DNA of 64,000 nt, taken from contig JAJYLH010000008.1 of assembly GCA_021787845.1 (NCBI GenBank), forward strand, positions 1 through 64,000, read 5' to 3'. A program made the translations under genes and the position numbers. This DNA comes from Myxococcales bacterium (GTDB lineage Bacteria; Myxococcota; Myxococcia; Myxococcales; JAJYLH01). Shown piece by piece: positions 1 to 64,000 of the stretch; the first letter of the stretch is position 1; each line of letters opens with the position of its first letter. A model generated the notes under the pieces. The model did not search any database. It was not told the DNA's origin and saw only the letters and a list, made by a program, of their open reading frames with translations.

Positions 1-127
1 TGGTCGAGTCGAGCAAGAACCCCTGGGTCGGCAGCCCCTGTGGAACGAAGGCGGGAGGGGTCCCGCTGTCCGCCAGCGCGATCGCCGACCACCCGCACAG
101 CAACGCGATGAACACGAGCCGTTTCAT
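1..127 (-). CDS. Secreted protein, N-terminal part only
   Basis: The minus strand opens with ATG at 127, preceded at good distance by an AGGAGG-type ribosome site, and stays open to the window edge. The 42 visible residues start MKRLVFIALLCGW and form a classical signal peptide: two basic residues, a hydrophobic core and a likely cleavage after SAIALA or ALADS. A Pro/Gly-rich mature start follows. The rest lies outside the window, so no function can be assigned. It is read in the same direction as the sulfur operon, about 260 bases beyond its last gene. Confidence 0.75.
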   Translation of the reverse strand, partial: MKRLVFIALLCGWSAIALADSGTPPAFVPQGLPTQGFLLDST

Positions 128-385
128 TTTCCTGGTCCCTCCTGCTCGACTGCGCGAGCGATGACTTGCGCCTACGGTGATTTGACAAACACACCGATGA
201 GCGCACGATAGCACGGTCGTTTGCGGCAGTCAAGCGCTTCTTGTGCGGCGCCCTACGTCAGCGCCACAGGGGTGTTGGGGCAGAAACGCCAGATCGAAGA
301 AAAGGCATCGTGCTGCTCCATCGCGTCGAGATGGGGTGCCCTTCGTTCAGCCTGCTGCATCACCGGGAGCGGCGGCCGAACCGAA

Positions 386-2029
386 TCAACCGTGAACAGG
401 CTCGGTCGCCCGCATCGCCGCTTCGAGCGCACCGTCTCCGGCGGGCACCGACTTGGCTCCGAGGCGGTCGCGCAAGGCCGCGCGTTCGGTTTCGCTCCCG
501 GACGATGCGACGACGCACATGAGCCCGGCGTTGGCCAGCGCGAGCGCGTCCTCGGGAGCGGCCAGGGCGGCGGCGATCCCAGCGTCGAAGAGGGATCTTT
601 CGAGCGCGCGAGCGGCGTCCAGCGCCACGCCGGCCTCCGGCGCCTCCACCGCGAGAATCGCGGCGGCATGTCCGAAACGCGCGCGCCTCTCGGCGGCGGT
701 GACGAGCGAACCCAAGGTCGAGCGCGGAGCGGCTTCTTCCGTCGCCGCAACGATCATCCCCGCGCCGGCGGTCTCGTTGGTGAGCGCGTCGATGAGGATG
801 AAGGCGCCGGTCGCGCGGACCTGGCGGTAGGGGTCGCACAGGATCGGCCGGCTCAGGCGCAAGGCGAGTCGGCCCACGTCGTTCAGGGCGAGGGTCGGGG
901 TCGGGTCGGCGTCCAGCCTCTCCAGGTCGATGCGATGTCGCACGGCAGTGACCCGCGCCGGCACCAGACGGGTCGTGTGCTTCACGAGGTATTCGCGCGA
1001 CGGATCGAGCGGCGTCGGGGCCAGCCAAACCACGTCGGCTTCCAGCTCTCGCGCGACGACGGGCAGCTCCTCCGGCCGCGCCACGAGGTCGCCGCGACCG
1101 ATGTCCACCTCGTCGGCGAGCCGCAGCGCCACCGACATCGGCGCGAACGCCCGCGGCAAGGCCCCCTCGAAAGTGTCGATGGCCGAGATGCGCGAACGCA
1201 CCCCGGAGGGCAGCACGACAACCTCTTCCCCCACCGCGATGGACCCGGCCGCCACCTGTCCGGCGAAAGCGCGATGGTCGAGGCGCGGTCGAATCACCGT
1301 CTGCACCGGATACCGGAACGGTCCCGCTTCGTGGCCTCGCGCGACCTGCGCCTCCTCGAAGTACGCGAGGAGCGTCCCGCCATGAAACCAAGGGGTCCGG
1401 GCGCTTTCGGTCACCACGTTGTCGCCGTCGGACGCGCTCACGGGAAACGAGCGCACGCACTGGAACCCGAGCTTTCCCGCGAGCTCGCCCAGCTCGGAAG
1501 AGAGGCGCGCGAAGATGGCTTCGTCGAAGCCGACGAGGTCCATCTTGTTCACCACCACCGCGAGGTGGCGGATGCCCAGGAGCGACGCCAGGTAGGCGTG
1601 ACGCCGGCTCTGCGGGAGGACGCCGAGGCGCGCGTCGAGCAGAATCACCGCGAGGTCGGCGGTGGAGGCGCCGGTCGCCATGTTGCGGGTGTACTGGACG
1701 TGGCCGGGAGTGTCGGCGAGGAGGAACCGGCGCCGCGACGTGGAAAGGTGCCGGTAGGCGACGTCGATGGTGATGCCCTGCTCGCGTTCGGCCCTGAGGC
1801 CGTCGGTGAAGTAGGAGAAGTCGATGTCCTCGCCCCGGCGGGTCGCCGCCCGGACCTGCGTGATCTGATCTTCCGGCAACGAGCCGGTCTCGTAGAGCAG
1901 CCGGCCGATGAGCGTCGACTTACCGTCGTCCACCGAGCCCACCACCACGATGCGCAGACGATCGCGGGTCGCCTCGCGGGCGAGGTCGAGGTCATCGGCG
2001 AGGACAGGATTTGCAGTGGCGCTGGTCAT
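386..2029 (-). CDS. cysN: Sulfate adenylyltransferase subunit 1 (CysN) with degenerate CysC-like tail
   Basis: GTPase subunit of ATP sulfurylase, which activates sulfate to APS together with CysD. All G motifs are visible: GSVDDGKST (residues 31-39), the EREQGITIDVAYR switch, DTPGH and NKMDLV. The EF-Tu-like beta-barrel domains follow to about residue 440. ATG 2029 has GGAGG nine bases upstream. At 547 residues it is longer than plain CysN (about 475) and shorter than CysNC fusions (about 630). The last 100 residues resemble an APS kinase (ALERSLFDAG, NAGLMCVVAS, ETERAALRDRL), but the P-loop GLSGSGKST is missing and the centre is shortened, so kinase activity is unlikely. It is the last gene of the operon, 112 bases after cysD. 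No separate cysC is present. Confidence 0.95.
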   Translation of the reverse strand: MTSATANPVLADDLDLAREATRDRLRIVVVGSVDDGKSTLIGRLLYETGSLPEDQITQVRAATRRGEDIDFSYFTDGLRAEREQGITIDVAYRHLSTSRRRFLLADTPGHVQYTRNMATGASTADLAVILLDARLGVLPQSRRHAYLASLLGIRHLAVVVNKMDLVGFDEAIFARLSSELGELAGKLGFQCVRSFPVSASDGDNVVTESARTPWFHGGTLLAYFEEAQVARGHEAGPFRYPVQTVIRPRLDHRAFAGQVAAGSIAVGEEVVVLPSGVRSRISAIDTFEGALPRAFAPMSVALRLADEVDIGRGDLVARPEELPVVARELEADVVWLAPTPLDPSREYLVKHTTRLVPARVTAVRHRIDLERLDADPTPTLALNDVGRLALRLSRPILCDPYRQVRATGAFILIDALTNETAGAGMIVAATEEAAPRSTLGSLVTAAERRARFGHAAAILAVEAPEAGVALDAARALERSLFDAGIAAALAAPEDALALANAGLMCVVASSGSETERAALRDRLGAKSVPAGDGALEAAMRATEPVHG

Positions 2030-2141
2030 CAGAACAATCCTCCACCTCGCTCGAGCTCAGAGTGGGAGCCATGGCCGAGGCGTGTGGGTGCGGGCCCTGC
2101 CTCGCGCCATCAGCCATCGGCCATCGCTCCGACGTGCATCT

Positions 2142-3056
2142 TCAAAAATACCCCTCGCGCTTCTTGAGCTCCATCGAGCCTTCCTCGTCGAAGTCGATGA
2201 CCCGGCCTTGCCGTTCGGACTGGCGGCTCTCGCGCATCTCGCGCAGGATCTCCGGCACCGTCCGCGCGGTCGATTCGATGGCCCCGGACAGCGGATAGCA
2301 TCCGAGCGTGCGAAAGCGAATCATCCGCAGGCGCGGGGTCTCTCCGGGCCGCAGCGGCAGTCGCTCGTCGTCCACCATGATGAGATTGCCATCGCGCTCG
2401 ACGACCGGCCTTTGCGCCGCGAAATAGAGCGGCACCACCGCAAGGCGCTCCAGCCAGACGTAGCGCCACACGTCGAGCTCGGTCCAGTTGGACAGCGGGA
2501 AGACCCGGATGGACTCGCCGGGGTCGATGCGGCCGTTGTACAGGTTCCACAGCTCCGGCCGCTGTCCCTTGGGGTCCCACTGGCCGGCGCGGTCGCGAAA
2601 CGAGTAGACGCGCTCCTTGGCCCGCGACTTCTCCTCATCACGCCGCGCGCCGCCGAAGGCCGCGTCGAACCCGTGCCGCGCGAGCGCCTGCAACAGCGCC
2701 TGGGTCTTCATGACGTGCGTGTACTTGCGGCTGCCGTGGTCGAACGGGTTGATGCCCTGCTCGAGCGCCTCCTCGTTGCGATGGACGAGGAGCTTCAAGC
2801 CGTGCTCGCGCACATACGAGTCGCGAAAGGCGTACATCTCTCGAAACTTCCAGGTGGTGTCGACATGGAGGAGCGGAAAGGGAATCGGCCCGGGATGAAA
2901 GGCTTTGCGCGCGAGGTGGACCATCGTCTGCGAGTCCTTGCCGATGCTGTAGAGCATCACCGGCTTGGCGAACTCCGCGGCGACCTCGCGGATGATGTGG
3001 ATGCTCTCCGCTTCCAGCTCGCGCAGGTGGTCGAGAGTGTCGGTCGAGGCGATCAT
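2142..3056 (-). CDS. cysD: Sulfate adenylyltransferase subunit 2 (CysD)
   Basis: PP-loop ATP pyrophosphatase subunit that adenylates sulfate to APS, driven by the GTPase CysN. The 304-residue length is normal for the family. The nucleotide-binding loop reads [18 protein letters not shown] near residue 40, followed by [21 protein letters not shown]. The segment [21 protein letters not shown] and the C-terminus [10 protein letters not shown] are CysD hallmarks. ATG 3056 overlaps the stop of the upstream SUMT gene by four bases (ATGA), indicating translational coupling. Confidence 0.97.
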
Positions 3057-3841
3057 CGCAGGGCTCCTCGGGTCAGCGCCGGTGGGACGGGTATCGGCAG
3101 ATCGCTTTCGTCTCGGACAACCTGGTTTCTCAGCGCGACCACCTCGCCGACGACGAGGAGCGCGGGTGAATCGATTTCGGCTTCCCGCGCGCGCAGCGCG
3201 ATGTCGCCCAAGGTGCCATGGGCGATGCGCTCATCGGCGAGGCTGGCGGAGGCGATGATCGCAGCGGGGGTCGAGGGCGACCGGCCGGCTCCGACGAGAG
3301 CCCGAATCGTCTTGTCGAGGCGACCAGCCGCCATGAACAGCACGAGCGTCTCGGCTCGCGCGAGGTGTTCCCAGTCCGGCTCGCCCTGCGCCCGACGGCC
3401 AGTGGCGAACGTGACCGACCCGGCGACCCCGCGCTGGGTGAGCGGAATTCCCGCCAAGGCCGGACCCGCGAGGCCGCTACTGACTCCGGGCACCACTTCG
3501 CAGGGCACGCCCGCCCGGGCGAGCGCCATCGCTTCCTCGCCGCCGCGGCCGAAGACGAACGGATCTCCGCCCTTGAGCCGGACCACGGTTCGTCCGAGCC
3601 GCGCCTGGGCGATGAGCAGTCCGTTGATCTGATCTTGCGGGACGCTGTCGCCCCCGGCCTCCTTACCCGCGTAGATGAGTCGCGCCCCGCGCCTCGCGCG
3701 AGCCAGCAGGTCCGGGTGTACCAGGCGGTCGTAGACCACGGCGTCGGCCCGGGCGAGGAGGTCGGCTCCCCGCAAGGTGATGAGATCCCAAGCGCCCGGG
3801 CCGGCGCCGACGAGGTAGACCGTGCCCACTCGCTTGTTCAT
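3053..3841 (-). CDS. cobA: Uroporphyrinogen-III C-methyltransferase (SUMT)
   Basis: Transfers two methyl groups from SAM to uroporphyrinogen III to give precorrin-2, the first step toward siroheme, the cofactor of the sulfite reductase in this operon. Family motifs in order: [18 protein letters not shown] at the N-terminus, [23 protein letters not shown] near residue 90, [20 protein letters not shown] near 120, and VTFATGR. It is 262 residues, normal for stand-alone SUMT. It overlaps the precorrin-2 dehydrogenase gene upstream and cysD downstream by four bases each, so the siroheme genes are tightly coupled to sulfate activation. Confidence 0.96.
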
Positions 3842-4521
3842 CGGGATTCTCCCGTTGCAGTGGCCGCGCGCACCGCGGCGAACGCGGCCTTGCGATTTCC
3901 ACTAGCCAGGTGCGACGCGGCGGGACTGTCGATGATCCGGGCGAGCGTCGCGGCTCGCGTATCGCGCGGCAACGCCCTTCGCAGCGCTCGCAGGATGCGC
4001 GCGAGCCGGCCCCACTCCGGGCCAATCGCGCTCATCGCTCGATCGCGCAGGGTGCGGGCCAAGCCTGGCACCGCCCCGGCGGTCGACACGGCGATGGTGA
4101 CCGGCCCCCGGCGGCCGATGGCGGGAACGTAGAAGTCGCAGAGCTCCGGCAGGTCACAGGCGTTCGCGAGGAGGCCTCGACTGCGCGCCTCGCGGACGAC
4201 TTCGGCGTTGACTCGAGGCGAATCGGTCGCGGCGAAGACCAGCGACATCCCCGCGCAATCTTCCGGCCGCCAGCGCCGCTCGTGGAGATCGATCGCGTTC
4301 GACTCCCCGAGGGCTCTCAGCTCCCCGCGCGCTCTCTCGGCCACGACCCGCACGCGCGCTCCCACTTCGACGAGCGGCGAGATGCGGCCGCTCGCGACCC
4401 GGCCCCCGCCGACCACGAGAACCGGCTGGCCGTGAAGACGCAGCGCGATGGGATAGTCGAGGGCGGCGCTGGGTCGGCCCTCACCCCCCGCTGCCGCGCG
4501 CTTCATCCGTGAAGCTTTCAT
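3838..4521 (-). CDS. Precorrin-2 dehydrogenase / sirohydrochlorin ferrochelatase (Met8/CysG-N type)
   Basis: NAD-dependent oxidation of precorrin-2 to sirohydrochlorin, and possibly iron insertion, completing siroheme. A Rossmann loop (PVLVVGGGRVASGRI) lies near residues 30-45. The segment ACDLPELCDFYVPAIGRRG carries the conserved aspartate region of Met8 and CysG-N, followed by ISTAG-like VTIAVSTAGAVPGLARTLRD. Start: ATG 4521 follows GGAGGAG at five bases. The earlier ATG 4536, which overlaps the cysH stop as TGATG, would add five residues and cannot be excluded. Length is about 227 residues. The separate SUMT gene follows directly, so this lineage splits the two CysG halves. Confidence 0.93.
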   Translation of the reverse strand: MKASRMKRAAAGGEGRPSAALDYPIALRLHGQPVLVVGGGRVASGRISPLVEVGARVRVVAERARGELRALGESNAIDLHERRWRPEDCAGMSLVFAATDSPRVNAEVVREARSRGLLANACDLPELCDFYVPAIGRRGPVTIAVSTAGAVPGLARTLRDRAMSAIGPEWGRLARILRALRRALPRDTRAATLARIIDSPAASHLASGNRKAAFAAVRAATATGESR

Positions 4522-4535
4522 CGACTCCTCCGCCA

Positions 4536-5273
4536 TCACTTGCGGTGCAACCCGCACTCTTTGTGCTCCGCAGACTCCCACCACCAGCGGCCGGCGCGCA
4601 CGTCTTCCCAGGGCTTGACCGCGCGGGTGCAGGGAGCGCAGCCGATGGAGCGCAATCCCTGGTCGTGCAGCGCGTTGTAGGGAAGCTGGCGCTCTTTCAC
4701 GCAAGCCCAAACGTCGGCCTCGGTCCAAGCCGCGAGCGGGTTCACCTTGGCGATGCCCCCGTGCGCGTCGTCGCGCTCGACCGCGTCCACTCCCGCGCGC
4801 GTCGGCGACTGCTCCCGCCGCAGTCCCGTCACCCAGGCCTCGCAGCTCGCGAGCGCGCGACCCAGCGGCTCCAGCTTGCGAATTGCGCAACACGCCTTGC
4901 GCGCCTCGATGCTCTCGCGAAACGAGAAGTAGCCGCGGCCGCGCTCCAGCTCTTCGACGCCGGCGCGCTCGGGGAAGAACGTTTCGATAGCGATGCCGTA
5001 GCGTCGCCGCACCTGCTCCATGACTTCGTAGGTCTCGGGGTGGAGCCGGCCCGTGTCGAGCGTGAAGACCCGCACGCTCGGCGCGTAGCGGGAACCGAGG
5101 TCGATCAACACCACGTCCTCGACCCCGAAGCTCGAGGCGATGGCCGCGTGGTCGCGAAAGGTCTCCTCGACCCATCGCAGGATGTCCGGAGCCGAGGCGT
5201 TCGTCAGACGCGCCGTGACGTCCGCGAAATCGAGAGGCGAGCGAGTCTCTTCGGCGGGCGTCATGGCTTGCAT
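4536..5273 (-). CDS. cysH: Phosphoadenylyl/adenylyl-sulfate reductase (APS-reductase type CysH)
   Basis: Reduces activated sulfate to sulfite using thioredoxin-type reductant. The family core is seen in SSFGVEDVVLIDL, VFTLDTGRLHPETYE and the C-terminal KECGLHRK. A pair CC (ARKACCAIRKLEP) and a later GCAPCTR supply the four cysteines of the [4Fe-4S] cluster, which mark APS rather than PAPS reductases. That fits the missing APS kinase P-loop in CysN. ATG 5273 has GGAG at five bases. A second in-frame ATG at 5264 overlaps the upstream stop as ATGA. Length is 245 residues. Confidence 0.96.
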   Translation of the reverse strand: MQAMTPAEETRSPLDFADVTARLTNASAPDILRWVEETFRDHAAIASSFGVEDVVLIDLGSRYAPSVRVFTLDTGRLHPETYEVMEQVRRRYGIAIETFFPERAGVEELERGRGYFSFRESIEARKACCAIRKLEPLGRALASCEAWVTGLRREQSPTRAGVDAVERDDAHGGIAKVNPLAAWTEADVWACVKERQLPYNALHDQGLRSIGCAPCTRAVKPWEDVRAGRWWWESAEHKECGLHRK

Positions 5274-5857
5274 GGGATCTCCGTTATCGGGCGTGCACCA
5301 CGCTTCAAGCGAACGCGGAAGGCGGCCCGGGCGTCGGCCTGGAAATCGAGCTCGACCCCCCCTGGCCACAATCGTTCGGCGACGGTCGTCAACGCGGGGC
5401 GCAGCTCGGTCAAGGTCTCCGCGGTACATGGCGCGAGCAGCCGGTCGTTCGCACCGACCTCGATCTCCGTCTCGACGAACCGCAGCTTGCCGCGCAGCTC
5501 CGGATCGTCCTGCAGGGCGCGGGCGGCGCGCACCGTCGCGCGGACGGCGCGGTCGAGCCGGGCCGCGAAGTCTCCCTCGTTCGGGCGCTTGCGCTGGTAG
5601 AGCAGGCCCGGGCGCTGGCCGCGCAGGGTGAGCGAATAGTTCGCGCCATGGCAGACCAGCACGATTCCCGGCCCGTCGGGCACGTGGGAGTAGTCGGCGA
5701 CGTCGATCATCACCTCGTCGAGCCCGCGGGCTTGGATCAGTCGATGGAACGCGGCGACCACCGAGCCCACCGCAATGGCGCCGCATGTCGGATCGGCGCT
5801 CAGCCGAACGGCGAGGCGCTGGGCGAAGAGAGCGTCGTTCTCAAGGGTGCTCGTCAT
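5261..5857 (-). CDS. Conserved protein of unknown function in the sulfur operon
   Basis: A 198-residue soluble protein I do not recognise. It starts with ATG 5857, overlapping the sulfite reductase stop (ATGA), and its stop overlaps the cysH start region, so it is co-translated with both. The sequence is predicted to be mixed alpha/beta with no signal peptide or membrane segment. Notable conserved-looking stretches are DPTCGAIAVGSVVAAFHRLI, IVLVCHGANYSLTLRGQRPG and ETEIEVGANDRLLAP. Only three cysteines and no metal-cluster pattern are visible. Its position between SiR and APS reductase suggests an accessory role in sulfite reduction or electron delivery, since no CysJ flavoprotein is encoded here. 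That is inference only. Confidence 0.85.
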   Translation of the reverse strand: MTSTLENDALFAQRLAVRLSADPTCGAIAVGSVVAAFHRLIQARGLDEVMIDVADYSHVPDGPGIVLVCHGANYSLTLRGQRPGLLYQRKRPNEGDFAARLDRAVRATVRAARALQDDPELRGKLRFVETEIEVGANDRLLAPCTAETLTELRPALTTVAERLWPGGVELDFQADARAAFRVRLKRGARPITEIPCKP

Positions 5858-8187
5858 TGCTCCCTCGCCTTCTGCGCGCTGATGCGGTGGTAGCAGGCGT
5901 GCGCCGCTTCGATGAACAGCATCGTCTCCTCGAGCCGCTCCTGGGCCTTTTCGCGAGCGAAGCTCTCGGAGCCCGCCCCGTTCGGGCGCAGCAGGTACTG
6001 GGCGAACTTGTCGCCGACGTGCGGGTCCTGGAAGACCCCCGTGTCGAGCAAGCGGGTGCGAAACTCGCGAACGATCTCCTCTGGGACTTCGGAGACCTCC
6101 GAGCTGTCGGCGCGCAGCAACGCCTGAGCGGCGAGGAGCATGGCCTCGTGGGCCCGTCCGGCGGCCAGACCCAGCTCGCCCCGTTCGAACAGCGTCTGCG
6201 CCTCGTAGGCCGCCACCTCCGCCGCCGCCAGGCCGAACTTGGTCGCCGTCACGAGCTCGCCCGCGCACTCGCCTTCCCCCATGTCCGTGATGGTGTACTC
6301 GCGCGGGTCGCCCCAATCGGAGTAGTAGGACGGTTCTTGTTCATAGGAAGGAACCCGGAGCAGGTCCTCGAGCCGGTGGCGCACCGCGTTCTTCCCCGCG
6401 CGTTGAACGAACGCGGCGAACGATTCGCCCTCGTGACGCTCCTTGGCGAACAGGTCTGTCAGCCGCTCGATGGCGGCGGGGACGTTCTTCGAAGGCACCG
6501 CGGCCGTCGCGAGGCCGAACGAGGCGACGTTGTCCTTGGCGTCGCCGCCGAGCACGATCTGGAAGTGCGGAACCCGCCGGCCCTCGACGCTGCGACTGAC
6601 TCCCAAGAGCCCGATGTCCGCGACGTGGTGCTGGCCGCAGGCGTTGAAGCAACCCGAGACCTTGACGCGCAAGGGGCGGACCGCGTCGGGCAGGGGCTTG
6701 GCCTCGAGCCTCTCGCCGATGGCCAGCGCGACGCCGCGCGAGGAGGAGATTCCGAGCTTGCAGGTCTGGGTGCCGGGGCAGGAGGTGACATCGACGATGG
6801 TGGACGCGGCGGGCGCGGCGAGGCCCGCGCGCGAAAGGCGGCGGTGGAGCTCGGGCAGATCGGCCTCGGGGACCCAGCGCAAGACGATGTTCTGTTCGGC
6901 CGTCGTCCGCACCGTGTCGCCGGTGAGGTCGCGAGCGATTTCGGCGAGCGCGCGCAGCGGGCCGGCCGCGATATCCCCGAGCGGCAACCGGACCGTCGCC
7001 GTCACGTACCCCGGCTGCCGTTGCCGAACCACGTTCGAGGCGCGCCAGGCATCGAAACCCTCGGCCGCAGGCTCGCGCGCCGCCGGGTCGCCGGCCGCTC
7101 CCTGACGGTCGCGGTACGGATCAGACCGATCGGTCGGATCCGACTGATCGGTCTGATCAGACGTCGGCCATGTCCGCTCATCCTGAGGGAAGGCCGACCG
7201 CGGGTCATCGTCGAGCGCCTGGAGGTTCTCGAGGTAGTCCGTCCACCGGCGGTCGTCGCGCAGCACCTTGCGCTCCTCGCGAACCAGCCGCGCGAGCTCC
7301 CCGATGCCCAGACTGGAGACCAGGAACTTCAGACGGGCACGCTGCCGGTTCTTCTTCTCTCCCAGCCGCGCGAACACCCGGCCGATCGCTTGGACCAGGG
7401 GCAGCATCTCCGCCTCGGGCACGAACTCGTCCAGGAGCTTCGCCTGCTGCGGCACCGCTCCCAGCCCGCCGCCGAGGTGGACCTCGAATCCCCGCTGGCC
7501 GTCGCGCTCGGTGGCGATGGCGCCCAGGTCGTGGATGCGCGCGAGGGCGCACGAGCCGTGCCGGCATCCGGAGAAGGCTATTTTGAACTTGCGCCCGAAG
7601 TCTTGCGCGTCCGGGTGGCCGAGCATGAAGTAGGCGCAGGCGTGGGCGTAGGGCGTCACGTCGAAGACCTCGTCCTGGCAAACGCCGGAGAGCGGGCACG
7701 CGGTGACGTTGCGCACCACGTTGCCGCACGCCTCGCGCGTCGTGACGCCCACCGCGGCCAGCCGGCGCATGAGGTCGGGCGTGTCGTCGATGTGGACGTA
7801 GTGGAGCTGGAGGTCCTGGCGCGTCGTGACGTGGGCGATGCCGTCCGAGTACTCCTCGGCCACGTCGGCGATGACGTCCATTTGCTCCGCCGTGAGGCGA
7901 CCCAGCGGAATCTTGATCCGCTGCATCCCCGGCGCGTCCCAGACGGTGTTGGCGCCCTTGGTCGGACGCTCGGGAAAGCCGAGGCGCTGGGTGCGTTGCC
8001 CGTCGTGCCGGAGCCCGTTGTCGTAGCGCTGCCCGTAGACACCCCGGCGCAGGCGCGACTCGCTAAAGAGCCGCTCCTCGAGCTTCCCCTGCCAGCGCAG
8101 CTCGATCTGCGCCTCGAACACGTCGATCTCGCGGCCGAGCGGCTCATCGATCTGGTCGTTCAGGCGTTCCTTCCAGGTGGCAGCCAT
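5854..8187 (-). CDS. cysI: Assimilatory sulfite (nitrite/sulfite) reductase hemoprotein with HEPN-like C-terminal domain
   Basis: Six-electron reduction of sulfite to sulfide on a coupled siroheme/[4Fe-4S] centre. The two ferredoxin-like/SiR repeats are visible. The N-terminal half has VWDAPGMQRIKIPLGRL, VTTRQDLQLHYVH and NVVRNVTACPLSGVC. The second half carries the cluster ligands VTSCPGTQTCKLGI and GCFNACGQHHVADIGLLG (C-x5-C and C-x3-C). About 170 extra C-terminal residues (from VPSYEQEPSYYSDWGD to the end) are helical with RAHEAMLLAAQALL and EAAHACYHRI, like the HEPN-type tails of some bacterial SiRs. A linker of TD/SD repeats about 335 residues in is encoded by a GATC palindrome insertion. 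No flavoprotein partner gene is present, so ferredoxin is the likely donor. Seven bases separate it from the cysteine synthase. Confidence 0.93.
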   Translation of the reverse strand: MAATWKERLNDQIDEPLGREIDVFEAQIELRWQGKLEERLFSESRLRRGVYGQRYDNGLRHDGQRTQRLGFPERPTKGANTVWDAPGMQRIKIPLGRLTAEQMDVIADVAEEYSDGIAHVTTRQDLQLHYVHIDDTPDLMRRLAAVGVTTREACGNVVRNVTACPLSGVCQDEVFDVTPYAHACAYFMLGHPDAQDFGRKFKIAFSGCRHGSCALARIHDLGAIATERDGQRGFEVHLGGGLGAVPQQAKLLDEFVPEAEMLPLVQAIGRVFARLGEKKNRQRARLKFLVSSLGIGELARLVREERKVLRDDRRWTDYLENLQALDDDPRSAFPQDERTWPTSDQTDQSDPTDRSDPYRDRQGAAGDPAAREPAAEGFDAWRASNVVRQRQPGYVTATVRLPLGDIAAGPLRALAEIARDLTGDTVRTTAEQNIVLRWVPEADLPELHRRLSRAGLAAPAASTIVDVTSCPGTQTCKLGISSSRGVALAIGERLEAKPLPDAVRPLRVKVSGCFNACGQHHVADIGLLGVSRSVEGRRVPHFQIVLGGDAKDNVASFGLATAAVPSKNVPAAIERLTDLFAKERHEGESFAAFVQRAGKNAVRHRLEDLLRVPSYEQEPSYYSDWGDPREYTITDMGEGECAGELVTATKFGLAAAEVAAYEAQTLFERGELGLAAGRAHEAMLLAAQALLRADSSEVSEVPEEIVREFRTRLLDTGVFQDPHVGDKFAQYLLRPNGAGSESFAREKAQERLEETMLFIEAAHACYHRISAQKAREQ
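7118..7164. repeat. GATC-centred palindromic repeat inside cysI
   Basis: A run of GATC units with flanking GGTC/GACC steps, including the 12-base palindrome core ACCGATCGGT, lies in frame in the sulfite reductase gene. It encodes a hydrophilic SDQTDQSDPTDRSDP linker between the two SiR halves. Other members of the family are at 15738, 17129, 17871, 19464, 23361, 27915 and 57491. Confidence 0.85.
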
Positions 8188-8194
8188 GTTCCCT

Positions 8195-9538
8195 CTACGC
8201 GGCCTCTGTCGCCATTCCCTCAGCGGTCCAGGCGGCCATGCCGCCCAGCAGGTTCTTGACGCGCGAGTACCCGAGCGCCTTGAGCAGCAGCATTGCGTAG
8301 AGCGACTTCTCGCCCACGCGGCACACGGTGACGAGGAGCCGGCCGCGCTCTCTCGGGAGCGCCGGCGCCGCGCCGTCGGCGAGCTCCTCGAGCGCGATGT
8401 TGACCGCTCCCGCGAGGTGCCCCTCGGCGAACTCCGAAGGCGGTCGCACGTCGATGATCAGCGGCTGCTCATCGGACAAGAGCTCTTCGAGCTCGCCTAC
8501 GTCGATGACGTCCGGCGAGCCGCGCGCCAGCCGCGCCGCCGCGCCGAGGAGCGCGCCCGCCTCGTCGGTTGCGGGAGCCGCCTTGGTCGCCCCGAACAGC
8601 TCGGGCAGGTGCCGGCGCACCGAGCTCGCGTACTTGAAAGCGTTGTCGGGGAAGATGACGACACAGACCGTTCCCGGCTCGTCGGGGACCCGCTCCAGGG
8701 CTCCCGCCAGCGCCAGGCCCGAGCTGGGGCCGGCGATGATGCTCTCCTCCTGGTTCAGGCGCCGGCACATCCGGAACGCCTTCTCGTCGCTGACCTCGAC
8801 GAGCCCGTCGTACTCGGCGGGCAGAAAGAACTCGGTCTGCTTGAGCTGACGCAGGCTGCGCACGCCCGGAATGTCGTGGCCGTCGCGCGGATGGACGCCC
8901 AGCACCTTCACCCGCGGGTCCTGCTCCTTGAGGTAGCGGCCGGTGCCGGTGATGGTGCCGCAGGTCCCGAGCGCGGCGACGAAGTGCGTCACCCGGCCGC
9001 CGGTCTGCTTCCAGATTTCCGGTCCGGTCGACCGGTAGTGCGCGTCGGGGTTGGCCGGGTTCTGGTACTGGTTGAGCTGATGGTAGCCCGGCTTCCCCGC
9101 GATGGCGGCGGCGAGGGCGATGGCCCCCTCGGGAGCGCCGGGCGCGGGGCACAGCTCGTCGGCAAGCTCGATCACCTCCGAGCCGAACAGGCGCAACACC
9201 GCGCGCTTCTCTTCGGGGATGGCCGCCGACAAGGTCGTGGTGAGCCGGTAGCCCCGGGCGTTGGCGATCATCGCCAGGGCCATGCCGGTGTTGCCCGAGG
9301 TGGGCTCGACGAGCGAGCGCTTCGAGGCGAGCAGGCCTTGGTCCTCGGCGTCGCGCACGAGGTTGGCCGCCACCCGGTCCTTGACCGCACCGAAGGGGTT
9401 GTACCATTCGAGCTTGCCGTAGAGCGCCGCGTGCCGATGGGGGACGACGCGGTGCAAGCGGACGAGGGGAGTCGGGTTGTCGACGCCCGAGAGCAGCTCG
9501 AGAATCGACTCGTAGACGCGCCGGTGGTGGTCGGCCAT
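8195..9538 (-). CDS. Cysteine synthase fused to a rhodanese domain
   Basis: PLP enzyme making cysteine from O-acetylserine (or phosphoserine) and sulfide, the end point of this operon. Residues 1 to about 320 are the fold-type II synthase: NPFGAVKDR with the PLP lysine K53, the substrate loop EPTSGNTGMALAMIA, the phosphate-binding GTCGTITGTG and the C-terminal GPSSGLALAGAL. From about residue 345 a rhodanese domain follows (LIIDVRPPSEFAEGHLAGAVNI) with the active loop CRVGEKS. This suggests the sulfur carrier may be an enzyme persulfide. ATG 9538 is preceded by GGAGGAG at seven bases. A longer frame to 9664 is rejected because it crosses the terminator hairpin and is Arg-rich. Length is 447 residues. 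It could equally be called CysK or CysM. Confidence 0.93.
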   Translation of the reverse strand: MADHHRRVYESILELLSGVDNPTPLVRLHRVVPHRHAALYGKLEWYNPFGAVKDRVAANLVRDAEDQGLLASKRSLVEPTSGNTGMALAMIANARGYRLTTTLSAAIPEEKRAVLRLFGSEVIELADELCPAPGAPEGAIALAAAIAGKPGYHQLNQYQNPANPDAHYRSTGPEIWKQTGGRVTHFVAALGTCGTITGTGRYLKEQDPRVKVLGVHPRDGHDIPGVRSLRQLKQTEFFLPAEYDGLVEVSDEKAFRMCRRLNQEESIIAGPSSGLALAGALERVPDEPGTVCVVIFPDNAFKYASSVRRHLPELFGATKAAPATDEAGALLGAAARLARGSPDVIDVGELEELLSDEQPLIIDVRPPSEFAEGHLAGAVNIALEELADGAAPALPRERGRLLVTVCRVGEKSLYAMLLLKALGYSRVKNLLGGMAAWTAEGMATEAA

Positions 9539-9540
9539 GG

Positions 9541-9624
9541 TCAGCTCCTCCCGCCGCCGCCCAGGCGCCGGCCAGGCCCGCCGAAGCTCTCTTCCACCCG
9601 CCTTGCCGCCGGTCCGTTCGCCAT
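9541..9624 (-). CDS. 27-residue ORF between attenuator and cysteine synthase
   Basis: ATG 9624 has a strong GGAGG site four bases upstream. The frame of 27 codons (MANGPAARRVEESFGGP..., Gly/Arg-rich end LGGGGRS) stops two bases before the cysteine synthase ATG, and its last codons contain the next gene's ribosome site. No homology is apparent. It may be a coupling ORF that brings ribosomes past the terminator, or it may be translated by chance. Confidence 0.45.
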   Translation of the reverse strand: MANGPAARRVEESFGGPGRRLGGGGRS

Positions 9625-9643
9625 GGGGCCTCCTTCGCGGCCG

Positions 9644-9684
9644 AAAACGAAAAAAGCCCGCCACCTGGGTCGCAGGTGGCGGGC
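9644..9684 (-). terminator. Rho-independent terminator/attenuator before the sulfur operon
   Basis: Perfect 12-base-pair stem: GCCCGCCACCTG pairs with CAGGTGGCGGGC (9673-9684 with 9656-9667) across a five-base loop. On the minus strand it is followed by TTTTTTCGTTTT. It lies between the Cys-rich leader ORF and the first operon enzyme, so it can only act as an attenuator for the operon. Its 5' arm can instead pair with 9744-9751 inside the leader ORF. Confidence 0.92.
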
Positions 9685-9717
9685 CAGCAAGTGCCCTCGA
9701 GGATTCTCCGCGTCAGC

Positions 9718-9822
9718 TCATGCGGAGCTCTCGGGCGCTCGGTCCGCCACCGAGGGACACGCGCAGGCACAGCAGCAGGCCGCGGAGTCGATCGTCAGGC
9801 GGGTCGAGGCGAGAGCGTACAT
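9718..9822 (-). CDS. Cysteine-rich leader peptide of the sulfur operon
   Basis: A 34-residue ORF begins at ATG 9822 behind a GGAG site and contains the cluster AACCCACACPSV: five cysteine codons within seven positions (9757-9777). It ends 33 bases before the terminator hairpin. Directly after the last Cys codon, the mRNA reads GGTGGCGG (9751 to 9744), the exact complement of CCGCCACC in the terminator's 5' arm. A ribosome stalled at the Cys codons would leave this free to form an antiterminator. A freely moving one would cover it and let the terminator form. This is the layout of amino-acid attenuators such as trp and his, here for cysteine. The peptide itself probably has no other role. Confidence 0.85.
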   Translation of the reverse strand: MYALASTRLTIDSAACCCACACPSVADRAPESSA

Positions 9823-9832
9823 CCTGTCTCCG

Positions 9833-9861
9833 TGTCTAACACGGCCCCGCACGCTTGTCAA
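9833..9861 (-). promoter_or_regulatory. Candidate sigma-70-type promoter of the sulfur operon
   Basis: Minus strand: TTGACA (9856-9861), a 17-base spacer and TAGACA (9833-9838). The spacing and -35 are ideal. The predicted start would lie within a few bases of the leader ATG at 9822, giving a very short 5' end and leaving the GGAG site unused. Either the leader is nearly leaderless or the true promoter is farther upstream. Confidence 0.5.
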
Positions 9862-10342
9862 GCGGCGGCGCGAACGAGCGAGAGCGGCCGGCCGAGCCGA
9901 CCCCCTGGCGCGACTAGCTAGGAGCCCGTCAGCGAAGAGAAGGTGGACGTGACGCCCAAGAGGTCGCCTGCGAACGCAGGCTGTGCTGGCCTCGCGGCCG
10001 AGCTCGCCGGCCTGGGTGAACGGCATCGTTCTTGAGGCGCAGAGCATACAGATCGCGTCCGGAAGCCTCAAATTTGGCGCTCGGATCCTTCGAGGACGCC
10101 CGCGCCACAGGAGAAGAGGCTCTGGCGCAGAGCCGGAGAAGAACCCAGGGGAGAAGAACCCGCGCTGGGCCTGAACGAAGGCGACACGCCCGTTGGGCGC
10201 CGAGAACATCCCTCCACAGGCCGTTGACCCGCGAAGCTCTCGGTGGTCAACTGCGTCGGCTGGGCGAGCGTTCGCGGCTTCCCGGTCTCATCCACGGGTC
10301 GTGTCGGAGTGATGTCGGTTCGTCGCAGAGGAACGCAAGAAC
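9862..10342. other. Gene-free intergenic region
   Basis: About 480 bases between the divergent sulfur operon and the methyltransferase gene. I see no convincing ORF, tRNA or terminator. Short GAGAAGAACCC direct repeats occur around 10128-10160. Binding sites for a regulator could lie here but none can be named. Confidence 0.5.
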
Positions 10343-11023
10343 ATGTCACCCGAAGAGGCATCTTGGTTCGGCGACGTGCTCCGGTCGATGCCGGCCGCAA
10401 GCATCTCCCCGATGCTCAACGTGGGAAGCTCGACGCTCGACTACCGAACGAGAGTGTGCCCGCACATCGGACGAGATCTGTTTGGGCCGCTGAACGAGCG
10501 CGGAGTGCGGATCGTTCATGCCGACATGAAGCCGAGCGACGGAGTCGATATCGTCGGGGACATCCTCGACCGAGCGGTGCGCGCGAAGGTCGCCTCGCTC
10601 GGTGTGCGGTCGATTCTGTGCAACAACCTGCTCGAGCACGTCGCGGACATTCCAGCGATCTGCGAGGCGCTGGCGGACATGTGCCCGCCGGGAGGCATCG
10701 TCTGCCTGTCGGTTCCGCATGCCTACCCATTTCATCCCGATCCGATCGACAACGGCTTTCGTCCCTCGCCGGCGCAGCTCGAGGAGATCTTCAAGCCGCT
10801 GGGCCTTCGTCTGCTGAGTCAGGCCGTTCTTGGCTTTGGCTCCTACGGAAGGTCGTTGTCGACCAACCCGAAGCTCCTCCTGAGAGACGTGTACCTGTTG
10901 CTGCTGGCGCCCTTCAACGCGAAGAAGCGGAGAGTGCTCGTCGGAAACTACCGATTCTTGCGCCGGGAGTACCAGGTGACCTGCGCCGTCCTGAAGAAGG
11001 ACCAGACTTCGGAAGGTCACTGA
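10343..11023 (+). CDS. Class I SAM-dependent methyltransferase-like protein
   Basis: A 226-residue protein with the outline of a Rossmann methyltransferase: LNVGSSTLDY (motif I region), VRIVHADMKPSDGVDIVGDILD (acidic loop), ILCNNLLEHVADIP (motif IV, the NNLLEH pattern) and CPPGGIVCLSVPHAYPFHPDP (post-motif strand). This pattern is common in methyltransferases acting on sugars or small molecules in surface polysaccharide pathways, but the substrate is unknown. Motif I lacks the usual GxGxG. AGAGGAA lies eight bases before the ATG. It is an isolated gene. Confidence 0.75.
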   Translation: MSPEEASWFGDVLRSMPAASISPMLNVGSSTLDYRTRVCPHIGRDLFGPLNERGVRIVHADMKPSDGVDIVGDILDRAVRAKVASLGVRSILCNNLLEHVADIPAICEALADMCPPGGIVCLSVPHAYPFHPDPIDNGFRPSPAQLEEIFKPLGLRLLSQAVLGFGSYGRSLSTNPKLLLRDVYLLLLAPFNAKKRRVLVGNYRFLRREYQVTCAVLKKDQTSEGH

Positions 11024-11229
11024 TGCTCGAGCAGAGCGGGCACGCGCGAAATCTCCGCCCGAAGCGGCACATCCCGTTCCCACCGCCGCGGAGGGCCGGC
11101 GCGCTCCGTCGTCGATGAGCGGCACCACTTGCGTGGACGGTGCGGAAAGTGTTCGACTCGCGTCGGCCGCACCTTCCGATCCGTTCGCGGCCGCCGGGCG
11201 CACCATTGCGCGCCTCGCAGGAGCGATCG

Positions 11230-14200
11230 ATGGACGACGCGCTGTACCTCTTCCTGGTCGTGGCCTTGCTCGCGGTCGGCGCCGGGCTCTTGGTGATACC
11301 CATCGTGGCGCTGGTGCGGTCGGGCAGGGCGCTGGCGGAAGCCCGCAAGCTCGCCGGGCGCGACGGAGCCATCGACCGTCTGCGCTCCGAGGTCGACAAG
11401 CTGAGCGTCCAGGTGGCGCGGCTCGAGGCGGAGCTCGCTCGGGGTCCGCAAGGGGGAGGTGCGCCGCATGCGCTCGATGCTGAGCCCGCGTCGCAGGTGG
11501 CAGCGACCACGGCTGCGCCGGCCGAATCTGCGCCCGCGCCCGCAAGCCCAGAAGCGATCGAGGCGCATCCTCCCGTCCCGCAGGCCGCATCCACCGCGCC
11601 CCCGGCGGCCGCGCCATCGCCGCCGGCCACGACCTCGAGCGCTGGCGGCGAGTCGTCTGCGCCAGCGGCGGGCTCGACGCTCGAGGAACGTATCGCCCTG
11701 GTCTGGTTCACGCGTGTGGGTGCGGCGGCGGTGCTGCTCGGCGCGGCGTACTTCTTCAAGTACGCGGTCGACAACCACTGGATCGGCCCGCTCGGGCGCG
11801 TGGCCTTGGGCGCGCTGGTCGGCGCCGCGACCCTCGGGGTCGCCGAGGTCCTGCGCCCGCGGACGAAGCCCGTTTACGTCAACATGGTGGTCGGCGTCGC
11901 GCTGGCGGTGCTTTTCCTCTCCGCCTGGGCGAGCCACGTCCTCTACCACCTCGTCGGGCCGACCGAAGCCTTCGCCGCGTTCGTCGTCATCATCGTCCTC
12001 GGCGGCGCGCTCTCCATCCGGCACAAGGGCGAGCCGATCCTGGTGCTCTCGCTCATCGGCGGCTACCTCGCGCCCGTCCTCTTGTCGACGCACCAGGACC
12101 GGGCCGCGGCGCTCTTCGCCTACCTCCTGGTGCTGACGGTGCTCGCCTTCGTGGTCGCCCTCCGGATGGGCTTCGCGCTTGCCGCCGCGGTGGCGGTGGC
12201 GGGACCGGTGCTGCTCGGCGCGGGCTGGTGGATGAAGTTCTTCGACGTGACGCCCGCGCGGCCGCCGGCCGACAACTTCCCGGGGACCGCCGCTGGCGCG
12301 TACTTCTCGATGGCCGCGCGAGCGGTGCCGCTGGGGGCGTTGGCGGCGTTCGTCACCGAGTGGATCGTGGTCGCGCACCTGGCGCGCGCGCGCGCGCTGG
12401 CCAAAGTGGAGCCGCTGATGCTCGACATGGCGGCGCTGCTCTTCGGCCATGTCGGCGCCGCGGCGCTGTTGTTCGACCGGCCGGTGGTGCTGGGCGGCGC
12501 GCTCGTCGGCTTGGGCGGGCTGGGCATCTGGCGGCTCGGCCTCGCCGGCCGGCGCGACCTCCTGTGGGGGCCGATGGTCGCGGCCATCGCGGTGCTGTTC
12601 CTCGCGATCAACCGATCGGCCAACCGCGAACCGTGGCTGATGCTGGCGCTGCTCGCGGTCTGGTCGAGCGTCTACCTCGTCGCCTTCCTGCGGCCGCAGC
12701 TCGCGAAACTGTCCGGCACCAGCGATGGGGCGGGACCTTCCCCGCTCGCGCTGTCGGTGGCGGGCGGCGTCGGCCTCGCGTTCCTGGTCTTCGCGTGGAT
12801 GCTCCTCGGCGACGTGCACGCGCGCGCGTTCGTGCTGGTAGCGGCGGCGCTCTCGCTCGGCTACGCGTCGCTCGCGGCGGCCGTCCGGCTCCCGGCGGCG
12901 GCGCTCGGGGCAGCGGCGGCGTCGCTCGCGGGTGTGCTGGTCGTGACCCCGTGGTCGGCGACGCCGGTCGACCACCGCTTCATCGCGGTCACCGCCGCGT
13001 GGGCGGCGGTCTACATCGGCGTCGGCGGATGGGAGCTCGTCTGGCGAAAGGTAGAGGCGACGCCGGTGCGGCTCTTGACGGTGTCGCTCGCGGGGCTCGC
13101 GTTCCTGCTGGTCGCGTTGCCGCAGACCGAGGCGGCCGAGTGGGCGTTGCGGGCGACGCTCTTCGCGGCCGTCGGTGCCATCGATCTCGCGCTCGGCGCG
13201 GCGCTCGTGAAGTCGAACCGGCGGCGCGGCGCGACGGTGCTCCTCGGGCAGGCGCTCGGGCTCATCGCGGCAGCGGTGGCGTTCCTCCTATCCGGCGCGG
13301 CGATCACCGTGGTCTGGGCGGTGATGGTCGCGGTCGTCGCGTGGATCGCGTCGGATGGCGAGGACGAGTGGTGGCTCGCCGGCGCGCTGATGCTCAGCGT
13401 CGTCGTGCTGGTGCGTCTCGTCGATTGGGATCTGCCCGGGCCGGCGCGGGCGCAGGATCTGTTCTTTGCGACGATGGGCAAGCATGGCGCGCTCCGGCCA
13501 CTCGCGTTCGTGAGCCCACGCAGCCTCGCTTTGGTGGGTAGCGCGGCCGGTCTCTTGGCAGCCGCGCGCGGCGCCGGTCGAAGTGCCAAGCGACTGTTCC
13601 AAGGAGGCGCGGCGACCTTGGCCGCGGTCGGGCACGCGCTGCTCCTGCTCTACGTGACGCTGGAGGTCCACGGCCTCGCGCTGAAGACACCGGTGCCGCC
13701 CGCGGGCTTGCACGCCGACGAGTTCCGCCTCTTCGCCGCGCGATTCGGCAACGCCGTCGCCTCGCAGCAGGGCAAGCTCACGATGCTGACGACGCTCGTC
13801 TTCGCGCTCTACGCGGCGGTGCTCGTCGCCATCGGCTTTGGCGCACGGTCGCGGGTACACCGCTACCTGGGCCTCGGCCTGTTTGCGATCACTTTGGGCA
13901 AGCTCGTGATCTGGGACATCTGGAAGCTCCCGCGCATCGATCAGATGGCGATTCTTCTCGGTCTCGGCGTGGCGCTGCTCGGGTCGTCGTATCTCTATGC
14001 GCGCCTCGGCAAGCGGCTGACGAAGCTGTTGCGCGACGGCTCCATCGGGCCGGCGCTGATGGTACTGATCATCGCGAGTGGCGTGGCCGTTGGACCGCGG
14101 GCCCGGGCCCTCGACCTTTCGCCGTTTGCCCATCGCCGCGCCATCCGCGGCATCGACCATTCGGGCTGGTGGCGGCTCCCGGTGGATGCGAGGACGTACC

Positions 14201-15333
14201 AAGACAGCGCCGCGACGGAGCCGCTCGCGGACGTGCGCCTCGTCGGGCCCGATGGCAAAGAGGTGCCTTACCTCGTGCGCCCGGTGCCCGGACCGCCGCC
14301 GGCGACGACGCTCGTAGGAACGATGGTCGACTCCGTGGTGCTCAAAGATGGCAGCGCCCGCGCCATCGTCGACCTCGGCCGGCAGGGGCTCACGCATTCG
14401 CAGGTCGACCTCACGCTCGCGGGCCACGATTTCCTGCGCCGCACCCGCATCGAGATCTCCAACGACGAGCGGCACTGGGCGGTGAGCACAGAAGGCGAGG
14501 CCGTCTACGCCATCGACCTGCCGGACGGCGCGAGCGCGCACGAGACCAGCTTGGAGTATCCCGTCTCCGACGCGCGCTACCTGCGGATCACGCTCCTGCC
14601 GCCCCAGCAGCCCGGGTTCATGGGATCGGTTCGCATCCTCGACGCGACGCTGTCCTTTGTCCTGCCCGGAGCGCAACCACAACCCGGGCGCCTACCGATC
14701 AAGCTCACGCCGCAACCGCGTCCTCCCGGCGCGACCCAGACCGTCTTCGTCGCCGACCTCGGGGCTCGGGGCGTGCCCGTCAGCGATCTCGTCCTCGATG
14801 TCGCAACGCCAGCGTTCGCCAGACGGGTGAGCCTCGCCGCTTCCGACGCGCCGGGGTACTGGATCGGCGTCGGCGGCGGGCTCATCTATCGCGGGCTCGG
14901 GATCGCGGTCGAGGCGGAGAGGAACCTTACCGTCGACGCCGGGGGCACGCGCAAGCGCTACCTGCGACTGACCATCGACGACGGCGACGACGCTCCGCTC
15001 CAGGTGCGAGGAGCGACGGCCGAGTTCCCGCCCGAGGAGCTTGTCTTCAGTGCGAGCGCGCCGGGTCCGTACCATCTCTTTCTCGATGCCGCCGCGATGA
15101 CGGCCCCGCGCTACGACCTCGCCGATGTGCTCGCGCGCTCGCCCGACATCAAACCCGCGACGGCCACGCTCGGCCCCGTCGAGCTGAACCCGCGTTACGG
15201 TCGGACCGCGGCCATCGCACCGCGCCCCGCCGCGCTGACCGACCGCCACCCCGTCGTCATCGGCGCCGCGCTGGTGATCGTCCTGCTCGGACTCGGATTG
15301 TACGCCTGGAGGTTGCTCCGAGCCGCGAAGTAG
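11230..15333 (+). CDS. Fused DUF2339-DUF3999 polytopic membrane protein
   Basis: The first roughly 940 residues are a DUF2339 membrane protein: one N-terminal helix (LYLFLVVALLAVGAGLLVIP), a coiled-coil and Pro/Ala linker, then more than 20 hydrophobic helices starting at LEERIALVWFTRVGAAAVLL. Then comes a signal-peptide-like helix (ALMVLIIASGVAVGPRARAL, about residue 950) and a periplasmic beta-rich DUF3999 region (YQDSAATEPLADVRLVGPDG, PYLVRPVPG). The protein ends with a last helix (VVIGAALVIVLLGLGLYAW). In many bacteria the two domains are adjacent genes, and here they form one 1,367-residue chain. Function is unknown, presumably cell-envelope related. The start at ATG 11230 is chosen for the AGGAG site seven bases upstream. 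An earlier ATG at 11140 would add an Arg/Pro-rich stretch. Confidence 0.85.
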   Translation: MDDALYLFLVVALLAVGAGLLVIPIVALVRSGRALAEARKLAGRDGAIDRLRSEVDKLSVQVARLEAELARGPQGGGAPHALDAEPASQVAATTAAPAESAPAPASPEAIEAHPPVPQAASTAPPAAAPSPPATTSSAGGESSAPAAGSTLEERIALVWFTRVGAAAVLLGAAYFFKYAVDNHWIGPLGRVALGALVGAATLGVAEVLRPRTKPVYVNMVVGVALAVLFLSAWASHVLYHLVGPTEAFAAFVVIIVLGGALSIRHKGEPILVLSLIGGYLAPVLLSTHQDRAAALFAYLLVLTVLAFVVALRMGFALAAAVAVAGPVLLGAGWWMKFFDVTPARPPADNFPGTAAGAYFSMAARAVPLGALAAFVTEWIVVAHLARARALAKVEPLMLDMAALLFGHVGAAALLFDRPVVLGGALVGLGGLGIWRLGLAGRRDLLWGPMVAAIAVLFLAINRSANREPWLMLALLAVWSSVYLVAFLRPQLAKLSGTSDGAGPSPLALSVAGGVGLAFLVFAWMLLGDVHARAFVLVAAALSLGYASLAAAVRLPAAALGAAAASLAGVLVVTPWSATPVDHRFIAVTAAWAAVYIGVGGWELVWRKVEATPVRLLTVSLAGLAFLLVALPQTEAAEWALRATLFAAVGAIDLALGAALVKSNRRRGATVLLGQALGLIAAAVAFLLSGAAITVVWAVMVAVVAWIASDGEDEWWLAGALMLSVVVLVRLVDWDLPGPARAQDLFFATMGKHGALRPLAFVSPRSLALVGSAAGLLAAARGAGRSAKRLFQGGAATLAAVGHALLLLYVTLEVHGLALKTPVPPAGLHADEFRLFAARFGNAVASQQGKLTMLTTLVFALYAAVLVAIGFGARSRVHRYLGLGLFAITLGKLVIWDIWKLPRIDQMAILLGLGVALLGSSYLYARLGKRLTKLLRDGSIGPALMVLIIASGVAVGPRARALDLSPFAHRRAIRGIDHSGWWRLPVDARTYQDSAATEPLADVRLVGPDGKEVPYLVRPVPGPPPATTLVGTMVDSVVLKDGSARAIVDLGRQGLTHSQVDLTLAGHDFLRRTRIEISNDERHWAVSTEGEAVYAIDLPDGASAHETSLEYPVSDARYLRITLLPPQQPGFMGSVRILDATLSFVLPGAQPQPGRLPIKLTPQPRPPGATQTVFVADLGARGVPVSDLVLDVATPAFARRVSLAASDAPGYWIGVGGGLIYRGLGIAVEAERNLTVDAGGTRKRYLRLTIDDGDDAPLQVRGATAEFPPEELVFSASAPGPYHLFLDAAAMTAPRYDLADVLARSPDIKPATATLGPVELNPRYGRTAAIAPRPAALTDRHPVVIGAALVIVLLGLGLYAWRLLRAAK

Positions 15334-15358
15334 GAAGCGTCTTACGCGCCGCTGCGGC

Positions 15359-15963
15359 CTACCTCGGAATGACGTTACGCGGCGCGGTGCCGGGCGCGGG
15401 GTTCTCGCCTGGCGTCGGCGCGCTCGGGTTGGGCGCGTTCGCGTTGAGGCGCGGGACGTTCCTCCGGGCGTCGAGGGGACGAGCGGCGCCTCGGGCCGCG
15501 GAGCGCCGGCGAGGACGATGTCGGTCGCCGTGCCATCCGCGGTCCAGGTCGCCGAGACCTCGTCGCCCGGCACGAGGGCCGTCAGGCCGGGGGCGCTCCT
15601 GCCTTCCACGACGACCCGCATGCCCTCGCCGACGTGAAGGTGGTGGAGTCCGGCGCTGTCCTCGACCGTGAGCGTGCCCTGCCGCGCGTCGACCGAGAGG
15701 ACCTTCGCGGTGCGGCTCGTGGGCGCGCGTGGCGGCGGATCAGACCGATCGGTCGGATCGGTCCGATCGGTCCGATCGGGAGCGCGCGCTGGCGCGAACG
15801 ACGCGGTGCAGGTCGCCGACGGCTTGGCGAGGGCGGCGTCGGCGTGCGCCTCGCGCGAGCAGGCGATGGCGCTCGGCGCCGATGCTGGCGACCGGGCGGT
15901 GGAGCATCGGGCGGACGCGACGCCGGCAAGCGCCGCGAGCGCGATCGCGAATTTTCGAACCAT
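15359..15963 (-). CDS. Secreted small beta-domain protein with apparent frameshift
   Basis: Starts MVRKFAIALAALAGVASA (signal peptide), followed by a linker containing a GATC repeat (PDRTDRTDPTDRSDP), then a beta-rich domain (TAKVLSVDARQGTLTVED, LHHLHVGEGMRVVVEG, VPGDEVSATW) resembling OB-like or DUF5666-type metal/ligand domains. The original frame runs far into antisense of the neighbour with Arg/Thr-rich codons. One extra base in the four-G run 15475-15478 restores a natural ending, LNANAPNPSAPTPGENPAPG...NVIPR, with a TAG stop at 15359-15361. This is therefore either a sequencing error or a recent frameshift. Corrected length is about 201 residues. It is convergent with the membrane protein gene. 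Confidence 0.6.
15738..15780. repeat. GATC palindromic repeat in a secreted-protein gene
   Basis: Four GATC units with GGTCGGATCGGTCC steps, in frame, placed just after the signal peptide and giving a (T/S)DRTDRTDP linker. Confidence 0.85.
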
Positions 15964-16029
15964 CGGACGCGCTCCTCATCTAAGCTTGAGCGTCGCGAGC
16001 GGTCCCCGCTACGTAGGAGGCGAAAGCTC

Positions 16030-17112
16030 ATGGCGCGATTCGGACTGATGACGGGCGGCGGCGACTGCCCCGGCTTGAACGCGGTCATCCGCGCGGTCGT
16101 CAAGCGCGCGACCAGCCTGGGGCACGAAGTGGTGGGCATCGAGCGGGCGTTCCACGGGCTCTTCGAGGAGCACGGGACGCGGCTACTGACGCTCGACAAC
16201 ATCAGCGGCATCCTCCCGCGCGGCGGGACCATCCTCGGCACGTCGAACCGGGCGAACCCGTTCCGCTGGGCGGTGCGCGACGGCGGCCGCTGGGTCGAGC
16301 GCGACGAGTCGACGCGCGCTCTCGGGCGGTTACGCGAGCTCGGGGTCGAAGGGCTCGTGATGGTCGGCGGCGACGGCTCGATGGCCATCGCGCGGGCGCT
16401 CGCCGAGCGCGGGATGCCCAGCATCGGGGTGCCGAAGACCATCGACAACGACCTCGCGGGGACCGACCAGACCTTCGGCTTCGACACCGCGCGCGCCATC
16501 GCCACCGACGCCATCGACAAGCTGCACACGACGGCGGAGGCGCACGACCGGGTGATGGTGCTCGAGGTGATGGGCCGCAACGCGGGGTTCATCGCGCTGG
16601 AGAGCGGCCTCGCGGGCGGCGCGGACATCATCCTGATTCCGGAGATTCCCTGGCGCGTCGGGCCCATCGTCGAGGCGGTGAAGCGGCGGCAGGCGCGGGG
16701 GCGGTCGTTCAGCGTCGCGGTGGTGGCGGAGGGCGCGGTGCCGCTCGGCGGGGAGCAGGCGATTCAGGAGCAGGCGACGCCGGGACGCGGCGTCGTCCGC
16801 CTGGGCGGCGCCGGGCGCGTGCTGGCCGAGGCGTTGACCGAGCAGATCGACCTCGAGGTCCGCGTCACCGTGCTCGGCCACCTCCAGCGCGGCGGGAGCC
16901 CCAGCGCGTTCGACCGCCTCCTCGCGTCCCGCCTGGGCGCGCACGCGGTCGCGCTGGTCGATCGCGGCGCGTGGAACCGGCTCGTCGTCCTGCGCGGCGA
17001 CAGCATCACCGACGTCCCGATGACCGCCGAGGAGACCGGCACCCGCCACGTCGACCCCAAGGGCGAGCTCGCCGAAGTCGCCCGCGACCTCGGCGTCTGC
17101 CTGGGGGAGTAG
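16030..17112 (+). CDS. pfkA: 6-phosphofructokinase
   Basis: Phosphorylates fructose-6-phosphate in glycolysis. At 360 residues it matches the single-domain family. Visible motifs: GGGDCPGLNAVIRAVV at the N-terminus, MVGGDGSMAIA near residue 110, the catalytic TIDNDLAGTDQTFGFDTA, and MGRNAGFIAL. The residue equivalent to E. coli 104 is Gly (GGDGS, as in ATP enzymes). The equivalent of 124 is Lys (VPKTIDNDL, as in PPi enzymes). This mixed pair is known from the third bacterial clade, usually ATP-using, so the phosphate donor is best left open. AGGAGG lies nine bases before ATG 16030. A longer frame upstream is antisense to the secreted protein. Confidence 0.96.
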   Translation: MARFGLMTGGGDCPGLNAVIRAVVKRATSLGHEVVGIERAFHGLFEEHGTRLLTLDNISGILPRGGTILGTSNRANPFRWAVRDGGRWVERDESTRALGRLRELGVEGLVMVGGDGSMAIARALAERGMPSIGVPKTIDNDLAGTDQTFGFDTARAIATDAIDKLHTTAEAHDRVMVLEVMGRNAGFIALESGLAGGADIILIPEIPWRVGPIVEAVKRRQARGRSFSVAVVAEGAVPLGGEQAIQEQATPGRGVVRLGGAGRVLAEALTEQIDLEVRVTVLGHLQRGGSPSAFDRLLASRLGAHAVALVDRGAWNRLVVLRGDSITDVPMTAEETGTRHVDPKGELAEVARDLGVCLGE

Positions 17113-17128
17113 GCGCGGGCGCCGACGT

Positions 17129-17173
17129 CCGATCGGACCGATCGGTCGGATCGGACCGATCGGTCATCGGTCG
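17129..17173. repeat. GATC palindromic repeat at the 3' ends of pfkA and the four-helix protein gene
   Basis: Contains GACCGATCGGTC twice, each self-complementary over 12 bases, between two convergent genes. It overlaps the last codon and stop of the minus-strand gene. It could act as a bidirectional hairpin but has no T-run. Confidence 0.85.
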
Positions 17174-17925
17174 TAGTCGCGCGCTCCAAGACATTCGGGG
17201 TAGCGAGGGCACCCCCAGAAACGCGAGCCCGATCGCTGCCCCTTGTGCGCCGTCCGAAGCACCATGGGTTGGCCGCATTTCGGGCAGGTCGGCGCCTCCT
17301 GCGCCACGCCCTCGCTCTGCTGCCTCTTCCGCTCGGCGATCCGCGCGGCGGCCAGGTTCTCGCTGTAGCCTCCACGCTGGACGAAGTCGTGTTCCAGCGC
17401 GCGTTTTTGCCGGTCGAGCAGGAAGTTCGCCTGGTGTATCAGGCAGATGAGCGCGTTCGCGACCACCGCCGGGTTCGCGTGGTCCAGCCACGGCGAATAG
17501 CGTTCTGCGTTGGGCGCGCCAGCACGCCAGAGGTTGCGCACGGCGACGGCTTCCGGGCTCTCCGGAGCCCAGGTCGGCATCCCCCGCTGGCGAAGGAAGT
17601 CCTCGTAGTCGAGCAGCAGCTCGTCCAGGCTCGCGCGCGCCACGTTGACGAGGCGCAGCTCGGTCTGCGAAGAGGTGGACGACGCCCGGCTGCCCTCCGC
17701 GATGTTCTGGCGACCGCTCCTTGCCGCCTGGACCATTTGGTCGACGAGCCGGGAGCGCTTGTCGACGAACCTCTCGCAGAACGACACCGTGCCGTCATAG
17801 ACGACGGTCGCCACCTGGAAGCTGTGCAGCTTCCGGTAGCCTCCGCTCGGGCGCAGAGCTCCACCAACGTCCGATCCGACCGATCGGTCGGATCCGTCGG
17901 ATCGGTCTGATCGGTCGTTCTTCAT
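17164..17925 (-). CDS. Four-helix-bundle suffix protein with topoisomerase-type zinc finger
   Basis: 253 residues. Residues 1-25 are repeat-encoded (DRSDRSDGSDRSVGSD). The region YRKLHSFQVATVVYD to about residue 190 is the four-helix-bundle family fold (VDQMVQAARSGRQNIAEGS, TELRLVNVARASLDELLLDYEDFL), related to the S23/bAvd fold. The last 45 residues form a DNA-topoisomerase-I-like C4 zinc finger (CPKCGQPMVLR...FWGCPRYPEC). Such proteins are widespread but uncharacterised, and nucleic-acid binding is plausible from the finger. GATC repeats lie at both ends of the gene and supply both termini. The ribosome site before ATG 17925 is weak. Confidence 0.85.
   Translation of the reverse strand: MKNDRSDRSDGSDRSVGSDVGGALRPSGGYRKLHSFQVATVVYDGTVSFCERFVDKRSRLVDQMVQAARSGRQNIAEGSRASSTSSQTELRLVNVARASLDELLLDYEDFLRQRGMPTWAPESPEAVAVRNLWRAGAPNAERYSPWLDHANPAVVANALICLIHQANFLLDRQKRALEHDFVQRGGYSENLAAARIAERKRQQSEGVAQEAPTCPKCGQPMVLRTAHKGQRSGSRFWGCPRYPECLGARDYDR
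17871..17916. repeat. GATC palindromic repeat forming the N-terminus of the four-helix protein
   Basis: Six GATC units, read in frame from the third codon of the gene. Together with the copy at 17129 it brackets the ORF. Confidence 0.85.
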
Positions 17926-18026
17926 CCCGCCTCCGCGCCTGGCACCTTACCGGCCGCCATGCCGGCGGTCAAGCACCCGCACAGGTGGGCACGCCCGCGC
18001 TCGCGTTCTCGCTCGGCCTGTGTTAG

Positions 18027-19373
<1,347 letters not shown>

Positions 19374-19439
19374 GACGTTCGGGGGGCTCGGTCGGGGCTT
19401 TGAGCGGGCATCCTGCGCCCGCGATAGCGGAGGTTCCTC

Positions 19440-21599
19440 ATGCGCAAGGCGCGAGCAGCGATGTCCGATCGGTCGGATCGGTCCGATCGGTCCGATCGAC
19501 TCTTCAAGGCCGTGGTGGTGTTGGGGCTGGTGGCGAGCCTTTCCTGCGCGAAGCGTCCGGCGGCGGCGGTGCCGAAGATGCTCCCGCAGCCGAAGCCTGC
19601 GCCGGTCGCGCCGGCGAAGCCCGCCCCGCCGCCGGTGATCAAGACGACGCTCCAGGCGGTGGGGCTCGACCCGGCGGCGATGGACAAGTCGGTGAGCCCC
19701 TGCGACGACTTCTACCAGTACGCTTGCGGCAACTGGCTGAAGAAGACGCCCATCCCGGCGGACCGCGCGAGCTGGACCCGCTCGTTCGACGAAATCGACA
19801 AGGCGAACAAGGAAACGCTGCGCAAAATCCTCGACGACGCCCGCGCGGGCAAGGGCGGCGACGACCCGGTGCTGAAGAAGCTCGGTGCGTTCTACGGCGC
19901 GTGCATGGATACCGCGGCCATCGACCAGGCGGGGCTCGAGCCCATCGCGCCGCTCTTGAAGAAGATTCGGCGCATCCACAACGCGCGCACGCTGACCGAG
20001 GCCCTGGTCGCGTTGGAAGCGGTGCAGATCGACGTGCCGTTCAACGTCGACGCGGAGCAGGACAACAAAGACGCGACGAAGATGATCATGGGCATCGACC
20101 AGGGCGGACTCGGCCTGCCGGACCGCGACTACTACCTGAAGACCGACGCGAAATCGGTGGAGCTGCGCGGCAAGTACGAGGCGCACGTCGAGCGCGTGCT
20201 CCAGCTCCTGGGCGAGAAGCCGCGGGCCGCGAAGAAGGGCGCGAAGGACGTGCTCGACCTGGAGACGAAGATCGCGCAGATGTCGCAGACCCGGGTCGTG
20301 CGGCGCGATCCCTACGCGGTCTATCACAAAATCGACCGCGCCGGCGTCGAGAAGGCCGCGCCGCGCTACCCGTGGAAGGCCTACTTCACCGCCGCGGGCA
20401 AGCCCGACATCGAGGACATCAACGTCTACAACGTGCCGTTCCTGGAAGGCCTGAACAAGATGCTGGTCCAGGTGAAGCCGGCGGTGTGGCGCGCGTATCT
20501 CGACTACCATCTCGCGAGCGCGATGGCGTATGCGCTGCCGAAACCCTTCGTCGACGAGCACTTCGCGCTGCGAAAGCTGCTCACCGGCCAGGAGAAGATC
20601 GAGCCGCGCTGGAAGCGCTGCGTGCGCGCGACCGATACCGCGCTCGGGGAGCTGCTCGCGCAGCCGTACGTCGAGCTCAAGTTCGGTCCGGAGTCGAAGG
20701 CGGACACGCAGAAGCTGATCTTCGCCATCCGCGACGCGATGTCGCGCAATCTCCAGAGCCTCGACTGGATGGACGCGGCGACCCAAGCCAAGGCGGAGGC
20801 GAAGCTCAAGGCGATGGACTACCACATCGGCTATCCGGCGAAGTGGAAGAGGTACGACTGGGAGGTGACGCCGAGCTTCGCGACCAACATGCTGCGTTCG
20901 GAGGCGTATGAGCTGCACCGGCAGATGAAGCAAATCGGCAAACCGGTGAATCTCGACTACTGGTACATGACTCCACCGACGGTCAACGCGTACTACGACC
21001 CGCAACGCAACCAGATGGTGTTCCCCGCGGGCATCTTGCAGCCGCCGTTCTACTCGGTGAAGGCCGCGCTGCCGGTCAACATGGGCGCGATGGGCATGGT
21101 GGTCGGTCATGAGATGACGCACGGCTTCGACGACCAGGGGGCGCAGTACACCGCGCAGGGAAATCTGCAGAACTGGTGGTCGCCCGAGACGAAGAAGAAG
21201 TTCGACGCGAAGACGGAGTGCATCGCGAGCCAGTACGGGCAGTATTCGCCGCTCGCGGGCCTGAAGCTCAACGGGCATCTGACGGAAGGCGAGAACATCG
21301 CCGACAACGGAGGCGTCAAGCTCGCGTTCCACGCGTACCGCGCTCTCGCCGCCGGGCAGAAGGAGCCGGTTGTCGCCGACGGATTCACCGAGGACCAGCA
21401 GTTCTTCCTCTCCGTCGGGCAGATCTGGTGCACCAACGAGAAGTCGGAAGACATCCGCCGCCTCGCGACCATCGACCCGCACTCGCCGCCCCAGTTCCGC
21501 GTCAACGGATCCCTCTCGAACACTCCCGCGTTCTGGAAGGCGTTCGACTGCCCCGCCGGCTCGCCCATGCACCCGAAGACGTCCTGCGCCGTCTGGTAG
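19440..21599 (+). CDS. M13 (neprilysin-like) zinc metallopeptidase lipoprotein
   Basis: Extracytoplasmic endopeptidase of 719 residues. After an N-terminal region carrying repeat-encoded SDRSDRSDRSDR, a hydrophobic core with lipobox LVASLSCAK suggests membrane anchoring, followed by a Pro/Ala linker. The M13 N-domain begins at SVSPCDDFYQYACGNWL. Catalytic motif: HEMTH (H557, E558, H561), third zinc ligand E618 in GENIADNGG, substrate-binding NAYYDPQRNQMVFPAGIL, and the family C-terminus ending CAVW. GGAGG lies six bases before ATG 19440. The repeat adds positive and negative charges to the signal peptide's n-region, which is unusual. Confidence 0.96.
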   Translation: MRKARAAMSDRSDRSDRSDRLFKAVVVLGLVASLSCAKRPAAAVPKMLPQPKPAPVAPAKPAPPPVIKTTLQAVGLDPAAMDKSVSPCDDFYQYACGNWLKKTPIPADRASWTRSFDEIDKANKETLRKILDDARAGKGGDDPVLKKLGAFYGACMDTAAIDQAGLEPIAPLLKKIRRIHNARTLTEALVALEAVQIDVPFNVDAEQDNKDATKMIMGIDQGGLGLPDRDYYLKTDAKSVELRGKYEAHVERVLQLLGEKPRAAKKGAKDVLDLETKIAQMSQTRVVRRDPYAVYHKIDRAGVEKAAPRYPWKAYFTAAGKPDIEDINVYNVPFLEGLNKMLVQVKPAVWRAYLDYHLASAMAYALPKPFVDEHFALRKLLTGQEKIEPRWKRCVRATDTALGELLAQPYVELKFGPESKADTQKLIFAIRDAMSRNLQSLDWMDAATQAKAEAKLKAMDYHIGYPAKWKRYDWEVTPSFATNMLRSEAYELHRQMKQIGKPVNLDYWYMTPPTVNAYYDPQRNQMVFPAGILQPPFYSVKAALPVNMGAMGMVVGHEMTHGFDDQGAQYTAQGNLQNWWSPETKKKFDAKTECIASQYGQYSPLAGLKLNGHLTEGENIADNGGVKLAFHAYRALAAGQKEPVVADGFTEDQQFFLSVGQIWCTNEKSEDIRRLATIDPHSPPQFRVNGSLSNTPAFWKAFDCPAGSPMHPKTSCAVW
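19464..19498. repeat. GATC palindromic repeat within the M13 peptidase signal region
   Basis: Four GATC steps alternating GGTCGGATC and GGTCCGATC, in frame, encoding (SDR)n just before the hydrophobic segment. Confidence 0.85.
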
Positions 21600-21606
21600 C
21601 GCGCAT

Positions 21607-21957
21607 CAGTAGGATGGGCAGTCCCGGAGCCCGTAGGGCTTCGGGCTGCCCGTCGTTCCAGAGCGAATGACGGCTCGTCGATGTGATGGTTGCCAGTAGG
21701 ATGGGCAGTCCCGGAGCCCGCAGGGCTTCGGGCTGCCCGTCGTTCCAGAGCGAATGACGGCTCGTCGATGTGATGGTTGCCAGTAGGATGGGCAGTCCCG
21801 GAGCCCGCAGGGCTTCGGGCTGCCCGTCGTTCCAGAGCGAATGTGTAGCGACGGCCAGGGCCGCTTGAGTCGTCAAAAAGATCCCGAACGATCGCTCTCG
21901 GACGGACAGCCCGCCGAGCGCGAAGAGCCGCGCTCGACGGGACTGTCCATCCTACTG
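21607..21957. mobile_element. REPIN-like element A with triplicated left arm
   Basis: Begins CAGTAGGATGGGCAGTCCCG and ends with the inverse, CGGGACTGTCCATCCTACTG. The left arm plus spacer is present three times in tandem with exact 87-base period (21607, 21694, 21781). Each arm can fold by itself: GGGCAGTCCCGGAGCCC with GGGCTTCGGGCTGCCC. The GTAG head next to a hairpin is the REP hallmark. Confidence 0.85.
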
Positions 21958-22001
21958 ACTTGTGTTGTACCGCGCTGCGACCGCCACCGCGGCTCATCGG
22001 A

Positions 22002-22211
22002 TGCCAGGTCCGGACCGAAGACCTGCCTCCGCAACGTTGGCAGTGGCAGGTCCGGACCGAGAACCTGCCTCCGCACGGCGTGCAATGCCAGGTTCGGAGA
22101 GAAAACCTGCCTCCGCAACGTTGGCAATGCCAGGTCCGGGCGGAAAACCTGCCTCCGCACGGCGTGCAATGCCAGGTTCGGACGGAAAACCTGCCTCCGC
22201 ACGGCGCGCAG
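22002..22211. repeat. Five-copy 42-base tandem array
   Basis: Units start at 22002, 22044, 22086, 22128 and 22170, each built as TGCCAGGT(C/T)CGG...ACCTGCCTCCGCA plus a ten-base end. The ends alternate between ACGTTGGCA-type and CGGCGTGCA-type. Each unit contains a hairpin CAGGTT/AACCTG. Because 42 is a multiple of three, the array is an open 14-residue repeat in frame with the downstream zinc protein. Confidence 0.9.
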
Positions 22212-22336
22212 AGCCGCACCTCGCTCGAAACAAGGCGAATCGGCCGCTTCGGGAGACGTCCTCGAGGCGGTCGGAAGCCAGCCAGCGTCGTGGCGGCGCG
22301 AATCCGCCCGCGGAGGACGCGGCTCCAACGTGCGCC

Positions 22337-23314
22337 ATGGAGCCGACGCCTCAGACACCCTCGAACGAACACCAGGGCATGAAGATGCTCGCGCAGCTTC
22401 CCAAGGGTCTCACGTCCCCGACGGGCCGCTACTGGTGCGCGATGTGCAAGAAGCAGATGGAGCTCGCCGAGCCCGTCTGCGCGTACATGCCTTCGATGTG
22501 CGTCAACACGCCGATTCCCATCGAGACGATGGCGCCGGGGTCGACCGGGTTCTACGAGCGCGCCGGGCTCTTCTATCCCAAGCTCGTCCAGCGCGTCGTC
22601 GCCGCCGCCGTCCAGCGCGCCACGGACCCGGAGGCGCTCGGGCGCGCGCTCGCCGAGGATTACCTCCAGGACCTCGCCGATTGGCGCGTGCCCGTCGCCG
22701 CGAGCCCGATTGAAACGGTCAAGTCGTTCCTCCTCTTCACGAGCGGCTTCGACGCCGCCCTGCGCACGAGCGACGCCGGTCCCGTCTTCTTCCTCATGGA
22801 CGCGCAGAGCGTCTGGGGAACCGAGATGCCGGAGAAGAAGCGGAGCAAGGCGACGCTGCTCGCGGGCGCGAGGAGGGTGGCGGAAGCGGCTCGCGGGCTG
22901 GCGCCGAGCGACCTGCACTTCATGGCGGTGACGAGCGGCGAGATGGGCCGCTACTTCTGCGCCCAGTGCTCGATGTTCTTCGAGTTCGGGAGCCCGCGGT
23001 CGCAGGTGACCTGCCCGTTCATGCCGCAGAAGTGCAAGTTCAAGCCCGTGCCCGTCGCCACCGCCGTCGACCTCGCGCCGCTCGACCTCGCGCTCCTGAC
23101 CAAAGTCTTCGGCGTCTCGCCCAAGCTCTACCGGCGCCAGCTCGCGACCGCCCTCGCCACCGAGCCGGACCAGACCCGCGGCCTCGACCGGCTCCATGCC
23201 AGCGACGTCAGACGCCTGCTTTCCGACGACCTTCGCGCCTGGGGGTTCGACCTCGCCGACGAGGGCAAGCTCGACGCGCTCCTCGCGATGCTGGGAAACC
23301 CCGGAAGGGCGTAG
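22337..23314 (+). CDS. Uncharacterised protein with two Cys4 zinc-binding modules
   Basis: About 325 residues. Two related metal sites are visible: WCAMC then C-AYMPSM-C (C-x2-C-x10-C-x6-C, near residue 35) and FCAQC then C-PFMPQK-C (C-x2-C-x14-C-x6-C, near residue 215). Each is followed by a xPxPI/V stretch, so the protein looks like an internal duplication. Between and after them are helical segments (KLVQRVVAAAVQRATDPEALGR). No signal peptide is present and I do not recognise the family. ATG 22337 was chosen as the first start after the tandem array. ATG 22379 is an alternative. The open frame continues upstream through the array to 21962, so an extended form cannot be excluded. Confidence 0.7.
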   Translation: MEPTPQTPSNEHQGMKMLAQLPKGLTSPTGRYWCAMCKKQMELAEPVCAYMPSMCVNTPIPIETMAPGSTGFYERAGLFYPKLVQRVVAAAVQRATDPEALGRALAEDYLQDLADWRVPVAASPIETVKSFLLFTSGFDAALRTSDAGPVFFLMDAQSVWGTEMPEKKRSKATLLAGARRVAEAARGLAPSDLHFMAVTSGEMGRYFCAQCSMFFEFGSPRSQVTCPFMPQKCKFKPVPVATAVDLAPLDLALLTKVFGVSPKLYRRQLATALATEPDQTRGLDRLHASDVRRLLSDDLRAWGFDLADEGKLDALLAMLGNPGRA

Positions 23315-23360
23315 GGCGCGCGAGCGCGAATCACGCGCGGACTCCGGAACCTCCCGCAAT

Positions 23361-23399
23361 GTCCGATCGGACCGATCGGTCGGATCGGTCGGATCGGAC
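23361..23399. repeat. GATC palindromic repeat, intergenic
   Basis: Five GATC units, 47 bases after the zinc protein's stop and about 30 bases before the next promoter. It could form hairpins but lacks a T-run. Confidence 0.85.
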
Positions 23400-23428
23400 A
23401 TTCGGCAGCGGGCGCTGCTCGTCCGAGG

Positions 23429-23456
23429 TGACATCGTACACCGCTCGCATTAGGCT
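23429..23456 (+). promoter_or_regulatory. Promoter of the secreted Cys-rich protein gene
   Basis: TGACAT, a 16-base spacer and TAGGCT, followed by a GC-rich leader with a small hairpin and GGAGGA before ATG 23489. The same layout recurs at 24025. Confidence 0.6.
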
Positions 23457-23488
23457 GCGGGCCGCCCGCGTGGGTGGTGGAGGACTCG

Positions 23489-24049
23489 ATGGCGCGTCCG
23501 CTGGCGCTGGCGTCCGGGGCTCTCGCGGCGCTGCTCTCATTCATCGGGGCCGCGGCGCCGCCGGTGGCGAAGTCGTCGACCGCGAAGGTGGGCTGGCTGT
23601 GCGTTGGCGCCAACGAGCGGTTCGCGCTCCGGTACTCCGGCGATTGTTTCCATGCGGTGAGCGTCGCGCTCGCGCCCGGACAGAAGCCGCCAGCACGGGA
23701 ACAGCGGCCATGCTCGGTCAAGCGGGCGGGGGTCCATCGCTACAAGGTCGGCAATAGCCCGTGGTTCGAGGCGCCGGGGAGAGGACATCGCTGCGTCGCG
23801 GTGCCGCTCGGGAAGAAGGTGTGGTTTCGCATCAGGCGCGGCGAGTCCTGGAAGCAGGGCATCGACGCGGGTTGTCGCTCGCACGCGATGGACTTGTGGG
23901 GACCGAACGCCTACGCCGCGAAGTTCTTCCTCTGCACCAAGCGAAACCGGAGCAAGGACGAGGTCGTCGCGACAGCTCGCTCGGGCGACGACGGAACGAC
24001 GCCGCGCCGCGCTCCTCCCACGCGTGACACCGCGCCCGCCTCGCATTAG
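23489..24049 (+). CDS. Small secreted protein with six conserved-looking cysteines
   Basis: 186 residues from ATG 23489, chosen because GGAGGA lies just upstream. A GTG at 23474 would add five residues. A signal peptide (LALASGALAALLSFIGAAA) precedes a mature domain with cysteines at WLC, GDC, RPC, HRC, AGC and FLC, probably three disulfides, and a basic, Pro/Thr-rich tail. No family is recognised. Its TAG stop is also the first three bases of the -10 element of the next gene. Confidence 0.75.
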   Translation: MARPLALASGALAALLSFIGAAAPPVAKSSTAKVGWLCVGANERFALRYSGDCFHAVSVALAPGQKPPAREQRPCSVKRAGVHRYKVGNSPWFEAPGRGHRCVAVPLGKKVWFRIRRGESWKQGIDAGCRSHAMDLWGPNAYAAKFFLCTKRNRSKDEVVATARSGDDGTTPRRAPPTRDTAPASH

Positions 24050-24052
24050 GAT
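24025..24052 (+). promoter_or_regulatory. Promoter of the aconitase-family gene
   Basis: TGACAC, a 16-base spacer and TAGGAT, located inside the end of the preceding gene. The -10 overlaps its stop codon. The downstream leader (24053-24084) is close to that at 23457-23488, including the hairpin CGCCC/GGGCG and GGAGGAGTCG before the ATG. Confidence 0.6.
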
Positions 24053-24084
24053 GCGCGCCGCCCACGCGGGCGATGGAGGAGTCG

Positions 24085-26049
24085 ATGGCGCATCCGATGA
24101 CCCTGACCGAGAAGATTCTCGCGGCGCACGCGCGCGGGCTGACGCGGCCGTGGGTGCAGGCGGGCGACCTGCTGCGCGTCCGGGTCGACTGGACCATCGC
24201 CAGCGAGCTCGCCTGGAACGGGATGGACCGCACCTACCAGGAGCTCGGCCGGCCCCAGCTCCACGACCCGGAGCGGTTCTACCTCGCCATCGACCACACG
24301 GTCGACGAGGTCACCCTCGCGAACGACGCCAAGACGCAGAAGCTCGTCCGCCTCTCCCGCGAATTCGCCAAGGAGAGCGGCACCCGGCACTTCTACGACG
24401 CGAACGAAACCATCCTGCACACGAAGTTCTACCGCGACCTCGTGCGACCGGGCGACGTGGTGCTCGGCGCGGACAGCCATACGAGCTCGCACGGAGGCAT
24501 GGGCGCGTTCGCCATCGGCTTGGGCGGCGCCGACGTGACCGTCGCGATGGTCCTCGGCGAGAGCTGGATCGAGGTTCCGGAGGCGATCAGCGTCGAGCTC
24601 GAGGGCGACCTGCCGTTCGGCCTGACGGGCAAGGACGTCATCTTGCGTGTCCTGGGGCTCCTCAAGCGCAACACCGCCGCGATGGAGCGGTCGGTCGAGT
24701 ATCGCGGGAGCGCGGCGCGCGGGTTCTCGACCGACGTACGCTTCACCATCGCGAACATGACCGCGGAGCTCGGCGGTTTGAACGGCATCTTCGAGCCCGA
24801 CGAGACGGTCGCCGCCTGGCTCGCCTCGCGCAAGACGCATCGCGACGGCGCCCGCTTCTTCCGCGCCGACGACGACGCGCAGTACGTCGCGCGCTTCCCG
24901 ATCGACCTGAGCCAACTCGAGCCGCAGGTCGCCAAGTACTACAGCCCCGACAACGTCCAGGGCGTCACCGCCTTCGCCGGCCAGCCGCTCGATGGCGTGT
25001 TCATCGGCGCCTGCACGACGACCGAGGAGGAGCTGATCCTCGGCGCGCTGGTCCTGGAGCAGGCGTTCGCCGGTGCCGCGCCGGTGCCGCCGCAGAAGAA
25101 GCGGCTGGTCGTGCCGGGCGACCGGGAGATCGAGCGGCGCCTTCGCGAGCGCGGGCTGCTCGCGGCGTACGAGAGGGCTGGCTTTCGCGTCGGTCCGCCG
25201 GGGTGCGCGATGTGCTTGGGCGTCGCGAGCGAGCGCGCCGGCAAGGGCGAGAACTGGCTGTCCTCGCAGAACCGCAACTTCCCGAACCGCATGGGCGAAG
25301 GTTCCCTCGCCTGGCTCGCCTCCGCCGCCACCGTCGCCGCGAGCGCCCGCACGATGACCATCACCGACCCGCGGCCGATGATTGAGAAGATCGACCGCGA
25401 CCGGTTCCGGCGCTTCCTCGACCGCGCGAGCACCGTCGCGCCGGAGATTCGCCGCGAAGAGCCGACGGTCGAAGTCGTCAAGCCCCGTGGGAGCGGGATG
25501 CGCGCGCGATGGAGCATCGCGCCGCCGATCGTGCGCGGCCGGGTGCAGCGGTTCGGCGACAACATCGATACCGACGCGATTATCCCGGGCGAATTCTGCC
25601 ATCTGACGTCGCTGTCGGACCTCGGCGACCGCTGCTTCACGCACGTCCGGCCGGAGTTCGTCGGGCGCGTGCGCGAGGGCCGGAACGTCGTCGTCGCGGA
25701 AGAAGGGTGGGGCAGCGGCTCGTCGCGGGAGCAAGCGGTCCTCGCGCTCAAGGGCGCCGGCGTCCGGGTGGTCATCGCCAGGAGCTACGCCTTCATCCAC
25801 AAGCGCAACCTCGTCAACGAGGCCCTGCCGTACCTAGTGGTCAAAGATGACGAGCTCTACGCTCTGACGAAAGAGTCCGACGAGCTGTCTGTCGACCTCG
25901 CGACGGGCACCGTCACGCACGTCGCGAGCGGCAAGACCTTCCGTGCCTTGCCGCCCTCGCCCATCGTCCAGGCGCTGCAAGAAGAAGGCGGCATCGTCGC
26001 CGCCATCCGGCATCACGGGACCGACGTGTTCGGAGCCCTGACGCGCTGA
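24085..26049 (+). CDS. Aconitase-superfamily hydro-lyase (single-chain LeuC/LeuD-like)
   Basis: [4Fe-4S] dehydratase that isomerises a hydroxy-tricarboxylate (aconitate, homoaconitate or isopropylmalate type). The first roughly 425 residues are the large-subunit core: GADSHTSSHGGMGAFAIGLGG, the cluster ligands in GACTTTEEEL and GCAMCLG, and NRNFPNRMGEGSLAWLASAATVA. The last 200 are the swivel domain: GDNIDTDAIIPGEF and the substrate loop EEGWGSGSSREQAVLALKGAGV. At 654 residues it is shorter than AcnA/AcnB. This short fused type is annotated as aconitate hydratase or 3-isopropylmalate dehydratase, and substrate cannot be told from sequence. ATG 24085 follows GGAGGAG. ATG 24073 would add four residues. 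Confidence 0.93.
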   Translation: MAHPMTLTEKILAAHARGLTRPWVQAGDLLRVRVDWTIASELAWNGMDRTYQELGRPQLHDPERFYLAIDHTVDEVTLANDAKTQKLVRLSREFAKESGTRHFYDANETILHTKFYRDLVRPGDVVLGADSHTSSHGGMGAFAIGLGGADVTVAMVLGESWIEVPEAISVELEGDLPFGLTGKDVILRVLGLLKRNTAAMERSVEYRGSAARGFSTDVRFTIANMTAELGGLNGIFEPDETVAAWLASRKTHRDGARFFRADDDAQYVARFPIDLSQLEPQVAKYYSPDNVQGVTAFAGQPLDGVFIGACTTTEEELILGALVLEQAFAGAAPVPPQKKRLVVPGDREIERRLRERGLLAAYERAGFRVGPPGCAMCLGVASERAGKGENWLSSQNRNFPNRMGEGSLAWLASAATVAASARTMTITDPRPMIEKIDRDRFRRFLDRASTVAPEIRREEPTVEVVKPRGSGMRARWSIAPPIVRGRVQRFGDNIDTDAIIPGEFCHLTSLSDLGDRCFTHVRPEFVGRVREGRNVVVAEEGWGSGSSREQAVLALKGAGVRVVIARSYAFIHKRNLVNEALPYLVVKDDELYALTKESDELSVDLATGTVTHVASGKTFRALPPSPIVQALQEEGGIVAAIRHHGTDVFGALTR

Positions 26050-26068
26050 CGCGGCGGGAGGCGGCAGA

Positions 26069-26277
26069 CAGTAGGATGGGCAGTCCCGGAGCCCGCGGGG
26101 CTTCGGGCTGCCCGTCATTCCAGAGCGACAGATAGTTATTCCAGAGCGAACGTGTGACGACAGGCCGATGCCGCTCGAGTCGTCTGGAAGATCCGGAACG
26201 ATCGCTCTCCGACGGACAGCCCGCCGCGCGCGAAGAGCCGCGCTCGACGGGACTGTCCATCCTACTGGCTTGTAGTG
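26069..26277. mobile_element. REPIN-like element B
   Basis: Two inverted REP arms: CAGTAGGATGGGCAGTCCCG at the left and CGGGACTGTCCATCCTACTG at the right, 209 bases long, between the aconitase-like and DUF2062 genes. The left hairpin reads GGGCAGTCCCGGAGCCC / GGGCTTCGGGCTGCCC. Confidence 0.88.
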
Positions 26278-26299
26278 CACCGCGCCGCTGGCGCCCCGC

Positions 26300-26791
26300 T
26301 CAGGCGTGCCGGGGGTTCGCTCGTCGTCGCCGGGCGATGATGAGGGCGGTGACGGTTCCGAGGAGCAAGCCGAGCACGGTTCCGAGGATGATGCTTCCGA
26401 CCGCCCAGGCGACGACGAAGCGATGCAGGAACGCCTCGGGATGCACCGCGCGCAGCTTGGCCAGGGGAAGCGGCAAGGTCCGGTGACGGAGCAGGAGCTC
26501 GCCGAGGTTGCCGCTCGTGAAGGCGAGCAGCGGCATCAGCGGGGGAATCGAAATCTGGCTGCCGGCTAGGGCCGCGACCTTGTTCAGCCTGAGCACCCAC
26601 GCCAGCGCGAGCACGAGCACCGTCTGCAACCCGTAGAGCGGGGTGCATCCGACCAGAATCCCGAGCCCCACGGCGAGGCCCAGCCGCGCCGGCGTCGTGC
26701 CCTCGTGGACCAGCGCGACCAGCTTCTCGCGCACGCGCGTACGCCAGCGGCGCCAGCCGCGCTCGGACGAAGGAAGGGATTCAGCGCTCAC
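26300..26791 (-). CDS. DUF2062 membrane protein
   Basis: 163 residues with GTG start at 26791. Hydrophobic segments LGLAVGLGILVGCTPLYGLQTVLVLALAWVL and FVVAWAVGSIILGTVLGLLLGTVTALIIA enclose the family signature (small loop with CTPLYGLQT, then LNKVAALAGSQISIPPLMPLL). The C-terminus is basic (RRRRANPRHA). DUF2062 proteins are inner-membrane proteins of unknown role, often linked to lipid A or glycosyltransferase loci. No neighbour suggests more. Confidence 0.9.
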   Translation of the reverse strand: MSAESLPSSERGWRRWRTRVREKLVALVHEGTTPARLGLAVGLGILVGCTPLYGLQTVLVLALAWVLRLNKVAALAGSQISIPPLMPLLAFTSGNLGELLLRHRTLPLPLAKLRAVHPEAFLHRFVVAWAVGSIILGTVLGLLLGTVTALIIARRRRANPRHA

Positions 26792-27096
26792 GGTGAAGTC
26801 CCGAACCGGCCGCCCCTGGGCCGCACCGAAATCTCAGGCCGCCGTCGCGCGGCGACAAGCGCGGCCCCACCGGGCAGGAACTGCATCCTGTGACCACTTT
26901 CCGTTCATCAGCCATGGGGCTTCAAACCCGCCATCCGATCGATCGGGCTCAGACCGGTAGTGCCGGCTATCCGGCCCGGCACGCCAACGATCGTGATCGT
27001 GCCGGGCCAGAGGGCCGGCACTACTGACTTGCTGCGTGGCGTCGAGAATCTGCTCGTGCCGAGAAGATTTCGCGGGTTGGTGGTACAGCGACCCAC
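26792..27096. other. Intergenic region with a REP element
   Basis: About 305 bases between two minus-strand genes. Apart from the palindromic element at 26957-27024 I see no gene or terminator. Confidence 0.5.
26957..27024. repeat. GTAG-headed palindromic REP-like element, 68 bases
   Basis: Outer inverted repeat GTAGTGCCGGC / GCCGGCACTAC is perfect over 11 bases. An inner one pairs GGCCCGGCACG with CGTGCCGGGCC around CCAACGATCGTGAT. The arms differ in sequence from the REPIN family but share the GTAG head. Confidence 0.88.
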
Positions 27097-27816
27097 TCAC
27101 GCGAGCCCTCCGTTGATGCCGATGACCTGCCCGGTGATGTAGGCCGCCTTGTCGCTCGCGAGGAACGCGACGAGGTCCGCCACCTCCTGCGCCTGCCCGA
27201 GACGGCGCATCGGAATCATCGGCAGAATCTGCTCGACCGGGGCCTTGGCCATCATGTCGGTCTCGATGAGCCCCGGCGCGACCGCGTTGACGGTGACGTT
27301 GCGCTTGGCGAGCTCCTGCGCGAGCGCCTTGGTCGCGCCGCCGAGCCCCGCCTTCGCCGCCGAGTAGTTGACCTGCCCGCGGTTTCCGACGAGGCCCGCG
27401 ACCGAGCTCAAGCTGATGATGCGGCCCCAGCGGCGGCGGACCATCGGCATCACGAGCGGCTGGGTCACGTTATAGAAGCCGTCGAGCGAGGTCCGGGTCA
27501 CCCTCTCCCAGGCGTCGCGCTTGAGCGTCGGGAAGGGCGCGTCGGCCGCGACGCCGGCGTTGTTGACGAGAATCCCGATGGGCTCGCCTTGCAGGAGCTG
27601 CTCGATGGCCCTGCCGGTCTCCTCCGCGTTCGCCACGTCGAACCGGGCGAGCTCGGCCGTCCCGCCCGCCGCCTCGATGCGCGCCTTCACCGCCGCCGCC
27701 GCCTCGTCGTTCGACCGATAGTTCAAGACCACCGGGTGTCCGGCCGCCGCGAGCGTCTCGGCGACGGCCGCTCCGATGCCTCGGCTCGCGCCGGTGACGA
27801 GTGCCCGTACCGCCAT
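27097..27816 (-). CDS. fabG: 3-oxoacyl-ACP reductase (FabG-type SDR)
   Basis: NADPH-dependent reduction of beta-ketoacyl-ACP in fatty-acid or polyketide synthesis. Short-chain dehydrogenase motifs: VTGASRGIGAAVAETLA (cofactor loop), LVNNAGVAADAPF, the catalytic Ser in IISLSSVAGLVG, YSAAKAG (Tyr/Lys), and INGGLA at the end. At 239 residues it is typical. ATG 27816 follows GGGAG at six bases. The open frame upstream of it is the opposite strand of the ATPase gene. FabG-type enzymes are hard to separate from other SDRs by sequence. The gene stands alone. Confidence 0.9.
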   Translation of the reverse strand: MAVRALVTGASRGIGAAVAETLAAAGHPVVLNYRSNDEAAAAVKARIEAAGGTAELARFDVANAEETGRAIEQLLQGEPIGILVNNAGVAADAPFPTLKRDAWERVTRTSLDGFYNVTQPLVMPMVRRRWGRIISLSSVAGLVGNRGQVNYSAAKAGLGGATKALAQELAKRNVTVNAVAPGLIETDMMAKAPVEQILPMIPMRRLGQAQEVADLVAFLASDKAAYITGQVIGINGGLA

Positions 27817-27914
27817 GTCCGTCTCCCGTTCCGCCAGAGCGCCCCCTGACGCGCGCCGAGCGTACCCCAAGAGCGGGGCTCGCCGCGACCAGCCATCGCC
27901 CTCGCGTCCGCGCT

Positions 27915-27950
27915 GGATCGGACCGATCGGTCGGATCGGTCGGATCGGTC
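27915..27950. repeat. GATC palindromic repeat in a divergent intergenic region
   Basis: GGATCGGACCGATCGGTCGG followed by two more GATCGGTC steps, upstream of fabG. Confidence 0.85.
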
Positions 27951-28173
27951 TCCGCGCTCGAGCCTCGCTTGCGCGTCTCCACCAGCCCAGGTCGGGGTCC
28001 CGGGGCTCGGTGGGGAGTTCCGGCCGGCCGCTCGTCCCGGCGCGGCCCCTCGACGAGGCTCGGAGCGAGCGGAGCTTGACCGGCACTGGACGGCTCGGTC
28101 GGCAGGGGCGAGCGAAGGTGGTATGACTCCCGGCGGTCGGCTCGGGCGCGACGGCGGGTCGATGGAGAGAGCG

Positions 28174-29751
28174 ATGAAGAAGTTCAACACCACGGGTCCG
28201 TGCGACGCCCGATGGCACCACATGGTGCCGCCGGAGGCGCGGCTGCCGCAAGCGCGAGGCATGGTCGAGGACGGCTCCTACTTCGTCGTCCACGCGCCGA
28301 GGCAGACCGGGAAGACGACCACTCTCCAGGCGATAGCCCGGTCCCTCACCGCCGAGGGGAAGTACGCGGCGCTTCTGTTCTCCTGCGAGACCGGGGAGCC
28401 CTTGGGCGATGACATCGCGGCGGCGGAGCGCGCGGTGCTCAGCGATCTTCGGCGGATGGCCGAGAGCGATCTGCCGGCGGAGCTTCGGCCACCATCCTGG
28501 ACGGAGTCGGTCGCGGGGGAGTATCTTGCGACGAATCTGAAGGCATGGGCGAAGGCCTGCCCGCGGCCGCTCGTGTTGTTCTTCGACGAGATCGACGCCT
28601 TGCGAGGCGAGAGCCTGCGCACGGTGCTGCGTCAGCTCCGGTCGGCCTTCCCGACGCGGCCGATGGCTGCTCCCTGGTCGGTGGTGCTGTGTGGGCTCAA
28701 GGACGTGCGGGACTACAAAATTGCGAGCGGTGGTGACGCGACCCGGCTGGGGACTTCGAGCCCCTTCAACATCAAGGTGGCGTCGCTGCGCATCGGCGAC
28801 TTCACGCTCGACGAGGTGCGGACACTCTACGGACAGCACACGGCGGAGACCGGGCAGCCGTTTACGGCCGATGCCATCGAGCGAGCCTACGCCCTGACCG
28901 CGGGACAGCCGTGGCTGGTCAATGCCCTTGCTCGCGAGGTCATCGAAGAGATGCGCGTCGCTCCGCCGACGCCCGTCGAGGCGGACCACATCGAGGAGGC
29001 GAAGGAGCGGCTCATCCTGGCAAGGCAGACGCATCTCGATTCCCTGGTCGCGCGACTGATGGAGCCTCGGGTCCGGCGGGTGATCGAGCCGGTCATTGCC
29101 GGGACGCTACCTACCATCGACGGCGCGTACGATGACGACCTGCTGCACGTGCGAGACCTCGGGCTCGTCGCCCGTGACAATCCCCTGCGCATCGCGAACC
29201 CGATTTATCACGAGGTCGTGGTCCGGGTGCTGACCGCGGGCGCGCAGACGGTGGTGACCGCGGAGCCGCGGTCGTTCGTGCTGCCGGACGGCCGGCTCGA
29301 CATGGGACGCATCATTCGGGAGTTCGCCGAGTTCTGGCGGGAGCACGGGGAAATCCTCTCGGTGGACATGGCGTACCACGAGGTCGCGCCGCAGCTCGTG
29401 CTGATGGCGTACCTGCAACGGGTGGTCAACGGCGGGGGATACGTGGACCGCGAGTATGGCATCGGTCGCGGGCGCATCGACCTGCTGGTGCGATGGCCTT
29501 ATCGCGGCGCGGATGGGAAACGGATGTGGCAGCGAGAGGCGCTCGAGCTGAAGGTCTGGCGCGATCAGAAGCCGGACCCGCTGGCCCAAGGGTTGGCCCA
29601 GCTCGATCGTTACCTCGATGGCCTCGGCCTCGATACCGGGATCCTCGTGATCTTCGACCGCCGTGCCAACGTGCCTCCCGCGGAGGAACGCACCGAGATC
29701 TCTTCGACCCGCACCCCCCAAGGCCGCGAGGTGACGCTCTTGCGCGCCTGA
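28174..29751 (+). CDS. AAA-like ATPase with C-terminal PD-(D/E)XK nuclease-like domain
   Basis: 525 residues from ATG 28174, with GGAGA upstream. ATG 28162 would add four. The N-terminus KKFNTTGPCDARWHHMVPP is the signature of the AAA-like ATPase family (PF14516 type). Walker A is APRQTGKTTTL and Walker B LVLFFDEID, with sensor-like LCGLKDVRDYK and a winged-helix-like region to about residue 370. The C-terminal domain reads YGIGRGRIDLLVRWPYRG then ALELKVWRD, a D...ExK core as in restriction-type nucleases. Proteins of this build are often found near mobile or defence genes. Here an AbiE-like pair follows. Function is unproven. Confidence 0.85.
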   Translation: MKKFNTTGPCDARWHHMVPPEARLPQARGMVEDGSYFVVHAPRQTGKTTTLQAIARSLTAEGKYAALLFSCETGEPLGDDIAAAERAVLSDLRRMAESDLPAELRPPSWTESVAGEYLATNLKAWAKACPRPLVLFFDEIDALRGESLRTVLRQLRSAFPTRPMAAPWSVVLCGLKDVRDYKIASGGDATRLGTSSPFNIKVASLRIGDFTLDEVRTLYGQHTAETGQPFTADAIERAYALTAGQPWLVNALAREVIEEMRVAPPTPVEADHIEEAKERLILARQTHLDSLVARLMEPRVRRVIEPVIAGTLPTIDGAYDDDLLHVRDLGLVARDNPLRIANPIYHEVVVRVLTAGAQTVVTAEPRSFVLPDGRLDMGRIIREFAEFWREHGEILSVDMAYHEVAPQLVLMAYLQRVVNGGGYVDREYGIGRGRIDLLVRWPYRGADGKRMWQREALELKVWRDQKPDPLAQGLAQLDRYLDGLGLDTGILVIFDRRANVPPAEERTEISSTRTPQGREVTLLRA

Positions 29752-29804
29752 CATCGGACCGGGGATGGGGAGTCGAGCGGGCGGAGTCGGGCTTTGGAAT
29801 CGGC

Positions 29805-30556
29805 CTACCGGCGGCGTGGACCTTTGCGGGGTCGCGGTGGGGGAGGCGCGGGATCCTCGGAAGCGTGTCGGGACCGCGGTTCTGGAGACACGTCGACCAC
29901 GTTGGCTTGAATCGTCAACGGCCGTTCCGGAGGGACCAGGAGGTCGCCCACCCGTTTCAGGAAGAAAGATTTCACCGTGGTCCAGTCTCGCGGTCCCTCT
30001 CCCGGTAGTCGCGCTTCGCGCTCGGCATCGTCGAAATACGTGAGCGCGCGCAGGAGCAGCGCGTCCTCGACCTTGGGTCCATGAACCTCCCGAATGGCGC
30101 GCAGGCACTCGGCGAGGCCCAACCGTTCCCGCTCGAGCAAGACGTAGAGGTCGAAGAAGTCGCGCCGAGCTCCCCGGTCCAGGATGGCGTGGAGCTTGGT
30201 CGCGAGAAGCCCGGTGGTGCTCAGGCGCGGTGCTGGACGAAACGCGTCAAAGGCGGGAGCACGAAGATGGACACGGCCGTCGAGTTCCAGCGCAAGTGCA
30301 CCGTGTCCGCCGACGATTCGGGGACCTCGACGACTCCGGTGCGCTCCAGTTGGACCCGCAGGTCCGCGAGACCCTGGGCGTCCGCCACTCCAAAATCGAC
30401 GTCGCGGCTGGGCCGGTACGGGCACAGACAGCGAACGGCCTGCCCTCCGATGACGAACCAGCTCCGGAGATCACGCATCGCCGAGGCCAGCTCGGGCCGC
30501 ATGACGCGCGTCGGCGGCAGCACGGGACCAAGCTTCAGATTCCGCGGGCGCGACAT
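29805..30556 (-). pseudogene. AbiEii-like nucleotidyltransferase toxin, frameshifted
   Basis: The N-terminal part (ATG 30556) has the nucleotidyltransferase core WFVIGGQAVRCLCPYRPSRDVDFGV, with GG and D-x-D, and continues to VSIFVLPPL, where its frame stops at 30221. The rest of the family continues in another frame: AFDAFRPAPRLSTTGLLATKLHAILDRG and the typical RDFFDLYVLLE, ending at 29805. The switch lies near 30252-30258. This is either an inactivating mutation, a sequencing error or (less likely) recoding. The gene overlaps the end of the upstream small gene by 22 bases in a toxin-antitoxin arrangement. Confidence 0.75.
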
Positions 30557-31047
30557 GCCGCCTCCAGTAGACCGCGGCTCCGGGGCCGCCAGCCGCGCGT
30601 TCGGCGGGCCTGGTGCAGGTCGAGCCAGGGCAACCCCGAGGCGAAGCTGATGGCCGCCAGGTCGCCAAAATGAAAGCAGTAGAACGCCACCTGGTGTCCG
30701 GGCAGGCGGGAATCTGGCGAGAGGTTGTACAGCGCCGCCTGGACGGCGCCGGGGAGGTCGCCGACCCGATAACGATGGCCGTTGCTCCGACGGAGCAGCG
30801 CGTAGACGCTCGCGCGCGACGGGCAGGCCACGCCTTTGGGGCGGCAGAATCGAGCCACCGCGTCGAGGAGGGTCGGCAGGCGCGGGCGTTCCTGCGCGAG
30901 GAGGCGTCGGCGCAAGAACCTCAGGGCCTCGGGAGCGATTCGCGAAGACCCGCGATCGCTCGTGGGGTGCCGGGGGCCGGCCGGGCTACCCGGGCGGTCC
31001 CCGAGGCGTCGGCGGGCGATCGCCTGAGATAGCGCGAGGTCGAACAC
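30535..31047 (-). CDS. Putative antitoxin-like partner of the AbiEii gene
   Basis: About 170 residues starting at GTG 31047. A consensus TATAAT ends only six bases upstream, so the mRNA is probably leaderless. The middle contains a possible winged-helix segment (LPTLLDAVARFCRPKGVACPSRASVYALLRR) followed by YRVGDLPGAVQAALYNL, as expected of an AbiEi-type transcriptional repressor/antitoxin. Overall sequence is not recognisable to me. Position before and overlapping the toxin-like gene is the main argument. The C-terminal part is Arg/Trp-rich. Confidence 0.6.
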   Translation of the reverse strand: MFDLALSQAIARRRLGDRPGSPAGPRHPTSDRGSSRIAPEALRFLRRRLLAQERPRLPTLLDAVARFCRPKGVACPSRASVYALLRRSNGHRYRVGDLPGAVQAALYNLSPDSRLPGHQVAFYCFHFGDLAAISFASGLPWLDLHQARRTRGWRPRSRGLLEAACRARGI

Positions 31048-31053
31048 GGGCGG

Positions 31054-31081
31054 ATTATACCCTGATTGCCGCGTCCTGCAA
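31054..31081 (-). promoter_or_regulatory. Promoter of the AbiE-like pair
   Basis: Minus strand TTGCAG (31076-31081), 16-base spacer and a perfect TATAAT (31054-31059). Transcription would begin at or next to the GTG start codon at 31047. Confidence 0.75.
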
Positions 31082-31284
31082 GTCCGTGCATCGGCCGCTG
31101 GGAAGAATATCCCGACCGACCGAGAGCAGGTCCTTCGAGGCAGTTGCCCAAGGCCGTCAGAGCGCGACCTCGTTGCCCCGATCGATCGCTTCGAGGATGT
31201 GGGCGAGCCCCGGGTCACGACGGTCCATGACCCCGCACGGCGCCCAGGTTCGCGCCCTGCTCGGCTGACGTAGCGTTTTCCCGC

Positions 31285-31313
31285 TTGCATCGCTCGCCCG
31301 GTTCTGGTATAGC
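31285..31313 (+). promoter_or_regulatory. Promoter of the kelch-repeat protein gene
   Basis: TTGCAT, 17-base spacer ending TGG, and TATAGC. GGAGG follows six bases before ATG 31340. Confidence 0.65.
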
Positions 31314-31339
31314 GCCCGCCCGACCTTTCGGAGGGCTTG

Positions 31340-34300
31340 ATGGCGCTCCAGCTTCGCCGCACAGGTTTCGCTCTCTTCACCGTCGTCGTGCTTACGACCA
31401 TGAGCTCCTGCCCCGGGTGCGGGTCGAACGCTCCCGCTCATCCCGAGCGCTTCACCTCCGCTCATCCCGAGCGAAGTCGAGGGAGCGGCGCGAGCGCGGA
31501 GAAGCTCCTCGCGCAGCTCGATGCGGAGTTCCGGCCACCGAAGGCGCTGCTGCCCCCCTCGTATCCTGCTCATCCCGATGCTGCCCTTGCCGCTCATCCC
31601 GGACGCTTCGCCTCCGCTCATCCCGAGCGCAGTCGAGGGACGCAGGCGTTCCCGACGCGTCACCACGCCTTCGAGACCCTCGCCGATGGCTCCGTCGAGC
31701 TGGTACCCAGCCCTCCGCCGAAACCGCAGCCGCCCCCCACGAGGCAACACCCGGGTCGGTGGATCACCTTGAACGCCCGACTCGATGCCACCTACGGCGC
31801 CACCGCGCGAGACGGCATCCGCGTCGCGCTCCCGGACAAACCCGATATGTGGCTCCGGCAACGCCCGCTCGGCGGCGAGGACTCCCCGCGCGAGGAGGCT
31901 CGCGGCTACCTGGTCTATCCGAACGCAATGCCTGGCGTCGATGCGGTCTACTCGCCCTCGCACATCCGAGCGGAGGAGCTGCTCTACATCCACGGACCGG
32001 AGCACAACCGTAGGGCGGGGGCTTGTCCCCCGCCGCCCATCGAGTTCGAGATCACCCTCGGCCCCGGGCTCGCCCGGCTGCGCACCGATGGCAGCGGTCG
32101 CGGGCTCGAAGCCGTCAACCAAGGAGGCGAGACCCAGCTCCGCACCGCCGTCCCCGAAGGGACCGACGCGAGGCATCACCACGTCATGGGAAGGCTCACC
32201 GCCGAGCACGAGAGCGGGTCGCGGTGGAAGGTCAGCCTCACGCTCGATGGCCAGCCGACCTACCCCGTGCTGATGGACCCCACCTGGGCGACGACGGGGA
32301 GCATGGCCACTGCGCGGGACTACGAGACAGCAACGCTGCTGACGAATGGCGAGGTGCTGGTTGCAGGCGGATATGGCGCGACGGGAGCTCTCGCCAGCGC
32401 GGAGCTGTACGATCTGATGACTGGGACGTGGACGACAACGACGGGGAGTTTGGCCACCGCCCGCTACGCCCACACGGCGACGCTGCTGCCATCGGGGAAG
32501 GTCCTCGTGGCGGGTGGACAGAATCACGGAGAGCTCGCCAGCGCCGAGCTGTTCGACCCGACAAGCGGGACATGGATGGCGACCGGGAGCCTGGCCGCCG
32601 GGCGCTGGCAGCACACGGCGACCCTGCTACAGTCCGGGAAGGTTCTCGCCGCGGGCGGACAGGGCGCGACCGGACCTCTTGCCAGCGCGGAGCTGTATGA
32701 CCCGTCGAGCGGGACGTGGACGCCGACAGGGAGCCTAGCCACGCCGCGTTACTGGCAAACGGCGACGCTGCTATCGTCGGGGGAGATGCTCGCTGCAGGC
32801 GGCATTGGCGCAGACGGACGGCTTGCCAGCGCAGAGCTTTACGACCCGACGAGCGGGACCTGGACGACGACGGGGAGCTTGGCCACCGCGCGCGACGACG
32901 ACACCGCGACGAGGCTCCCATCGGGGAAGGTGCTCATCGCTGGGGGAGATGACGGCACGAGCGCACTGGCCAGCGCGGAGTTGTACGAACCGACGAGCAG
33001 GACGTGGACCCCAACGGGGAGCCTCGCCACCGCACGTGATGGCCATACGGCAACGCTCCTGCCGTCAGGGAACGTGCTTGTCGCGGGCGGATACAATTCT
33101 ACGAGTCAAACTCTCACCAGCGCGGAGCTGTACGATCCGACGAGCGGGACATGGACCGCGACGGCGAGCCTGGCCACGGGCCGCGACAACGACACTGCAA
33201 CCTTGCTGCCATCGGGGGAGGTACTGGTGGTGGGCCGCGTCAACGCCGCCGAGCTTTACGATCCGACCGCAGGGGCCGGCACGTGGAGCGCCACCGGATC
33301 GATGGTCACCCCTCGTAGTCAGCACACCGCCACGCTGCTCCCGAGCGGCAAGGTTCTCGTTGCAGGTGGAAGCAAGAGTGTCACCGGCATCGACACCGCA
33401 GAGGTGTACGATCCAGCGAATGGAATCTGGGGCACAACCGGCGCCTTCACGACTGCTAACGCCCATCACACAGCCACGCTGCTCCCAAGCGGGAAGGTCT
33501 TAATCGCGGGCGGGTATGACGGCACCAGCGTTTTGGCGAGTGCCGAGCTGTTCGACCCGGCGGCCGGGACCTGGGGCGCGACCGGCTCGCTTGTTACCGC
33601 GCGCGCCGATGAAACCGCCACGCCGCTCGCGAGCGGCAAGGTTCTGGTTGCGGGCGGACAAGGCAGCAGCGGCGGCGTGCTCGCGAGCGCCGAGCTGTTC
33701 GACCCGGCGACCGGAACCTGGAGCGCCACCGGCTCGCTGGCGACCGCGCGCGACGATGAAAAAACCGCCACGCCGCTCGCGAGCGGCAAGGTTCTGGTTG
33801 CGGGCGGATACGGCAGCAGCGGCGAGCTCGCGAGCGCCGAGCTGTTCGACCCGGCGACCGGAACCTGGAGCGCCACCGGCTCGCTGGCGACCGCGCGCGA
33901 CGATGAAACCGCCACGCTCCTCGCGAGCGGCAAGGTTCTGGTAGCGGGCGGAGATGACAACGGCCTTCTGGCAAGCGCCGAACTGTTCGACCCAGCGACG
34001 GGCACCTGGAGCGCCACCGGCTCGCTGGCGACCGCATGCCGGGGTTTCAGCGCCACGCTCCTTCCCTCCGGAAAGGTCCTGGTAGCAGGGGGCTGGGGCG
34101 GAAGCGGCAGCCTCGTGACCGCCGAGCTGTTCGACCCAAGTACTGGAACCTGGACTGCCACCGGCTCGCTGGGTACTGACCGCTCCTATCACACCGCCAC
34201 GCTCCTAGCGAACGGCAAGATCTTGGTCGCAGGGGGCGATTCCGGCTTCCCACAGACACTTGCGACCGCAAGCGCCGAAGTCTACGACCCGGGCGACGGC

Positions 34301-36256
34301 TACTCCGACCCTGCTCGGCCGGTCCTGACCTCGATCAACGGGACCGTCGTGCCCGGCTCGACACTCACGCTTTCCGGCTCGAACCTCACTGGCTACGGCG
34401 AAGGCAGCGACGGAGCGACGAACAACTCGGCGACGAGCTATCCGCTGGTCCGGCTGATGGGCGTCGACCACGACGATCTTCTCTACGCGACGACCTCGGA
34501 CTCAAGTGGTGCATGGCAGGCAACATCCACGACGCTCCAAGCCAAGCTGCCTTCGACGATGCTGCCCGGGACCTACATGCTGTTCATCGTGACTAATGCG
34601 ATTCCCAGCATCGGGAAGGTCATCGTCGTTGGGAACGTGAACGGGAAGGTGTGCTCGGAGGCCGCCGATTGCGGCAGCGGCTTCTGCGTCGATGGTGTCT
34701 GCTGCGACTCTGCCTGCGGAGATGGCTCGACGACCGACTGCGTCGCGTGCAACGTCGCCGGCCATTTCGGGACCTGCGGACCCGTCACCGATTCCACGAG
34801 TTGCGATGACGGCAACGCCTGCACGACCGGCGAAACGTGCCACTCGGGCACGTGTGGACAGCCGACGTCGACGAAGACATGTAGCGCCTCGGATGAGTGT
34901 CACGATGCCGGAGCTTGCGACTCATCGACCGGAGACTGCTCGAATCCCGCCAAGAAGGACGGCACGGCCTGCTCCATCGGGGCTTGCGAGAGCGGCGTCT
35001 GCACGAACCTCTGCGATGGCGTTACCTGCACGGCATCCGATGAATGCCACGGCATCGGAACGTGTGATCCCTCGACCGGTCAATGCTCGAACCCGGCGAA
35101 GACGGATGGCGCGACCTGCTCCATCGGCGCCTGCGAGAGCGGCGTCTGCACGAACCTCTGCGCGTCAGTCACCTGCCAGGCGCCCGACGAGTGCCACACG
35201 CAAGGCGCCTGCGATCCTTCGACCGGCGTCTGCGCGGCAAACCCATCGAAGGGCGACGGCACGAAGTGCTCCGCCGGCGCGTGCGAGAGCGGCGTCTGCA
35301 CGAACCTCTGCGCGTCGGTCACGTGCCCCACGCCCGACGAGTGCCACACGCAGGGGACCTGCGATCCCTCGACCGGCGTCTGCGCGGCGAACTCATCGAA
35401 GACTGACGGCACGACATGCTCCATCGGAGCGTGCGAGAGCGGGGTCTGCACGAACCTCTGCGCGTCGGTGACGTGCACCGCATCGGACGAGTGCCACGAC
35501 GCTGGAACGTGCGACCCGGCGACGGGCACCTGTTCGAACCCGTCCAAGGCGGACAACACGGTCTGCTCTGCCGGCGCGTGCGAGGCCGGAGTCTGCACCA
35601 ACCTCTGCGCGAACGTGACTTGCCCGACGGCCGATGAGTGCCACACGCAAGGCGCTTGCGATGCTGCGACCGGGGTCTGCGCCGACAATCCGGCGAAGCC
35701 CGACGACACACCGTGCTCCCAGGGCGTCTGCAAGAGCGGCGCGTGCACGAACCTCTGCGATGGCGTCACGTGTACCGCGTCCGATCAATGCCACGACGTC
35801 GGTACCTGCGATCCGGCGACGGGTGCGTGCTCGAACCCCGCGAAGGCCGATGGGATGGTCTGTGACGACGGCGACGCCTGCACGTCGGGCGAGGCGTGTC
35901 ACTCGGGCGTGTGCGGGGAGCCGACCAACACCGTCACCTGCAAGGCGAGCGATGCCTGCCACGTGGCCGGCGTCTGTGATCCGCAGACCGCGCAATGCTC
36001 GAACCCCGTCGCCGACGATGGCACTCCCTGTCCGGGCGGCGCGTGCCAGAGCGGCGAGTGCGCGCATCCGTCGCCCGATGCCGGGATGCCCGACGGGGGA
36101 TCGCCCGACGGCGGGAAGAGCGTCAAGCCTCCTCCGCTGGACTACTTCGGCTGCGATTGCACGTCGGGTCCTGGAGCTGGCATCGAAGCGCTGCTCCTGC
36201 TCGGGTTGCTGTTGGGAGTACGCCGGCGACGGCTCTCGCGAGGGGTCGAGGGATGA
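31340..36256 (+). CDS. Large kelch/Cys-rich surface protein with MYXO-CTERM tail
   Basis: 1,638 residues. Signal peptide with a lipoprotein-like end (LTTMSSCPGC), a Pro-rich region containing two AHPERSRG repeats, and a roughly 200-residue N-domain. From about residue 315 to 985 come 14 kelch-type units of about 48 residues (TGSLATARDxHTATLLPSGK pattern), enough for two seven-bladed propellers. An IPT/Ig-like domain follows (VLTSINGTVVPGSTLTLSGS, about 990-1090). About eight Cys-rich units come next (VTCTASDECHDAGTCDP, then ACESGVCTNLC), to about residue 1575. The end has PDAG/PDGG spacers, GCDCTSG, a hydrophobic helix and RRRR, a MYXO-CTERM-like sorting signal. Probably surface-anchored, with an adhesion or ligand-binding role inferred only. 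Kelch units 10-12 are nearly identical in DNA, a sign of recent duplication. Confidence 0.9.
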   Translation: MALQLRRTGFALFTVVVLTTMSSCPGCGSNAPAHPERFTSAHPERSRGSGASAEKLLAQLDAEFRPPKALLPPSYPAHPDAALAAHPGRFASAHPERSRGTQAFPTRHHAFETLADGSVELVPSPPPKPQPPPTRQHPGRWITLNARLDATYGATARDGIRVALPDKPDMWLRQRPLGGEDSPREEARGYLVYPNAMPGVDAVYSPSHIRAEELLYIHGPEHNRRAGACPPPPIEFEITLGPGLARLRTDGSGRGLEAVNQGGETQLRTAVPEGTDARHHHVMGRLTAEHESGSRWKVSLTLDGQPTYPVLMDPTWATTGSMATARDYETATLLTNGEVLVAGGYGATGALASAELYDLMTGTWTTTTGSLATARYAHTATLLPSGKVLVAGGQNHGELASAELFDPTSGTWMATGSLAAGRWQHTATLLQSGKVLAAGGQGATGPLASAELYDPSSGTWTPTGSLATPRYWQTATLLSSGEMLAAGGIGADGRLASAELYDPTSGTWTTTGSLATARDDDTATRLPSGKVLIAGGDDGTSALASAELYEPTSRTWTPTGSLATARDGHTATLLPSGNVLVAGGYNSTSQTLTSAELYDPTSGTWTATASLATGRDNDTATLLPSGEVLVVGRVNAAELYDPTAGAGTWSATGSMVTPRSQHTATLLPSGKVLVAGGSKSVTGIDTAEVYDPANGIWGTTGAFTTANAHHTATLLPSGKVLIAGGYDGTSVLASAELFDPAAGTWGATGSLVTARADETATPLASGKVLVAGGQGSSGGVLASAELFDPATGTWSATGSLATARDDEKTATPLASGKVLVAGGYGSSGELASAELFDPATGTWSATGSLATARDDETATLLASGKVLVAGGDDNGLLASAELFDPATGTWSATGSLATACRGFSATLLPSGKVLVAGGWGGSGSLVTAELFDPSTGTWTATGSLGTDRSYHTATLLANGKILVAGGDSGFPQTLATASAEVYDPGDGYSDPARPVLTSINGTVVPGSTLTLSGSNLTGYGEGSDGATNNSATSYPLVRLMGVDHDDLLYATTSDSSGAWQATSTTLQAKLPSTMLPGTYMLFIVTNAIPSIGKVIVVGNVNGKVCSEAADCGSGFCVDGVCCDSACGDGSTTDCVACNVAGHFGTCGPVTDSTSCDDGNACTTGETCHSGTCGQPTSTKTCSASDECHDAGACDSSTGDCSNPAKKDGTACSIGACESGVCTNLCDGVTCTASDECHGIGTCDPSTGQCSNPAKTDGATCSIGACESGVCTNLCASVTCQAPDECHTQGACDPSTGVCAANPSKGDGTKCSAGACESGVCTNLCASVTCPTPDECHTQGTCDPSTGVCAANSSKTDGTTCSIGACESGVCTNLCASVTCTASDECHDAGTCDPATGTCSNPSKADNTVCSAGACEAGVCTNLCANVTCPTADECHTQGACDAATGVCADNPAKPDDTPCSQGVCKSGACTNLCDGVTCTASDQCHDVGTCDPATGACSNPAKADGMVCDDGDACTSGEACHSGVCGEPTNTVTCKASDACHVAGVCDPQTAQCSNPVADDGTPCPGGACQSGECAHPSPDAGMPDGGSPDGGKSVKPPPLDYFGCDCTSGPGAGIEALLLLGLLLGVRRRRLSRGVEG
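31460..31642. repeat. Two in-frame copies of a 26-base interspersed repeat
   Basis: GCTCATCCCGAGCGMAGTCG plus AGGGA occurs at 31460-31486 and 31617-31642, both encoding AHPERSRG. Reverse copies lie at 38731 and 44799, always inside coding sequence. It is palindromic around CTCGACT/AGTCGAG-type ends. Confidence 0.75.
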
Positions 36257-36356
36257 GCCGAAATCCATGCGCGCAGAGAGATGGAGCCGGACACGTGAGT
36301 TTCCGGGTACAGGCACGACGTTCGCTGGACAGATCGGACGCAACAGCGATCGAGGA

Positions 36357-36702
36357 GCGGCGAGAGGCCGTGCCCAACCCGGACACTGACGTGTCCGGCT
36401 CCAAGTTATTAATCGTTGCGAAAGTATCTGCACCTCGCATCATCAGTCGTGGCACGGGCGTCCCCGCCCGTGTAGCCTTCGTTATGGCTTTCACAGGCGA
36501 GGACGCCTGTGCCACGAGACTCCGACTGCGACTACTTTCGCAACGATCAATAACGCGGGAGGCCGTGCCCAATTCGGACACTGACGTGTCCGGCTCCAAG
36601 TTGACGCGGGAGGCCGTGCCCAACCCGGACACTGACGTGTCCGGCTCCAAGTCAACGCGAGAGGCCGTGCCCAACCTGGACAATTACGTGTCCGGCTCCA
36701 AC
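36357..36702. repeat. Tandem 51-base palindromic array interrupted by a MITE
   Basis: Units GGAGGCCGTGCCCAACCCGG followed by ACACTGACGTGTCCGGCTCC occur at about 36357, 36553, 36604 and 36655, and each holds the hairpin GGACAC-TGAC-GTGTCC. The last copy is degraded. The first and second units are separated by the insertion at 36409-36550. Located between the kelch gene and the kinase gene; no ORF is supported. Confidence 0.85.
36409..36550. mobile_element. TA-flanked MITE, copy 1
   Basis: 142 bases with terminal inverted repeats TTAATCGTTGCGAAAGTA and TACTTTCGCAACGATCAA (one mismatch), flanked on both sides by TA, the target duplication of IS630/Tc1-mariner elements. It carries two internal palindromes: GGCACGGGCGTCCCCGCCCGTG and CACAGGCGAGGACGCCTGTG. 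No ORF is present. Confidence 0.85.
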
Positions 36703-36760
36703 TCCGATTTCCACTCCAAGCAGCGAAGAGCCTCATCCACGGCCTCCGCGCGGAGGTGCC

Positions 36761-38224
36761 ATGCCGGCTGGTAGCCCGCTCATCTGCCCGAACTGCGGGC
36801 GCGAGTGTCCTCACGACTCGAAGTTCTGCTCGTTCGACGGGACCATCCTCACGCCCACCGGCCCGACCGGGACCGTTCTCGCGACGCCCTCGGATGAGCG
36901 CGTCGGTTCCAAGCCCGAGCCCGGCCCCGGGCCCGGCAGTCTCATCGCGAATCGGTTCCTGCTCAAGGACCGGCTCGGGCAGGGCAGCTTCGGCTCGACG
37001 TTCCTCTGTTTCGATCAGCTCTTCAAGCGCGATGCGGTGCTGAAGCTCCTCCATTCGCGCTGGCTCGACGAGCCCGAGGTCCGGCGCCGGTTCACCCTGG
37101 AGGCGCTGGCGCTCTCCCGCATCAGCCATCCGAACGTGGTGCAGGTCTACGACCGCGGCGAGCTGCCCGACGGCACTCCCTACTTCGCGATGGAGCTCGC
37201 CAAGGGCACGCTGGTGTCGTCGCTCCTCAAGGCTGGGCCGGTCGCGGAGCAACTGGTTCGTGACATCGGGGCGCAGCTCTGCGATGCCCTGGACGCCGCG
37301 CACCGCCGGGGGTTCATCCATCGAGATCTGAAGCCCGACAACCTGATGCTCGGCGAGGACGAGAACGGCCAGCCTCTCCTCAAGGTACTGGACTTCGGCA
37401 TCGCGGCGGTCACCGAGGGCGCGGCCGAGTCGGCGGTTCGCGCGCTCAAGTCGGAGGCCATCGGGCAGATCATCGGAACCATCGCGTACATGTCGCCCGA
37501 GGTGGCGCGCGGCGAGGAGGCGACCGCGGCATCGGACATCTACTCCGCTGGGGTGGTGCTCTACCATCTCTTGACCGGGCGCTTGCCGGCCGAGCTTCCC
37601 ACGAAGCCGACGCCGATCAACATGCTCATCTACGTGCAGTCGAAGCCGTTGCCCATGTTGCGCGCGCGGCCGGGGCTCTCGCCGTCGCTGGTCGCCATCG
37701 TCAACCGGGCGATGCAGAAGGATCCGGCGAACCGCTTCGCCTCGGCCTCGGAGATGGCGAGCGCCCTGCGCACGAGCGGCGCGGCCCGCCGTCGAGGGCG
37801 AACGCTGGCCGTCGCAGCGGTGATCGGAGTCGTCGCGCTCGGAGGATTGGCGGCCTTGTTCGCGCTGCACCGGTCGAGCGCCGCGGCGGCTCCACCTCCT
37901 TCCAACGCGAATCGCGTGCCCAAGGAAGATGTGGCCTCGCCCCAGCGCCAGCCGACAACCGCTGCGGCCACCATCCCCGCGAACGCGCCGGCAAGGCAGA
38001 CACCGACCTCGAAGCCGGCTCCGGTTCCGGCCGTGAAGACAGCAACGAGTCCTTTGCCCGGTTCGGTGGTGACGACCGCCAGCGCCACGCCACCGCACGA
38101 CATGGCTCCCGCGATGGAGGCTTCTCACCAGCGTTCCCGACATCAGAGGCCGAGGAAGCGGCGCTCGGCGGCGCGGTCGAACGCCCCCAAGCAGCGGTCC
38201 AACCCCGGCGTGACGCTCTATTGA
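36761..38224 (+). CDS. Transmembrane Ser/Thr protein kinase with N-terminal zinc ribbon
   Basis: 487 residues. N-terminal zinc ribbon CPNCGRECPHDSKFC (residues 9-23) and Gly/Pro linker. Kinase domain from about residue 65: LGQGSFGSTFLCFD, VLKLLH (ATP lysine), FIHRDLKPDNLML (catalytic Asp), DFGIA, and the SPEVARGE site. One membrane helix (LAVAAVIGVVALGGLAALFAL, about 350-370) is followed by a Pro/Thr/Ala tail ending in basic RHQRPRKRRSA. This is the common myxobacterial membrane kinase design. The ligand is unknown. GGAGG precedes ATG 36761. The next gene starts 15 bases downstream, so co-transcription is likely. Confidence 0.95.
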   Translation: MPAGSPLICPNCGRECPHDSKFCSFDGTILTPTGPTGTVLATPSDERVGSKPEPGPGPGSLIANRFLLKDRLGQGSFGSTFLCFDQLFKRDAVLKLLHSRWLDEPEVRRRFTLEALALSRISHPNVVQVYDRGELPDGTPYFAMELAKGTLVSSLLKAGPVAEQLVRDIGAQLCDALDAAHRRGFIHRDLKPDNLMLGEDENGQPLLKVLDFGIAAVTEGAAESAVRALKSEAIGQIIGTIAYMSPEVARGEEATAASDIYSAGVVLYHLLTGRLPAELPTKPTPINMLIYVQSKPLPMLRARPGLSPSLVAIVNRAMQKDPANRFASASEMASALRTSGAARRRGRTLAVAAVIGVVALGGLAALFALHRSSAAAAPPPSNANRVPKEDVASPQRQPTTAAATIPANAPARQTPTSKPAPVPAVKTATSPLPGSVVTTASATPPHDMAPAMEASHQRSRHQRPRKRRSAARSNAPKQRSNPGVTLY

Positions 38225-38239
38225 TCGACGAGGGCATCG

Positions 38240-39373
38240 ATGAAGACCATCTGGGTCGCGCTCCTGACGCTGACGCTCGGATTGCCGGCGGCATCGGCGG
38301 CGCGTGCGCGCGTGGATTGGGCGTCCCTGAACCGGCGCGGCGGAGCGGCCTTCGAGGCGAAGCACTACCATCGGGCGCTGAACCTTTATCAGCGGGGGTT
38401 GATCCTTGCCTCGACTCGGGCGCAGCGCGAGGGCTTCGCGTTCATGATCGCGCGATGTCAGCAGATGCTCGGTGACCTGGCGCTGGCGCGCGAGGCGTTC
38501 CAGGAGCTGGCGAAGGACGCATCGAATGAGGCGGTTCGAAAGGCCGCAAGCCAGCGTTTGGCGGAGGTTGCTGAGGCGCTACGAGCACGAAGACCGGCGG
38601 CTTCATCGCCTCCGCCGACGCTTGCCGTCTCATTAAAGGCGACTGCCCCGCCATCTCAACCCGCCATGCGACCTCCTCACGCGACTGCTAATCCGGTTGA
38701 CCACACCTTGCCTGTCTCCAGCACCGCTCGTCCCTCGACTGCGCTCGGGATGAGCGGGTCGCCCATCCGGGCCAGTGCGGTCAGCACGACAAGTAGTCCT
38801 CGAACAAGGGCTGCAATCGCGACGAATCCGGCAGCAACCACGCGATCTGCCGCCAGGCATTTCGCGCTCCCCGCCACACCCGCGCCCGTGAGACCCACGC
38901 GCGTGACGTCGGAGCCGACAACGTCCATCCGCCCGGCGGCGACGGGCGCGAGGCCTGTACGCCCAACACCCCCGCGCGCGGGCAATCCCTGGCTCATCAC
39001 TCTGCGCGGCCAGATGGGCTTGAGCGAACAACTGAGCGGCGCGGGCGTCTTGGTCCTCGAGCACGCGGCGGGCTCGTTCTTCTCGGCGGGCGGCGGCGTG
39101 ATGGTCACGAGGCGGTTCGGTGTGCTGCTTCGTGCGACCTGGTGGCCGTTGGGGATGACCGGACGCTGGCGGCCGAAGCTCGGATTGGAAGTGCCGCTGT
39201 TGTTCGACACGACAACGGAGGTCGGCATCGGCGGCGTCGCGGGCATCGAAGTCGGGCTGTCGCGCCAGGCCGCCATCGGGATCGAGCTGCCGGTCTACTG
39301 GTTCTTCGCGGGACCCGCCAACGGTGAGACGACCTACGCCTTCGGTGGCCTGACGTTGGGGCTCGGATTTTGA
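38240..39373 (+). CDS. Exported TPR protein with C-terminal beta-barrel-like domain
   Basis: 377 residues. Signal peptide MKTIWVALLTLTLGLPAASA, then a TPR-like helical repeat (RRGGAAFEAKHYHRALNLYQRGL, RCQQMLGDLALAREAFQEL) to about residue 110. A long Pro/Thr/Ala linker follows, partly repeat-encoded (STARPSTALGMSGS). The last 125 residues are alternating polar/hydrophobic strands (WLITLRGQMGLSEQLSGAG, FGVLLRATWWPLGM, TYAFGGLTLGLGF) ending in Phe, as in outer-membrane barrels or surface beta-domains. It sits directly after the kinase gene and may be part of the same envelope function. No known family. Confidence 0.8.
   Translation: MKTIWVALLTLTLGLPAASAARARVDWASLNRRGGAAFEAKHYHRALNLYQRGLILASTRAQREGFAFMIARCQQMLGDLALAREAFQELAKDASNEAVRKAASQRLAEVAEALRARRPAASSPPPTLAVSLKATAPPSQPAMRPPHATANPVDHTLPVSSTARPSTALGMSGSPIRASAVSTTSSPRTRAAIATNPAATTRSAARHFALPATPAPVRPTRVTSEPTTSIRPAATGARPVRPTPPRAGNPWLITLRGQMGLSEQLSGAGVLVLEHAAGSFFSAGGGVMVTRRFGVLLRATWWPLGMTGRWRPKLGLEVPLLFDTTTEVGIGGVAGIEVGLSRQAAIGIELPVYWFFAGPANGETTYAFGGLTLGLGF
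38731..38756. repeat. Interspersed repeat, reverse copy, in frame
   Basis: TCCCTCGACTGCGCTCGGGA followed by TGAGC: reverse complement of the copies at 31460 and 31617, read here as PSTALGMSG. Confidence 0.75.
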
Positions 39374-39496
39374 GGGTTCTGCGCTGAAGGTCCGCGGCGC
39401 TCAGGTTGCATTTTCGGCAGCCGTCATCCTGACGGGGTGTGGTCTTCCTGTCGATGAACCGCGGTGGATTTCGCAAGCTCAGTTTGGACCACAAGC

Positions 39497-39680
39497 CAGT
39501 AGGATGGACAGTCCCGTCGAGCGCGGCTCTTTGCGCTCGGCGGGCTGTCCGTCCGAGAGCGATCGTTACCGGATCCTCCAGACGGCTCGAGCGGCGTCGG
39601 CCTGTCCCTGCACGCAATCGCTCTGGAAGGACGGGTGGCCGTGAATCGCGTTGCGATTCCACGGACTGCCCGTCCTACTG
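39497..39680. mobile_element. REPIN-like element C
   Basis: 184 bases from CAGTAGGATGGACAGTCCCG to CGGACTGCCCGTCCTACTG. Left arm hairpin GGACAGTCCCG / CGGGCTGTCC and right arm hairpin GGACGGGTGGCCG / CGGACTGCCCGTCC, each next to an outward GTAG. Confidence 0.88.
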
Positions 39681-39690
39681 CCGGTCGCTA

Positions 39691-39851
39691 TTAATCGTTG
39701 CGAAAGTAGTCGCAGTCGGAGTCTCGTGGCACAGGCGTCCTCGCCTGTGAAGGCCACAACGAAGGCTACACGGGCGGGGACGCCCATGCCACGACTGATG
39801 ATGCGAGGTGCAGATAATTTCGCAACGAGCAGATAATTTCGCAACGATTAA
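39691..39851. mobile_element. TA-flanked MITE, copy 2
   Basis: Begins TTAATCGTTGCGAAAGTA, ends TTTCGCAACGATTAA, flanked by TA on both sides. The inside is in reverse orientation relative to copy 1. The right end contains a tandem duplication of about 20 bases (GCAGATAATTTCGCAACGA), so its length is 161. Confidence 0.85.
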
Positions 39852-39894
39852 TACACCGCTGATCCGTCAACAGCGACGCTGCGCGCCACCCATC

Positions 39895-40452
39895 CTACGG
39901 ATCGGCGCGCAGGGCCGCCCAGGTCTCGCGGGTGACTTCCCACAGCTCGGCCTCGTGCGTGCCGTCGTGGTGTTCGAGGTCGATGGTCTTGACGAGCCGG
40001 GCGCCGGTCTTCTCCTTCACCCGCCGCGACGCGCGGTTGCCCTTGGCGTTGGCGACGAGGATCCGTTCGAGCCGCAGGTCGAAGAAGAGGTAGTCCTGCA
40101 CCGCGCTCACCGCTTCGGTCATGTAGCCGCGTCCCTGGAACTCCTCGCCGAGCCAGAAGCCGCGGTTCCCGGCGGGCCCCGGCTGGAACCGGAAGTCGAT
40201 GGCGCCGACGACCTCGTCGGGTCCCGCCTTGGGGACGATGCCCCAGAAGAGCCCTTCGCCGCTCGCCATCTTGGGCAAGGCGACCGTGCGGATGAACTCC
40301 TCCGCGCCGTCGGGCGGGTAGGGCCAGGGCACGGTCATCCCCAGACGGCGGATGACGGCCCAGTGCGCGAAGTGCCTCTGCACCGCGGGCGCATCGGCCA
40401 GCGCCAGCGGCCGGAGCACGAGCCGCGCGGTCTCGAGAGTCGGCGTCGCCAT
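39895..40452 (-). CDS. GNAT-family N-acetyltransferase (RimJ/RimL type)
   Basis: 185 residues. Typical start (TPTLETARLVLRPLALADA), beta-strand pair around FWGIVPKAGPDEVVGAIDF, acetyl-CoA loop GFWLGEEFQGRGYMTEAVSAV, and C-terminal NRASRRVKEKTGARLVKT. Acetylates an amine, perhaps a ribosomal protein N-terminus or an antibiotic; substrate not predictable. The start at 40452 lies 46 bases from the divergent mevalonate promoter. Confidence 0.93.
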   Translation of the reverse strand: MATPTLETARLVLRPLALADAPAVQRHFAHWAVIRRLGMTVPWPYPPDGAEEFIRTVALPKMASGEGLFWGIVPKAGPDEVVGAIDFRFQPGPAGNRGFWLGEEFQGRGYMTEAVSAVQDYLFFDLRLERILVANAKGNRASRRVKEKTGARLVKTIDLEHHDGTHEAELWEVTRETWAALRADP

Positions 40453-40497
40453 GGCCAGACCCTAACACGACCGGCGCCGTGCCGCCCGCCGGCGTGG

Positions 40498-40526
40498 TTG
40501 TCCCGGTCGAGCATGGCGGATATAAG
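40498..40526 (+). promoter_or_regulatory. Promoter of the HMG-CoA reductase-mevalonate kinase gene
   Basis: TTGTCC, exactly 17 bases, then TATAAG, giving a leader of about 65 bases before ATG 40598. Confidence 0.7.
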
Positions 40527-40597
40527 CCGCCTGCGACGGGCGTCGCGAGGTCGCAACGATCGAGGCACCTGCGCGCGACGCCCGACCGCGAGGGCTC

Positions 40598-42967
40598 ATG
40601 GCCGACGCTCCGGATCCATCGCGCATCCCGAAGTTCTACCAGGAGAGCGTCGCGCGGCGGCTCGACGTCCTGCGCGAGCGCGGCCTCCTGGCCGACCGCG
40701 ACTACCAGCTTCTCGAAAGCGGGCGGCCGACGCTGGCCATCGGCGGCGCCGACCGGATGGTCGAGAACGTCATCGGCGTCTTCGGCCTGCCGCTGGCGCT
40801 CGGCCTGAACTTCCGCGTCAACGGCAAGCCATACGCGGTTCCGATGGTCATCGAAGAGCCGTCGATCGTCGCGGGGATCTCGTCGGCGGCGAAGCTCGTC
40901 AGCGGCGCGGGCGGGTTCCAAGCGGAGAGCGCCGAGCCGCTCCTCATCGGGCAAATCCAGATCGTGGCCGTCGCGGACGGCGCCCGAGCGAAGAGCGCGC
41001 TGCTCGAAGCGAAGGCCGACATCCTGAACCTCGCGAACAGCCTGCATCCGAGCATGGTCGCGCGAGGCGGCGGCGCGCGGGACGTGGAAGTCGCCCTCCA
41101 TCCGGGCACGGCGGCCGGCGACATGGTGGTCGTCCACCTGCTCGTCGACACCAGCGACGCGATGGGCGCGAACTTCGTCAACAGCATGTGCGAGGGCATC
41201 GCGCCGCTCGTCGAGAAGATCAGTGGCGGCAAGGTCTTCCTGCGCATTCTGTCGAACCTGACCGATCGCGCGCTGGTGCGGGCGCGCGCGGCGGTGCCGG
41301 TCGAGGCGCTCGCGGGCAAAGGTTACGCGGGTGAAGAGGTGCGGGATGGCATCGTCGCGGCGAGCGAGCTCGCGCGGGTTGATCTCTATCGCGCGGTCAC
41401 GCACAACAAGGGCGTGATGAACGGCATCGACGCGGTCGCGCTGGCGACGGGCAACGACTGGCGCGCCATCGAGGCCGCGGCGCACGCCTGGGCGGGGCGC
41501 GGTGCGGGCTACCTGCCGCTGACGGATTGGCGCATCGGGCCGAACGGGGAGCTCGCGGGCAGTCTGGAGATGCCGCTGAAGGTCGGCATCGTCGGCGGAA
41601 GCTCGCAGTCGAATCCCGCGGCGGGCATCAACCTGCGGCTTCTCGGGGTCGGCTCGGCGCGGGAGCTGGCGGAGGTGATGGGCGCGGTCGGTCTGGCGCA
41701 AAACCTCGCCGCGCTGCGGGCGCTGGTGACGCAGGGCATTCAACAGGGTCATATGACCCTGCACGCGCGCAGCGTCGCGATGGCAGCGGGCGCGTCGCCG
41801 GAACATTTCGATGCGGTCGTCGATCGGCTGGTCGAGGGAGGCGACATCAAGCTCTGGCGCGCCGAGGAGATTGTCGCGGACATCGAAAAGATGGCGGCCG
41901 CGGAGCTGGGGCGCGCGCGCAAAGAGGAGGTAGGATGGGTGGAGCGAAAGCGGAGCCCATCGATCCAGCGATCGCCGCACGATGAGCTGCGCTCCGTTCC
42001 ACCCATCCTACAGCTTGCGGGGGGGGAAAAAAGGGGGCTTGCCCGGTCTCCGCTCGGTGCCGGCATCGGAAAGGTGATTCTTCTCGGCGAGCACGCGGTC
42101 GTCTACGGCAGCCATGCGATCGCCGCGCCGGTGCCGCTCGCCATCGAGGCGAGGGTCGAAGACCGGCCCGAAGGGATTCACCTCTTGATTCCGTCGTGGG
42201 GCGTCGAAGAGAAAATGCTGGAACGCCAGGCCCCGCGCGACTCGATTCAACAATCGCTGGGGCTCATCCTCGACCGGCTCGGGCTGGAAGGGCGCGCGAT
42301 GGGCATCGAGGTCTTTCCGCACATCCCGCGGGCGATGGGCCTGGGCAGCTCGGCGGCGCTGGCGGTGGCGGTCATCCGGGCGCTGATTGGGCACTACGGC
42401 CTCGCCGTCGACGACGAGCGCGTCTGCGCCATCGCCTTCGAGTGCGAGAAAATCGCGCATGGCACGCCGTCGGGAATCGACAACACGCTCGCAACCTATG
42501 GCCGGCCGATTCTGTTCAAACGCGGCGACCCGCCCGAACGGCGCGAGCTCCGGGTGCCCAAGCCCATCCCGATTGTGCTCGGCGTCACCGGCGTCGAAAG
42601 CCTGACGGCGCGGATGGTCGCGCGCGTGCGCGAGGCGTGGCAACGAAACGAGAGCCTGTACGACGGCATCTTCCGCGAAATCGACGCGCTGGCGATGCAG
42701 GCGACGGCGGCCATCGGGACCTACGACCTCCCGCGGCTGGGCGAGCTGATGAACGTGAACCAGGGCCTGCTCAACGCGCTGGGCGTCTCCAGCCAGGAGC
42801 TGGAGCGGCTCATCCATCTCGCGCGGGAGCACGGCGCGCTGGGCGCCAAGCTGACCGGCGGCGGCGGGGGCGGATCGGTCGTGGCAGTCTGCCCCGACAG
42901 CGTCGAGGCGGTCGCCACCGCCATGCGGGAATCCGGGTATCGCGCCATCGTCACACAGGTCGGATAG
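40598..42967 (+). CDS. Fused class II HMG-CoA reductase and mevalonate kinase
   Basis: 789 residues carrying two enzymes of the mevalonate route to isoprenoids. Residues 1 to about 440 are a class II (MvaA-type) HMG-CoA reductase: RMVENVIGVFGLPLALGLNF (catalytic Glu), DAMGANFVNSMCE, HNKGVMNGIDAV (Lys), ATGNDWRAIE (Asp), and GHMTLHARS (His). From about residue 488 comes a GHMP mevalonate kinase: GKVILLGEHAVVYG, PRAMGLGSSAALAVA, TPSGIDNT and KLTGGGGGGSVVAV. The linker contains a REP palindrome (41930-42011) and a G8-A6-G5 run. The usual genes are separate with their own starts, so this fusion looks insertion-derived. A GAGGG site precedes ATG 40598. Confidence 0.92.
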   Translation: MADAPDPSRIPKFYQESVARRLDVLRERGLLADRDYQLLESGRPTLAIGGADRMVENVIGVFGLPLALGLNFRVNGKPYAVPMVIEEPSIVAGISSAAKLVSGAGGFQAESAEPLLIGQIQIVAVADGARAKSALLEAKADILNLANSLHPSMVARGGGARDVEVALHPGTAAGDMVVVHLLVDTSDAMGANFVNSMCEGIAPLVEKISGGKVFLRILSNLTDRALVRARAAVPVEALAGKGYAGEEVRDGIVAASELARVDLYRAVTHNKGVMNGIDAVALATGNDWRAIEAAAHAWAGRGAGYLPLTDWRIGPNGELAGSLEMPLKVGIVGGSSQSNPAAGINLRLLGVGSARELAEVMGAVGLAQNLAALRALVTQGIQQGHMTLHARSVAMAAGASPEHFDAVVDRLVEGGDIKLWRAEEIVADIEKMAAAELGRARKEEVGWVERKRSPSIQRSPHDELRSVPPILQLAGGEKRGLARSPLGAGIGKVILLGEHAVVYGSHAIAAPVPLAIEARVEDRPEGIHLLIPSWGVEEKMLERQAPRDSIQQSLGLILDRLGLEGRAMGIEVFPHIPRAMGLGSSAALAVAVIRALIGHYGLAVDDERVCAIAFECEKIAHGTPSGIDNTLATYGRPILFKRGDPPERRELRVPKPIPIVLGVTGVESLTARMVARVREAWQRNESLYDGIFREIDALAMQATAAIGTYDLPRLGELMNVNQGLLNALGVSSQELERLIHLAREHGALGAKLTGGGGGGSVVAVCPDSVEAVATAMRESGYRAIVTQVG
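41930..42011. repeat. REP-like palindrome in the HMGR-MVK linker
   Basis: 82 bases: left arm GTAGGATGGGTGGAGCG, right arm CGTTCCACCCATCCTAC, with internal GCGGAGC/GCTGCGCTCC pairing. This GTAGGATGGGTGGAGCGAAG type is a common REP motif in Proteobacteria-like genomes. It is open in frame with both flanking enzymes. Confidence 0.9.
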
Positions 42968-42993
42968 GGGCCTCGCGGCGCCGTCGACCGGTC

Positions 42994-43073
42994 CGGAAGA
43001 CTTTGGAACCTGCCCGGAAGACTTTGGATCCTGTCCGCGAGACTTCCGGAGCTGTCCGCGAGACTTCCGGTGT
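42994..43073. repeat. Four imperfect 20-21-base tandem repeats
   Basis: CGGAAGACTTTGGAACCTGC-like units, two with CTTTGGA and two with CTTCCGGA, between the mevalonate kinase stop and the convergent ferredoxin-thioredoxin gene. They contain no hairpin with a T-run. Confidence 0.75.
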
Positions 43074-43085
43074 CCGTCGATCGCG

Positions 43086-43712
43086 CTAGTTCGCGCGGAG
43101 GATGCTCTGAATCTTCTGGCGCAATTGCGACTCGGGCGCCGCGCCGACCTCGCGCGCGATTTCCCGTCCGCCGTGGAAGAACAGCAGCGTCGGGATGCCG
43201 TGGATGGCGTAGCGCGCCGGCACCGCCTGGCACTCCTCGGTGTCGAGCTTGAAGAACTTCATCCGCCCCTCGAACTCCGCCGCGAGCTTCTTGAACGCCG
43301 GGGCAATCGCCTTGCACGGCGCGCACCATTCGGCCCAGAAGTCGACCACCACCGGCAAGTCGCTCGCCAGAACGTCGTTGGAGAAGGTGGCGCAGTCGAC
43401 GTGGGCGAGGTTCGGTCCGAGCGAGCGCGGGTCCGCCGGCCTCACGCCATAGCGTTTGAAGAACAGGTCGTCGGCGGTCTCGCCGCTGTTCTCGAGCTTG
43501 TTTCGCAGCGCCGCGAGCGCTTCACGCGTCGGCGCGTAGTGGATGGCGCTGGATGGGCACAGCCGCGTGCACATGCCGTTGCAGTCGCCGCAGGTCTCCG
43601 CATCGATGGCCCACTTGCCGCCGGACATCGAGAAGGCCCCGCGACGGCACATGCGCGCGGCGTTGCAGTGGGGCGAGTTGTCGCAGGCACGAAGGTCGAC
43701 GAACGCAGGCAT
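43086..43712 (-). CDS. Ferredoxin-thioredoxin fusion protein
   Basis: 208 residues. Residues 1-60 are a small iron-sulfur domain: C10, C16, C22 and a ferredoxin-type C41-x2-C44-x3-C48-x3-C52-P, enough for two [4Fe-4S] clusters. A short linker follows. From about residue 95 comes a complete thioredoxin: VVVDFWAEWCAPCKAIAPAF with the WCAPC redox site, IHGIPTLLFFHGG (cis-Pro) and QKIQSILR. ATG 43712 is preceded by GGAGG at four bases. A one-protein link from ferredoxin-like electron transfer to disulfide reduction is implied, without a separate ferredoxin-thioredoxin reductase. That is inference. The upstream Arg-rich open frame is not coding. Confidence 0.9.
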   Translation of the reverse strand: MPAFVDLRACDNSPHCNAARMCRRGAFSMSGGKWAIDAETCGDCNGMCTRLCPSSAIHYAPTREALAALRNKLENSGETADDLFFKRYGVRPADPRSLGPNLAHVDCATFSNDVLASDLPVVVDFWAEWCAPCKAIAPAFKKLAAEFEGRMKFFKLDTEECQAVPARYAIHGIPTLLFFHGGREIAREVGAAPESQLRQKIQSILRAN

Positions 43713-43859
43713 GAATCCTCCGGAGCGGTCCCAAGCTCCGCGCGATGAGAGCCCGAGGGCGGAAAACGGATTCACGCGCCGGACGCGCGGCCCGCCAGCC
43801 GGGGATGAGGTCCGCTCGCCCGCTTGACGGCCGACCGTCGCCGGAGTAAGCCGCAGCTC

Positions 43860-45107
43860 ATGTTGGCGATCAAATCCCCGCGGCTCGCGGTCCGTTCGCG
43901 CGCGCTCGCTCTCGTCGCTTGCGCGGCGCTGCTCAGCTCGCCTGTCGCGGCCGCTCATCCGCCGGGCAGCGCGGCTTCCCATCCCGACCGCACCTGCCCC
44001 GCTCATCCCGAGTCAGCGGTGAGAGGGGCGAAGCGGTTCTACCTCGAAGCGAAGACGCTCTACGGCGAGGGGGACTACCCGGCGGCCGCGCGGCGCCTGG
44101 CGCAGGCCCTGAAGCTCGACCCGGCGGCGGTGCTGTACTTCAACCTCGGGCAGGCGCTCCGACTTGCCGGCGACGCCCGCGGGGCCATCAACGCCTACAC
44201 CACGTTCCTGAAGATGGATCCCCACGCGACAAACGCGGCGACGGCGCGGGAGAGGATGGTCGAGCTCGCGCAGGCGATGGCGGGAAGCGCGGTGCCGGAC
44301 ACGACGCCGCCCCGGATTACCGCGCAGTTGCCGGCCTCGGTGCCGGCGGGGCAGCTCTTCGAGCTGGCGGCGACGATGCAGGATCCGAGCGGCATCTTCC
44401 AGCCGAAGCTGATGTACCGGCGCGCCGGGCAGTCGAGCTACATCGGCGTGGGGATGTCCGGAGGGCAGGAGCGCTTCGTGGCGGCGCTGCCGGCGATGGA
44501 GCCCGGCACGCTCGAGCTCTACTTCGAGGCCTACGACGGCAAGGGCAACGGGCCCTCGCGCGACGGCACCCCGACGTACCCGCTGCGGGTGACGGTCTTG
44601 GCCACGCCCGTGCCACGAGGTCTAGACGAGCCGCCGGTTCATCCGAATTTCGTCGCGCCTGGGAACGGTTCCGCTCCTGCTCTCCATCCTCGCTCCGCGG
44701 CCGCGGAACCGGGGTTCGTCCTCCCGCCGGTCAGCAACCCCGACCATCTTATCGGCACCGCTCCTGTCCCTCCCGGTGCCGCTCATCCCCGGCGCGGCCC
44801 CTCGACTGCGCTCGGGGTGAGCGGCACGAGCACGTGGCGCCTGCCCGCGTGGGTGTCGTCGGGCGTGACGGTCGCCGCGCTGGGCGTGGGCGCGTACTTC
44901 ATCTCGGCGGCCGCCGGCGGAGCCTCGCGCGCCTCGTCGGCCGAGACGCAATCCGCCGTCGACGCCGCCCGCGCGGACGCCCAGCACGACACCCTCGGCG
45001 CGAACATCTCCTTCGGCACTGCCGCCGTCGCCGCCGTCACCGCCGGAGTGATGTGGTGGCTCGAGTACCGGACGCCCAGCGCGGACGCGCAGAGGACGAT
45101 TCCATGA
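43860..45107 (+). CDS. Exported TPR protein upstream of the FGE lipoproteins
   Basis: 415 residues. Signal peptide (SRALALVACAALLSSPVAAA), TPR pair (AKRFYLEAKTLYGEGDYPAAARRLAQAL, YFNLGQALRLAGDARGAINAYTTFLKM), then an Ig-like beta-domain (TPPRITAQLPASVPAGQLFEL, MEPGTLELYFEAYDGKGNG). A Pro-rich linker with the PSTALGVSG repeat follows, and near the end a membrane helix pair (VSSGVTVAALGVGAYFISAAA, GTAAVAAVTAGVMWWLEY). Its stop overlaps the next gene's ATG by four bases, so both are probably translated together. ATG 43860 is the first start giving a signal peptide. The nearest GGAG is rather far upstream. Confidence 0.8.
   Translation: MLAIKSPRLAVRSRALALVACAALLSSPVAAAHPPGSAASHPDRTCPAHPESAVRGAKRFYLEAKTLYGEGDYPAAARRLAQALKLDPAAVLYFNLGQALRLAGDARGAINAYTTFLKMDPHATNAATARERMVELAQAMAGSAVPDTTPPRITAQLPASVPAGQLFELAATMQDPSGIFQPKLMYRRAGQSSYIGVGMSGGQERFVAALPAMEPGTLELYFEAYDGKGNGPSRDGTPTYPLRVTVLATPVPRGLDEPPVHPNFVAPGNGSAPALHPRSAAAEPGFVLPPVSNPDHLIGTAPVPPGAAHPRRGPSTALGVSGTSTWRLPAWVSSGVTVAALGVGAYFISAAAGGASRASSAETQSAVDAARADAQHDTLGANISFGTAAVAAVTAGVMWWLEYRTPSADAQRTIP
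44799..44824. repeat. Interspersed repeat, reverse copy, in frame
   Basis: CCCTCGACTGCGCTCGGGGT followed by GAGCGG, read as PSTALGVSG in the TPR protein. Confidence 0.7.
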
Positions 45108-46657
45108 CGAAGCATCGGGACTGCACCAGTAGGATGGACAGTCCCGTCGAGCGCGGCTCTTCGCGGTCGGCGGGCTGTCCGTCCGAGAGCGATCGTTCGC
45201 CTCGGCGGCCGTCCTGCACACGGATGCTCTGGAAGGACGGGCAGCCGGGAATCGCGTTGCGATTCCGCGGACTGCCCATCCTACTGCCGTTTCTCGCCCT
45301 CGCCGCCTGCACGCAGATCACCTCGCCCTCGCAGCTGTCGCCTACGGCGGGCGCGGGGGTGACGCTCGACCCCTCGACGGAGACGCTGAGCGTCGACGCC
45401 TCGAAGGTGCCGGTGCTGTCGGGCGCGTGTCCGACCGGCGAGGTCGTGTCGCGGTCGAGCGCCGGCTGGACGTGCGTGCCTCTCGAACCGGGACCGCGCG
45501 GAGACCCGGGCGCGACCGGGCCACAGGGTCCGCCGGGCGCGTCGATCATCGCGGAGCCGGTGCAGCCCGGCGACTCGCACTGTCCGACGGGCGGGACGAA
45601 GCTCACTGCGGGCGATGTCGTCACCTATGCCTGCAACGGCGCGTCCGGAGCGCCGGGAGACCCGGGGCCGCAAGGCGCGCCGGGCGAACGCGGCGCTCAA
45701 GGTCCGCCGGGCACGTCGGTCGTCGGGACCTCGCTCACCATGGGCGATGCGCACTGCGCGAGCGGCGGGAGCCAGTTCGTCGCGGGCCAGGCCACGACCT
45801 ACGCCTGCAACGGAGCGCCGGGGTCCGCAGGCCCGCCGGCCGACACGAGCGCGCTCACCGACCTCCAGAACGGAGTGGCGACGCTCCAGGCGACCATCGC
45901 GACGTTGCAGGCGAAGGCGAACGACCAGACGACGAGGCTCGCGACGCTGGAGGCGAACCTGTGCCCGCCGGGATGGTCGGTCGCGACGGAAGCCGGGTTC
46001 ACCGGGACGCTCTGCGAGAAGGCCGTCGCGGGTGAGACCGACGAGATGGTCAAAGTCGGCGACTACTGGATCGACCGCTTCGAGATGTCCACCTGCGGCT
46101 CGGGCTCGATGGGCGACTCGAGCGGCAACGGCTACGGCACCACGGCGATCGGATGCTCGGTGTCCGGCGTGATGCCGACGACGACCATCACCTGGTTCCA
46201 GGCCGCGCAGATGTGCGCCAACGCCGGGAAGAAGCTGTGTACGAATCAGGAGTGGCAGATCGCAGCCAGCGGCACGCCCGAACCCAACGGCAATGGCGGT
46301 GCGACGGGATGTGGCATACTCGGCTCCCCTGCCAAAACGATGTCTCGTAGCGGCTGCGTCAGCAGTATCGGCGCTTATGACATGATCGGAAATCTCTGGG
46401 AATGGACAAGCGACTGGCATCAGGCGGGAGTAACCTGGATGACCAGCGACGGCCAGTCGGCCACGCCTTGGCCTGCGGGATATGGAGACGATGCGACATG
46501 GAACATCAACGGGCGCGTCGATGACGGCCGCGGCTGGAACAACGGGCTCCCCGCCGCTGGAGAACGTGGCGCCGGAGCGTTCGGTGTGAGCTGGTACGAC
46601 GCGCCATCAAACAGCTCTACGAACATCGGCGCTCGCTGCTGCATCGGAGGTGAGTGA
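45104..46657 (+). CDS. Collagen-like FGE/SUMF1-domain lipoprotein, paralogue 1
   Basis: 517 residues from ATG 45104, coupled to the TPR gene. The first 68 residues are mostly encoded by a REPIN. The hydrophobic core (LPILLPFLALAAC) ends in a lipobox with the lipidated Cys at 69. An internal ATG at 45224 would shorten the signal to 28 residues. Next come two Gly-X-Y collagen-like stretches (PGPRGDPGATGPQGPPGAS, PGDPGPQGAPGERGAQGPPG), a heptad coiled coil (LQNGVATLQATIATLQAKA), then an FGE-sulfatase/C-type-lectin-like domain: YWIDRFEMSTC, ITWFQAAQMCANAGKKLC, GNLWEWTSDW and GARCCIGG. This is probably a trimeric surface stalk with a ligand-binding head. True FGE catalysis is not supported. Confidence 0.85.
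   Translation: MTKHRDCTSRMDSPVERGSSRSAGCPSESDRSPRRPSCTRMLWKDGQPGIALRFRGLPILLPFLALAACTQITSPSQLSPTAGAGVTLDPSTETLSVDASKVPVLSGACPTGEVVSRSSAGWTCVPLEPGPRGDPGATGPQGPPGASIIAEPVQPGDSHCPTGGTKLTAGDVVTYACNGASGAPGDPGPQGAPGERGAQGPPGTSVVGTSLTMGDAHCASGGSQFVAGQATTYACNGAPGSAGPPADTSALTDLQNGVATLQATIATLQAKANDQTTRLATLEANLCPPGWSVATEAGFTGTLCEKAVAGETDEMVKVGDYWIDRFEMSTCGSGSMGDSSGNGYGTTAIGCSVSGVMPTTTITWFQAAQMCANAGKKLCTNQEWQIAASGTPEPNGNGGATGCGILGSPAKTMSRSGCVSSIGAYDMIGNLWEWTSDWHQAGVTWMTSDGQSATPWPAGYGDDATWNINGRVDDGRGWNNGLPAAGERGAGAFGVSWYDAPSNSSTNIGARCCIGGE
45127..45286. mobile_element. REPIN-like element D, in the signal-peptide region of paralogue 1
   Basis: 160 bases from CAGTAGGATGGACAGTCCCG to CGGACTGCCCATCCTACTG. 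The last codons (CCCATCCTACTG) encode PILL, the beginning of the hydrophobic core. Confidence 0.88.
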
Positions 46658-46658
46658 G

Positions 46659-48329
46659 ATGAAGCAGCTAATGCTGGGCCATCGAGGCCAGACCAGTAGG
46701 TTGGACGGTCCGGTTCGCACGCCAGTAGGTTGGACGGTCCGGCCGTGCGCGACAGCGCAAAGGCCGGCCGTCCGACATTCCAGAGCGATCGCTGATCCGA
46801 CCCTGCCGAGCGATCGCCGCACGCCCGCTATGAGCGATCGCACTGGAAAGACGGACGGCCGGTCGCGTGATCATGCCAGCGCCGTGCACATTCCCAAGGC
46901 GACCGGACCGTCCATCCTACTGTGCTTGCTGGCTGCCTGCATCCAGATTCCCGCGCCGCAGCACCCGGCGCCGAAGGCGGGGCCGGGCATCGCGGTGAGC
47001 TCCGGGACGGTGAGCGTCGATGCGTCGAAGGTGCCGGTGGTCACGGGAACGTGCCGCGCTGGCGACGTCGTGTCGCGTTCGGGGAGCGGCTGGGGGTGCG
47101 AGCCTCCGACTCCGGGGCCGAAGGGAGACACGGGCGAGACCGGACCGCAAGGCCCGGCGGGCGGGTCGGTGGCCTCGGAGCCCGTGAGCGAAGGCGACTC
47201 GCACTGCCCGTTCGGCGGGACCAAGCTCACGGCCGGAGGCGCGGACACCTACGTCTGCAACGGCGCGCCCGGCCAGAAGGGAGCCCAAGGGTCGCAAGGC
47301 CCGCAAGGGAATCCCGGCGACCAGGGACCGCCGGGCGCGTCGGTGGTCGCGACGCCGCTCGACGCGGGCGACTCGCACTGCGCGTACGGCGGGAGCCAGT
47401 TCGTCACGGGCCAGGTCACGACCTACGCCTGCAACGGAGCGCCCGGGCCGCAGGGCGACGCCGGCACTCCGTGCGACGCGAGCGCGATTGCGGACATGCA
47501 GAACACGCTGACGACGCTCCAGGGAACCGCCGCGGCGCTGCAAACAACCATCGCGAGCCAGGAGACGCGGCTGGCGACGCTCGAGGCGAACCTCTGCCCG
47601 CCGGGATGGTCCGCGACGACCGTGAGCGAGCCGAACTTCAAGGGACCCATCTGCACCAAACAGGTCTCGGGCTCCACCGACGAGATGGTCAAGGTCGGTG
47701 ACTACTGGATCGACCGGTTCGAGATGTCCACCTGCGGCTCGGGCTCGATGGGCGACGCGAGCGGCAACGGCTACGGCACGACCGCCGTCGGATGCTCGGT
47801 GTCCGGCGTGATGCCGACGACGAGCATCACCTGGTTCCAGGCCGCGCAGATGTGCGCCAACGCAGGCAAGACACTCTGCACGAATCAAGAGTGGCAGATC
47901 GCAGTGAGCGGCACACCGGACCCCGGAGCGTCGGACGGCAGCGGCGGCGCGTGCAACACGCAGTCGAACGGCCCGAGGAACACGGGTCTCGGGACCAACT
48001 GCCGGTCGACCTTCGGCGCCGAGGACATGATCGGCAACCTCTGGGAGTGGACCAGCGATTGGCATCAGGCAGGGGTGCTGTGGATGACGAGCGATGGGCA
48101 GTCGGCAACGCCCTGGCCGTCGGGTTACGGGAGCGACGCGACGTGGAACATCAATGGGCGGACGTCTTCGAACCCCGCACCATATACAGACGGGTTGCCG
48201 GCTGCGGGCGTCCGGGGCGGGAGCTGTGCTTGCGGCTCCATGGCCGGCGCGTTTTCGGTGCTCTGGCGCGACGCGCCGTCGGGCAAGATGTGGGACCGCG
48301 GTGCCCGCTGCTGCATCGGAGGTGAGTGA
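46659..48329 (+). CDS. Collagen-like FGE/SUMF1-domain lipoprotein, paralogue 2
   Basis: 556 residues from ATG 46659, behind GGAGG located in the last codons of paralogue 1. REPIN E supplies most of the first 90 residues. The lipobox is ILLCLLAAC with Cys 94. An in-element ATG at 46830 would give a 36-residue signal. Collagen-like GPKGDTGETGPQGPAG and GAQGSQGPQGNPGDQGPPG segments, coiled coil (MQNTLTTLQGTAAALQTTI), and the FGE-like head with YWIDRFEMSTC, ITWFQAAQMC and NLWEWTSDWHQAG. Compared with paralogue 1 the head is nearly the same up to TWNINGR; then it differs by insertions and substitutions (SSNPAPYTDG, SCACGSMAG) before GARCCIGG. Confidence 0.85.
   Translation: MKQLMLGHRGQTSRLDGPVRTPVGWTVRPCATAQRPAVRHSRAIADPTLPSDRRTPAMSDRTGKTDGRSRDHASAVHIPKATGPSILLCLLAACIQIPAPQHPAPKAGPGIAVSSGTVSVDASKVPVVTGTCRAGDVVSRSGSGWGCEPPTPGPKGDTGETGPQGPAGGSVASEPVSEGDSHCPFGGTKLTAGGADTYVCNGAPGQKGAQGSQGPQGNPGDQGPPGASVVATPLDAGDSHCAYGGSQFVTGQVTTYACNGAPGPQGDAGTPCDASAIADMQNTLTTLQGTAAALQTTIASQETRLATLEANLCPPGWSATTVSEPNFKGPICTKQVSGSTDEMVKVGDYWIDRFEMSTCGSGSMGDASGNGYGTTAVGCSVSGVMPTTSITWFQAAQMCANAGKTLCTNQEWQIAVSGTPDPGASDGSGGACNTQSNGPRNTGLGTNCRSTFGAEDMIGNLWEWTSDWHQAGVLWMTSDGQSATPWPSGYGSDATWNINGRTSSNPAPYTDGLPAAGVRGGSCACGSMAGAFSVLWRDAPSGKMWDRGARCCIGGE
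46694..46922. mobile_element. REPIN-like element E, in the signal-peptide region of paralogue 2
   Basis: 229 bases. Starts with a duplicated head CAGTAGGTTGGACGGTCCGG (46694 and 46722) and ends CGGACCGTCCATCCTACTG. Internal GAGCGATCGC/GCGATCGCAC palindromes. A variant subtype of elements A-D. Confidence 0.88.
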
Positions 48330-48330
48330 G

Positions 48331-49998
48331 ATGACGCGGCTAATGCTGGGCCATCGAGGCCAGACCAGTAGGTTGGACGGTCCGGTTCGCACGCCAGTAG
48401 GTTGGACGGTCCGGCCGTGCGCGACAGCGCAAAGGCCGGCCGTCCGACATTCCAGAGCGATCGCTGATCCGACCCTGCCGAGCGATCGCCGCACGCCCGC
48501 TATGAGCGATCGCACTGGAAAGACGGACGGCCGGTCGCGTGATCATGCCAGCGCCGTGCACATTCCCAAGGCGACCGGACCGTCCATCCTACTGTGCTTG
48601 CTGGCTGCCTGCATCCAGATTCCTGCGGCGCAGCACCCGGCGCCGAAGGCGGGGGTGGGCGTCGCGGTGGAGTCGTCGTCGGGGACAGTGAGCGTCGACG
48701 CTTCGAAGGTCCCGATGGTGACGGGAGCGTGTCCTGACGGCGACGTCGTCGCGCGTTCGGGGAGCGGCTGGGCGTGCGAGCCCGCGGACTCGGGGCCGAA
48801 AGGAGAGTCAGGCGTTGCGGGGTCGCAGGGGCCGGCGGGGGCGTCGGTGGTGGCGGACACTCTGGGCGCGGGCGACTCGCACTGTCCGAACGGCGGGAGC
48901 GAGCTGACGGTCGGCGGAGTCAGTACCTACGCCTGCAACGGAGCGCCGGGGCAGCCGGGCGCGAAAGGAGGGCAGGGGCAGCAAGGGAATCCGGGCGACA
49001 CGGGTCCGCAAGGCACGCCGGTGGTCGCGACATCGCTCGACGCGGGCGACGGGCACTGCCCGAATGGGGGAACCGAATTCGTGGAGGGCTCGGAGGTGGT
49101 CTACGCGTGCAGCGGAGCGACCGGCGCGCAAGGAACTCCGGGCACCTCATGCGACGCGACCGCGGTCGCGACTCTGCAGAACAGCTTGACGACGCTGCAA
49201 GGCGACATCCAGACTTTGCAGGACACCGTGAAGGGCAACGAGATTCAGCTCTCGACGCTCGAGGCGAACCTCTGCCCGCCGGGATGGAGCGTCGCGACCG
49301 AGACTGGCTTCGCCGGAACGCTGTGCGAGAAGACAGTCGCCGGAGCCACGGACGAGATGGTCAAAGTCGGAGACTACTGGATCGACCGGTTCGAGATGTC
49401 CACCTGCGGCTCGGGCTCGATGGGCGACGCGAGCGGCAACGGCTACGGCACGACCGCGGTCGGGTGCTCGGTGTCCGGAGTCGCGCCGCAAGCGAACATC
49501 ACCTGGTTCCAAGCCGCGCAGATGTGCGCGAACGCCGGGAAGAAGCTGTGTACGAATCAGGAGTGGCAGATCGCAGCCAGCGGCACGCCAGACCCGGGAG
49601 CGTCGGACGGCACCGGCGGCGCGTGCAACACGCCGTCGAGCGGTCCAAGGAAGACCGGTCTCGGGACCGCTTGCCGGTCGACCTTCGGCGCCGAGGACAT
49701 GATCGGCAACCTCTGGGAAAGGACCAGCGAATGGCATCAGGCCGGCGTGACCTGGATGACGAGCGATGGCCAGTCGGCAACGCCCTGGCCGTCGGGATAC
49801 GGCAGCGACGCGACGTGGAACATCAACGGGCGAGCCGAACCTGGAACAGGCGGTTTCACGAACGGCCTGCCGGCTTCGGTCCTACGCGGCGGAGATTGGG
49901 AAACGTCGACGAACGCGGGCGCTTTTTCGACGTCCTGGCGCAACGGGCCTTCGGATTCCGGCGCATCAATCGGCGCCCGCTGCTGCATCGGGGGGTGA
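48331..49998 (+). CDS. Collagen-like FGE/SUMF1-domain lipoprotein, paralogue 3
   Basis: 555 residues from ATG 48331, same spacing and ribosome site as paralogue 2. The first 94 residues, including REPIN F and the lipobox ILLCLLAAC, are almost identical to paralogue 2, showing recent duplication or conversion. Collagen-like region GPKGESGVAGSQGPAG and GAKGGQGQQGNPGDTGPQG, coiled coil (LQNSLTTLQGDIQTLQDTV), FGE-like head with NLWERTSEWHQAG (Arg for the usual Trp after WE). The end differs: EPGTGGFTNG, VLRGGDWETSTNAG, NGPSDSGAS, then IGARCCIGG. Confidence 0.85.
   Translation: MTRLMLGHRGQTSRLDGPVRTPVGWTVRPCATAQRPAVRHSRAIADPTLPSDRRTPAMSDRTGKTDGRSRDHASAVHIPKATGPSILLCLLAACIQIPAAQHPAPKAGVGVAVESSSGTVSVDASKVPMVTGACPDGDVVARSGSGWACEPADSGPKGESGVAGSQGPAGASVVADTLGAGDSHCPNGGSELTVGGVSTYACNGAPGQPGAKGGQGQQGNPGDTGPQGTPVVATSLDAGDGHCPNGGTEFVEGSEVVYACSGATGAQGTPGTSCDATAVATLQNSLTTLQGDIQTLQDTVKGNEIQLSTLEANLCPPGWSVATETGFAGTLCEKTVAGATDEMVKVGDYWIDRFEMSTCGSGSMGDASGNGYGTTAVGCSVSGVAPQANITWFQAAQMCANAGKKLCTNQEWQIAASGTPDPGASDGTGGACNTPSSGPRKTGLGTACRSTFGAEDMIGNLWERTSEWHQAGVTWMTSDGQSATPWPSGYGSDATWNINGRAEPGTGGFTNGLPASVLRGGDWETSTNAGAFSTSWRNGPSDSGASIGARCCIGG
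48366..48594. mobile_element. REPIN-like element F, in the signal-peptide region of paralogue 3
   Basis: Same length and essentially the same sequence as element E, including the duplicated GTAG head. It came with the gene duplication rather than by separate insertion. Confidence 0.88.
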
Positions 49999-50024
49999 AT
50001 CGGTCGTGCGGACGATCTCGATGC

Positions 50025-50207
50025 CAGTAGGATGGACAGTCCCGGCGAGCGCGCCTCTTCGCGCTCGGCGGGCTGTCCGTCCGAGAGCGATCGCTCAGGA
50101 TCTTCCGAGCGGCTCAGACGGCATCGGCCTGTCCCAACAGTCATTCGCTCTGGAAGGACGGGCAGCCGGGAATCGCGTTGCGATTCCACGGACTGCCCAT
50201 CCTACTG
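50025..50207. mobile_element. REPIN-like element G, left neighbour of the RAYT gene
   Basis: 183 bases from CAGTAGGATGGACAGTCCCG to CGGACTGCCCATCCTACTG, beginning 27 bases after the paralogue 3 stop and ending 37 bases before the transposase ATG. Confidence 0.9.
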
Positions 50208-50244
50208 TGCGAACGCCTCATTCGTAACACGATGAGGAGGGAGA

Positions 50245-50709
50245 ATGTCAGGGGTCGATCCTACGCCAGAAATCGAGCGCTACCGCCGGCATCTGCCGCA
50301 CTGGAGGAAGGACGGAGCCATCTACTACGTTACATGGCATCTCCATCGCGACCAGGCCGAGCTTGAACCGGCCGAGCGTGACCTTGTCCTGCCGGCGCTG
50401 ACCTACCATGACAACCGCGTGTACACGCTCTTCGCCGCGGTGGTGATGAGCGACCACGTGCACATGCTCTTGCAGCCCCTCGCCGGCAAGATGCTCGAGA
50501 AGATCATGCACTCCCGAAAGGGGTCGACCTCGCGTAAGCTGGCTCGTCGATTCGGTCGTCAGGCACCGGTCTGGCAGAGCGAGTACTTCGACCGCATCGT
50601 GCGCGACCCGCATGAGTTTGATCAGAAGCTACGCTACATCATCGAAAACCCGGCGCGGCGGTGGCCAGGAACCGTGGATTACGCTTGGCTCTGGGTGCGG
50701 GACCAGTAG
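50245..50709 (+). CDS. REP-associated tyrosine transposase (RAYT, TnpA_REP type)
   Basis: 154 residues, full length for the HUH-Y1 RAYT group. The HUH metal site is SDHVHMLL (H71, H73). The catalytic tyrosine is most likely Y114 in SEYFDRIVRDPHEFDQKLRYI, followed by IENPARRWP. The N-terminus IYYVTWHLHRDQAELEPAERDLV is also typical. GGAGGGAGA precedes ATG 50245. The reading frame is intact. RAYTs cut and rejoin single-stranded REP hairpins at a GTAG-type tetranucleotide. Here REPINs G and H with GTAG heads flank the gene, and the CAGTAG of element H supplies the TAG stop. This is probably the enzyme that spread the REPINs in the window. Confidence 0.93.
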   Translation: MSGVDPTPEIERYRRHLPHWRKDGAIYYVTWHLHRDQAELEPAERDLVLPALTYHDNRVYTLFAAVVMSDHVHMLLQPLAGKMLEKIMHSRKGSTSRKLARRFGRQAPVWQSEYFDRIVRDPHEFDQKLRYIIENPARRWPGTVDYAWLWVRDQ

Positions 50710-50884
50710 GATGGACAGTCCCGGCGAGCGCGCCTCTTTGCGCTCGGCGGGCTGTCCGTCCGAGAGCGATCGTTCCGGATCTTCCAGGCGACTCCAATGC
50801 CTCGGCCTGTCCCTACACACATCGGCTCTGGAACGACGGGCAGCCGGAATCGCGCTGCGATTCCGCGGACTGCCCGTCCTACTG
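50704..50884. mobile_element. REPIN-like element H, right neighbour of the RAYT gene
   Basis: 181 bases from CAGTAGGATGGACAGTCCCG to CGGACTGCCCGTCCTACTG. The first six bases overlap the end of the RAYT gene, providing its stop codon. Confidence 0.9.
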
Positions 50885-51011
50885 CGATGCGCGAGGGCGG
50901 TCGATTGCGGGCGCGGCGACGGCCGGCGTAACGTGCGAGACTGCGCGGTCCAGACCGCCGGGCCGGTCGGAGACGCCCACGACCGATGTCGCTAGCCAGG
51001 TTCCTCGCTCC

Positions 51012-52034
51012 TTGTTGCTCCAGTGGCACCTGACCGACCGCTGCAACCTGCGCTGCGCCCATTGCTATCAGGCCTCGCGCGGGTTTCGGGGGCTCTCGTT
51101 CGACGAGCTGCTCCGCATCCTTGGCGAGTACCGAGCGCTGCTCTGGGCGCTCAGCCGCCGTGCCGGCCGCGAGGTGCCAGGGCACCTCAACCTCACCGGC
51201 GGCGAGCCGTTTCTCCGGCCCGACTTCCTCGACCTGCTCGCGGCCGTGCGCGACGCGCGAATCTCGTTCGGCATCCTCAGCAACGGCACGCTGCTCGACC
51301 TCGCGCTCGCCCAGAAGCTGCGGCGGCTGAAGACGCGGTTCGTCCAGGTCAGCGTCGAGGGGAGCGAGGCGACGCACGATCGCATCCGCGGCCGCGGCAA
51401 CCATCGCCGGGTGGTCGCGGCGATCGAGCTGCTCGTGCGCGCGCGCGTGCCGGTCCTCGTTTCCTTCACCGCGCACCGCGGCAACTTCCGGGAGTTCCCG
51501 CTCGTCGCGCGGATGGCGCAAGACCTCGGCGTCACGCGCGTCTGGGCCGACCGGCTGATTCCCGAGGGCACCGGCGAGAGCCTGCGCGACCAGGTGCTGA
51601 CGCCGGACGAGACGCACGAGCTGTTGCTCCTCATGCGCGAGGCCCGCGACGAGGCGCGCCGCCGGCACAGCCGGACCGAGGTCGCGATGCACCGCGCGCT
51701 CCAGCTCCTCGCCGGAGGGCGCCCCTACCGCTGCACGGCAGGGGAGGGCCTCCTCACCATCGGCCCGCGGGGAGAGCTGTACCCCTGCCGCCGCCTGCCG
51801 GTGCCGGTGGGCGACGTTCTCGAAAAGCCGCTTCTCGATCTCTACGACCGCAGCGAGCTCCTCATCGCGCTACGGGAGCGCAACCGCTCGGCGCCCCAGG
51901 AGCCGGCGCATCCGTGCCGTCGCTGCCCCCACGAGCCTTCCTGCCGCGGCGGCCTGCGCTGCCTGTCGCACGCGGTCACCGGCGACCCGTTCCAGCCCGA
52001 TCCCGGCTGCTGGCTCGCGCCGACCTTGTGCTAG
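51012..52034 (+). CDS. Radical SAM/SPASM-type protein
   Basis: Radical SAM motif LTDRCNLRCAHCYQ (CxxxCxxC) at the N-terminus, LTGGEPFLRPDFLDLL (GGE motif), ILSNGTLLDL and VQVSVEGSEATHDRIRGRG. The C-terminus has a Cys-rich SPASM-like region (ELYPCRRLP, HPCRRCPHEPSCRGGLRC, PGCW) for extra [4Fe-4S] clusters. Such enzymes modify peptides or proteins. The start is unclear: no ATG or GTG lies near the motif in this frame. TTG 51012 or 51015 is proposed, and the open frame continues back into REPIN H. The co-transcribed TIGR04222 protein has a Cys/Gly tail that could be a substrate (inference). Confidence 0.85.
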   Translation: MLLQWHLTDRCNLRCAHCYQASRGFRGLSFDELLRILGEYRALLWALSRRAGREVPGHLNLTGGEPFLRPDFLDLLAAVRDARISFGILSNGTLLDLALAQKLRRLKTRFVQVSVEGSEATHDRIRGRGNHRRVVAAIELLVRARVPVLVSFTAHRGNFREFPLVARMAQDLGVTRVWADRLIPEGTGESLRDQVLTPDETHELLLLMREARDEARRRHSRTEVAMHRALQLLAGGRPYRCTAGEGLLTIGPRGELYPCRRLPVPVGDVLEKPLLDLYDRSELLIALRERNRSAPQEPAHPCRRCPHEPSCRGGLRCLSHAVTGDPFQPDPGCWLAPTLC

Positions 52035-52061
52035 CGTCCGCCTCTCGAAACGGAGACGAAG

Positions 52062-52802
52062 ATGCCTGCCGATTCCGGACCGCTCGCTGAGCTGAGGGCC
52101 CCTCCCGAGGTGGTCGCCGGCCTCACCCGGCTGCGCGACGAGCTCGCCGCCGCCGCTGGCTCGAACCTCCAGGCGCTCGTGCTCTTCGGCGGCCTCGCCG
52201 AGGGGCGTTACCGGCCGGGGAAGAGCGACGTGAACGTGCTCGTCGTACTGACCCGCGCCTCCGCCGACGACCTGTCCGCCCTCGCGCCCGCGCTGCGGCA
52301 CGCCGGACGCGCCCTCCGCGTCGAACCGCTCCTAGTCACCCGAACCGAGCTGCCCGCCGCCGCCGACGTGTTCCCGGCGAAGTTCCTCCACATCGAGCGG
52401 CGCCATCTCCTGCTCGCGGGGACCGATCCGTTCGTCGGGCTCGACATCAGCCGCGAGCACCTGCGCCTGCGCCTCGAGCAGGAGCTGACCAACCAAGCTC
52501 TCCGGCTGCGCCGTCGCTTCGTCGCCGCCGCGCACGCGCCCGCGGACCTGTCGCACGTGTTGGCGGAGGCGGCGGGCTCTCTCGGCGCACAGTTGCGGAT
52601 GCTGCTCGAGCTCGCGGGAAAGCCCAACGACGAGGATCTCGCGAGCTGTCTTAAGGCCGCGGCGCAGGCGTTCGACCTCGACGCCGACGCGCTCTTGGGG
52701 CTCGCCACCTCCGCGCCGCGGGCCGAGACCTTCCCGCGGGTGATGGAGAGCGTCGCCCGTGCTGCTCAGCTCGCCGCCCGGATGGAGGTCGGACAGCCGT
52801 GA
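52062..52802 (+). CDS. Nucleotidyltransferase-fold protein
   Basis: 246 residues. The segment ALVLFGGLAEGRYRPGKSDVNVLVVL matches the Pol-beta-like nucleotidyltransferase core GSxxxG...SDxDL, but Ser is replaced by Gly and the second Asp by Asn, so catalysis may be reduced or lost. A helical C-terminal half (LRLRLEQELTNQALRLRRRF, AEAAGSLGAQLRMLLELAG) resembles the HEPN-like partner domain of such proteins. GGAGACGAAG precedes ATG 52062. The stop overlaps the next gene's GTG by four bases. Confidence 0.8.
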   Translation: MPADSGPLAELRAPPEVVAGLTRLRDELAAAAGSNLQALVLFGGLAEGRYRPGKSDVNVLVVLTRASADDLSALAPALRHAGRALRVEPLLVTRTELPAAADVFPAKFLHIERRHLLLAGTDPFVGLDISREHLRLRLEQELTNQALRLRRRFVAAAHAPADLSHVLAEAAGSLGAQLRMLLELAGKPNDEDLASCLKAAAQAFDLDADALLGLATSAPRAETFPRVMESVARAAQLAARMEVGQP

Positions 52803-53647
52803 GCGTTCTCGACCTCGCCGGCCCCGCGTTTCTCGGATTCTTCGTGAAGTGGGGAATTCTCGCGCTCGCGGCCGCGGTCGTGTTGCGTTGGCTCCTGCGC
52901 GCGCCCGGGGGCAAGAGCTCGGGGGAGGCGCACTCGCTCAGCCCGTACGAGGTGGCGTACCTCGCGGGCGGCGACGCGGGGGTCGCGAGAGCGGCGATGG
53001 GCGCGCTGGCGCGGCGCGGGGAGATTGCGGCGGACGCCAGCCTGCGGACGGTCTCGATCGTCGCCCAGGCCGCTCCGCCGACCGACCCGGTGGAGCGCGA
53101 GGTCTTCGAGCGGGTTCAAGAGAGCGCTTCCGGTCCCGCTGCCTTGCGACGCCACTGGGCGACGGCAGCGCCGCTGCGCCATCACCTGGAGACCTTGGGG
53201 CTCTCGCCGGGGCAGTCGCTCTACCGCTTCGTGCCCGCCTTGCCGGTCATCGCACTGATGGGGCTCGGAATCGCGAAGCTCGTCGTGGGAGCCTCCCGCC
53301 ACCGACCGATCATGTTTCTCCTGATTCTTGTGGCGCTGGTCGGCTTCGCCCTGGTGCGGTTTCTGAAGCCGGCCTCGGCCACCCGGCGCGGCGCGGCGGC
53401 GATCGCTCTCCTTCGCAAGGAGTCGGGAGCGCTCTTGGCCCTCGACGGCACCCGCTGCCTGCCGGGAGAGATCGCGCTCGCCACTGCCCTCTTCGGGAAC
53501 GAGGCGCTCACCGGCGCCGGGTTCATGGACCTGGCGACCGCGCTTACGCCGGTGCAGCGGACGAGCTCGGGGATGTGGAGCGGCGGGGGCTGCGGTGGCG
53601 GCTGCGGAGGAGGATGTGGCGGCGGCTGCGGCGGTTGCGGAGGATGA
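52799..53647 (+). CDS. TIGR04222-type membrane protein with Cys/Gly-rich tail
   Basis: 282 residues, GTG start overlapping the previous stop. One N-terminal helix (FLGFFVKWGILALAAAVVLRW), the family signature LSPYEVAYLAGGDAGVARAAMGALARRGEI (near residue 45), a second helix pair around residues 145-185 (LPVIALMGLGIAKLVVG, IMFLLILVALVGFALVRFL), then a cytoplasmic or periplasmic segment. The last 23 residues are almost only Gly and Cys (GGGCGGGCGGGC repeated), a known end of TIGR04222 proteins. Such tails could bind metal or be peptide-modified. Function is unknown. Confidence 0.85.
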   Translation: MSVLDLAGPAFLGFFVKWGILALAAAVVLRWLLRAPGGKSSGEAHSLSPYEVAYLAGGDAGVARAAMGALARRGEIAADASLRTVSIVAQAAPPTDPVEREVFERVQESASGPAALRRHWATAAPLRHHLETLGLSPGQSLYRFVPALPVIALMGLGIAKLVVGASRHRPIMFLLILVALVGFALVRFLKPASATRRGAAAIALLRKESGALLALDGTRCLPGEIALATALFGNEALTGAGFMDLATALTPVQRTSSGMWSGGGCGGGCGGGCGGGCGGCGG

Positions 53648-54243
53648 ATCGCCCTGCCTCGCGCACCTCGACCGCCGAGCCGACTTTCGACGCCGTCGTC
53701 GTCCTGGGCGACGCGCTCTTGCCCGACGACACGCTCTCGGCGTTTGGGCGCGACCGCGTCCGTCGCGGCGCCGAGCTCGTGCGGCAAGGCGCTGCCCCGC
53801 GGATGCTCCTCGCTGGCAGAGGTCCTGGGCGTGGACTGGGGCGGCGCATGCCGACCGAGGCCGCGGCCATGCGCGAGGAGGCGCTGAGGCTGGGCGTTGG
53901 CGATGACGAGCTCGTCCTCGAGGACGAGTCCGACTCGACCCTCCAGAACGCCTACTTCGTCAAGACGCGGGTCCTCGAGCCGCGCGGATGGACTCGAGTC
54001 CTGCTCGTCACCTCCGCCTGGCACGCGCAGCGGGCGCTCGTGACTTTCCAGCGGGTCCTCGGGTGCGCTTTTGCCGTCGAGGTGATGCCGGTGCCCGACG
54101 GGCTCTGCGGCGCCGAGCTCGAGAGGAGGCGGGAGCTCGAGTCCTATTACCTGGGCGAGCTGAACGCCCAGCTCGAAGGGATGGTCGAGCCGGACCCGGC
54201 GAGACTCGAATCGCTAATCGGGCAGCGCCGCGGGAACCCGTGA
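53644..54243 (+). CDS. YdcF/DUF218-family protein
   Basis: 199 residues, ATG overlapping the previous stop (ATGA). DUF218 features: FDAVVVLGDALL, the RVRRGAELVRQGAAPRMLLAG strand-helix, the acidic DESDSTLQNAYF, and VLLVTSAWHAQRALVTFQRVL. DUF218 proteins act in envelope processes (ElyC/SanA-like) or bind SAM (YdcF). Lack of a signal helix favours a cytoplasmic form. It is the last gene of the radical SAM operon. Confidence 0.88.
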   Translation: MNRPASRTSTAEPTFDAVVVLGDALLPDDTLSAFGRDRVRRGAELVRQGAAPRMLLAGRGPGRGLGRRMPTEAAAMREEALRLGVGDDELVLEDESDSTLQNAYFVKTRVLEPRGWTRVLLVTSAWHAQRALVTFQRVLGCAFAVEVMPVPDGLCGAELERRRELESYYLGELNAQLEGMVEPDPARLESLIGQRRGNP

Positions 54244-54378
54244 TCGGGCTGTAGCCCATTCGTGACGAGCTCCGGGACCGCTCTCGCCACCCATCGGCGG
54301 TCGACGCGTCGATAGACGGCAGCGGCCGGCGGGGGCGATGAAGGACCGGACCGGTGCCGCCCAGCAGATGCGCCTTCG

Positions 54379-55503
54379 CTATTCGAGCACGTGGATGTTC
54401 TTCTTCGCGCAGATGTCCTTGAGCTGCTTGGGCCAGATGGTGACGGTCACCTCGCCCAAGTGCGCGGTGCGCAAGAGGTACATGTACGTGCGCGCCTGGC
54501 CGATGCCGCCGCCGATGCTGAGCGGAATCCGGTCGTCCAGTATCGCCTGGTGGTACGGCAGCTCGAGGAAGTCGAGCTGGCCCGACGCTTCGAGCTGTCG
54601 GCGCAGGGTCTCCTTGGTGACCCGGATGCCCATCGACGACAGCTCGTGGCGGCGGCGGGTGACCGGGTTCCACACCAGGATGTCGCCGTTGAGCCCGTGG
54701 GTCCCCTTGCCCGTCTCGCTCCGGGTGTCGGTGATCCAGTCGTCGTAGTCGGCGGCGCGCATCTCGTGCGGGTAGCCGTCGGCGAGCACCCAGCCGATGC
54801 CGATGATGAACACCGCCGGATGCTTCTTCAGAAGCTCGGTCTCCCGCTCTTTGCGCGGCAGGTCGGGGAACATCGCGAGCACGTCCTCGGCGTGGAAGAA
54901 CTCGAGCTCCTCGGGAAAATCCGGGAAGCTGCCGCGCAGGGCGGGGAACATCTCCTGCGCGTTTTGGCCGGCGCCGCGGATGACCTTCCAGATCCGCCGC
55001 ACGGTGTCCTCGAGGGTCGCGAGGTTTCGCTCCTCCGGCGTCACCACCCGCTCCCAGTCCCACTGGTCGACGTAGGCGCTGTGGTCGTGGTCCAAGAAGT
55101 AGTCCTTGCGCACCGCCCGCATGTCCGTACACACACCCTCTCCGGGAGCGCAGTCGAACTGCGTGAGCGCCATCCGCTTCCACTTGGTCGCCGCCTGCAC
55201 CACCTGGCCGTGCAGCCGCTCGGGGAGGCCGAGCCCGCAGGGGAATTCGATCGGCGTGCGCGAGCCGTCGCGGTCCAGGTAGTCGTTGACCCCGCTCTCC
55301 CGCTCGACGATCAGCGGCACCTGCACCATGCTCAGGTTCAGCTCGCGGCAGAGGTGGTCCTCGATGTACCGCTTGATGGCGTAGACGGCGCGCTGCGTGT
55401 CCATCCGGCTCAAGCGAGGCGCATAGTCTGCCGGTAGGATTTTATCGACTTCTTCGTAGGTGCTGATTCCGGGGCCCGCGAGGTCGGCTTTCTTGTCGCC
55501 CAT
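54379..55503 (-). CDS. asnA: Aspartate-ammonia ligase
   Basis: Ammonia-dependent asparagine synthetase, class II aaRS-like fold. 374 residues with family stretches VQVPLIVERESGVNDYLDRDG, KWKRMALTQFDCAPGEGVCTDMRAVRKD, LDHDHSAYVDQWDWERV, HPAVFIIGIGWVLADGYPHEMRAADYDDW and LSIGGGIGQARTYMYLL. AGGGGA lies about seven bases before ATG 55503. A single gene. Confidence 0.97.
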   Translation of the reverse strand: MGDKKADLAGPGISTYEEVDKILPADYAPRLSRMDTQRAVYAIKRYIEDHLCRELNLSMVQVPLIVERESGVNDYLDRDGSRTPIEFPCGLGLPERLHGQVVQAATKWKRMALTQFDCAPGEGVCTDMRAVRKDYFLDHDHSAYVDQWDWERVVTPEERNLATLEDTVRRIWKVIRGAGQNAQEMFPALRGSFPDFPEELEFFHAEDVLAMFPDLPRKERETELLKKHPAVFIIGIGWVLADGYPHEMRAADYDDWITDTRSETGKGTHGLNGDILVWNPVTRRRHELSSMGIRVTKETLRRQLEASGQLDFLELPYHQAILDDRIPLSIGGGIGQARTYMYLLRTAHLGEVTVTIWPKQLKDICAKKNIHVLE

Positions 55504-55697
55504 GATGTTTCCCCTTTCGGTCGCTCGGGATGCGCGCGCGAGGCACGCGAGGAAAAATCAATGGCCGGGGAGGCTAGGCACGCGGCCGGTCGAGGGTCAA
55601 GCGGGCGAAACCAGGCCGCATCGGGTCGCGGGCGACGCCACCGACCGGCACGATCGTTCTTCCTGCCTGACGGTCCCGGGGGAACGGGACCGAGGAT

Positions 55698-55973
55698 CTA
55701 GCCGTGCGCCTTGCGCGATGGACCCGCCGCGGCTGGCTTGGACGCCTCGAGAAGCTGCGCCACCGCCGCGCCCGGCGACACGTGCTCCCGCTTCGCGAGC
55801 TCAGCGCCGGCCTCGAGCAGCGCAATCCCGTTCTCGATCGCCAGCCGCACCCGGTCGGTGTAGGTCATCCGCACGTTCGGCTGCGCGTACGGCGTCGTCG
55901 CGTGATCGAGCCGCTCCCGCAACGTCCCGGTCAGCCGGAGCGCCACCTGGGGAGCCAGATTTGCCTTGGCCAT
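55698..55973 (-). CDS. Small ribbon-helix-helix-like protein
   Basis: 91 residues with GGAGGCGAAC before ATG 55973. The pattern VALRLTGTLRERLDHATTP followed by TYTDRVRLAIENGIALLEAG resembles an RHH DNA-binding fold of antitoxin or plasmid-regulator type. A second helical segment (ISPGAAVAQLLEA-like) and a basic tail follow. No toxin gene is adjacent, so it may be a free regulator. Confidence 0.65.
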   Translation of the reverse strand: MAKANLAPQVALRLTGTLRERLDHATTPYAQPNVRMTYTDRVRLAIENGIALLEAGAELAKREHVSPGAAVAQLLEASKPAAAGPSRKAHG

Positions 55974-55994
55974 GTTCGCCTCCTCGCGCTACTG

Positions 55995-56023
55995 CTTGTA
56001 CCATTCGGCAAGATCGCTCGCAA
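55995..56023 (-). promoter_or_regulatory. Promoter of the small RHH-like gene
   Basis: Minus strand TTGCGA (56018-56023), 17-base spacer, TACAAG (55995-56000), 22 bases before the ATG with a ribosome site in between. Confidence 0.55.
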
Positions 56024-56195
56024 GCCTAGCAGAGACCGGGTCCGTCGGAAGACGATGAACGTCGCGATACTGCTGGCTTCCAGCCAGTGTTCTTGCAGCG
56101 CAGGAGGCGCTACGAATCGCCGGCGAACTGCTCATCCGCGGCCCGACGGGCCAGCGGCGACCGCGTCCGCCGTCCAGAAGCGAATCCGCCCGGCG

Positions 56196-56603
56196 TCAGT
56201 GCGCGCGCTCGCGCCAGAGGCGGCGCAGCTTCGCCACCATCTCGCTCGACGGCTCGGACTTGAAGAACTCGTCGTCGGCGCCCGCAAGGAGCCCTGCGCA
56301 CACGCCGGTCGCGACCGGATGCCCCGTGGCGATGAGAATCGGCAGCGAATAGCCGTGCGTCTCCCTGAGCTCGCGGACCACGTCCACGCCCCACCGGCCC
56401 GGCATCTGCACGTCGATGATCGCCGCGTCGAAGCGCTCGCGGCTCATCCGGTCGATGGCGCTGTCGCCGTCGTGCACCAGCTCGGCCGCGATGCCCTCCA
56501 TGTCGAGCAACAGCGCTGCCGCCTCACACCAATCCCGATCGTCGTCGACGATCAGCACCCGAGCGTGGTGTTCCTGGGCTGGCTGGCGGGAGAGCGTTTC
56601 CAT
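56196..56603 (-). CDS. Stand-alone response-regulator receiver
   Basis: 135 residues: ARVLIVDDDRDWCEAA (acidic pocket), phospho-acceptor Asp in AIIDVQMPGRWGVDVV, Thr in ILIATGHP, Lys in EFFKSEP. No output domain, so it acts through partners. ATG 56603 follows GGAGG at six bases. ATG 56627 would add eight residues. No histidine kinase is nearby. Confidence 0.93.
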   Translation of the reverse strand: METLSRQPAQEHHARVLIVDDDRDWCEAAALLLDMEGIAAELVHDGDSAIDRMSRERFDAAIIDVQMPGRWGVDVVRELRETHGYSLPILIATGHPVATGVCAGLLAGADDEFFKSEPSSEMVAKLRRLWRERAH

Positions 56604-56698
56604 CGCGGCCTCCGAACGGTCCTTCATGCAACAGCGGGACGCCAGCGGGATTCCCGCCTGCGTGAATACGGCCGGCCGCTCGTGCGTTCGTTCAGGCC

Positions 56699-57484
56699 AT
56701 GAGCCGCCGACCCTTGCGCCCTTTCGCCCAAGCCGCCTTTCGCCTCTTTCGCGGACCGCTCGTCCTCTTCCTCGGCCTCGTCGCCTGCGCCACCCCGACC
56801 AAGCTGTCGAGCTACCAGCGCTCGCTCGTCGAGCTGCGCTTCAAGGGCCACGAGCGCGAGCTCGCCACCTCGATGTACGTCGCGCCGTTCTATCGGGACT
56901 CGTCGCGCCGCCTCTTGACCGTCGCCCCGCCGATGGAGGTGGTGCTGTTGATGACGCCGGACGGCAAGCCGATTTTTCCCGGCCCCGCCCAGGAGGTGCT
57001 GCCGGCCGGAACCCGGGTCACCATCCTCGACGTGAACTTCCCGACCCGCTGGTCGAACCTGACCCGGCCGCTCTTCACCCCGAGCGACCGCCCGTGGGTC
57101 GAGGTCGCCGTCGCCGGCCGCCCGGCCTCCCTCACCTACGTCCTGCCGATTCGCCCCGACGTGAAGAGCGACGAGGACGTCGCCCAGGAGATCGGCAAGT
57201 TCCTCACCCGCGACGACGTAGCAGGCGAAATCTCCAAGCTGCCGGCGGCCGACCAGCTCGCCATCCGCACCAAACGCCTCGTGACCGGCGTGTCCACGAA
57301 AGCGCTCCTGCTCGCCTTCGGAACCCCGAACCAGCGCAACATCTACGGCCAGGGTACTCACGTCGCCGAGGACTGGAGTTGGGAGAGCGACACCGGTGTC
57401 GTCCGGCAGGCCCACGTCGAGGACGGCAAGGTCACCCGGGTCGCGCCGCCGAAGACGCCGCCCGCCCGAGCCTCACCCGGCTAG
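56699..57484 (+). CDS. Lipoprotein of unknown function
   Basis: 261 residues. Signal LVLFLGLVACATP with lipobox (Cys about 30), mature region rich in beta-strands (LLTVAPPMEVVLLMTPDGK, GTRVTILDVNFPTRW, WVEVAVAGRPASLTYVLPI) and a C-terminal FGTPNQRNIYGQGTH, reminiscent of SmpA/OmlA-like BamE folds only in outline. No family recognised. It is followed directly by a GATC tandem array. Confidence 0.75.
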   Translation: MSRRPLRPFAQAAFRLFRGPLVLFLGLVACATPTKLSSYQRSLVELRFKGHERELATSMYVAPFYRDSSRRLLTVAPPMEVVLLMTPDGKPIFPGPAQEVLPAGTRVTILDVNFPTRWSNLTRPLFTPSDRPWVEVAVAGRPASLTYVLPIRPDVKSDEDVAQEIGKFLTRDDVAGEISKLPAADQLAIRTKRLVTGVSTKALLLAFGTPNQRNIYGQGTHVAEDWSWESDTGVVRQAHVEDGKVTRVAPPKTPPARASPG

Positions 57485-57490
57485 CCGCGT

Positions 57491-57580
57491 CGATCGGACC
57501 GATCCGACCGATCGGACCGATCCGACCGATCCGACCGATCCGACCGATCCGACCGATCCGACCGATCCGACCGATCCGAC
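57491..57580. repeat. GATC decamer array
   Basis: About nine tandem copies of CCGACCGATC (ten-base period), the first two mixed with GGACCGATCC. It sits between two convergent lipoprotein genes; both flanking stop codons are outside it. Confidence 0.9.
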
Positions 57581-57620
57581 GTGGACGACACGCTCGAGGT
57601 CGGCAGCGCAACCGCTTGGC

Positions 57621-58178
57621 TCAACCGCAGCTCTTGAACTTGAGCCCCGTCGCGAGCCCAGTCATCGCGTTGGCGGCGGCCGGACAGCTCGAGGCGGAAA
57701 AGCCGACCGTGACCGCGATGCCGCCGGCCATGGTGCCCTTGAAGCTGCCGCTCAGCGAGCTGCCGTTCGCCGGCGTGTCGTCGAGGGTGAGCGTGCCCGT
57801 CGCGACCGCCTCCTTCGCCGTCGGCGGGTGGCAGCCCGCAGGCGCGGCGTAGCGCTGCCCGGCGGCGCGTGGTCCGGCAGCGGCAGCGCTGTAGCTTCCC
57901 TTCTTCACCGCGGCGCCGCTCGTGCCGCTGAACGCCTGGAGCGCGAACAGCTCCTGGTCGTCGAGGAACGAGCTGACCGTGAGCGCATGGCAGAGGTCGC
58001 TGGAGCTGGAGAGCAGCACCATCACCGAGCCGTCCTCCCCCGGGTCGCCGGTGCCGCTCACCGTCCACCAGACGGCGTCCGACACGCTCATCGCGACGTC
58101 GCCGGACGCCTCCACCGAACCCGCGGAGCAGGAGCTGAGCAGCAGAACGGCAGCGCAAAGGCTCAGCGTTCGTCTCAT
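57621..58178 (-). CDS. Small lipoprotein downstream of purD
   Basis: 185 residues with signal LSLCAAVLLLSSCSAG and lipobox Cys 17. The mature part is a Ser/Gly/Ala-rich beta-sandwich-like sequence (SVMVLLSSSSDLCHALTV, GTLTLDDTPANGSSLSGSFKGTMAGGIAVTVGFSAS) with about five cysteines, ending LKFKSCG. Its ATG overlaps the purD stop (TGATG), so it is probably translated together with purD. No family recognised. Confidence 0.78.
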   Translation of the reverse strand: MRRTLSLCAAVLLLSSCSAGSVEASGDVAMSVSDAVWWTVSGTGDPGEDGSVMVLLSSSSDLCHALTVSSFLDDQELFALQAFSGTSGAAVKKGSYSAAAAGPRAAGQRYAAPAGCHPPTAKEAVATGTLTLDDTPANGSSLSGSFKGTMAGGIAVTVGFSASSCPAAANAMTGLATGLKFKSCG

Positions 58179-59407
58179 CAGCTCGCTCCGATGTCCGTGC
58201 GGACCTGCTTCCCCGGGAGCCGGATGCGCGCGGCGGCGGCGTTCGCGCGCGCGCGCGCCTCTTCGAGGCTCTCCCCGGTCGCCACCACGTTCAAGACCCG
58301 GCCGCCAGCGGACACCAGCCGGCCGTCTTCGATTCTAGTGCCCGCGTGCAGGACCTCGGCACCGGCGGCTCTCGCCTCGTCCAGGCCATCGATTGGATCG
58401 CCCTTGCGGGGCGCCTCGGGATAGCCCGCGCTCGCCACCACCACGCAGCACGCCGCCCGCGAGGCAAGCAGCACCGCTTCCGCCAACCTGCCGGTCGACG
58501 CCTCCAGGCAAAGTGCGCCCAAGCCGACCGAAGGATCGATCGACGCCAGAATCGCCTGCGTCTCGGGGTCACCGAACCGGGCGTTGAACTCAAGGACCTC
58601 GGGACCGGTTTCGGTCAGCATCAGGCCCGCGTAGAGCGCGCCGACGAAAGGAGCTTCCGCCTGCGCGAGCCAGCCGACCGCCGGCCGCAAGACCGTCTCG
58701 CGGATGCCAGCCAACGTCGCCTCGTCGATCGCGACCGGGCAGACCGCGCCCATCCCGCCGGTGTTCGGCCCCCGGTCACCGTCGCCCAGGCGCTTGTGGT
58801 CGCGTGCCGGCGGTAGAAGGGCGAGACGCTCGCCGTCCGTCAGCGCGATGACCGACAGCTCCGGTCCCGAGAGGCGCTCCTCGATCACGACGCGGCCGCG
58901 CTCCAAGAGCCGTCTCGCCGCGGCGCGGGCCTCGCCGGCGGTCTCGCAGACCACCACCCCTTTCCCCGCCCAGAGCCCGTCCGCCTTGACGGCAACGCTC
59001 CCGCCCAGCATCGCAATCACGCGATCGATCTCCGCCTCGTCGCCGACCACCTCGAACGCCGCGGTCGGGATGTGCGCCGCACGCATGACCGCCTTGGCGA
59101 ACGCCTTGGACGACTCGAGGCGCGTCGCCGCCGCCGAGGGACCGAAGGTCGCAATCCCCCGGGCGCGCAGCTCGTCAGCCAAGCCGCCTGCCAGCGGCGC
59201 TTCCGGTCCCACCACCACCAGGTCCGGCCGCTCCCGATGGCACGCCGCGGTCAGCACCGGGATTTCGTTGGAAGCGCATGGCGCGACCCCGGCGTCCTGG
59301 GCGATGCCCGGGTTCCCCGGAACGCCGACGACCGTGTGGCCCTCGCGAACGAAGCGCCGGACCAAGGCGTGCTCCCGGCCTCCCGAGCCGACGACGACGA
59401 TGCGCAT
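58178..59407 (-). CDS. purD: Phosphoribosylamine-glycine ligase
   Basis: ATP-grasp enzyme joining phosphoribosylamine and glycine, second step of purine synthesis. 409 residues: RIVVVGSGGREHALVRRF, PGNPGIAQDAG, DLVVVGPEAPLAGGLADELR, SKAFAKAVM, VKADGLWAGKGVVVC, LLPPARDHKRLGDGDRGPNTGGMG and EFNARFGDPETQ. ATG 59407 follows GAGGAA at about six bases. GTG 59419 is possible but would leave no spacing from its ribosome site. purH lies at the end of the window in the same direction. Confidence 0.97.
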   Translation of the reverse strand: MRIVVVGSGGREHALVRRFVREGHTVVGVPGNPGIAQDAGVAPCASNEIPVLTAACHRERPDLVVVGPEAPLAGGLADELRARGIATFGPSAAATRLESSKAFAKAVMRAAHIPTAAFEVVGDEAEIDRVIAMLGGSVAVKADGLWAGKGVVVCETAGEARAAARRLLERGRVVIEERLSGPELSVIALTDGERLALLPPARDHKRLGDGDRGPNTGGMGAVCPVAIDEATLAGIRETVLRPAVGWLAQAEAPFVGALYAGLMLTETGPEVLEFNARFGDPETQAILASIDPSVGLGALCLEASTGRLAEAVLLASRAACCVVVASAGYPEAPRKGDPIDGLDEARAAGAEVLHAGTRIEDGRLVSAGGRVLNVVATGESLEEARARANAAAARIRLPGKQVRTDIGAS

Positions 59408-59727
59408 CCCGTTCCTCACCTCCTCGCCTTCGCGCGAAGAGCAAAAGGGCTAAAGCCTACCGGACGAGGGCGACACGGTCCGTTCAGGTCGCCGTGGATG
59501 GGAACGACCCGCGCGACGCTCCGGGCTCGCGGAGGATTCCCGGGCGAACTGCTTGCCGTTGACCGCACGTGGGCGAGAGCGCCTCCACAAGGCAGCGACG
59601 GCGGGCCGCTGGCCCGCTGGAAATGCACACTGGTCGTCGTCTCGCGGGCCCGCGGCCACCGCGCCACCAAGCCGCTGGTGCGGCCGACCGTGTATCCGGA
59701 CCCCGCGTGAGCCTGAATGCAACCGAG
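59408..59727. other. Intergenic region with a hairpin
   Basis: About 320 bases without a supported gene. A perfect stem GCGGGCC-GCT-GGCCCGC at 59601-59617 lies downstream of the TPR gene (minus) and could stop transcription, but no T-run follows. Confidence 0.5.
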
Positions 59728-62220
59728 TCACCGGGGGGCCTTCGCAGGGCTGGGAAGGGCGGCGGCCGAAGCGCGGGGTGGCGGCGCCGACGGCGTCGCA
59801 GGTGCAATCCGGTCGAGCTCCCGCCGGGTCTCCACGTTGTCCGGATCGTAGCCGTAGGCCTGGCGCAACAGGTTTCGCGCCTGGTCCACCGCGCCGAGGT
59901 GCTGGAGCGCCTGCGCGTCATGCGCCATCGCCGGAACGAAGAGCGAGTCCTGGGCGAGGGCGTCGCGAAAGCTCTGGTGCGCGTCCTTCCATCGGCCGAG
60001 CCGCGCCAGCGCCCGCCCGCGCAGGTCGTACGCGAGCGCGCAGGAGGCGTCGACGGCGAGAGCGGCATCGCTCTGCCGGAGCGCTTTCCTGGGGCGAGCA
60101 CGGTCGAGGTCCATCTCGGCGAGATACGCATGGGCCTCGACCAGCCCCTCGCCGAGGGCGAGCGCGCGCCGGGCTTGCTGGCTCGCGCCTGCGACATCAC
60201 CCGCCTGGTACAACGCCATCGCGAGCGCCCCGCGCGCGAGCCCTTCGTCGTCGCCCGAAAGCGGCAGGCTCCCGAGGCCGCGGACCGCCTCGGCGTACGA
60301 CCGCGCCGGCGGCAGCGGAAAGTCCGTCAGCGCCCGATGCGTTCGCCCCCACGCCGGGTCCGCCTCCAGCGCCCGATGCGCCAGCGTGAGCGCCGGCGCC
60401 CGCGCGCCGGCCTGCGCGTAGAGCGCGGCGCCCAGCAGGTCCGCTTCCGGAGACCACGGCCGCGCCACGCTCGCTTCCGCGAGCTCGCCTTCCGCCCGGT
60501 CGACCTCGCCTGACGCGGCGTCGATCCGCGCTTCGAGGAGGTCCCGTTCCGCAGTGGGAATCGCGTCGCCCACCTGGTCGAGGAGGGCCTTCGACTCGGC
60601 CAACTTGCCCTCGCGCAGCCGAATCAGCGCGAGCTGGAAGGTCAGCGGGGCGAACCCGGGATCGATCGACCGGCCCTTTTTCACCGCCGCTTCCGCTTCC
60701 TGGAAGCGGTCCAGCTCTTCATCGACCGCCGCCGCGTGGGCGAGCGCGAGCAGGTGGTGCCGCCGGTCGAGCGGCCGCGCGAGCAGCGCCGCGAGCTCTT
60801 CGACTGCCTCGTTCGGGCGGCCGTCGACCTGATAGTCGAGCTTCGCCTCGAACAGGCGCACCGCGGCCGCCAGGGGCTGGGACGGCTCGGCTTGCGCCGC
60901 GAGCGCGCGCGCCCGGGCGAAGTGGCCGACCGAAGCCTCCAGCTTCGCCAGCTCGAACAGCGCCTCCCGATCGTCCGGCACGGACTTCGCCCGCTCCTCG
61001 AAGGCCCGCCGCGCCTCGGCCAGGCGCCCGAGCCGGAAGAGCGCGCGCCCCTGGACGAGCGCCACGGCCCGGTCGTTCGGGTCGAGCCGCGCCGCTTCTT
61101 GCGCGGCGTCGAGCGCGAGGCCAGCGTTCGCGTCGAGGAACGCGCGCGCCCACACGACGAGGGCCGATGCCGAGCCCGGAGCGAGGGACCTGGCCGTCTG
61201 CGCCTCCTCCTGGGCGCGCCGCAGGCCGCTCGTGCTCCCGGCGTGCAGCAGCACCACCGCGTGGGCGACATGCGGCTCGACCAGCTTGGGTCCGTGGCTC
61301 AGCGCGTAGGACAAGAGCGTAGCCGCCTGCCGTCCGCCCACCTCGTCGCGCTCGTCGATGGCGGTGATCGCCGCCACTTCCGCGAAGCGCGCCATCGTGT
61401 CCAAATCGCGCGGATCGAGAATCAGCGCCCGCTGATAGGCGAGAGCGGCGCTTCGCCGGCCGGCGGCGGTGTCGGTTGCCTGGTCCGCCCTCGCCTCCTC
61501 GAGAAGCTGGCGCTCATCTTCGGAGGGCTTCCCCAGCTTCGCGCGCCACGAGTCGATGATCGCGAGCGGCGCCGAATCGACCGGCGCCAGACGCGGAGGG
61601 GCTGCCGCGAACCGGTGCAGCGTGAACAGCCAGGCCCCGAGAATCGCGCCGGTCGCGAGCGCCGTCCCGCCGAGCATCAGGCGCCACGGAAACTCACGGG
61701 TGCTCGAGGCGAACGCCTTGACACCCGAGCCTCCCCGCGGCGAGACGAGCGCGGCCGTCAGCGGGTAGCCCGACAACGACCGGAACCGGTCGCTCCCGCG
61801 CGCGACCCGGTCGTCGGCCTGCAGGAGCCCGCTCGCCCAGCGTTCGAGGAGGCCGTCGTCGGTGAACGGACCTTCGACCGGTCCCTCCGGCCGCTGGACC
61901 CGCCACCGGCGCTCCTCGGAAGCGGTGCGGTCGGGCGTCGAGTGGGCCGTCTCGCGCCGCTCGGTCGAAGGGTCTCGGTCCGCGCTCGCGACGGCGGACG
62001 CGCCGAGGTCGGCCGGCGGGTCGAAAATCCGGAGCGGGTCGGCCGGGGACGAAAGCGCTGCTACCGAGCTTTTTGGCGGTGGCGGCCGGTCGTCGGCCGC
62101 AGGGGGCGCGACGAAGGTGCGACGCGAACAACGCGGGCACGTGAGGCGCGCGCCCGACTCGGGAATCTGCCGGACATCGACCTCGAGACTGGCGTGACAG
62201 CTCTCGCACTCGATGCGCAT
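59728..62220 (-). CDS. Zinc-ribbon, GYF-like and TPR membrane protein
   Basis: 830 residues from ATG 62220. MRIECESCHASLEVD and LTCPRCSRRTFVAPP form an MJ0042-type zinc ribbon. A GYF_2-like module follows near residue 105 (RRWRVQRPEGPVEGPFTDDG, SGLLQADDRVARG). One membrane helix lies at about 180-200 (LMLGGTALATGAILGAWLF), and from residue 230 to the end come many TPR-type helical pairs. Typical myxobacterial design, perhaps for protein-protein assembly at the envelope. Function unknown. ATG 62250 would add ten residues. Confidence 0.88.
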   Translation of the reverse strand: MRIECESCHASLEVDVRQIPESGARLTCPRCSRRTFVAPPAADDRPPPPKSSVAALSSPADPLRIFDPPADLGASAVASADRDPSTERRETAHSTPDRTASEERRWRVQRPEGPVEGPFTDDGLLERWASGLLQADDRVARGSDRFRSLSGYPLTAALVSPRGGSGVKAFASSTREFPWRLMLGGTALATGAILGAWLFTLHRFAAAPPRLAPVDSAPLAIIDSWRAKLGKPSEDERQLLEEARADQATDTAAGRRSAALAYQRALILDPRDLDTMARFAEVAAITAIDERDEVGGRQAATLLSYALSHGPKLVEPHVAHAVVLLHAGSTSGLRRAQEEAQTARSLAPGSASALVVWARAFLDANAGLALDAAQEAARLDPNDRAVALVQGRALFRLGRLAEARRAFEERAKSVPDDREALFELAKLEASVGHFARARALAAQAEPSQPLAAAVRLFEAKLDYQVDGRPNEAVEELAALLARPLDRRHHLLALAHAAAVDEELDRFQEAEAAVKKGRSIDPGFAPLTFQLALIRLREGKLAESKALLDQVGDAIPTAERDLLEARIDAASGEVDRAEGELAEASVARPWSPEADLLGAALYAQAGARAPALTLAHRALEADPAWGRTHRALTDFPLPPARSYAEAVRGLGSLPLSGDDEGLARGALAMALYQAGDVAGASQQARRALALGEGLVEAHAYLAEMDLDRARPRKALRQSDAALAVDASCALAYDLRGRALARLGRWKDAHQSFRDALAQDSLFVPAMAHDAQALQHLGAVDQARNLLRQAYGYDPDNVETRRELDRIAPATPSAPPPRASAAALPSPAKAPR

Positions 62221-62417
62221 CGATGGGGCTCGACCGTCCGCCCTCGGCACCGGGCGAGCCGGTCGGCCGAACCAGCGGAGAAAGCCATGATACGGAGATT
62301 CGCTCCGCCGCTTTCACGCCGAGGCTCGAGTGCCCTTCGCGGCGTTCCCGGCTCGGTCTCACGAGACCGCGAGGCCCAGAACGCTTGCCTCGACCGGCCG
62401 CTCCGGTTCACGCCCCG

Positions 62418-63962
62418 TCAGTGCCGGAAGTGCCTCTCGCCGGTGAAGAGCAGGGCGATACCGCTCTCGTTGGCCGCGCGGATCACCTCTTCGTCACGGA
62501 CGCTGCCGCCAGGCTCCACGGCAGCGGTGATGCCCACCTCGACGCCGGCGAGGAGCGCGTCGGGAAAGGGGAAGAAGGCGTCGCTCGCCAGCATCGACCC
62601 GCGCGCGCGCGCACCCGCGCGCTGGGCGGCGATGCGCACGGAATCGACCCGGTTCGGCTGACCGGGCCCGACGCCCATCACCACCCCGTCCTTAGCCAGC
62701 ACGATTGCGTTCGAGCGAACGTGCTTGCATACCGCCCAGGCGAGCGCGAGATCGCTCAGCTCGGCCTCCGTCGGCGCTCGCCGCGACACCACCTTCGCCT
62801 GGCGGACGTCGGTGAGAGCGAGATCGCGGCTCTGGACCAGTAGCCCACCGGGAATGGAGCGCAGCTCCAGCTTTCCGAGACCGCTGGAGCACTCCGGCAG
62901 GGCGACCGCTGGCAGATCGAGGAGGCGCAGGTTCTTCTTCTTCGCCAGCACCTCCCGCGCATCTGCCGAATACGACGGCGCGACCACCACTTCCAGGAAG
63001 AGCTTCGCCATCTCCTCGGCGGTCGCCCGATCGACCTCGTGAGAGTGCGCGACGATGCCGCCGAAAGCGCTGACCGGGTCGCCGTCGCGGGCATGCTGGT
63101 AGGCCTCGAGGACGCTCGCCGCGCGCGCCACCCCGCACGGGATCAGGTGCTTGACGACCACGCAGGCGGGTTCGTTCGAGCGCGGCACGTCGACGAGGCA
63201 GCCGACCGCGGCCGCGGCGTCGAGCAGGTTGTTGTACGAAAGCTCCTTGCCCTGGAGGACCTTGGCGCTCGCGACCGACGGCTCGGCGACGCCGGGAAAC
63301 CGATAGAGCGCCGCGGACTGATGCGGGTTCTCGCCATAGCGCAGGGTCTGCTGGCGTTCGACCGTCAGCGAGAGGGTCTCCGGTAGCGCTTCCGCCCCTC
63401 TCTGGCCCAGATACTCGGCGATGGCGCTGTCGTAGGCCGCGGTGTGGGCGAAGGCGCGCGCCTGGAGGGCGCGGCGAAACTCCGGCGTCACGCCCTCGTC
63501 GAGGGCCCGCAAGACCGCCGGATAGTCCTCGGGGCGGCAGACCGGGAGCACCCGCGCCGCGTTCTTCGCCGCCGAGCGGAGCATCGACGGCCCGCCGATG
63601 TCGATCTGCTCGATCGCCTCCTCGAAGGTGTGCGGCCGCGCAACCGTCTGGCGGAAGGGGTACAGGTTGACGACGGCGATGTCGATGAGCTCCAGGCCGG
63701 CGCGGGCGATGTCCGCCTGGTCGTCGTCGCGCTCCGGCCGCGCGAGCAGGGCGCCGTGGACCTTGGGGTGCAAGGTCTTCACCCGGCCGCCCAGCATCTC
63801 GGGCGCCCCGGTGAATTCCTCGACCAGACGCGCGGTGACGCCGGCTTGCGCGAGCGCGCGCCCGGTGCCGCTCGTCGCGACGATCTCGACGCCGCGTCGA
63901 ACGAGCCCGCGGGCGAGCTCGACGAGCCCGGTGCGATCGGAGACGGAAACGAGCGCGCGCAT
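62418..63962 (-). CDS. purH: Bifunctional AICAR formyltransferase/IMP cyclohydrolase
   Basis: Last two steps of IMP synthesis. The N-terminal cyclohydrolase shows VSVSDRTGLVELARGL, VATSGTGRAL, GGRVKTLHPKVHGALL, NLYPF and IDIGGPSMLRSAAKN. The C-terminal formyltransferase shows LRYGENPHQSAALYRF, QGKELSYNNLLDAAAA, VVKHLIPCGVARA (catalytic Lys-His; most bacteria have KHANPCG), SAFGGIVA, SNAIVLAKDGVVMGVGPGQPNRVDSVRIA and SDAFFPFPDALLAG. 514 residues, complete. AGGGAC precedes ATG 63962. Confidence 0.97.
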   Translation of the reverse strand: MRALVSVSDRTGLVELARGLVRRGVEIVATSGTGRALAQAGVTARLVEEFTGAPEMLGGRVKTLHPKVHGALLARPERDDDQADIARAGLELIDIAVVNLYPFRQTVARPHTFEEAIEQIDIGGPSMLRSAAKNAARVLPVCRPEDYPAVLRALDEGVTPEFRRALQARAFAHTAAYDSAIAEYLGQRGAEALPETLSLTVERQQTLRYGENPHQSAALYRFPGVAEPSVASAKVLQGKELSYNNLLDAAAAVGCLVDVPRSNEPACVVVKHLIPCGVARAASVLEAYQHARDGDPVSAFGGIVAHSHEVDRATAEEMAKLFLEVVVAPSYSADAREVLAKKKNLRLLDLPAVALPECSSGLGKLELRSIPGGLLVQSRDLALTDVRQAKVVSRRAPTEAELSDLALAWAVCKHVRSNAIVLAKDGVVMGVGPGQPNRVDSVRIAAQRAGARARGSMLASDAFFPFPDALLAGVEVGITAAVEPGGSVRDEEVIRAANESGIALLFTGERHFRH

Positions 63963-64000
63963 CTTCGGGTCCCTTCGCGGATTCGAGGTCCGCCGGCTGC

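Follow-up and report, generated by a model that had tools for sequence, protein, structure and literature searches.

The stretch of DNA analysed here, referred to below as the window, comprises 64,000 nucleotides of contig JAJYLH010000008.1 of a Myxococcales bacterium. It contains a sulfate-assimilation operon of eight genes in the order cysK-cysI-X-cysH-cysG-cobA-cysD-cysN, which, like all other features of the window described below, lies on the minus strand. The first enzyme gene is a cysK fused to a rhodanese domain (8195-9538, with the ATG at 9538; Pfam PALP, 7e-66, and Rhodanese, 5e-18). It is followed by genes for a cysI-type sulfite/nitrite reductase (5854-8187; NIR_SIR, 2e-54), protein X of about 199 codons without a Pfam match (5261-5857), the PAPS/APS reductase CysH (4536-5273, start approximate; PAPS_reduct, 2e-46), a siroheme synthase of the N-terminal CysG/MET8 type (3838-4536, start approximate; NAD_binding_7, 1e-29), a CobA-type uroporphyrinogen methyltransferase (3053-3841; TP_methylase, 3e-50), sulfate adenylyltransferase subunit 2, CysD (2142-3056; PAPS_reduct, 3e-53), with homologues 74-80% identical within the order, and the sulfate adenylyltransferase GTPase subunit, CysN (386-2029; GTP_EFTU, 9e-41). 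The operon contains no cysS. The Pfam matches support the earlier reading of a cys operon behind a terminator, with sulfate-assimilation genes from the cysK ATG onwards. Direct reading also revealed a 27-codon ORF (MANGPAARRVEESFGGPGRRLGGGGRS; 9541-9624), preceded by AAGGAGG and ending 2 nt before the cysK ATG, which is perhaps translationally coupled to cysK. Its start, MANGPAARRVEESFGG, loosely resembles that of the first gene at the locus of a related genome, G001 (MTARPEANDSRSRESFGDAAE), and the ORF may therefore be what is left of a gene that once stood first.

Upstream of these genes lies a leader ORF of 34 codons (MYALASTRLTIDSAACCCACACPSVADRAPESSA; 9718-9822), with an ATG at 9822-9820 and a TGA stop at 9720-9718, which was read directly from the sequence and has counterparts in relatives. 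Its codons 16, 17, 18, 20 and 22 encode cysteine, giving a putative regulatory run of five Cys codons in seven (TGC TGC TGT GCC TGC GCG TGT; 9777-9757). Both the ORF and the run were found exactly where the first-pass annotation had placed them. No other ORF of at most 60 amino acids within the window has at least four Cys in seven residues, and the leader is the single place in the window's own genome where a Cys run is combined with downstream complementarity (described below). A second long Cys run in this genome (G000:C81) was discarded, as it lies antisense to a polyglutamine stretch. A search of NCBIfam small-ORF families with the leader peptide gave no match. The leader frame is open further upstream, to position 10209, yielding an ORF of 163 amino acids. 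The extension was judged non-coding, because its GC content is flat over the three codon positions (0.67/0.64/0.71 vs. 0.72/0.48/0.93 in cysK); as it also has no Pfam match, the longer frame was rejected as a gene.

Between the leader and the operon, direct reading, a terminator scan and folding identified an intrinsic terminator (GGCCCGCCACCTG-CGACC-CAGGTGGCGGGCT followed by T6; 9650-9685). The hairpin occupies positions 9685-9655 and the T tract 9655-9650; the perfect 12-bp stem proposed earlier is confirmed, with one G-T pair in addition to the 12 Watson-Crick pairs. The distal part of the leader ORF contains GGTGGCGG (strand 2; 9751-9744), the exact complement of CCGCCACC in the 5' arm of the terminator (strand 3; 9682-9675), so that strand 3 is common to the antiterminator and the terminator. 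An 8-bp match between the leader and the terminator arm is infrequent in dinucleotide shuffles of the leader (p ~0.0055). The complementarity thus stands as first described, while the position assigned to strand 2, directly after the last Cys codon, needs correction, as it starts 5 nt further on. Strand 2 could additionally be held in a candidate protector hairpin, CTCGGT-GGCGG-ACCGAG (9738-9754), read from the sequence; a similar hairpin, CGTCC-GGCG-GGACG, is found at the matching position in G001. An Rfam search of 9300-10300 detected no T-box or other element at the gathering score, the best sub-threshold hit being anti-hemB (21.6 of 49.5 bits).

Ahead of the leader, a promoter-like element was read directly (9833-9861), consisting of TTGACA (9861-9856), a 17-nt spacer and TAGACA (9838-9833); it was not listed by a strict sigma-70 scan of the window. 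Its -10 box ends 10 nt ahead of the leader start codon. The same arrangement, i.e., TTGAC, a spacer of 17-18 nt and a -10 box beginning with TA, precedes the start in 37 scored leaders, and in 36 of these the start codon lies 6-11 nt past the -10 box. As the distance from a -10 box to the start site is usually 6-7 nt, no more than about 5 nt would separate the 5' end from the leader ORF, and the leader mRNAs, judged by these predicted start sites, are probably near-leaderless.

The cys loci of relatives were collected from genomes of the same order via cysI, cysD and cysH homologues, and short ORFs with at least four Cys in seven residues were sought upstream of them. Eighteen such ORFs were found in 103 kb upstream of cys genes vs. 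about 0.6 expected from their frequency elsewhere (0.0061 per kb). Within the order, four families (f1, represented by the window's own genome only, f2, f4, and f8) have Cys leaders ahead of cys genes, as does one genome of another class. They mostly stand before first genes other than cysK, and the region upstream of cysK in about 65 GTDB relatives showed no clear counterpart of the window leader. For example, in G001 (f2) the leader MRTVSATSFDHTAACCCCACCCCRPAGRAPGDFA is located ahead of cysI, and in G038 and G041 (f8) a leader of the form M...RCCCCACAIPWRSGELLE.. is located ahead of cysH. In G182, the genome of another class, the leader MNMQRALEPQFKITAQAACCGDTCCCCCCG is followed by a small gene and then by cysH-cysD-cysN-cysK-cobA-cysI. 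On the reverse strand of this locus (L249, near 6148), the leader end CCGDTCCCCCCG precedes a CGAAGGCCGGC hairpin that lacks a T tract. The distribution is patchy, as no Cys leader was found in family f6 and in several f4 genera.

Terminator-like hairpins follow the leaders of f2, the cysH-type leaders of f8 and the second of two f4 leaders (see below), and the sequences of f1, f2, f8, and f4 all permit an antiterminator/terminator pair. The helices differ in sequence between families and cannot be aligned. The conservation in relatives on which the earlier proposal had been made to depend was therefore observed for both of its elements, the Cys-run leaders in four families and another class and the alternative pairing in f1, f2, f8, and f4. 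The f8 genomes possess a second leader type, ...CACCCRPGMSCRARARA (CACCCRPG), located ahead of a siroheme gene (L117, L118, L119, L121, L122, and L128). No clear terminator was found after these leaders, which are followed by C-rich RNA and perhaps exert Rho-dependent or translational control. The Cys leader of G083 also has no clear terminator. Finally, a Cys-rich leader, ...ASCKCACCRRPVEYRVCGRA, was noticed in G032 (L115:1529, plus strand) ahead of a gene for a TauE/SafE-like permease, identified by eye; its position suggests that control by Cys leaders may extend to sulfur transport.

Family f4, which is probably Myxococcaceae, comprises many genomes of 9-13 Mb. In 30 of them (L135, L136, L138, L140, L142, L143, and L187-L224), two Cys leaders stand in tandem ahead of cysH, ending about 400 and about 150 nt upstream of the cysH match (e.g., ...TPTAALFRCRCCRSCACCALSGLGC and ...ACCLACACPVCPPPGGCRAARSG). 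Cys is retained at most core positions of the f4 leaders, with TGC and TGT interchanging. In six related genomes (L135, L136, L138, L140, L142, and L143), whose counts are not independent, the rare Cys codon TGT accounts for 46 of 67 Cys codons in the leaders, whereas the cys genes at these loci use it for 8 of 67. The second leader of G132 (L200) has 12 Cys codons in a row, most of them TGC; the regulatory run may have expanded here as a microsatellite. Among the second leaders whose sequences were inspected, no evident Shine-Dalgarno site or separate promoter was seen.

The alignment of the 30 f4 second leaders revealed several near-invariant segments, GCGG and CGAGC within the leader codons, GGCCCGCC in the 5' arm of the terminator, and GCGGGCC in the 3' arm, separated by spacers that vary. 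With the 3' arm of the terminator (strand 4) omitted, RNAalifold predicted the 2:3 antiterminator; with strand 4 included, it predicted a 1:2 protector hairpin and the 3:4 terminator. Two-sided changes were few in the alignment of the first leaders and absent from that of the second leaders, because strands 2, 3, and 4 of the latter hardly vary.

The capacity of each leader to sequester the terminator arm was compared with that of dinucleotide shuffles. Sequestration was stronger than in the shuffles for the window (z -3.5, p 0.004), f8 (p 0.008), and f4 leader 1 (p 0.006), but no stronger for f2 (p 0.34) or f4 leader 2 (p 0.59); Fisher's method, applied to these five elements (each family once, with the two f4 leader types kept separate), gave p 1.8e-4. 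Matching of the terminator arm to individual leaders had proved too weak a test in several relatives, and ribosome positions were therefore modelled by folding the transcript as far as the loop of the terminator, with a ribosome on each Cys codon or on the stop codon. In the window, the modelled probability of 2:3 pairing was 1.00 with the ribosome at codons 16-20 but fell to 0.06 at codon 22, as strand 2 would be covered by a ribosome stalled on the last Cys codons, and to 0.00 at the stop. Stalling on early and middle Cys codons gave modelled values of 0.85-1.0 in the window, f8, f2, and f4 leaders, except that in the f2 leader and f4 leader 2 the first Cys codon, or the first two, gave 0.19-0.55. 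With the ribosome at the stop codon, the model yielded 0.00-0.13, except for 0.72 in leader 2 of G132. In the window, f2, f8, and f4 leader 2, strand 2 lies at a similar distance (21-24 nt) from the stop codon. The proposal of the first-pass annotation, an antiterminator and a terminator that exclude each other, is thus supported by the shared strand, by the sequestration of the terminator arm, and by the modelled shift with ribosome position. In the window RNA modelled without a ribosome, 2:3 pairing is also favoured (0.78), and repression would therefore require efficient translation of the leader. The minimum-energy fold of the full transcript includes the terminator; the mechanism would therefore rest on the order of events during transcription, which is what decides the outcome in attenuators of this type.

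These data are best explained by a classical ribosome-mediated transcription attenuator that senses charged Cys-tRNA, an interpretation we consider very probable. We infer that the promoter is used, that the leader is translated, that ribosomes stall in the Cys run, and that cysteine is the signal. RNA polymerase would start just ahead of the leader ORF, with a ribosome trailing it. When cysteine is plentiful, the ribosome would pass the five Cys codons and reach the stop codon, and strand 2 would be kept off strand 3; the 9685-9655 hairpin with its U6 tract would then form, and transcription would end before cysK. When charged Cys-tRNA is short, an early stall in the Cys run would free GGTGGCGG to pair with CCGCCACC; this 2:3 pairing would block the terminator and allow transcription of the whole operon, from cysK to cysN.

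Alternatively, the Cys run could act by a translational mechanism of the mycobacterial type or by Rho-dependent polycysteine attenuation, with stalling either altering ribosome access to the cysK start or shielding the RNA from Rho, and the hairpin being incidental. Near-leaderless poly-Cys ORFs ahead of cys genes are indeed the mycobacterial arrangement, described as acting on translation, and the CACCCRPG-type leaders of f8 and the leader of G083 have no clear terminator. However, in the window a 12-bp GC-rich stem with T6 is placed between the leader and the operon, the leader binds the 5' arm of this terminator more strongly than shuffled sequences do, and terminator-like hairpins recur after the f2, f8 cysH-type and f4 second leaders. 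As an account of the window, this alternative appears unlikely.

Two further explanations are both very improbable. The hairpin might terminate an unrelated short transcript or an upstream gene, the Cys run being an accident of the ORF that extends to 10209. The frame is open over 163 codons, as such an explanation would need, but the extension has flat codon-position GC and no Pfam match, and relatives have Cys runs at the equivalent position. Nor does the ORF seem to encode a functional Cys-rich peptide, for example a metal- or thiol-binding one, co-expressed with the sulfur genes. Several relatives do share residues after the Cys run; however, beyond the run, peptides from different families have neither sequence nor length in common, the codons shared in f4 coincide with the antiterminator strands, and no NCBIfam match was obtained. 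The transcription attenuator described above is thus retained as the preferred interpretation.

The kind of mechanism is already known from the trp/his scheme. As in the trp, his, and ilv attenuators, the window has a run of codons for the pathway product in a leader ORF, mutually exclusive antiterminator and terminator forms, and an intrinsic terminator before the first gene. Unlike those systems, the window and its relatives have Cys codons, a sulfate-assimilation operon, and a leader start almost at the predicted transcript start, and many relatives have two attenuators in series. Cys-codon leaders are known in Actinobacteria (PMC1262725, PMC4633059). The mycobacterial polycysteine leaders, the subject of Canestrari 2020 as cited in PMC9094748 and PMC13236596, have no conserved terminator hairpins (PMC1262725), and the Cys leaders of M. 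smegmatis are described as acting on translation (PMC13236596). These actinobacterial short ORFs resemble the window leader in their Cys runs, their leaderless or nearly leaderless form, and their position before cys operons; the window differs from them in its intrinsic terminator with alternative pairing. The first-pass annotation was right to refer to mycobacteria but did not mention a second case, the ribosome-mediated attenuator with Cys codons and an intrinsic terminator predicted for cysS of Rhodobacterales (uORFC-8-2 motif; PMC8632094). This motif shares with the window the Cys codons in a short upstream ORF, the terminator, and the predicted mode of action, whereas it has two tandem Cys codons, controls cysteinyl-tRNA synthetase rather than a sulfate-assimilation operon, and belongs to another phylum. 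No description of a Cys attenuator in Myxococcota was found in the open-licence literature, in agreement with the earlier claim of novelty, and the same literature yielded no report of this lineage, of the tandem arrangement, or of the near-leaderless form.

Our analysis raises the possibility, on which we remain evenly divided, that near-leaderless Cys-codon attenuators form an undescribed type that serves as the standard regulator of sulfate assimilation in a large part of the order and extends to another class of the phylum, with two attenuators in series in many genomes and TGT preferred in the runs. Cysteine is a rarely sensed amino acid in attenuators that end transcription, and its best-studied case, in mycobacteria, is described as translational. 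Cys attenuators with intrinsic terminators, often doubled, would offer a natural comparison of single and serial attenuators. The preference for TGT in the regulatory runs could sharpen the response. With a near-zero 5' untranslated region, how ribosomes load fast enough to control termination could be asked directly in these bacteria.
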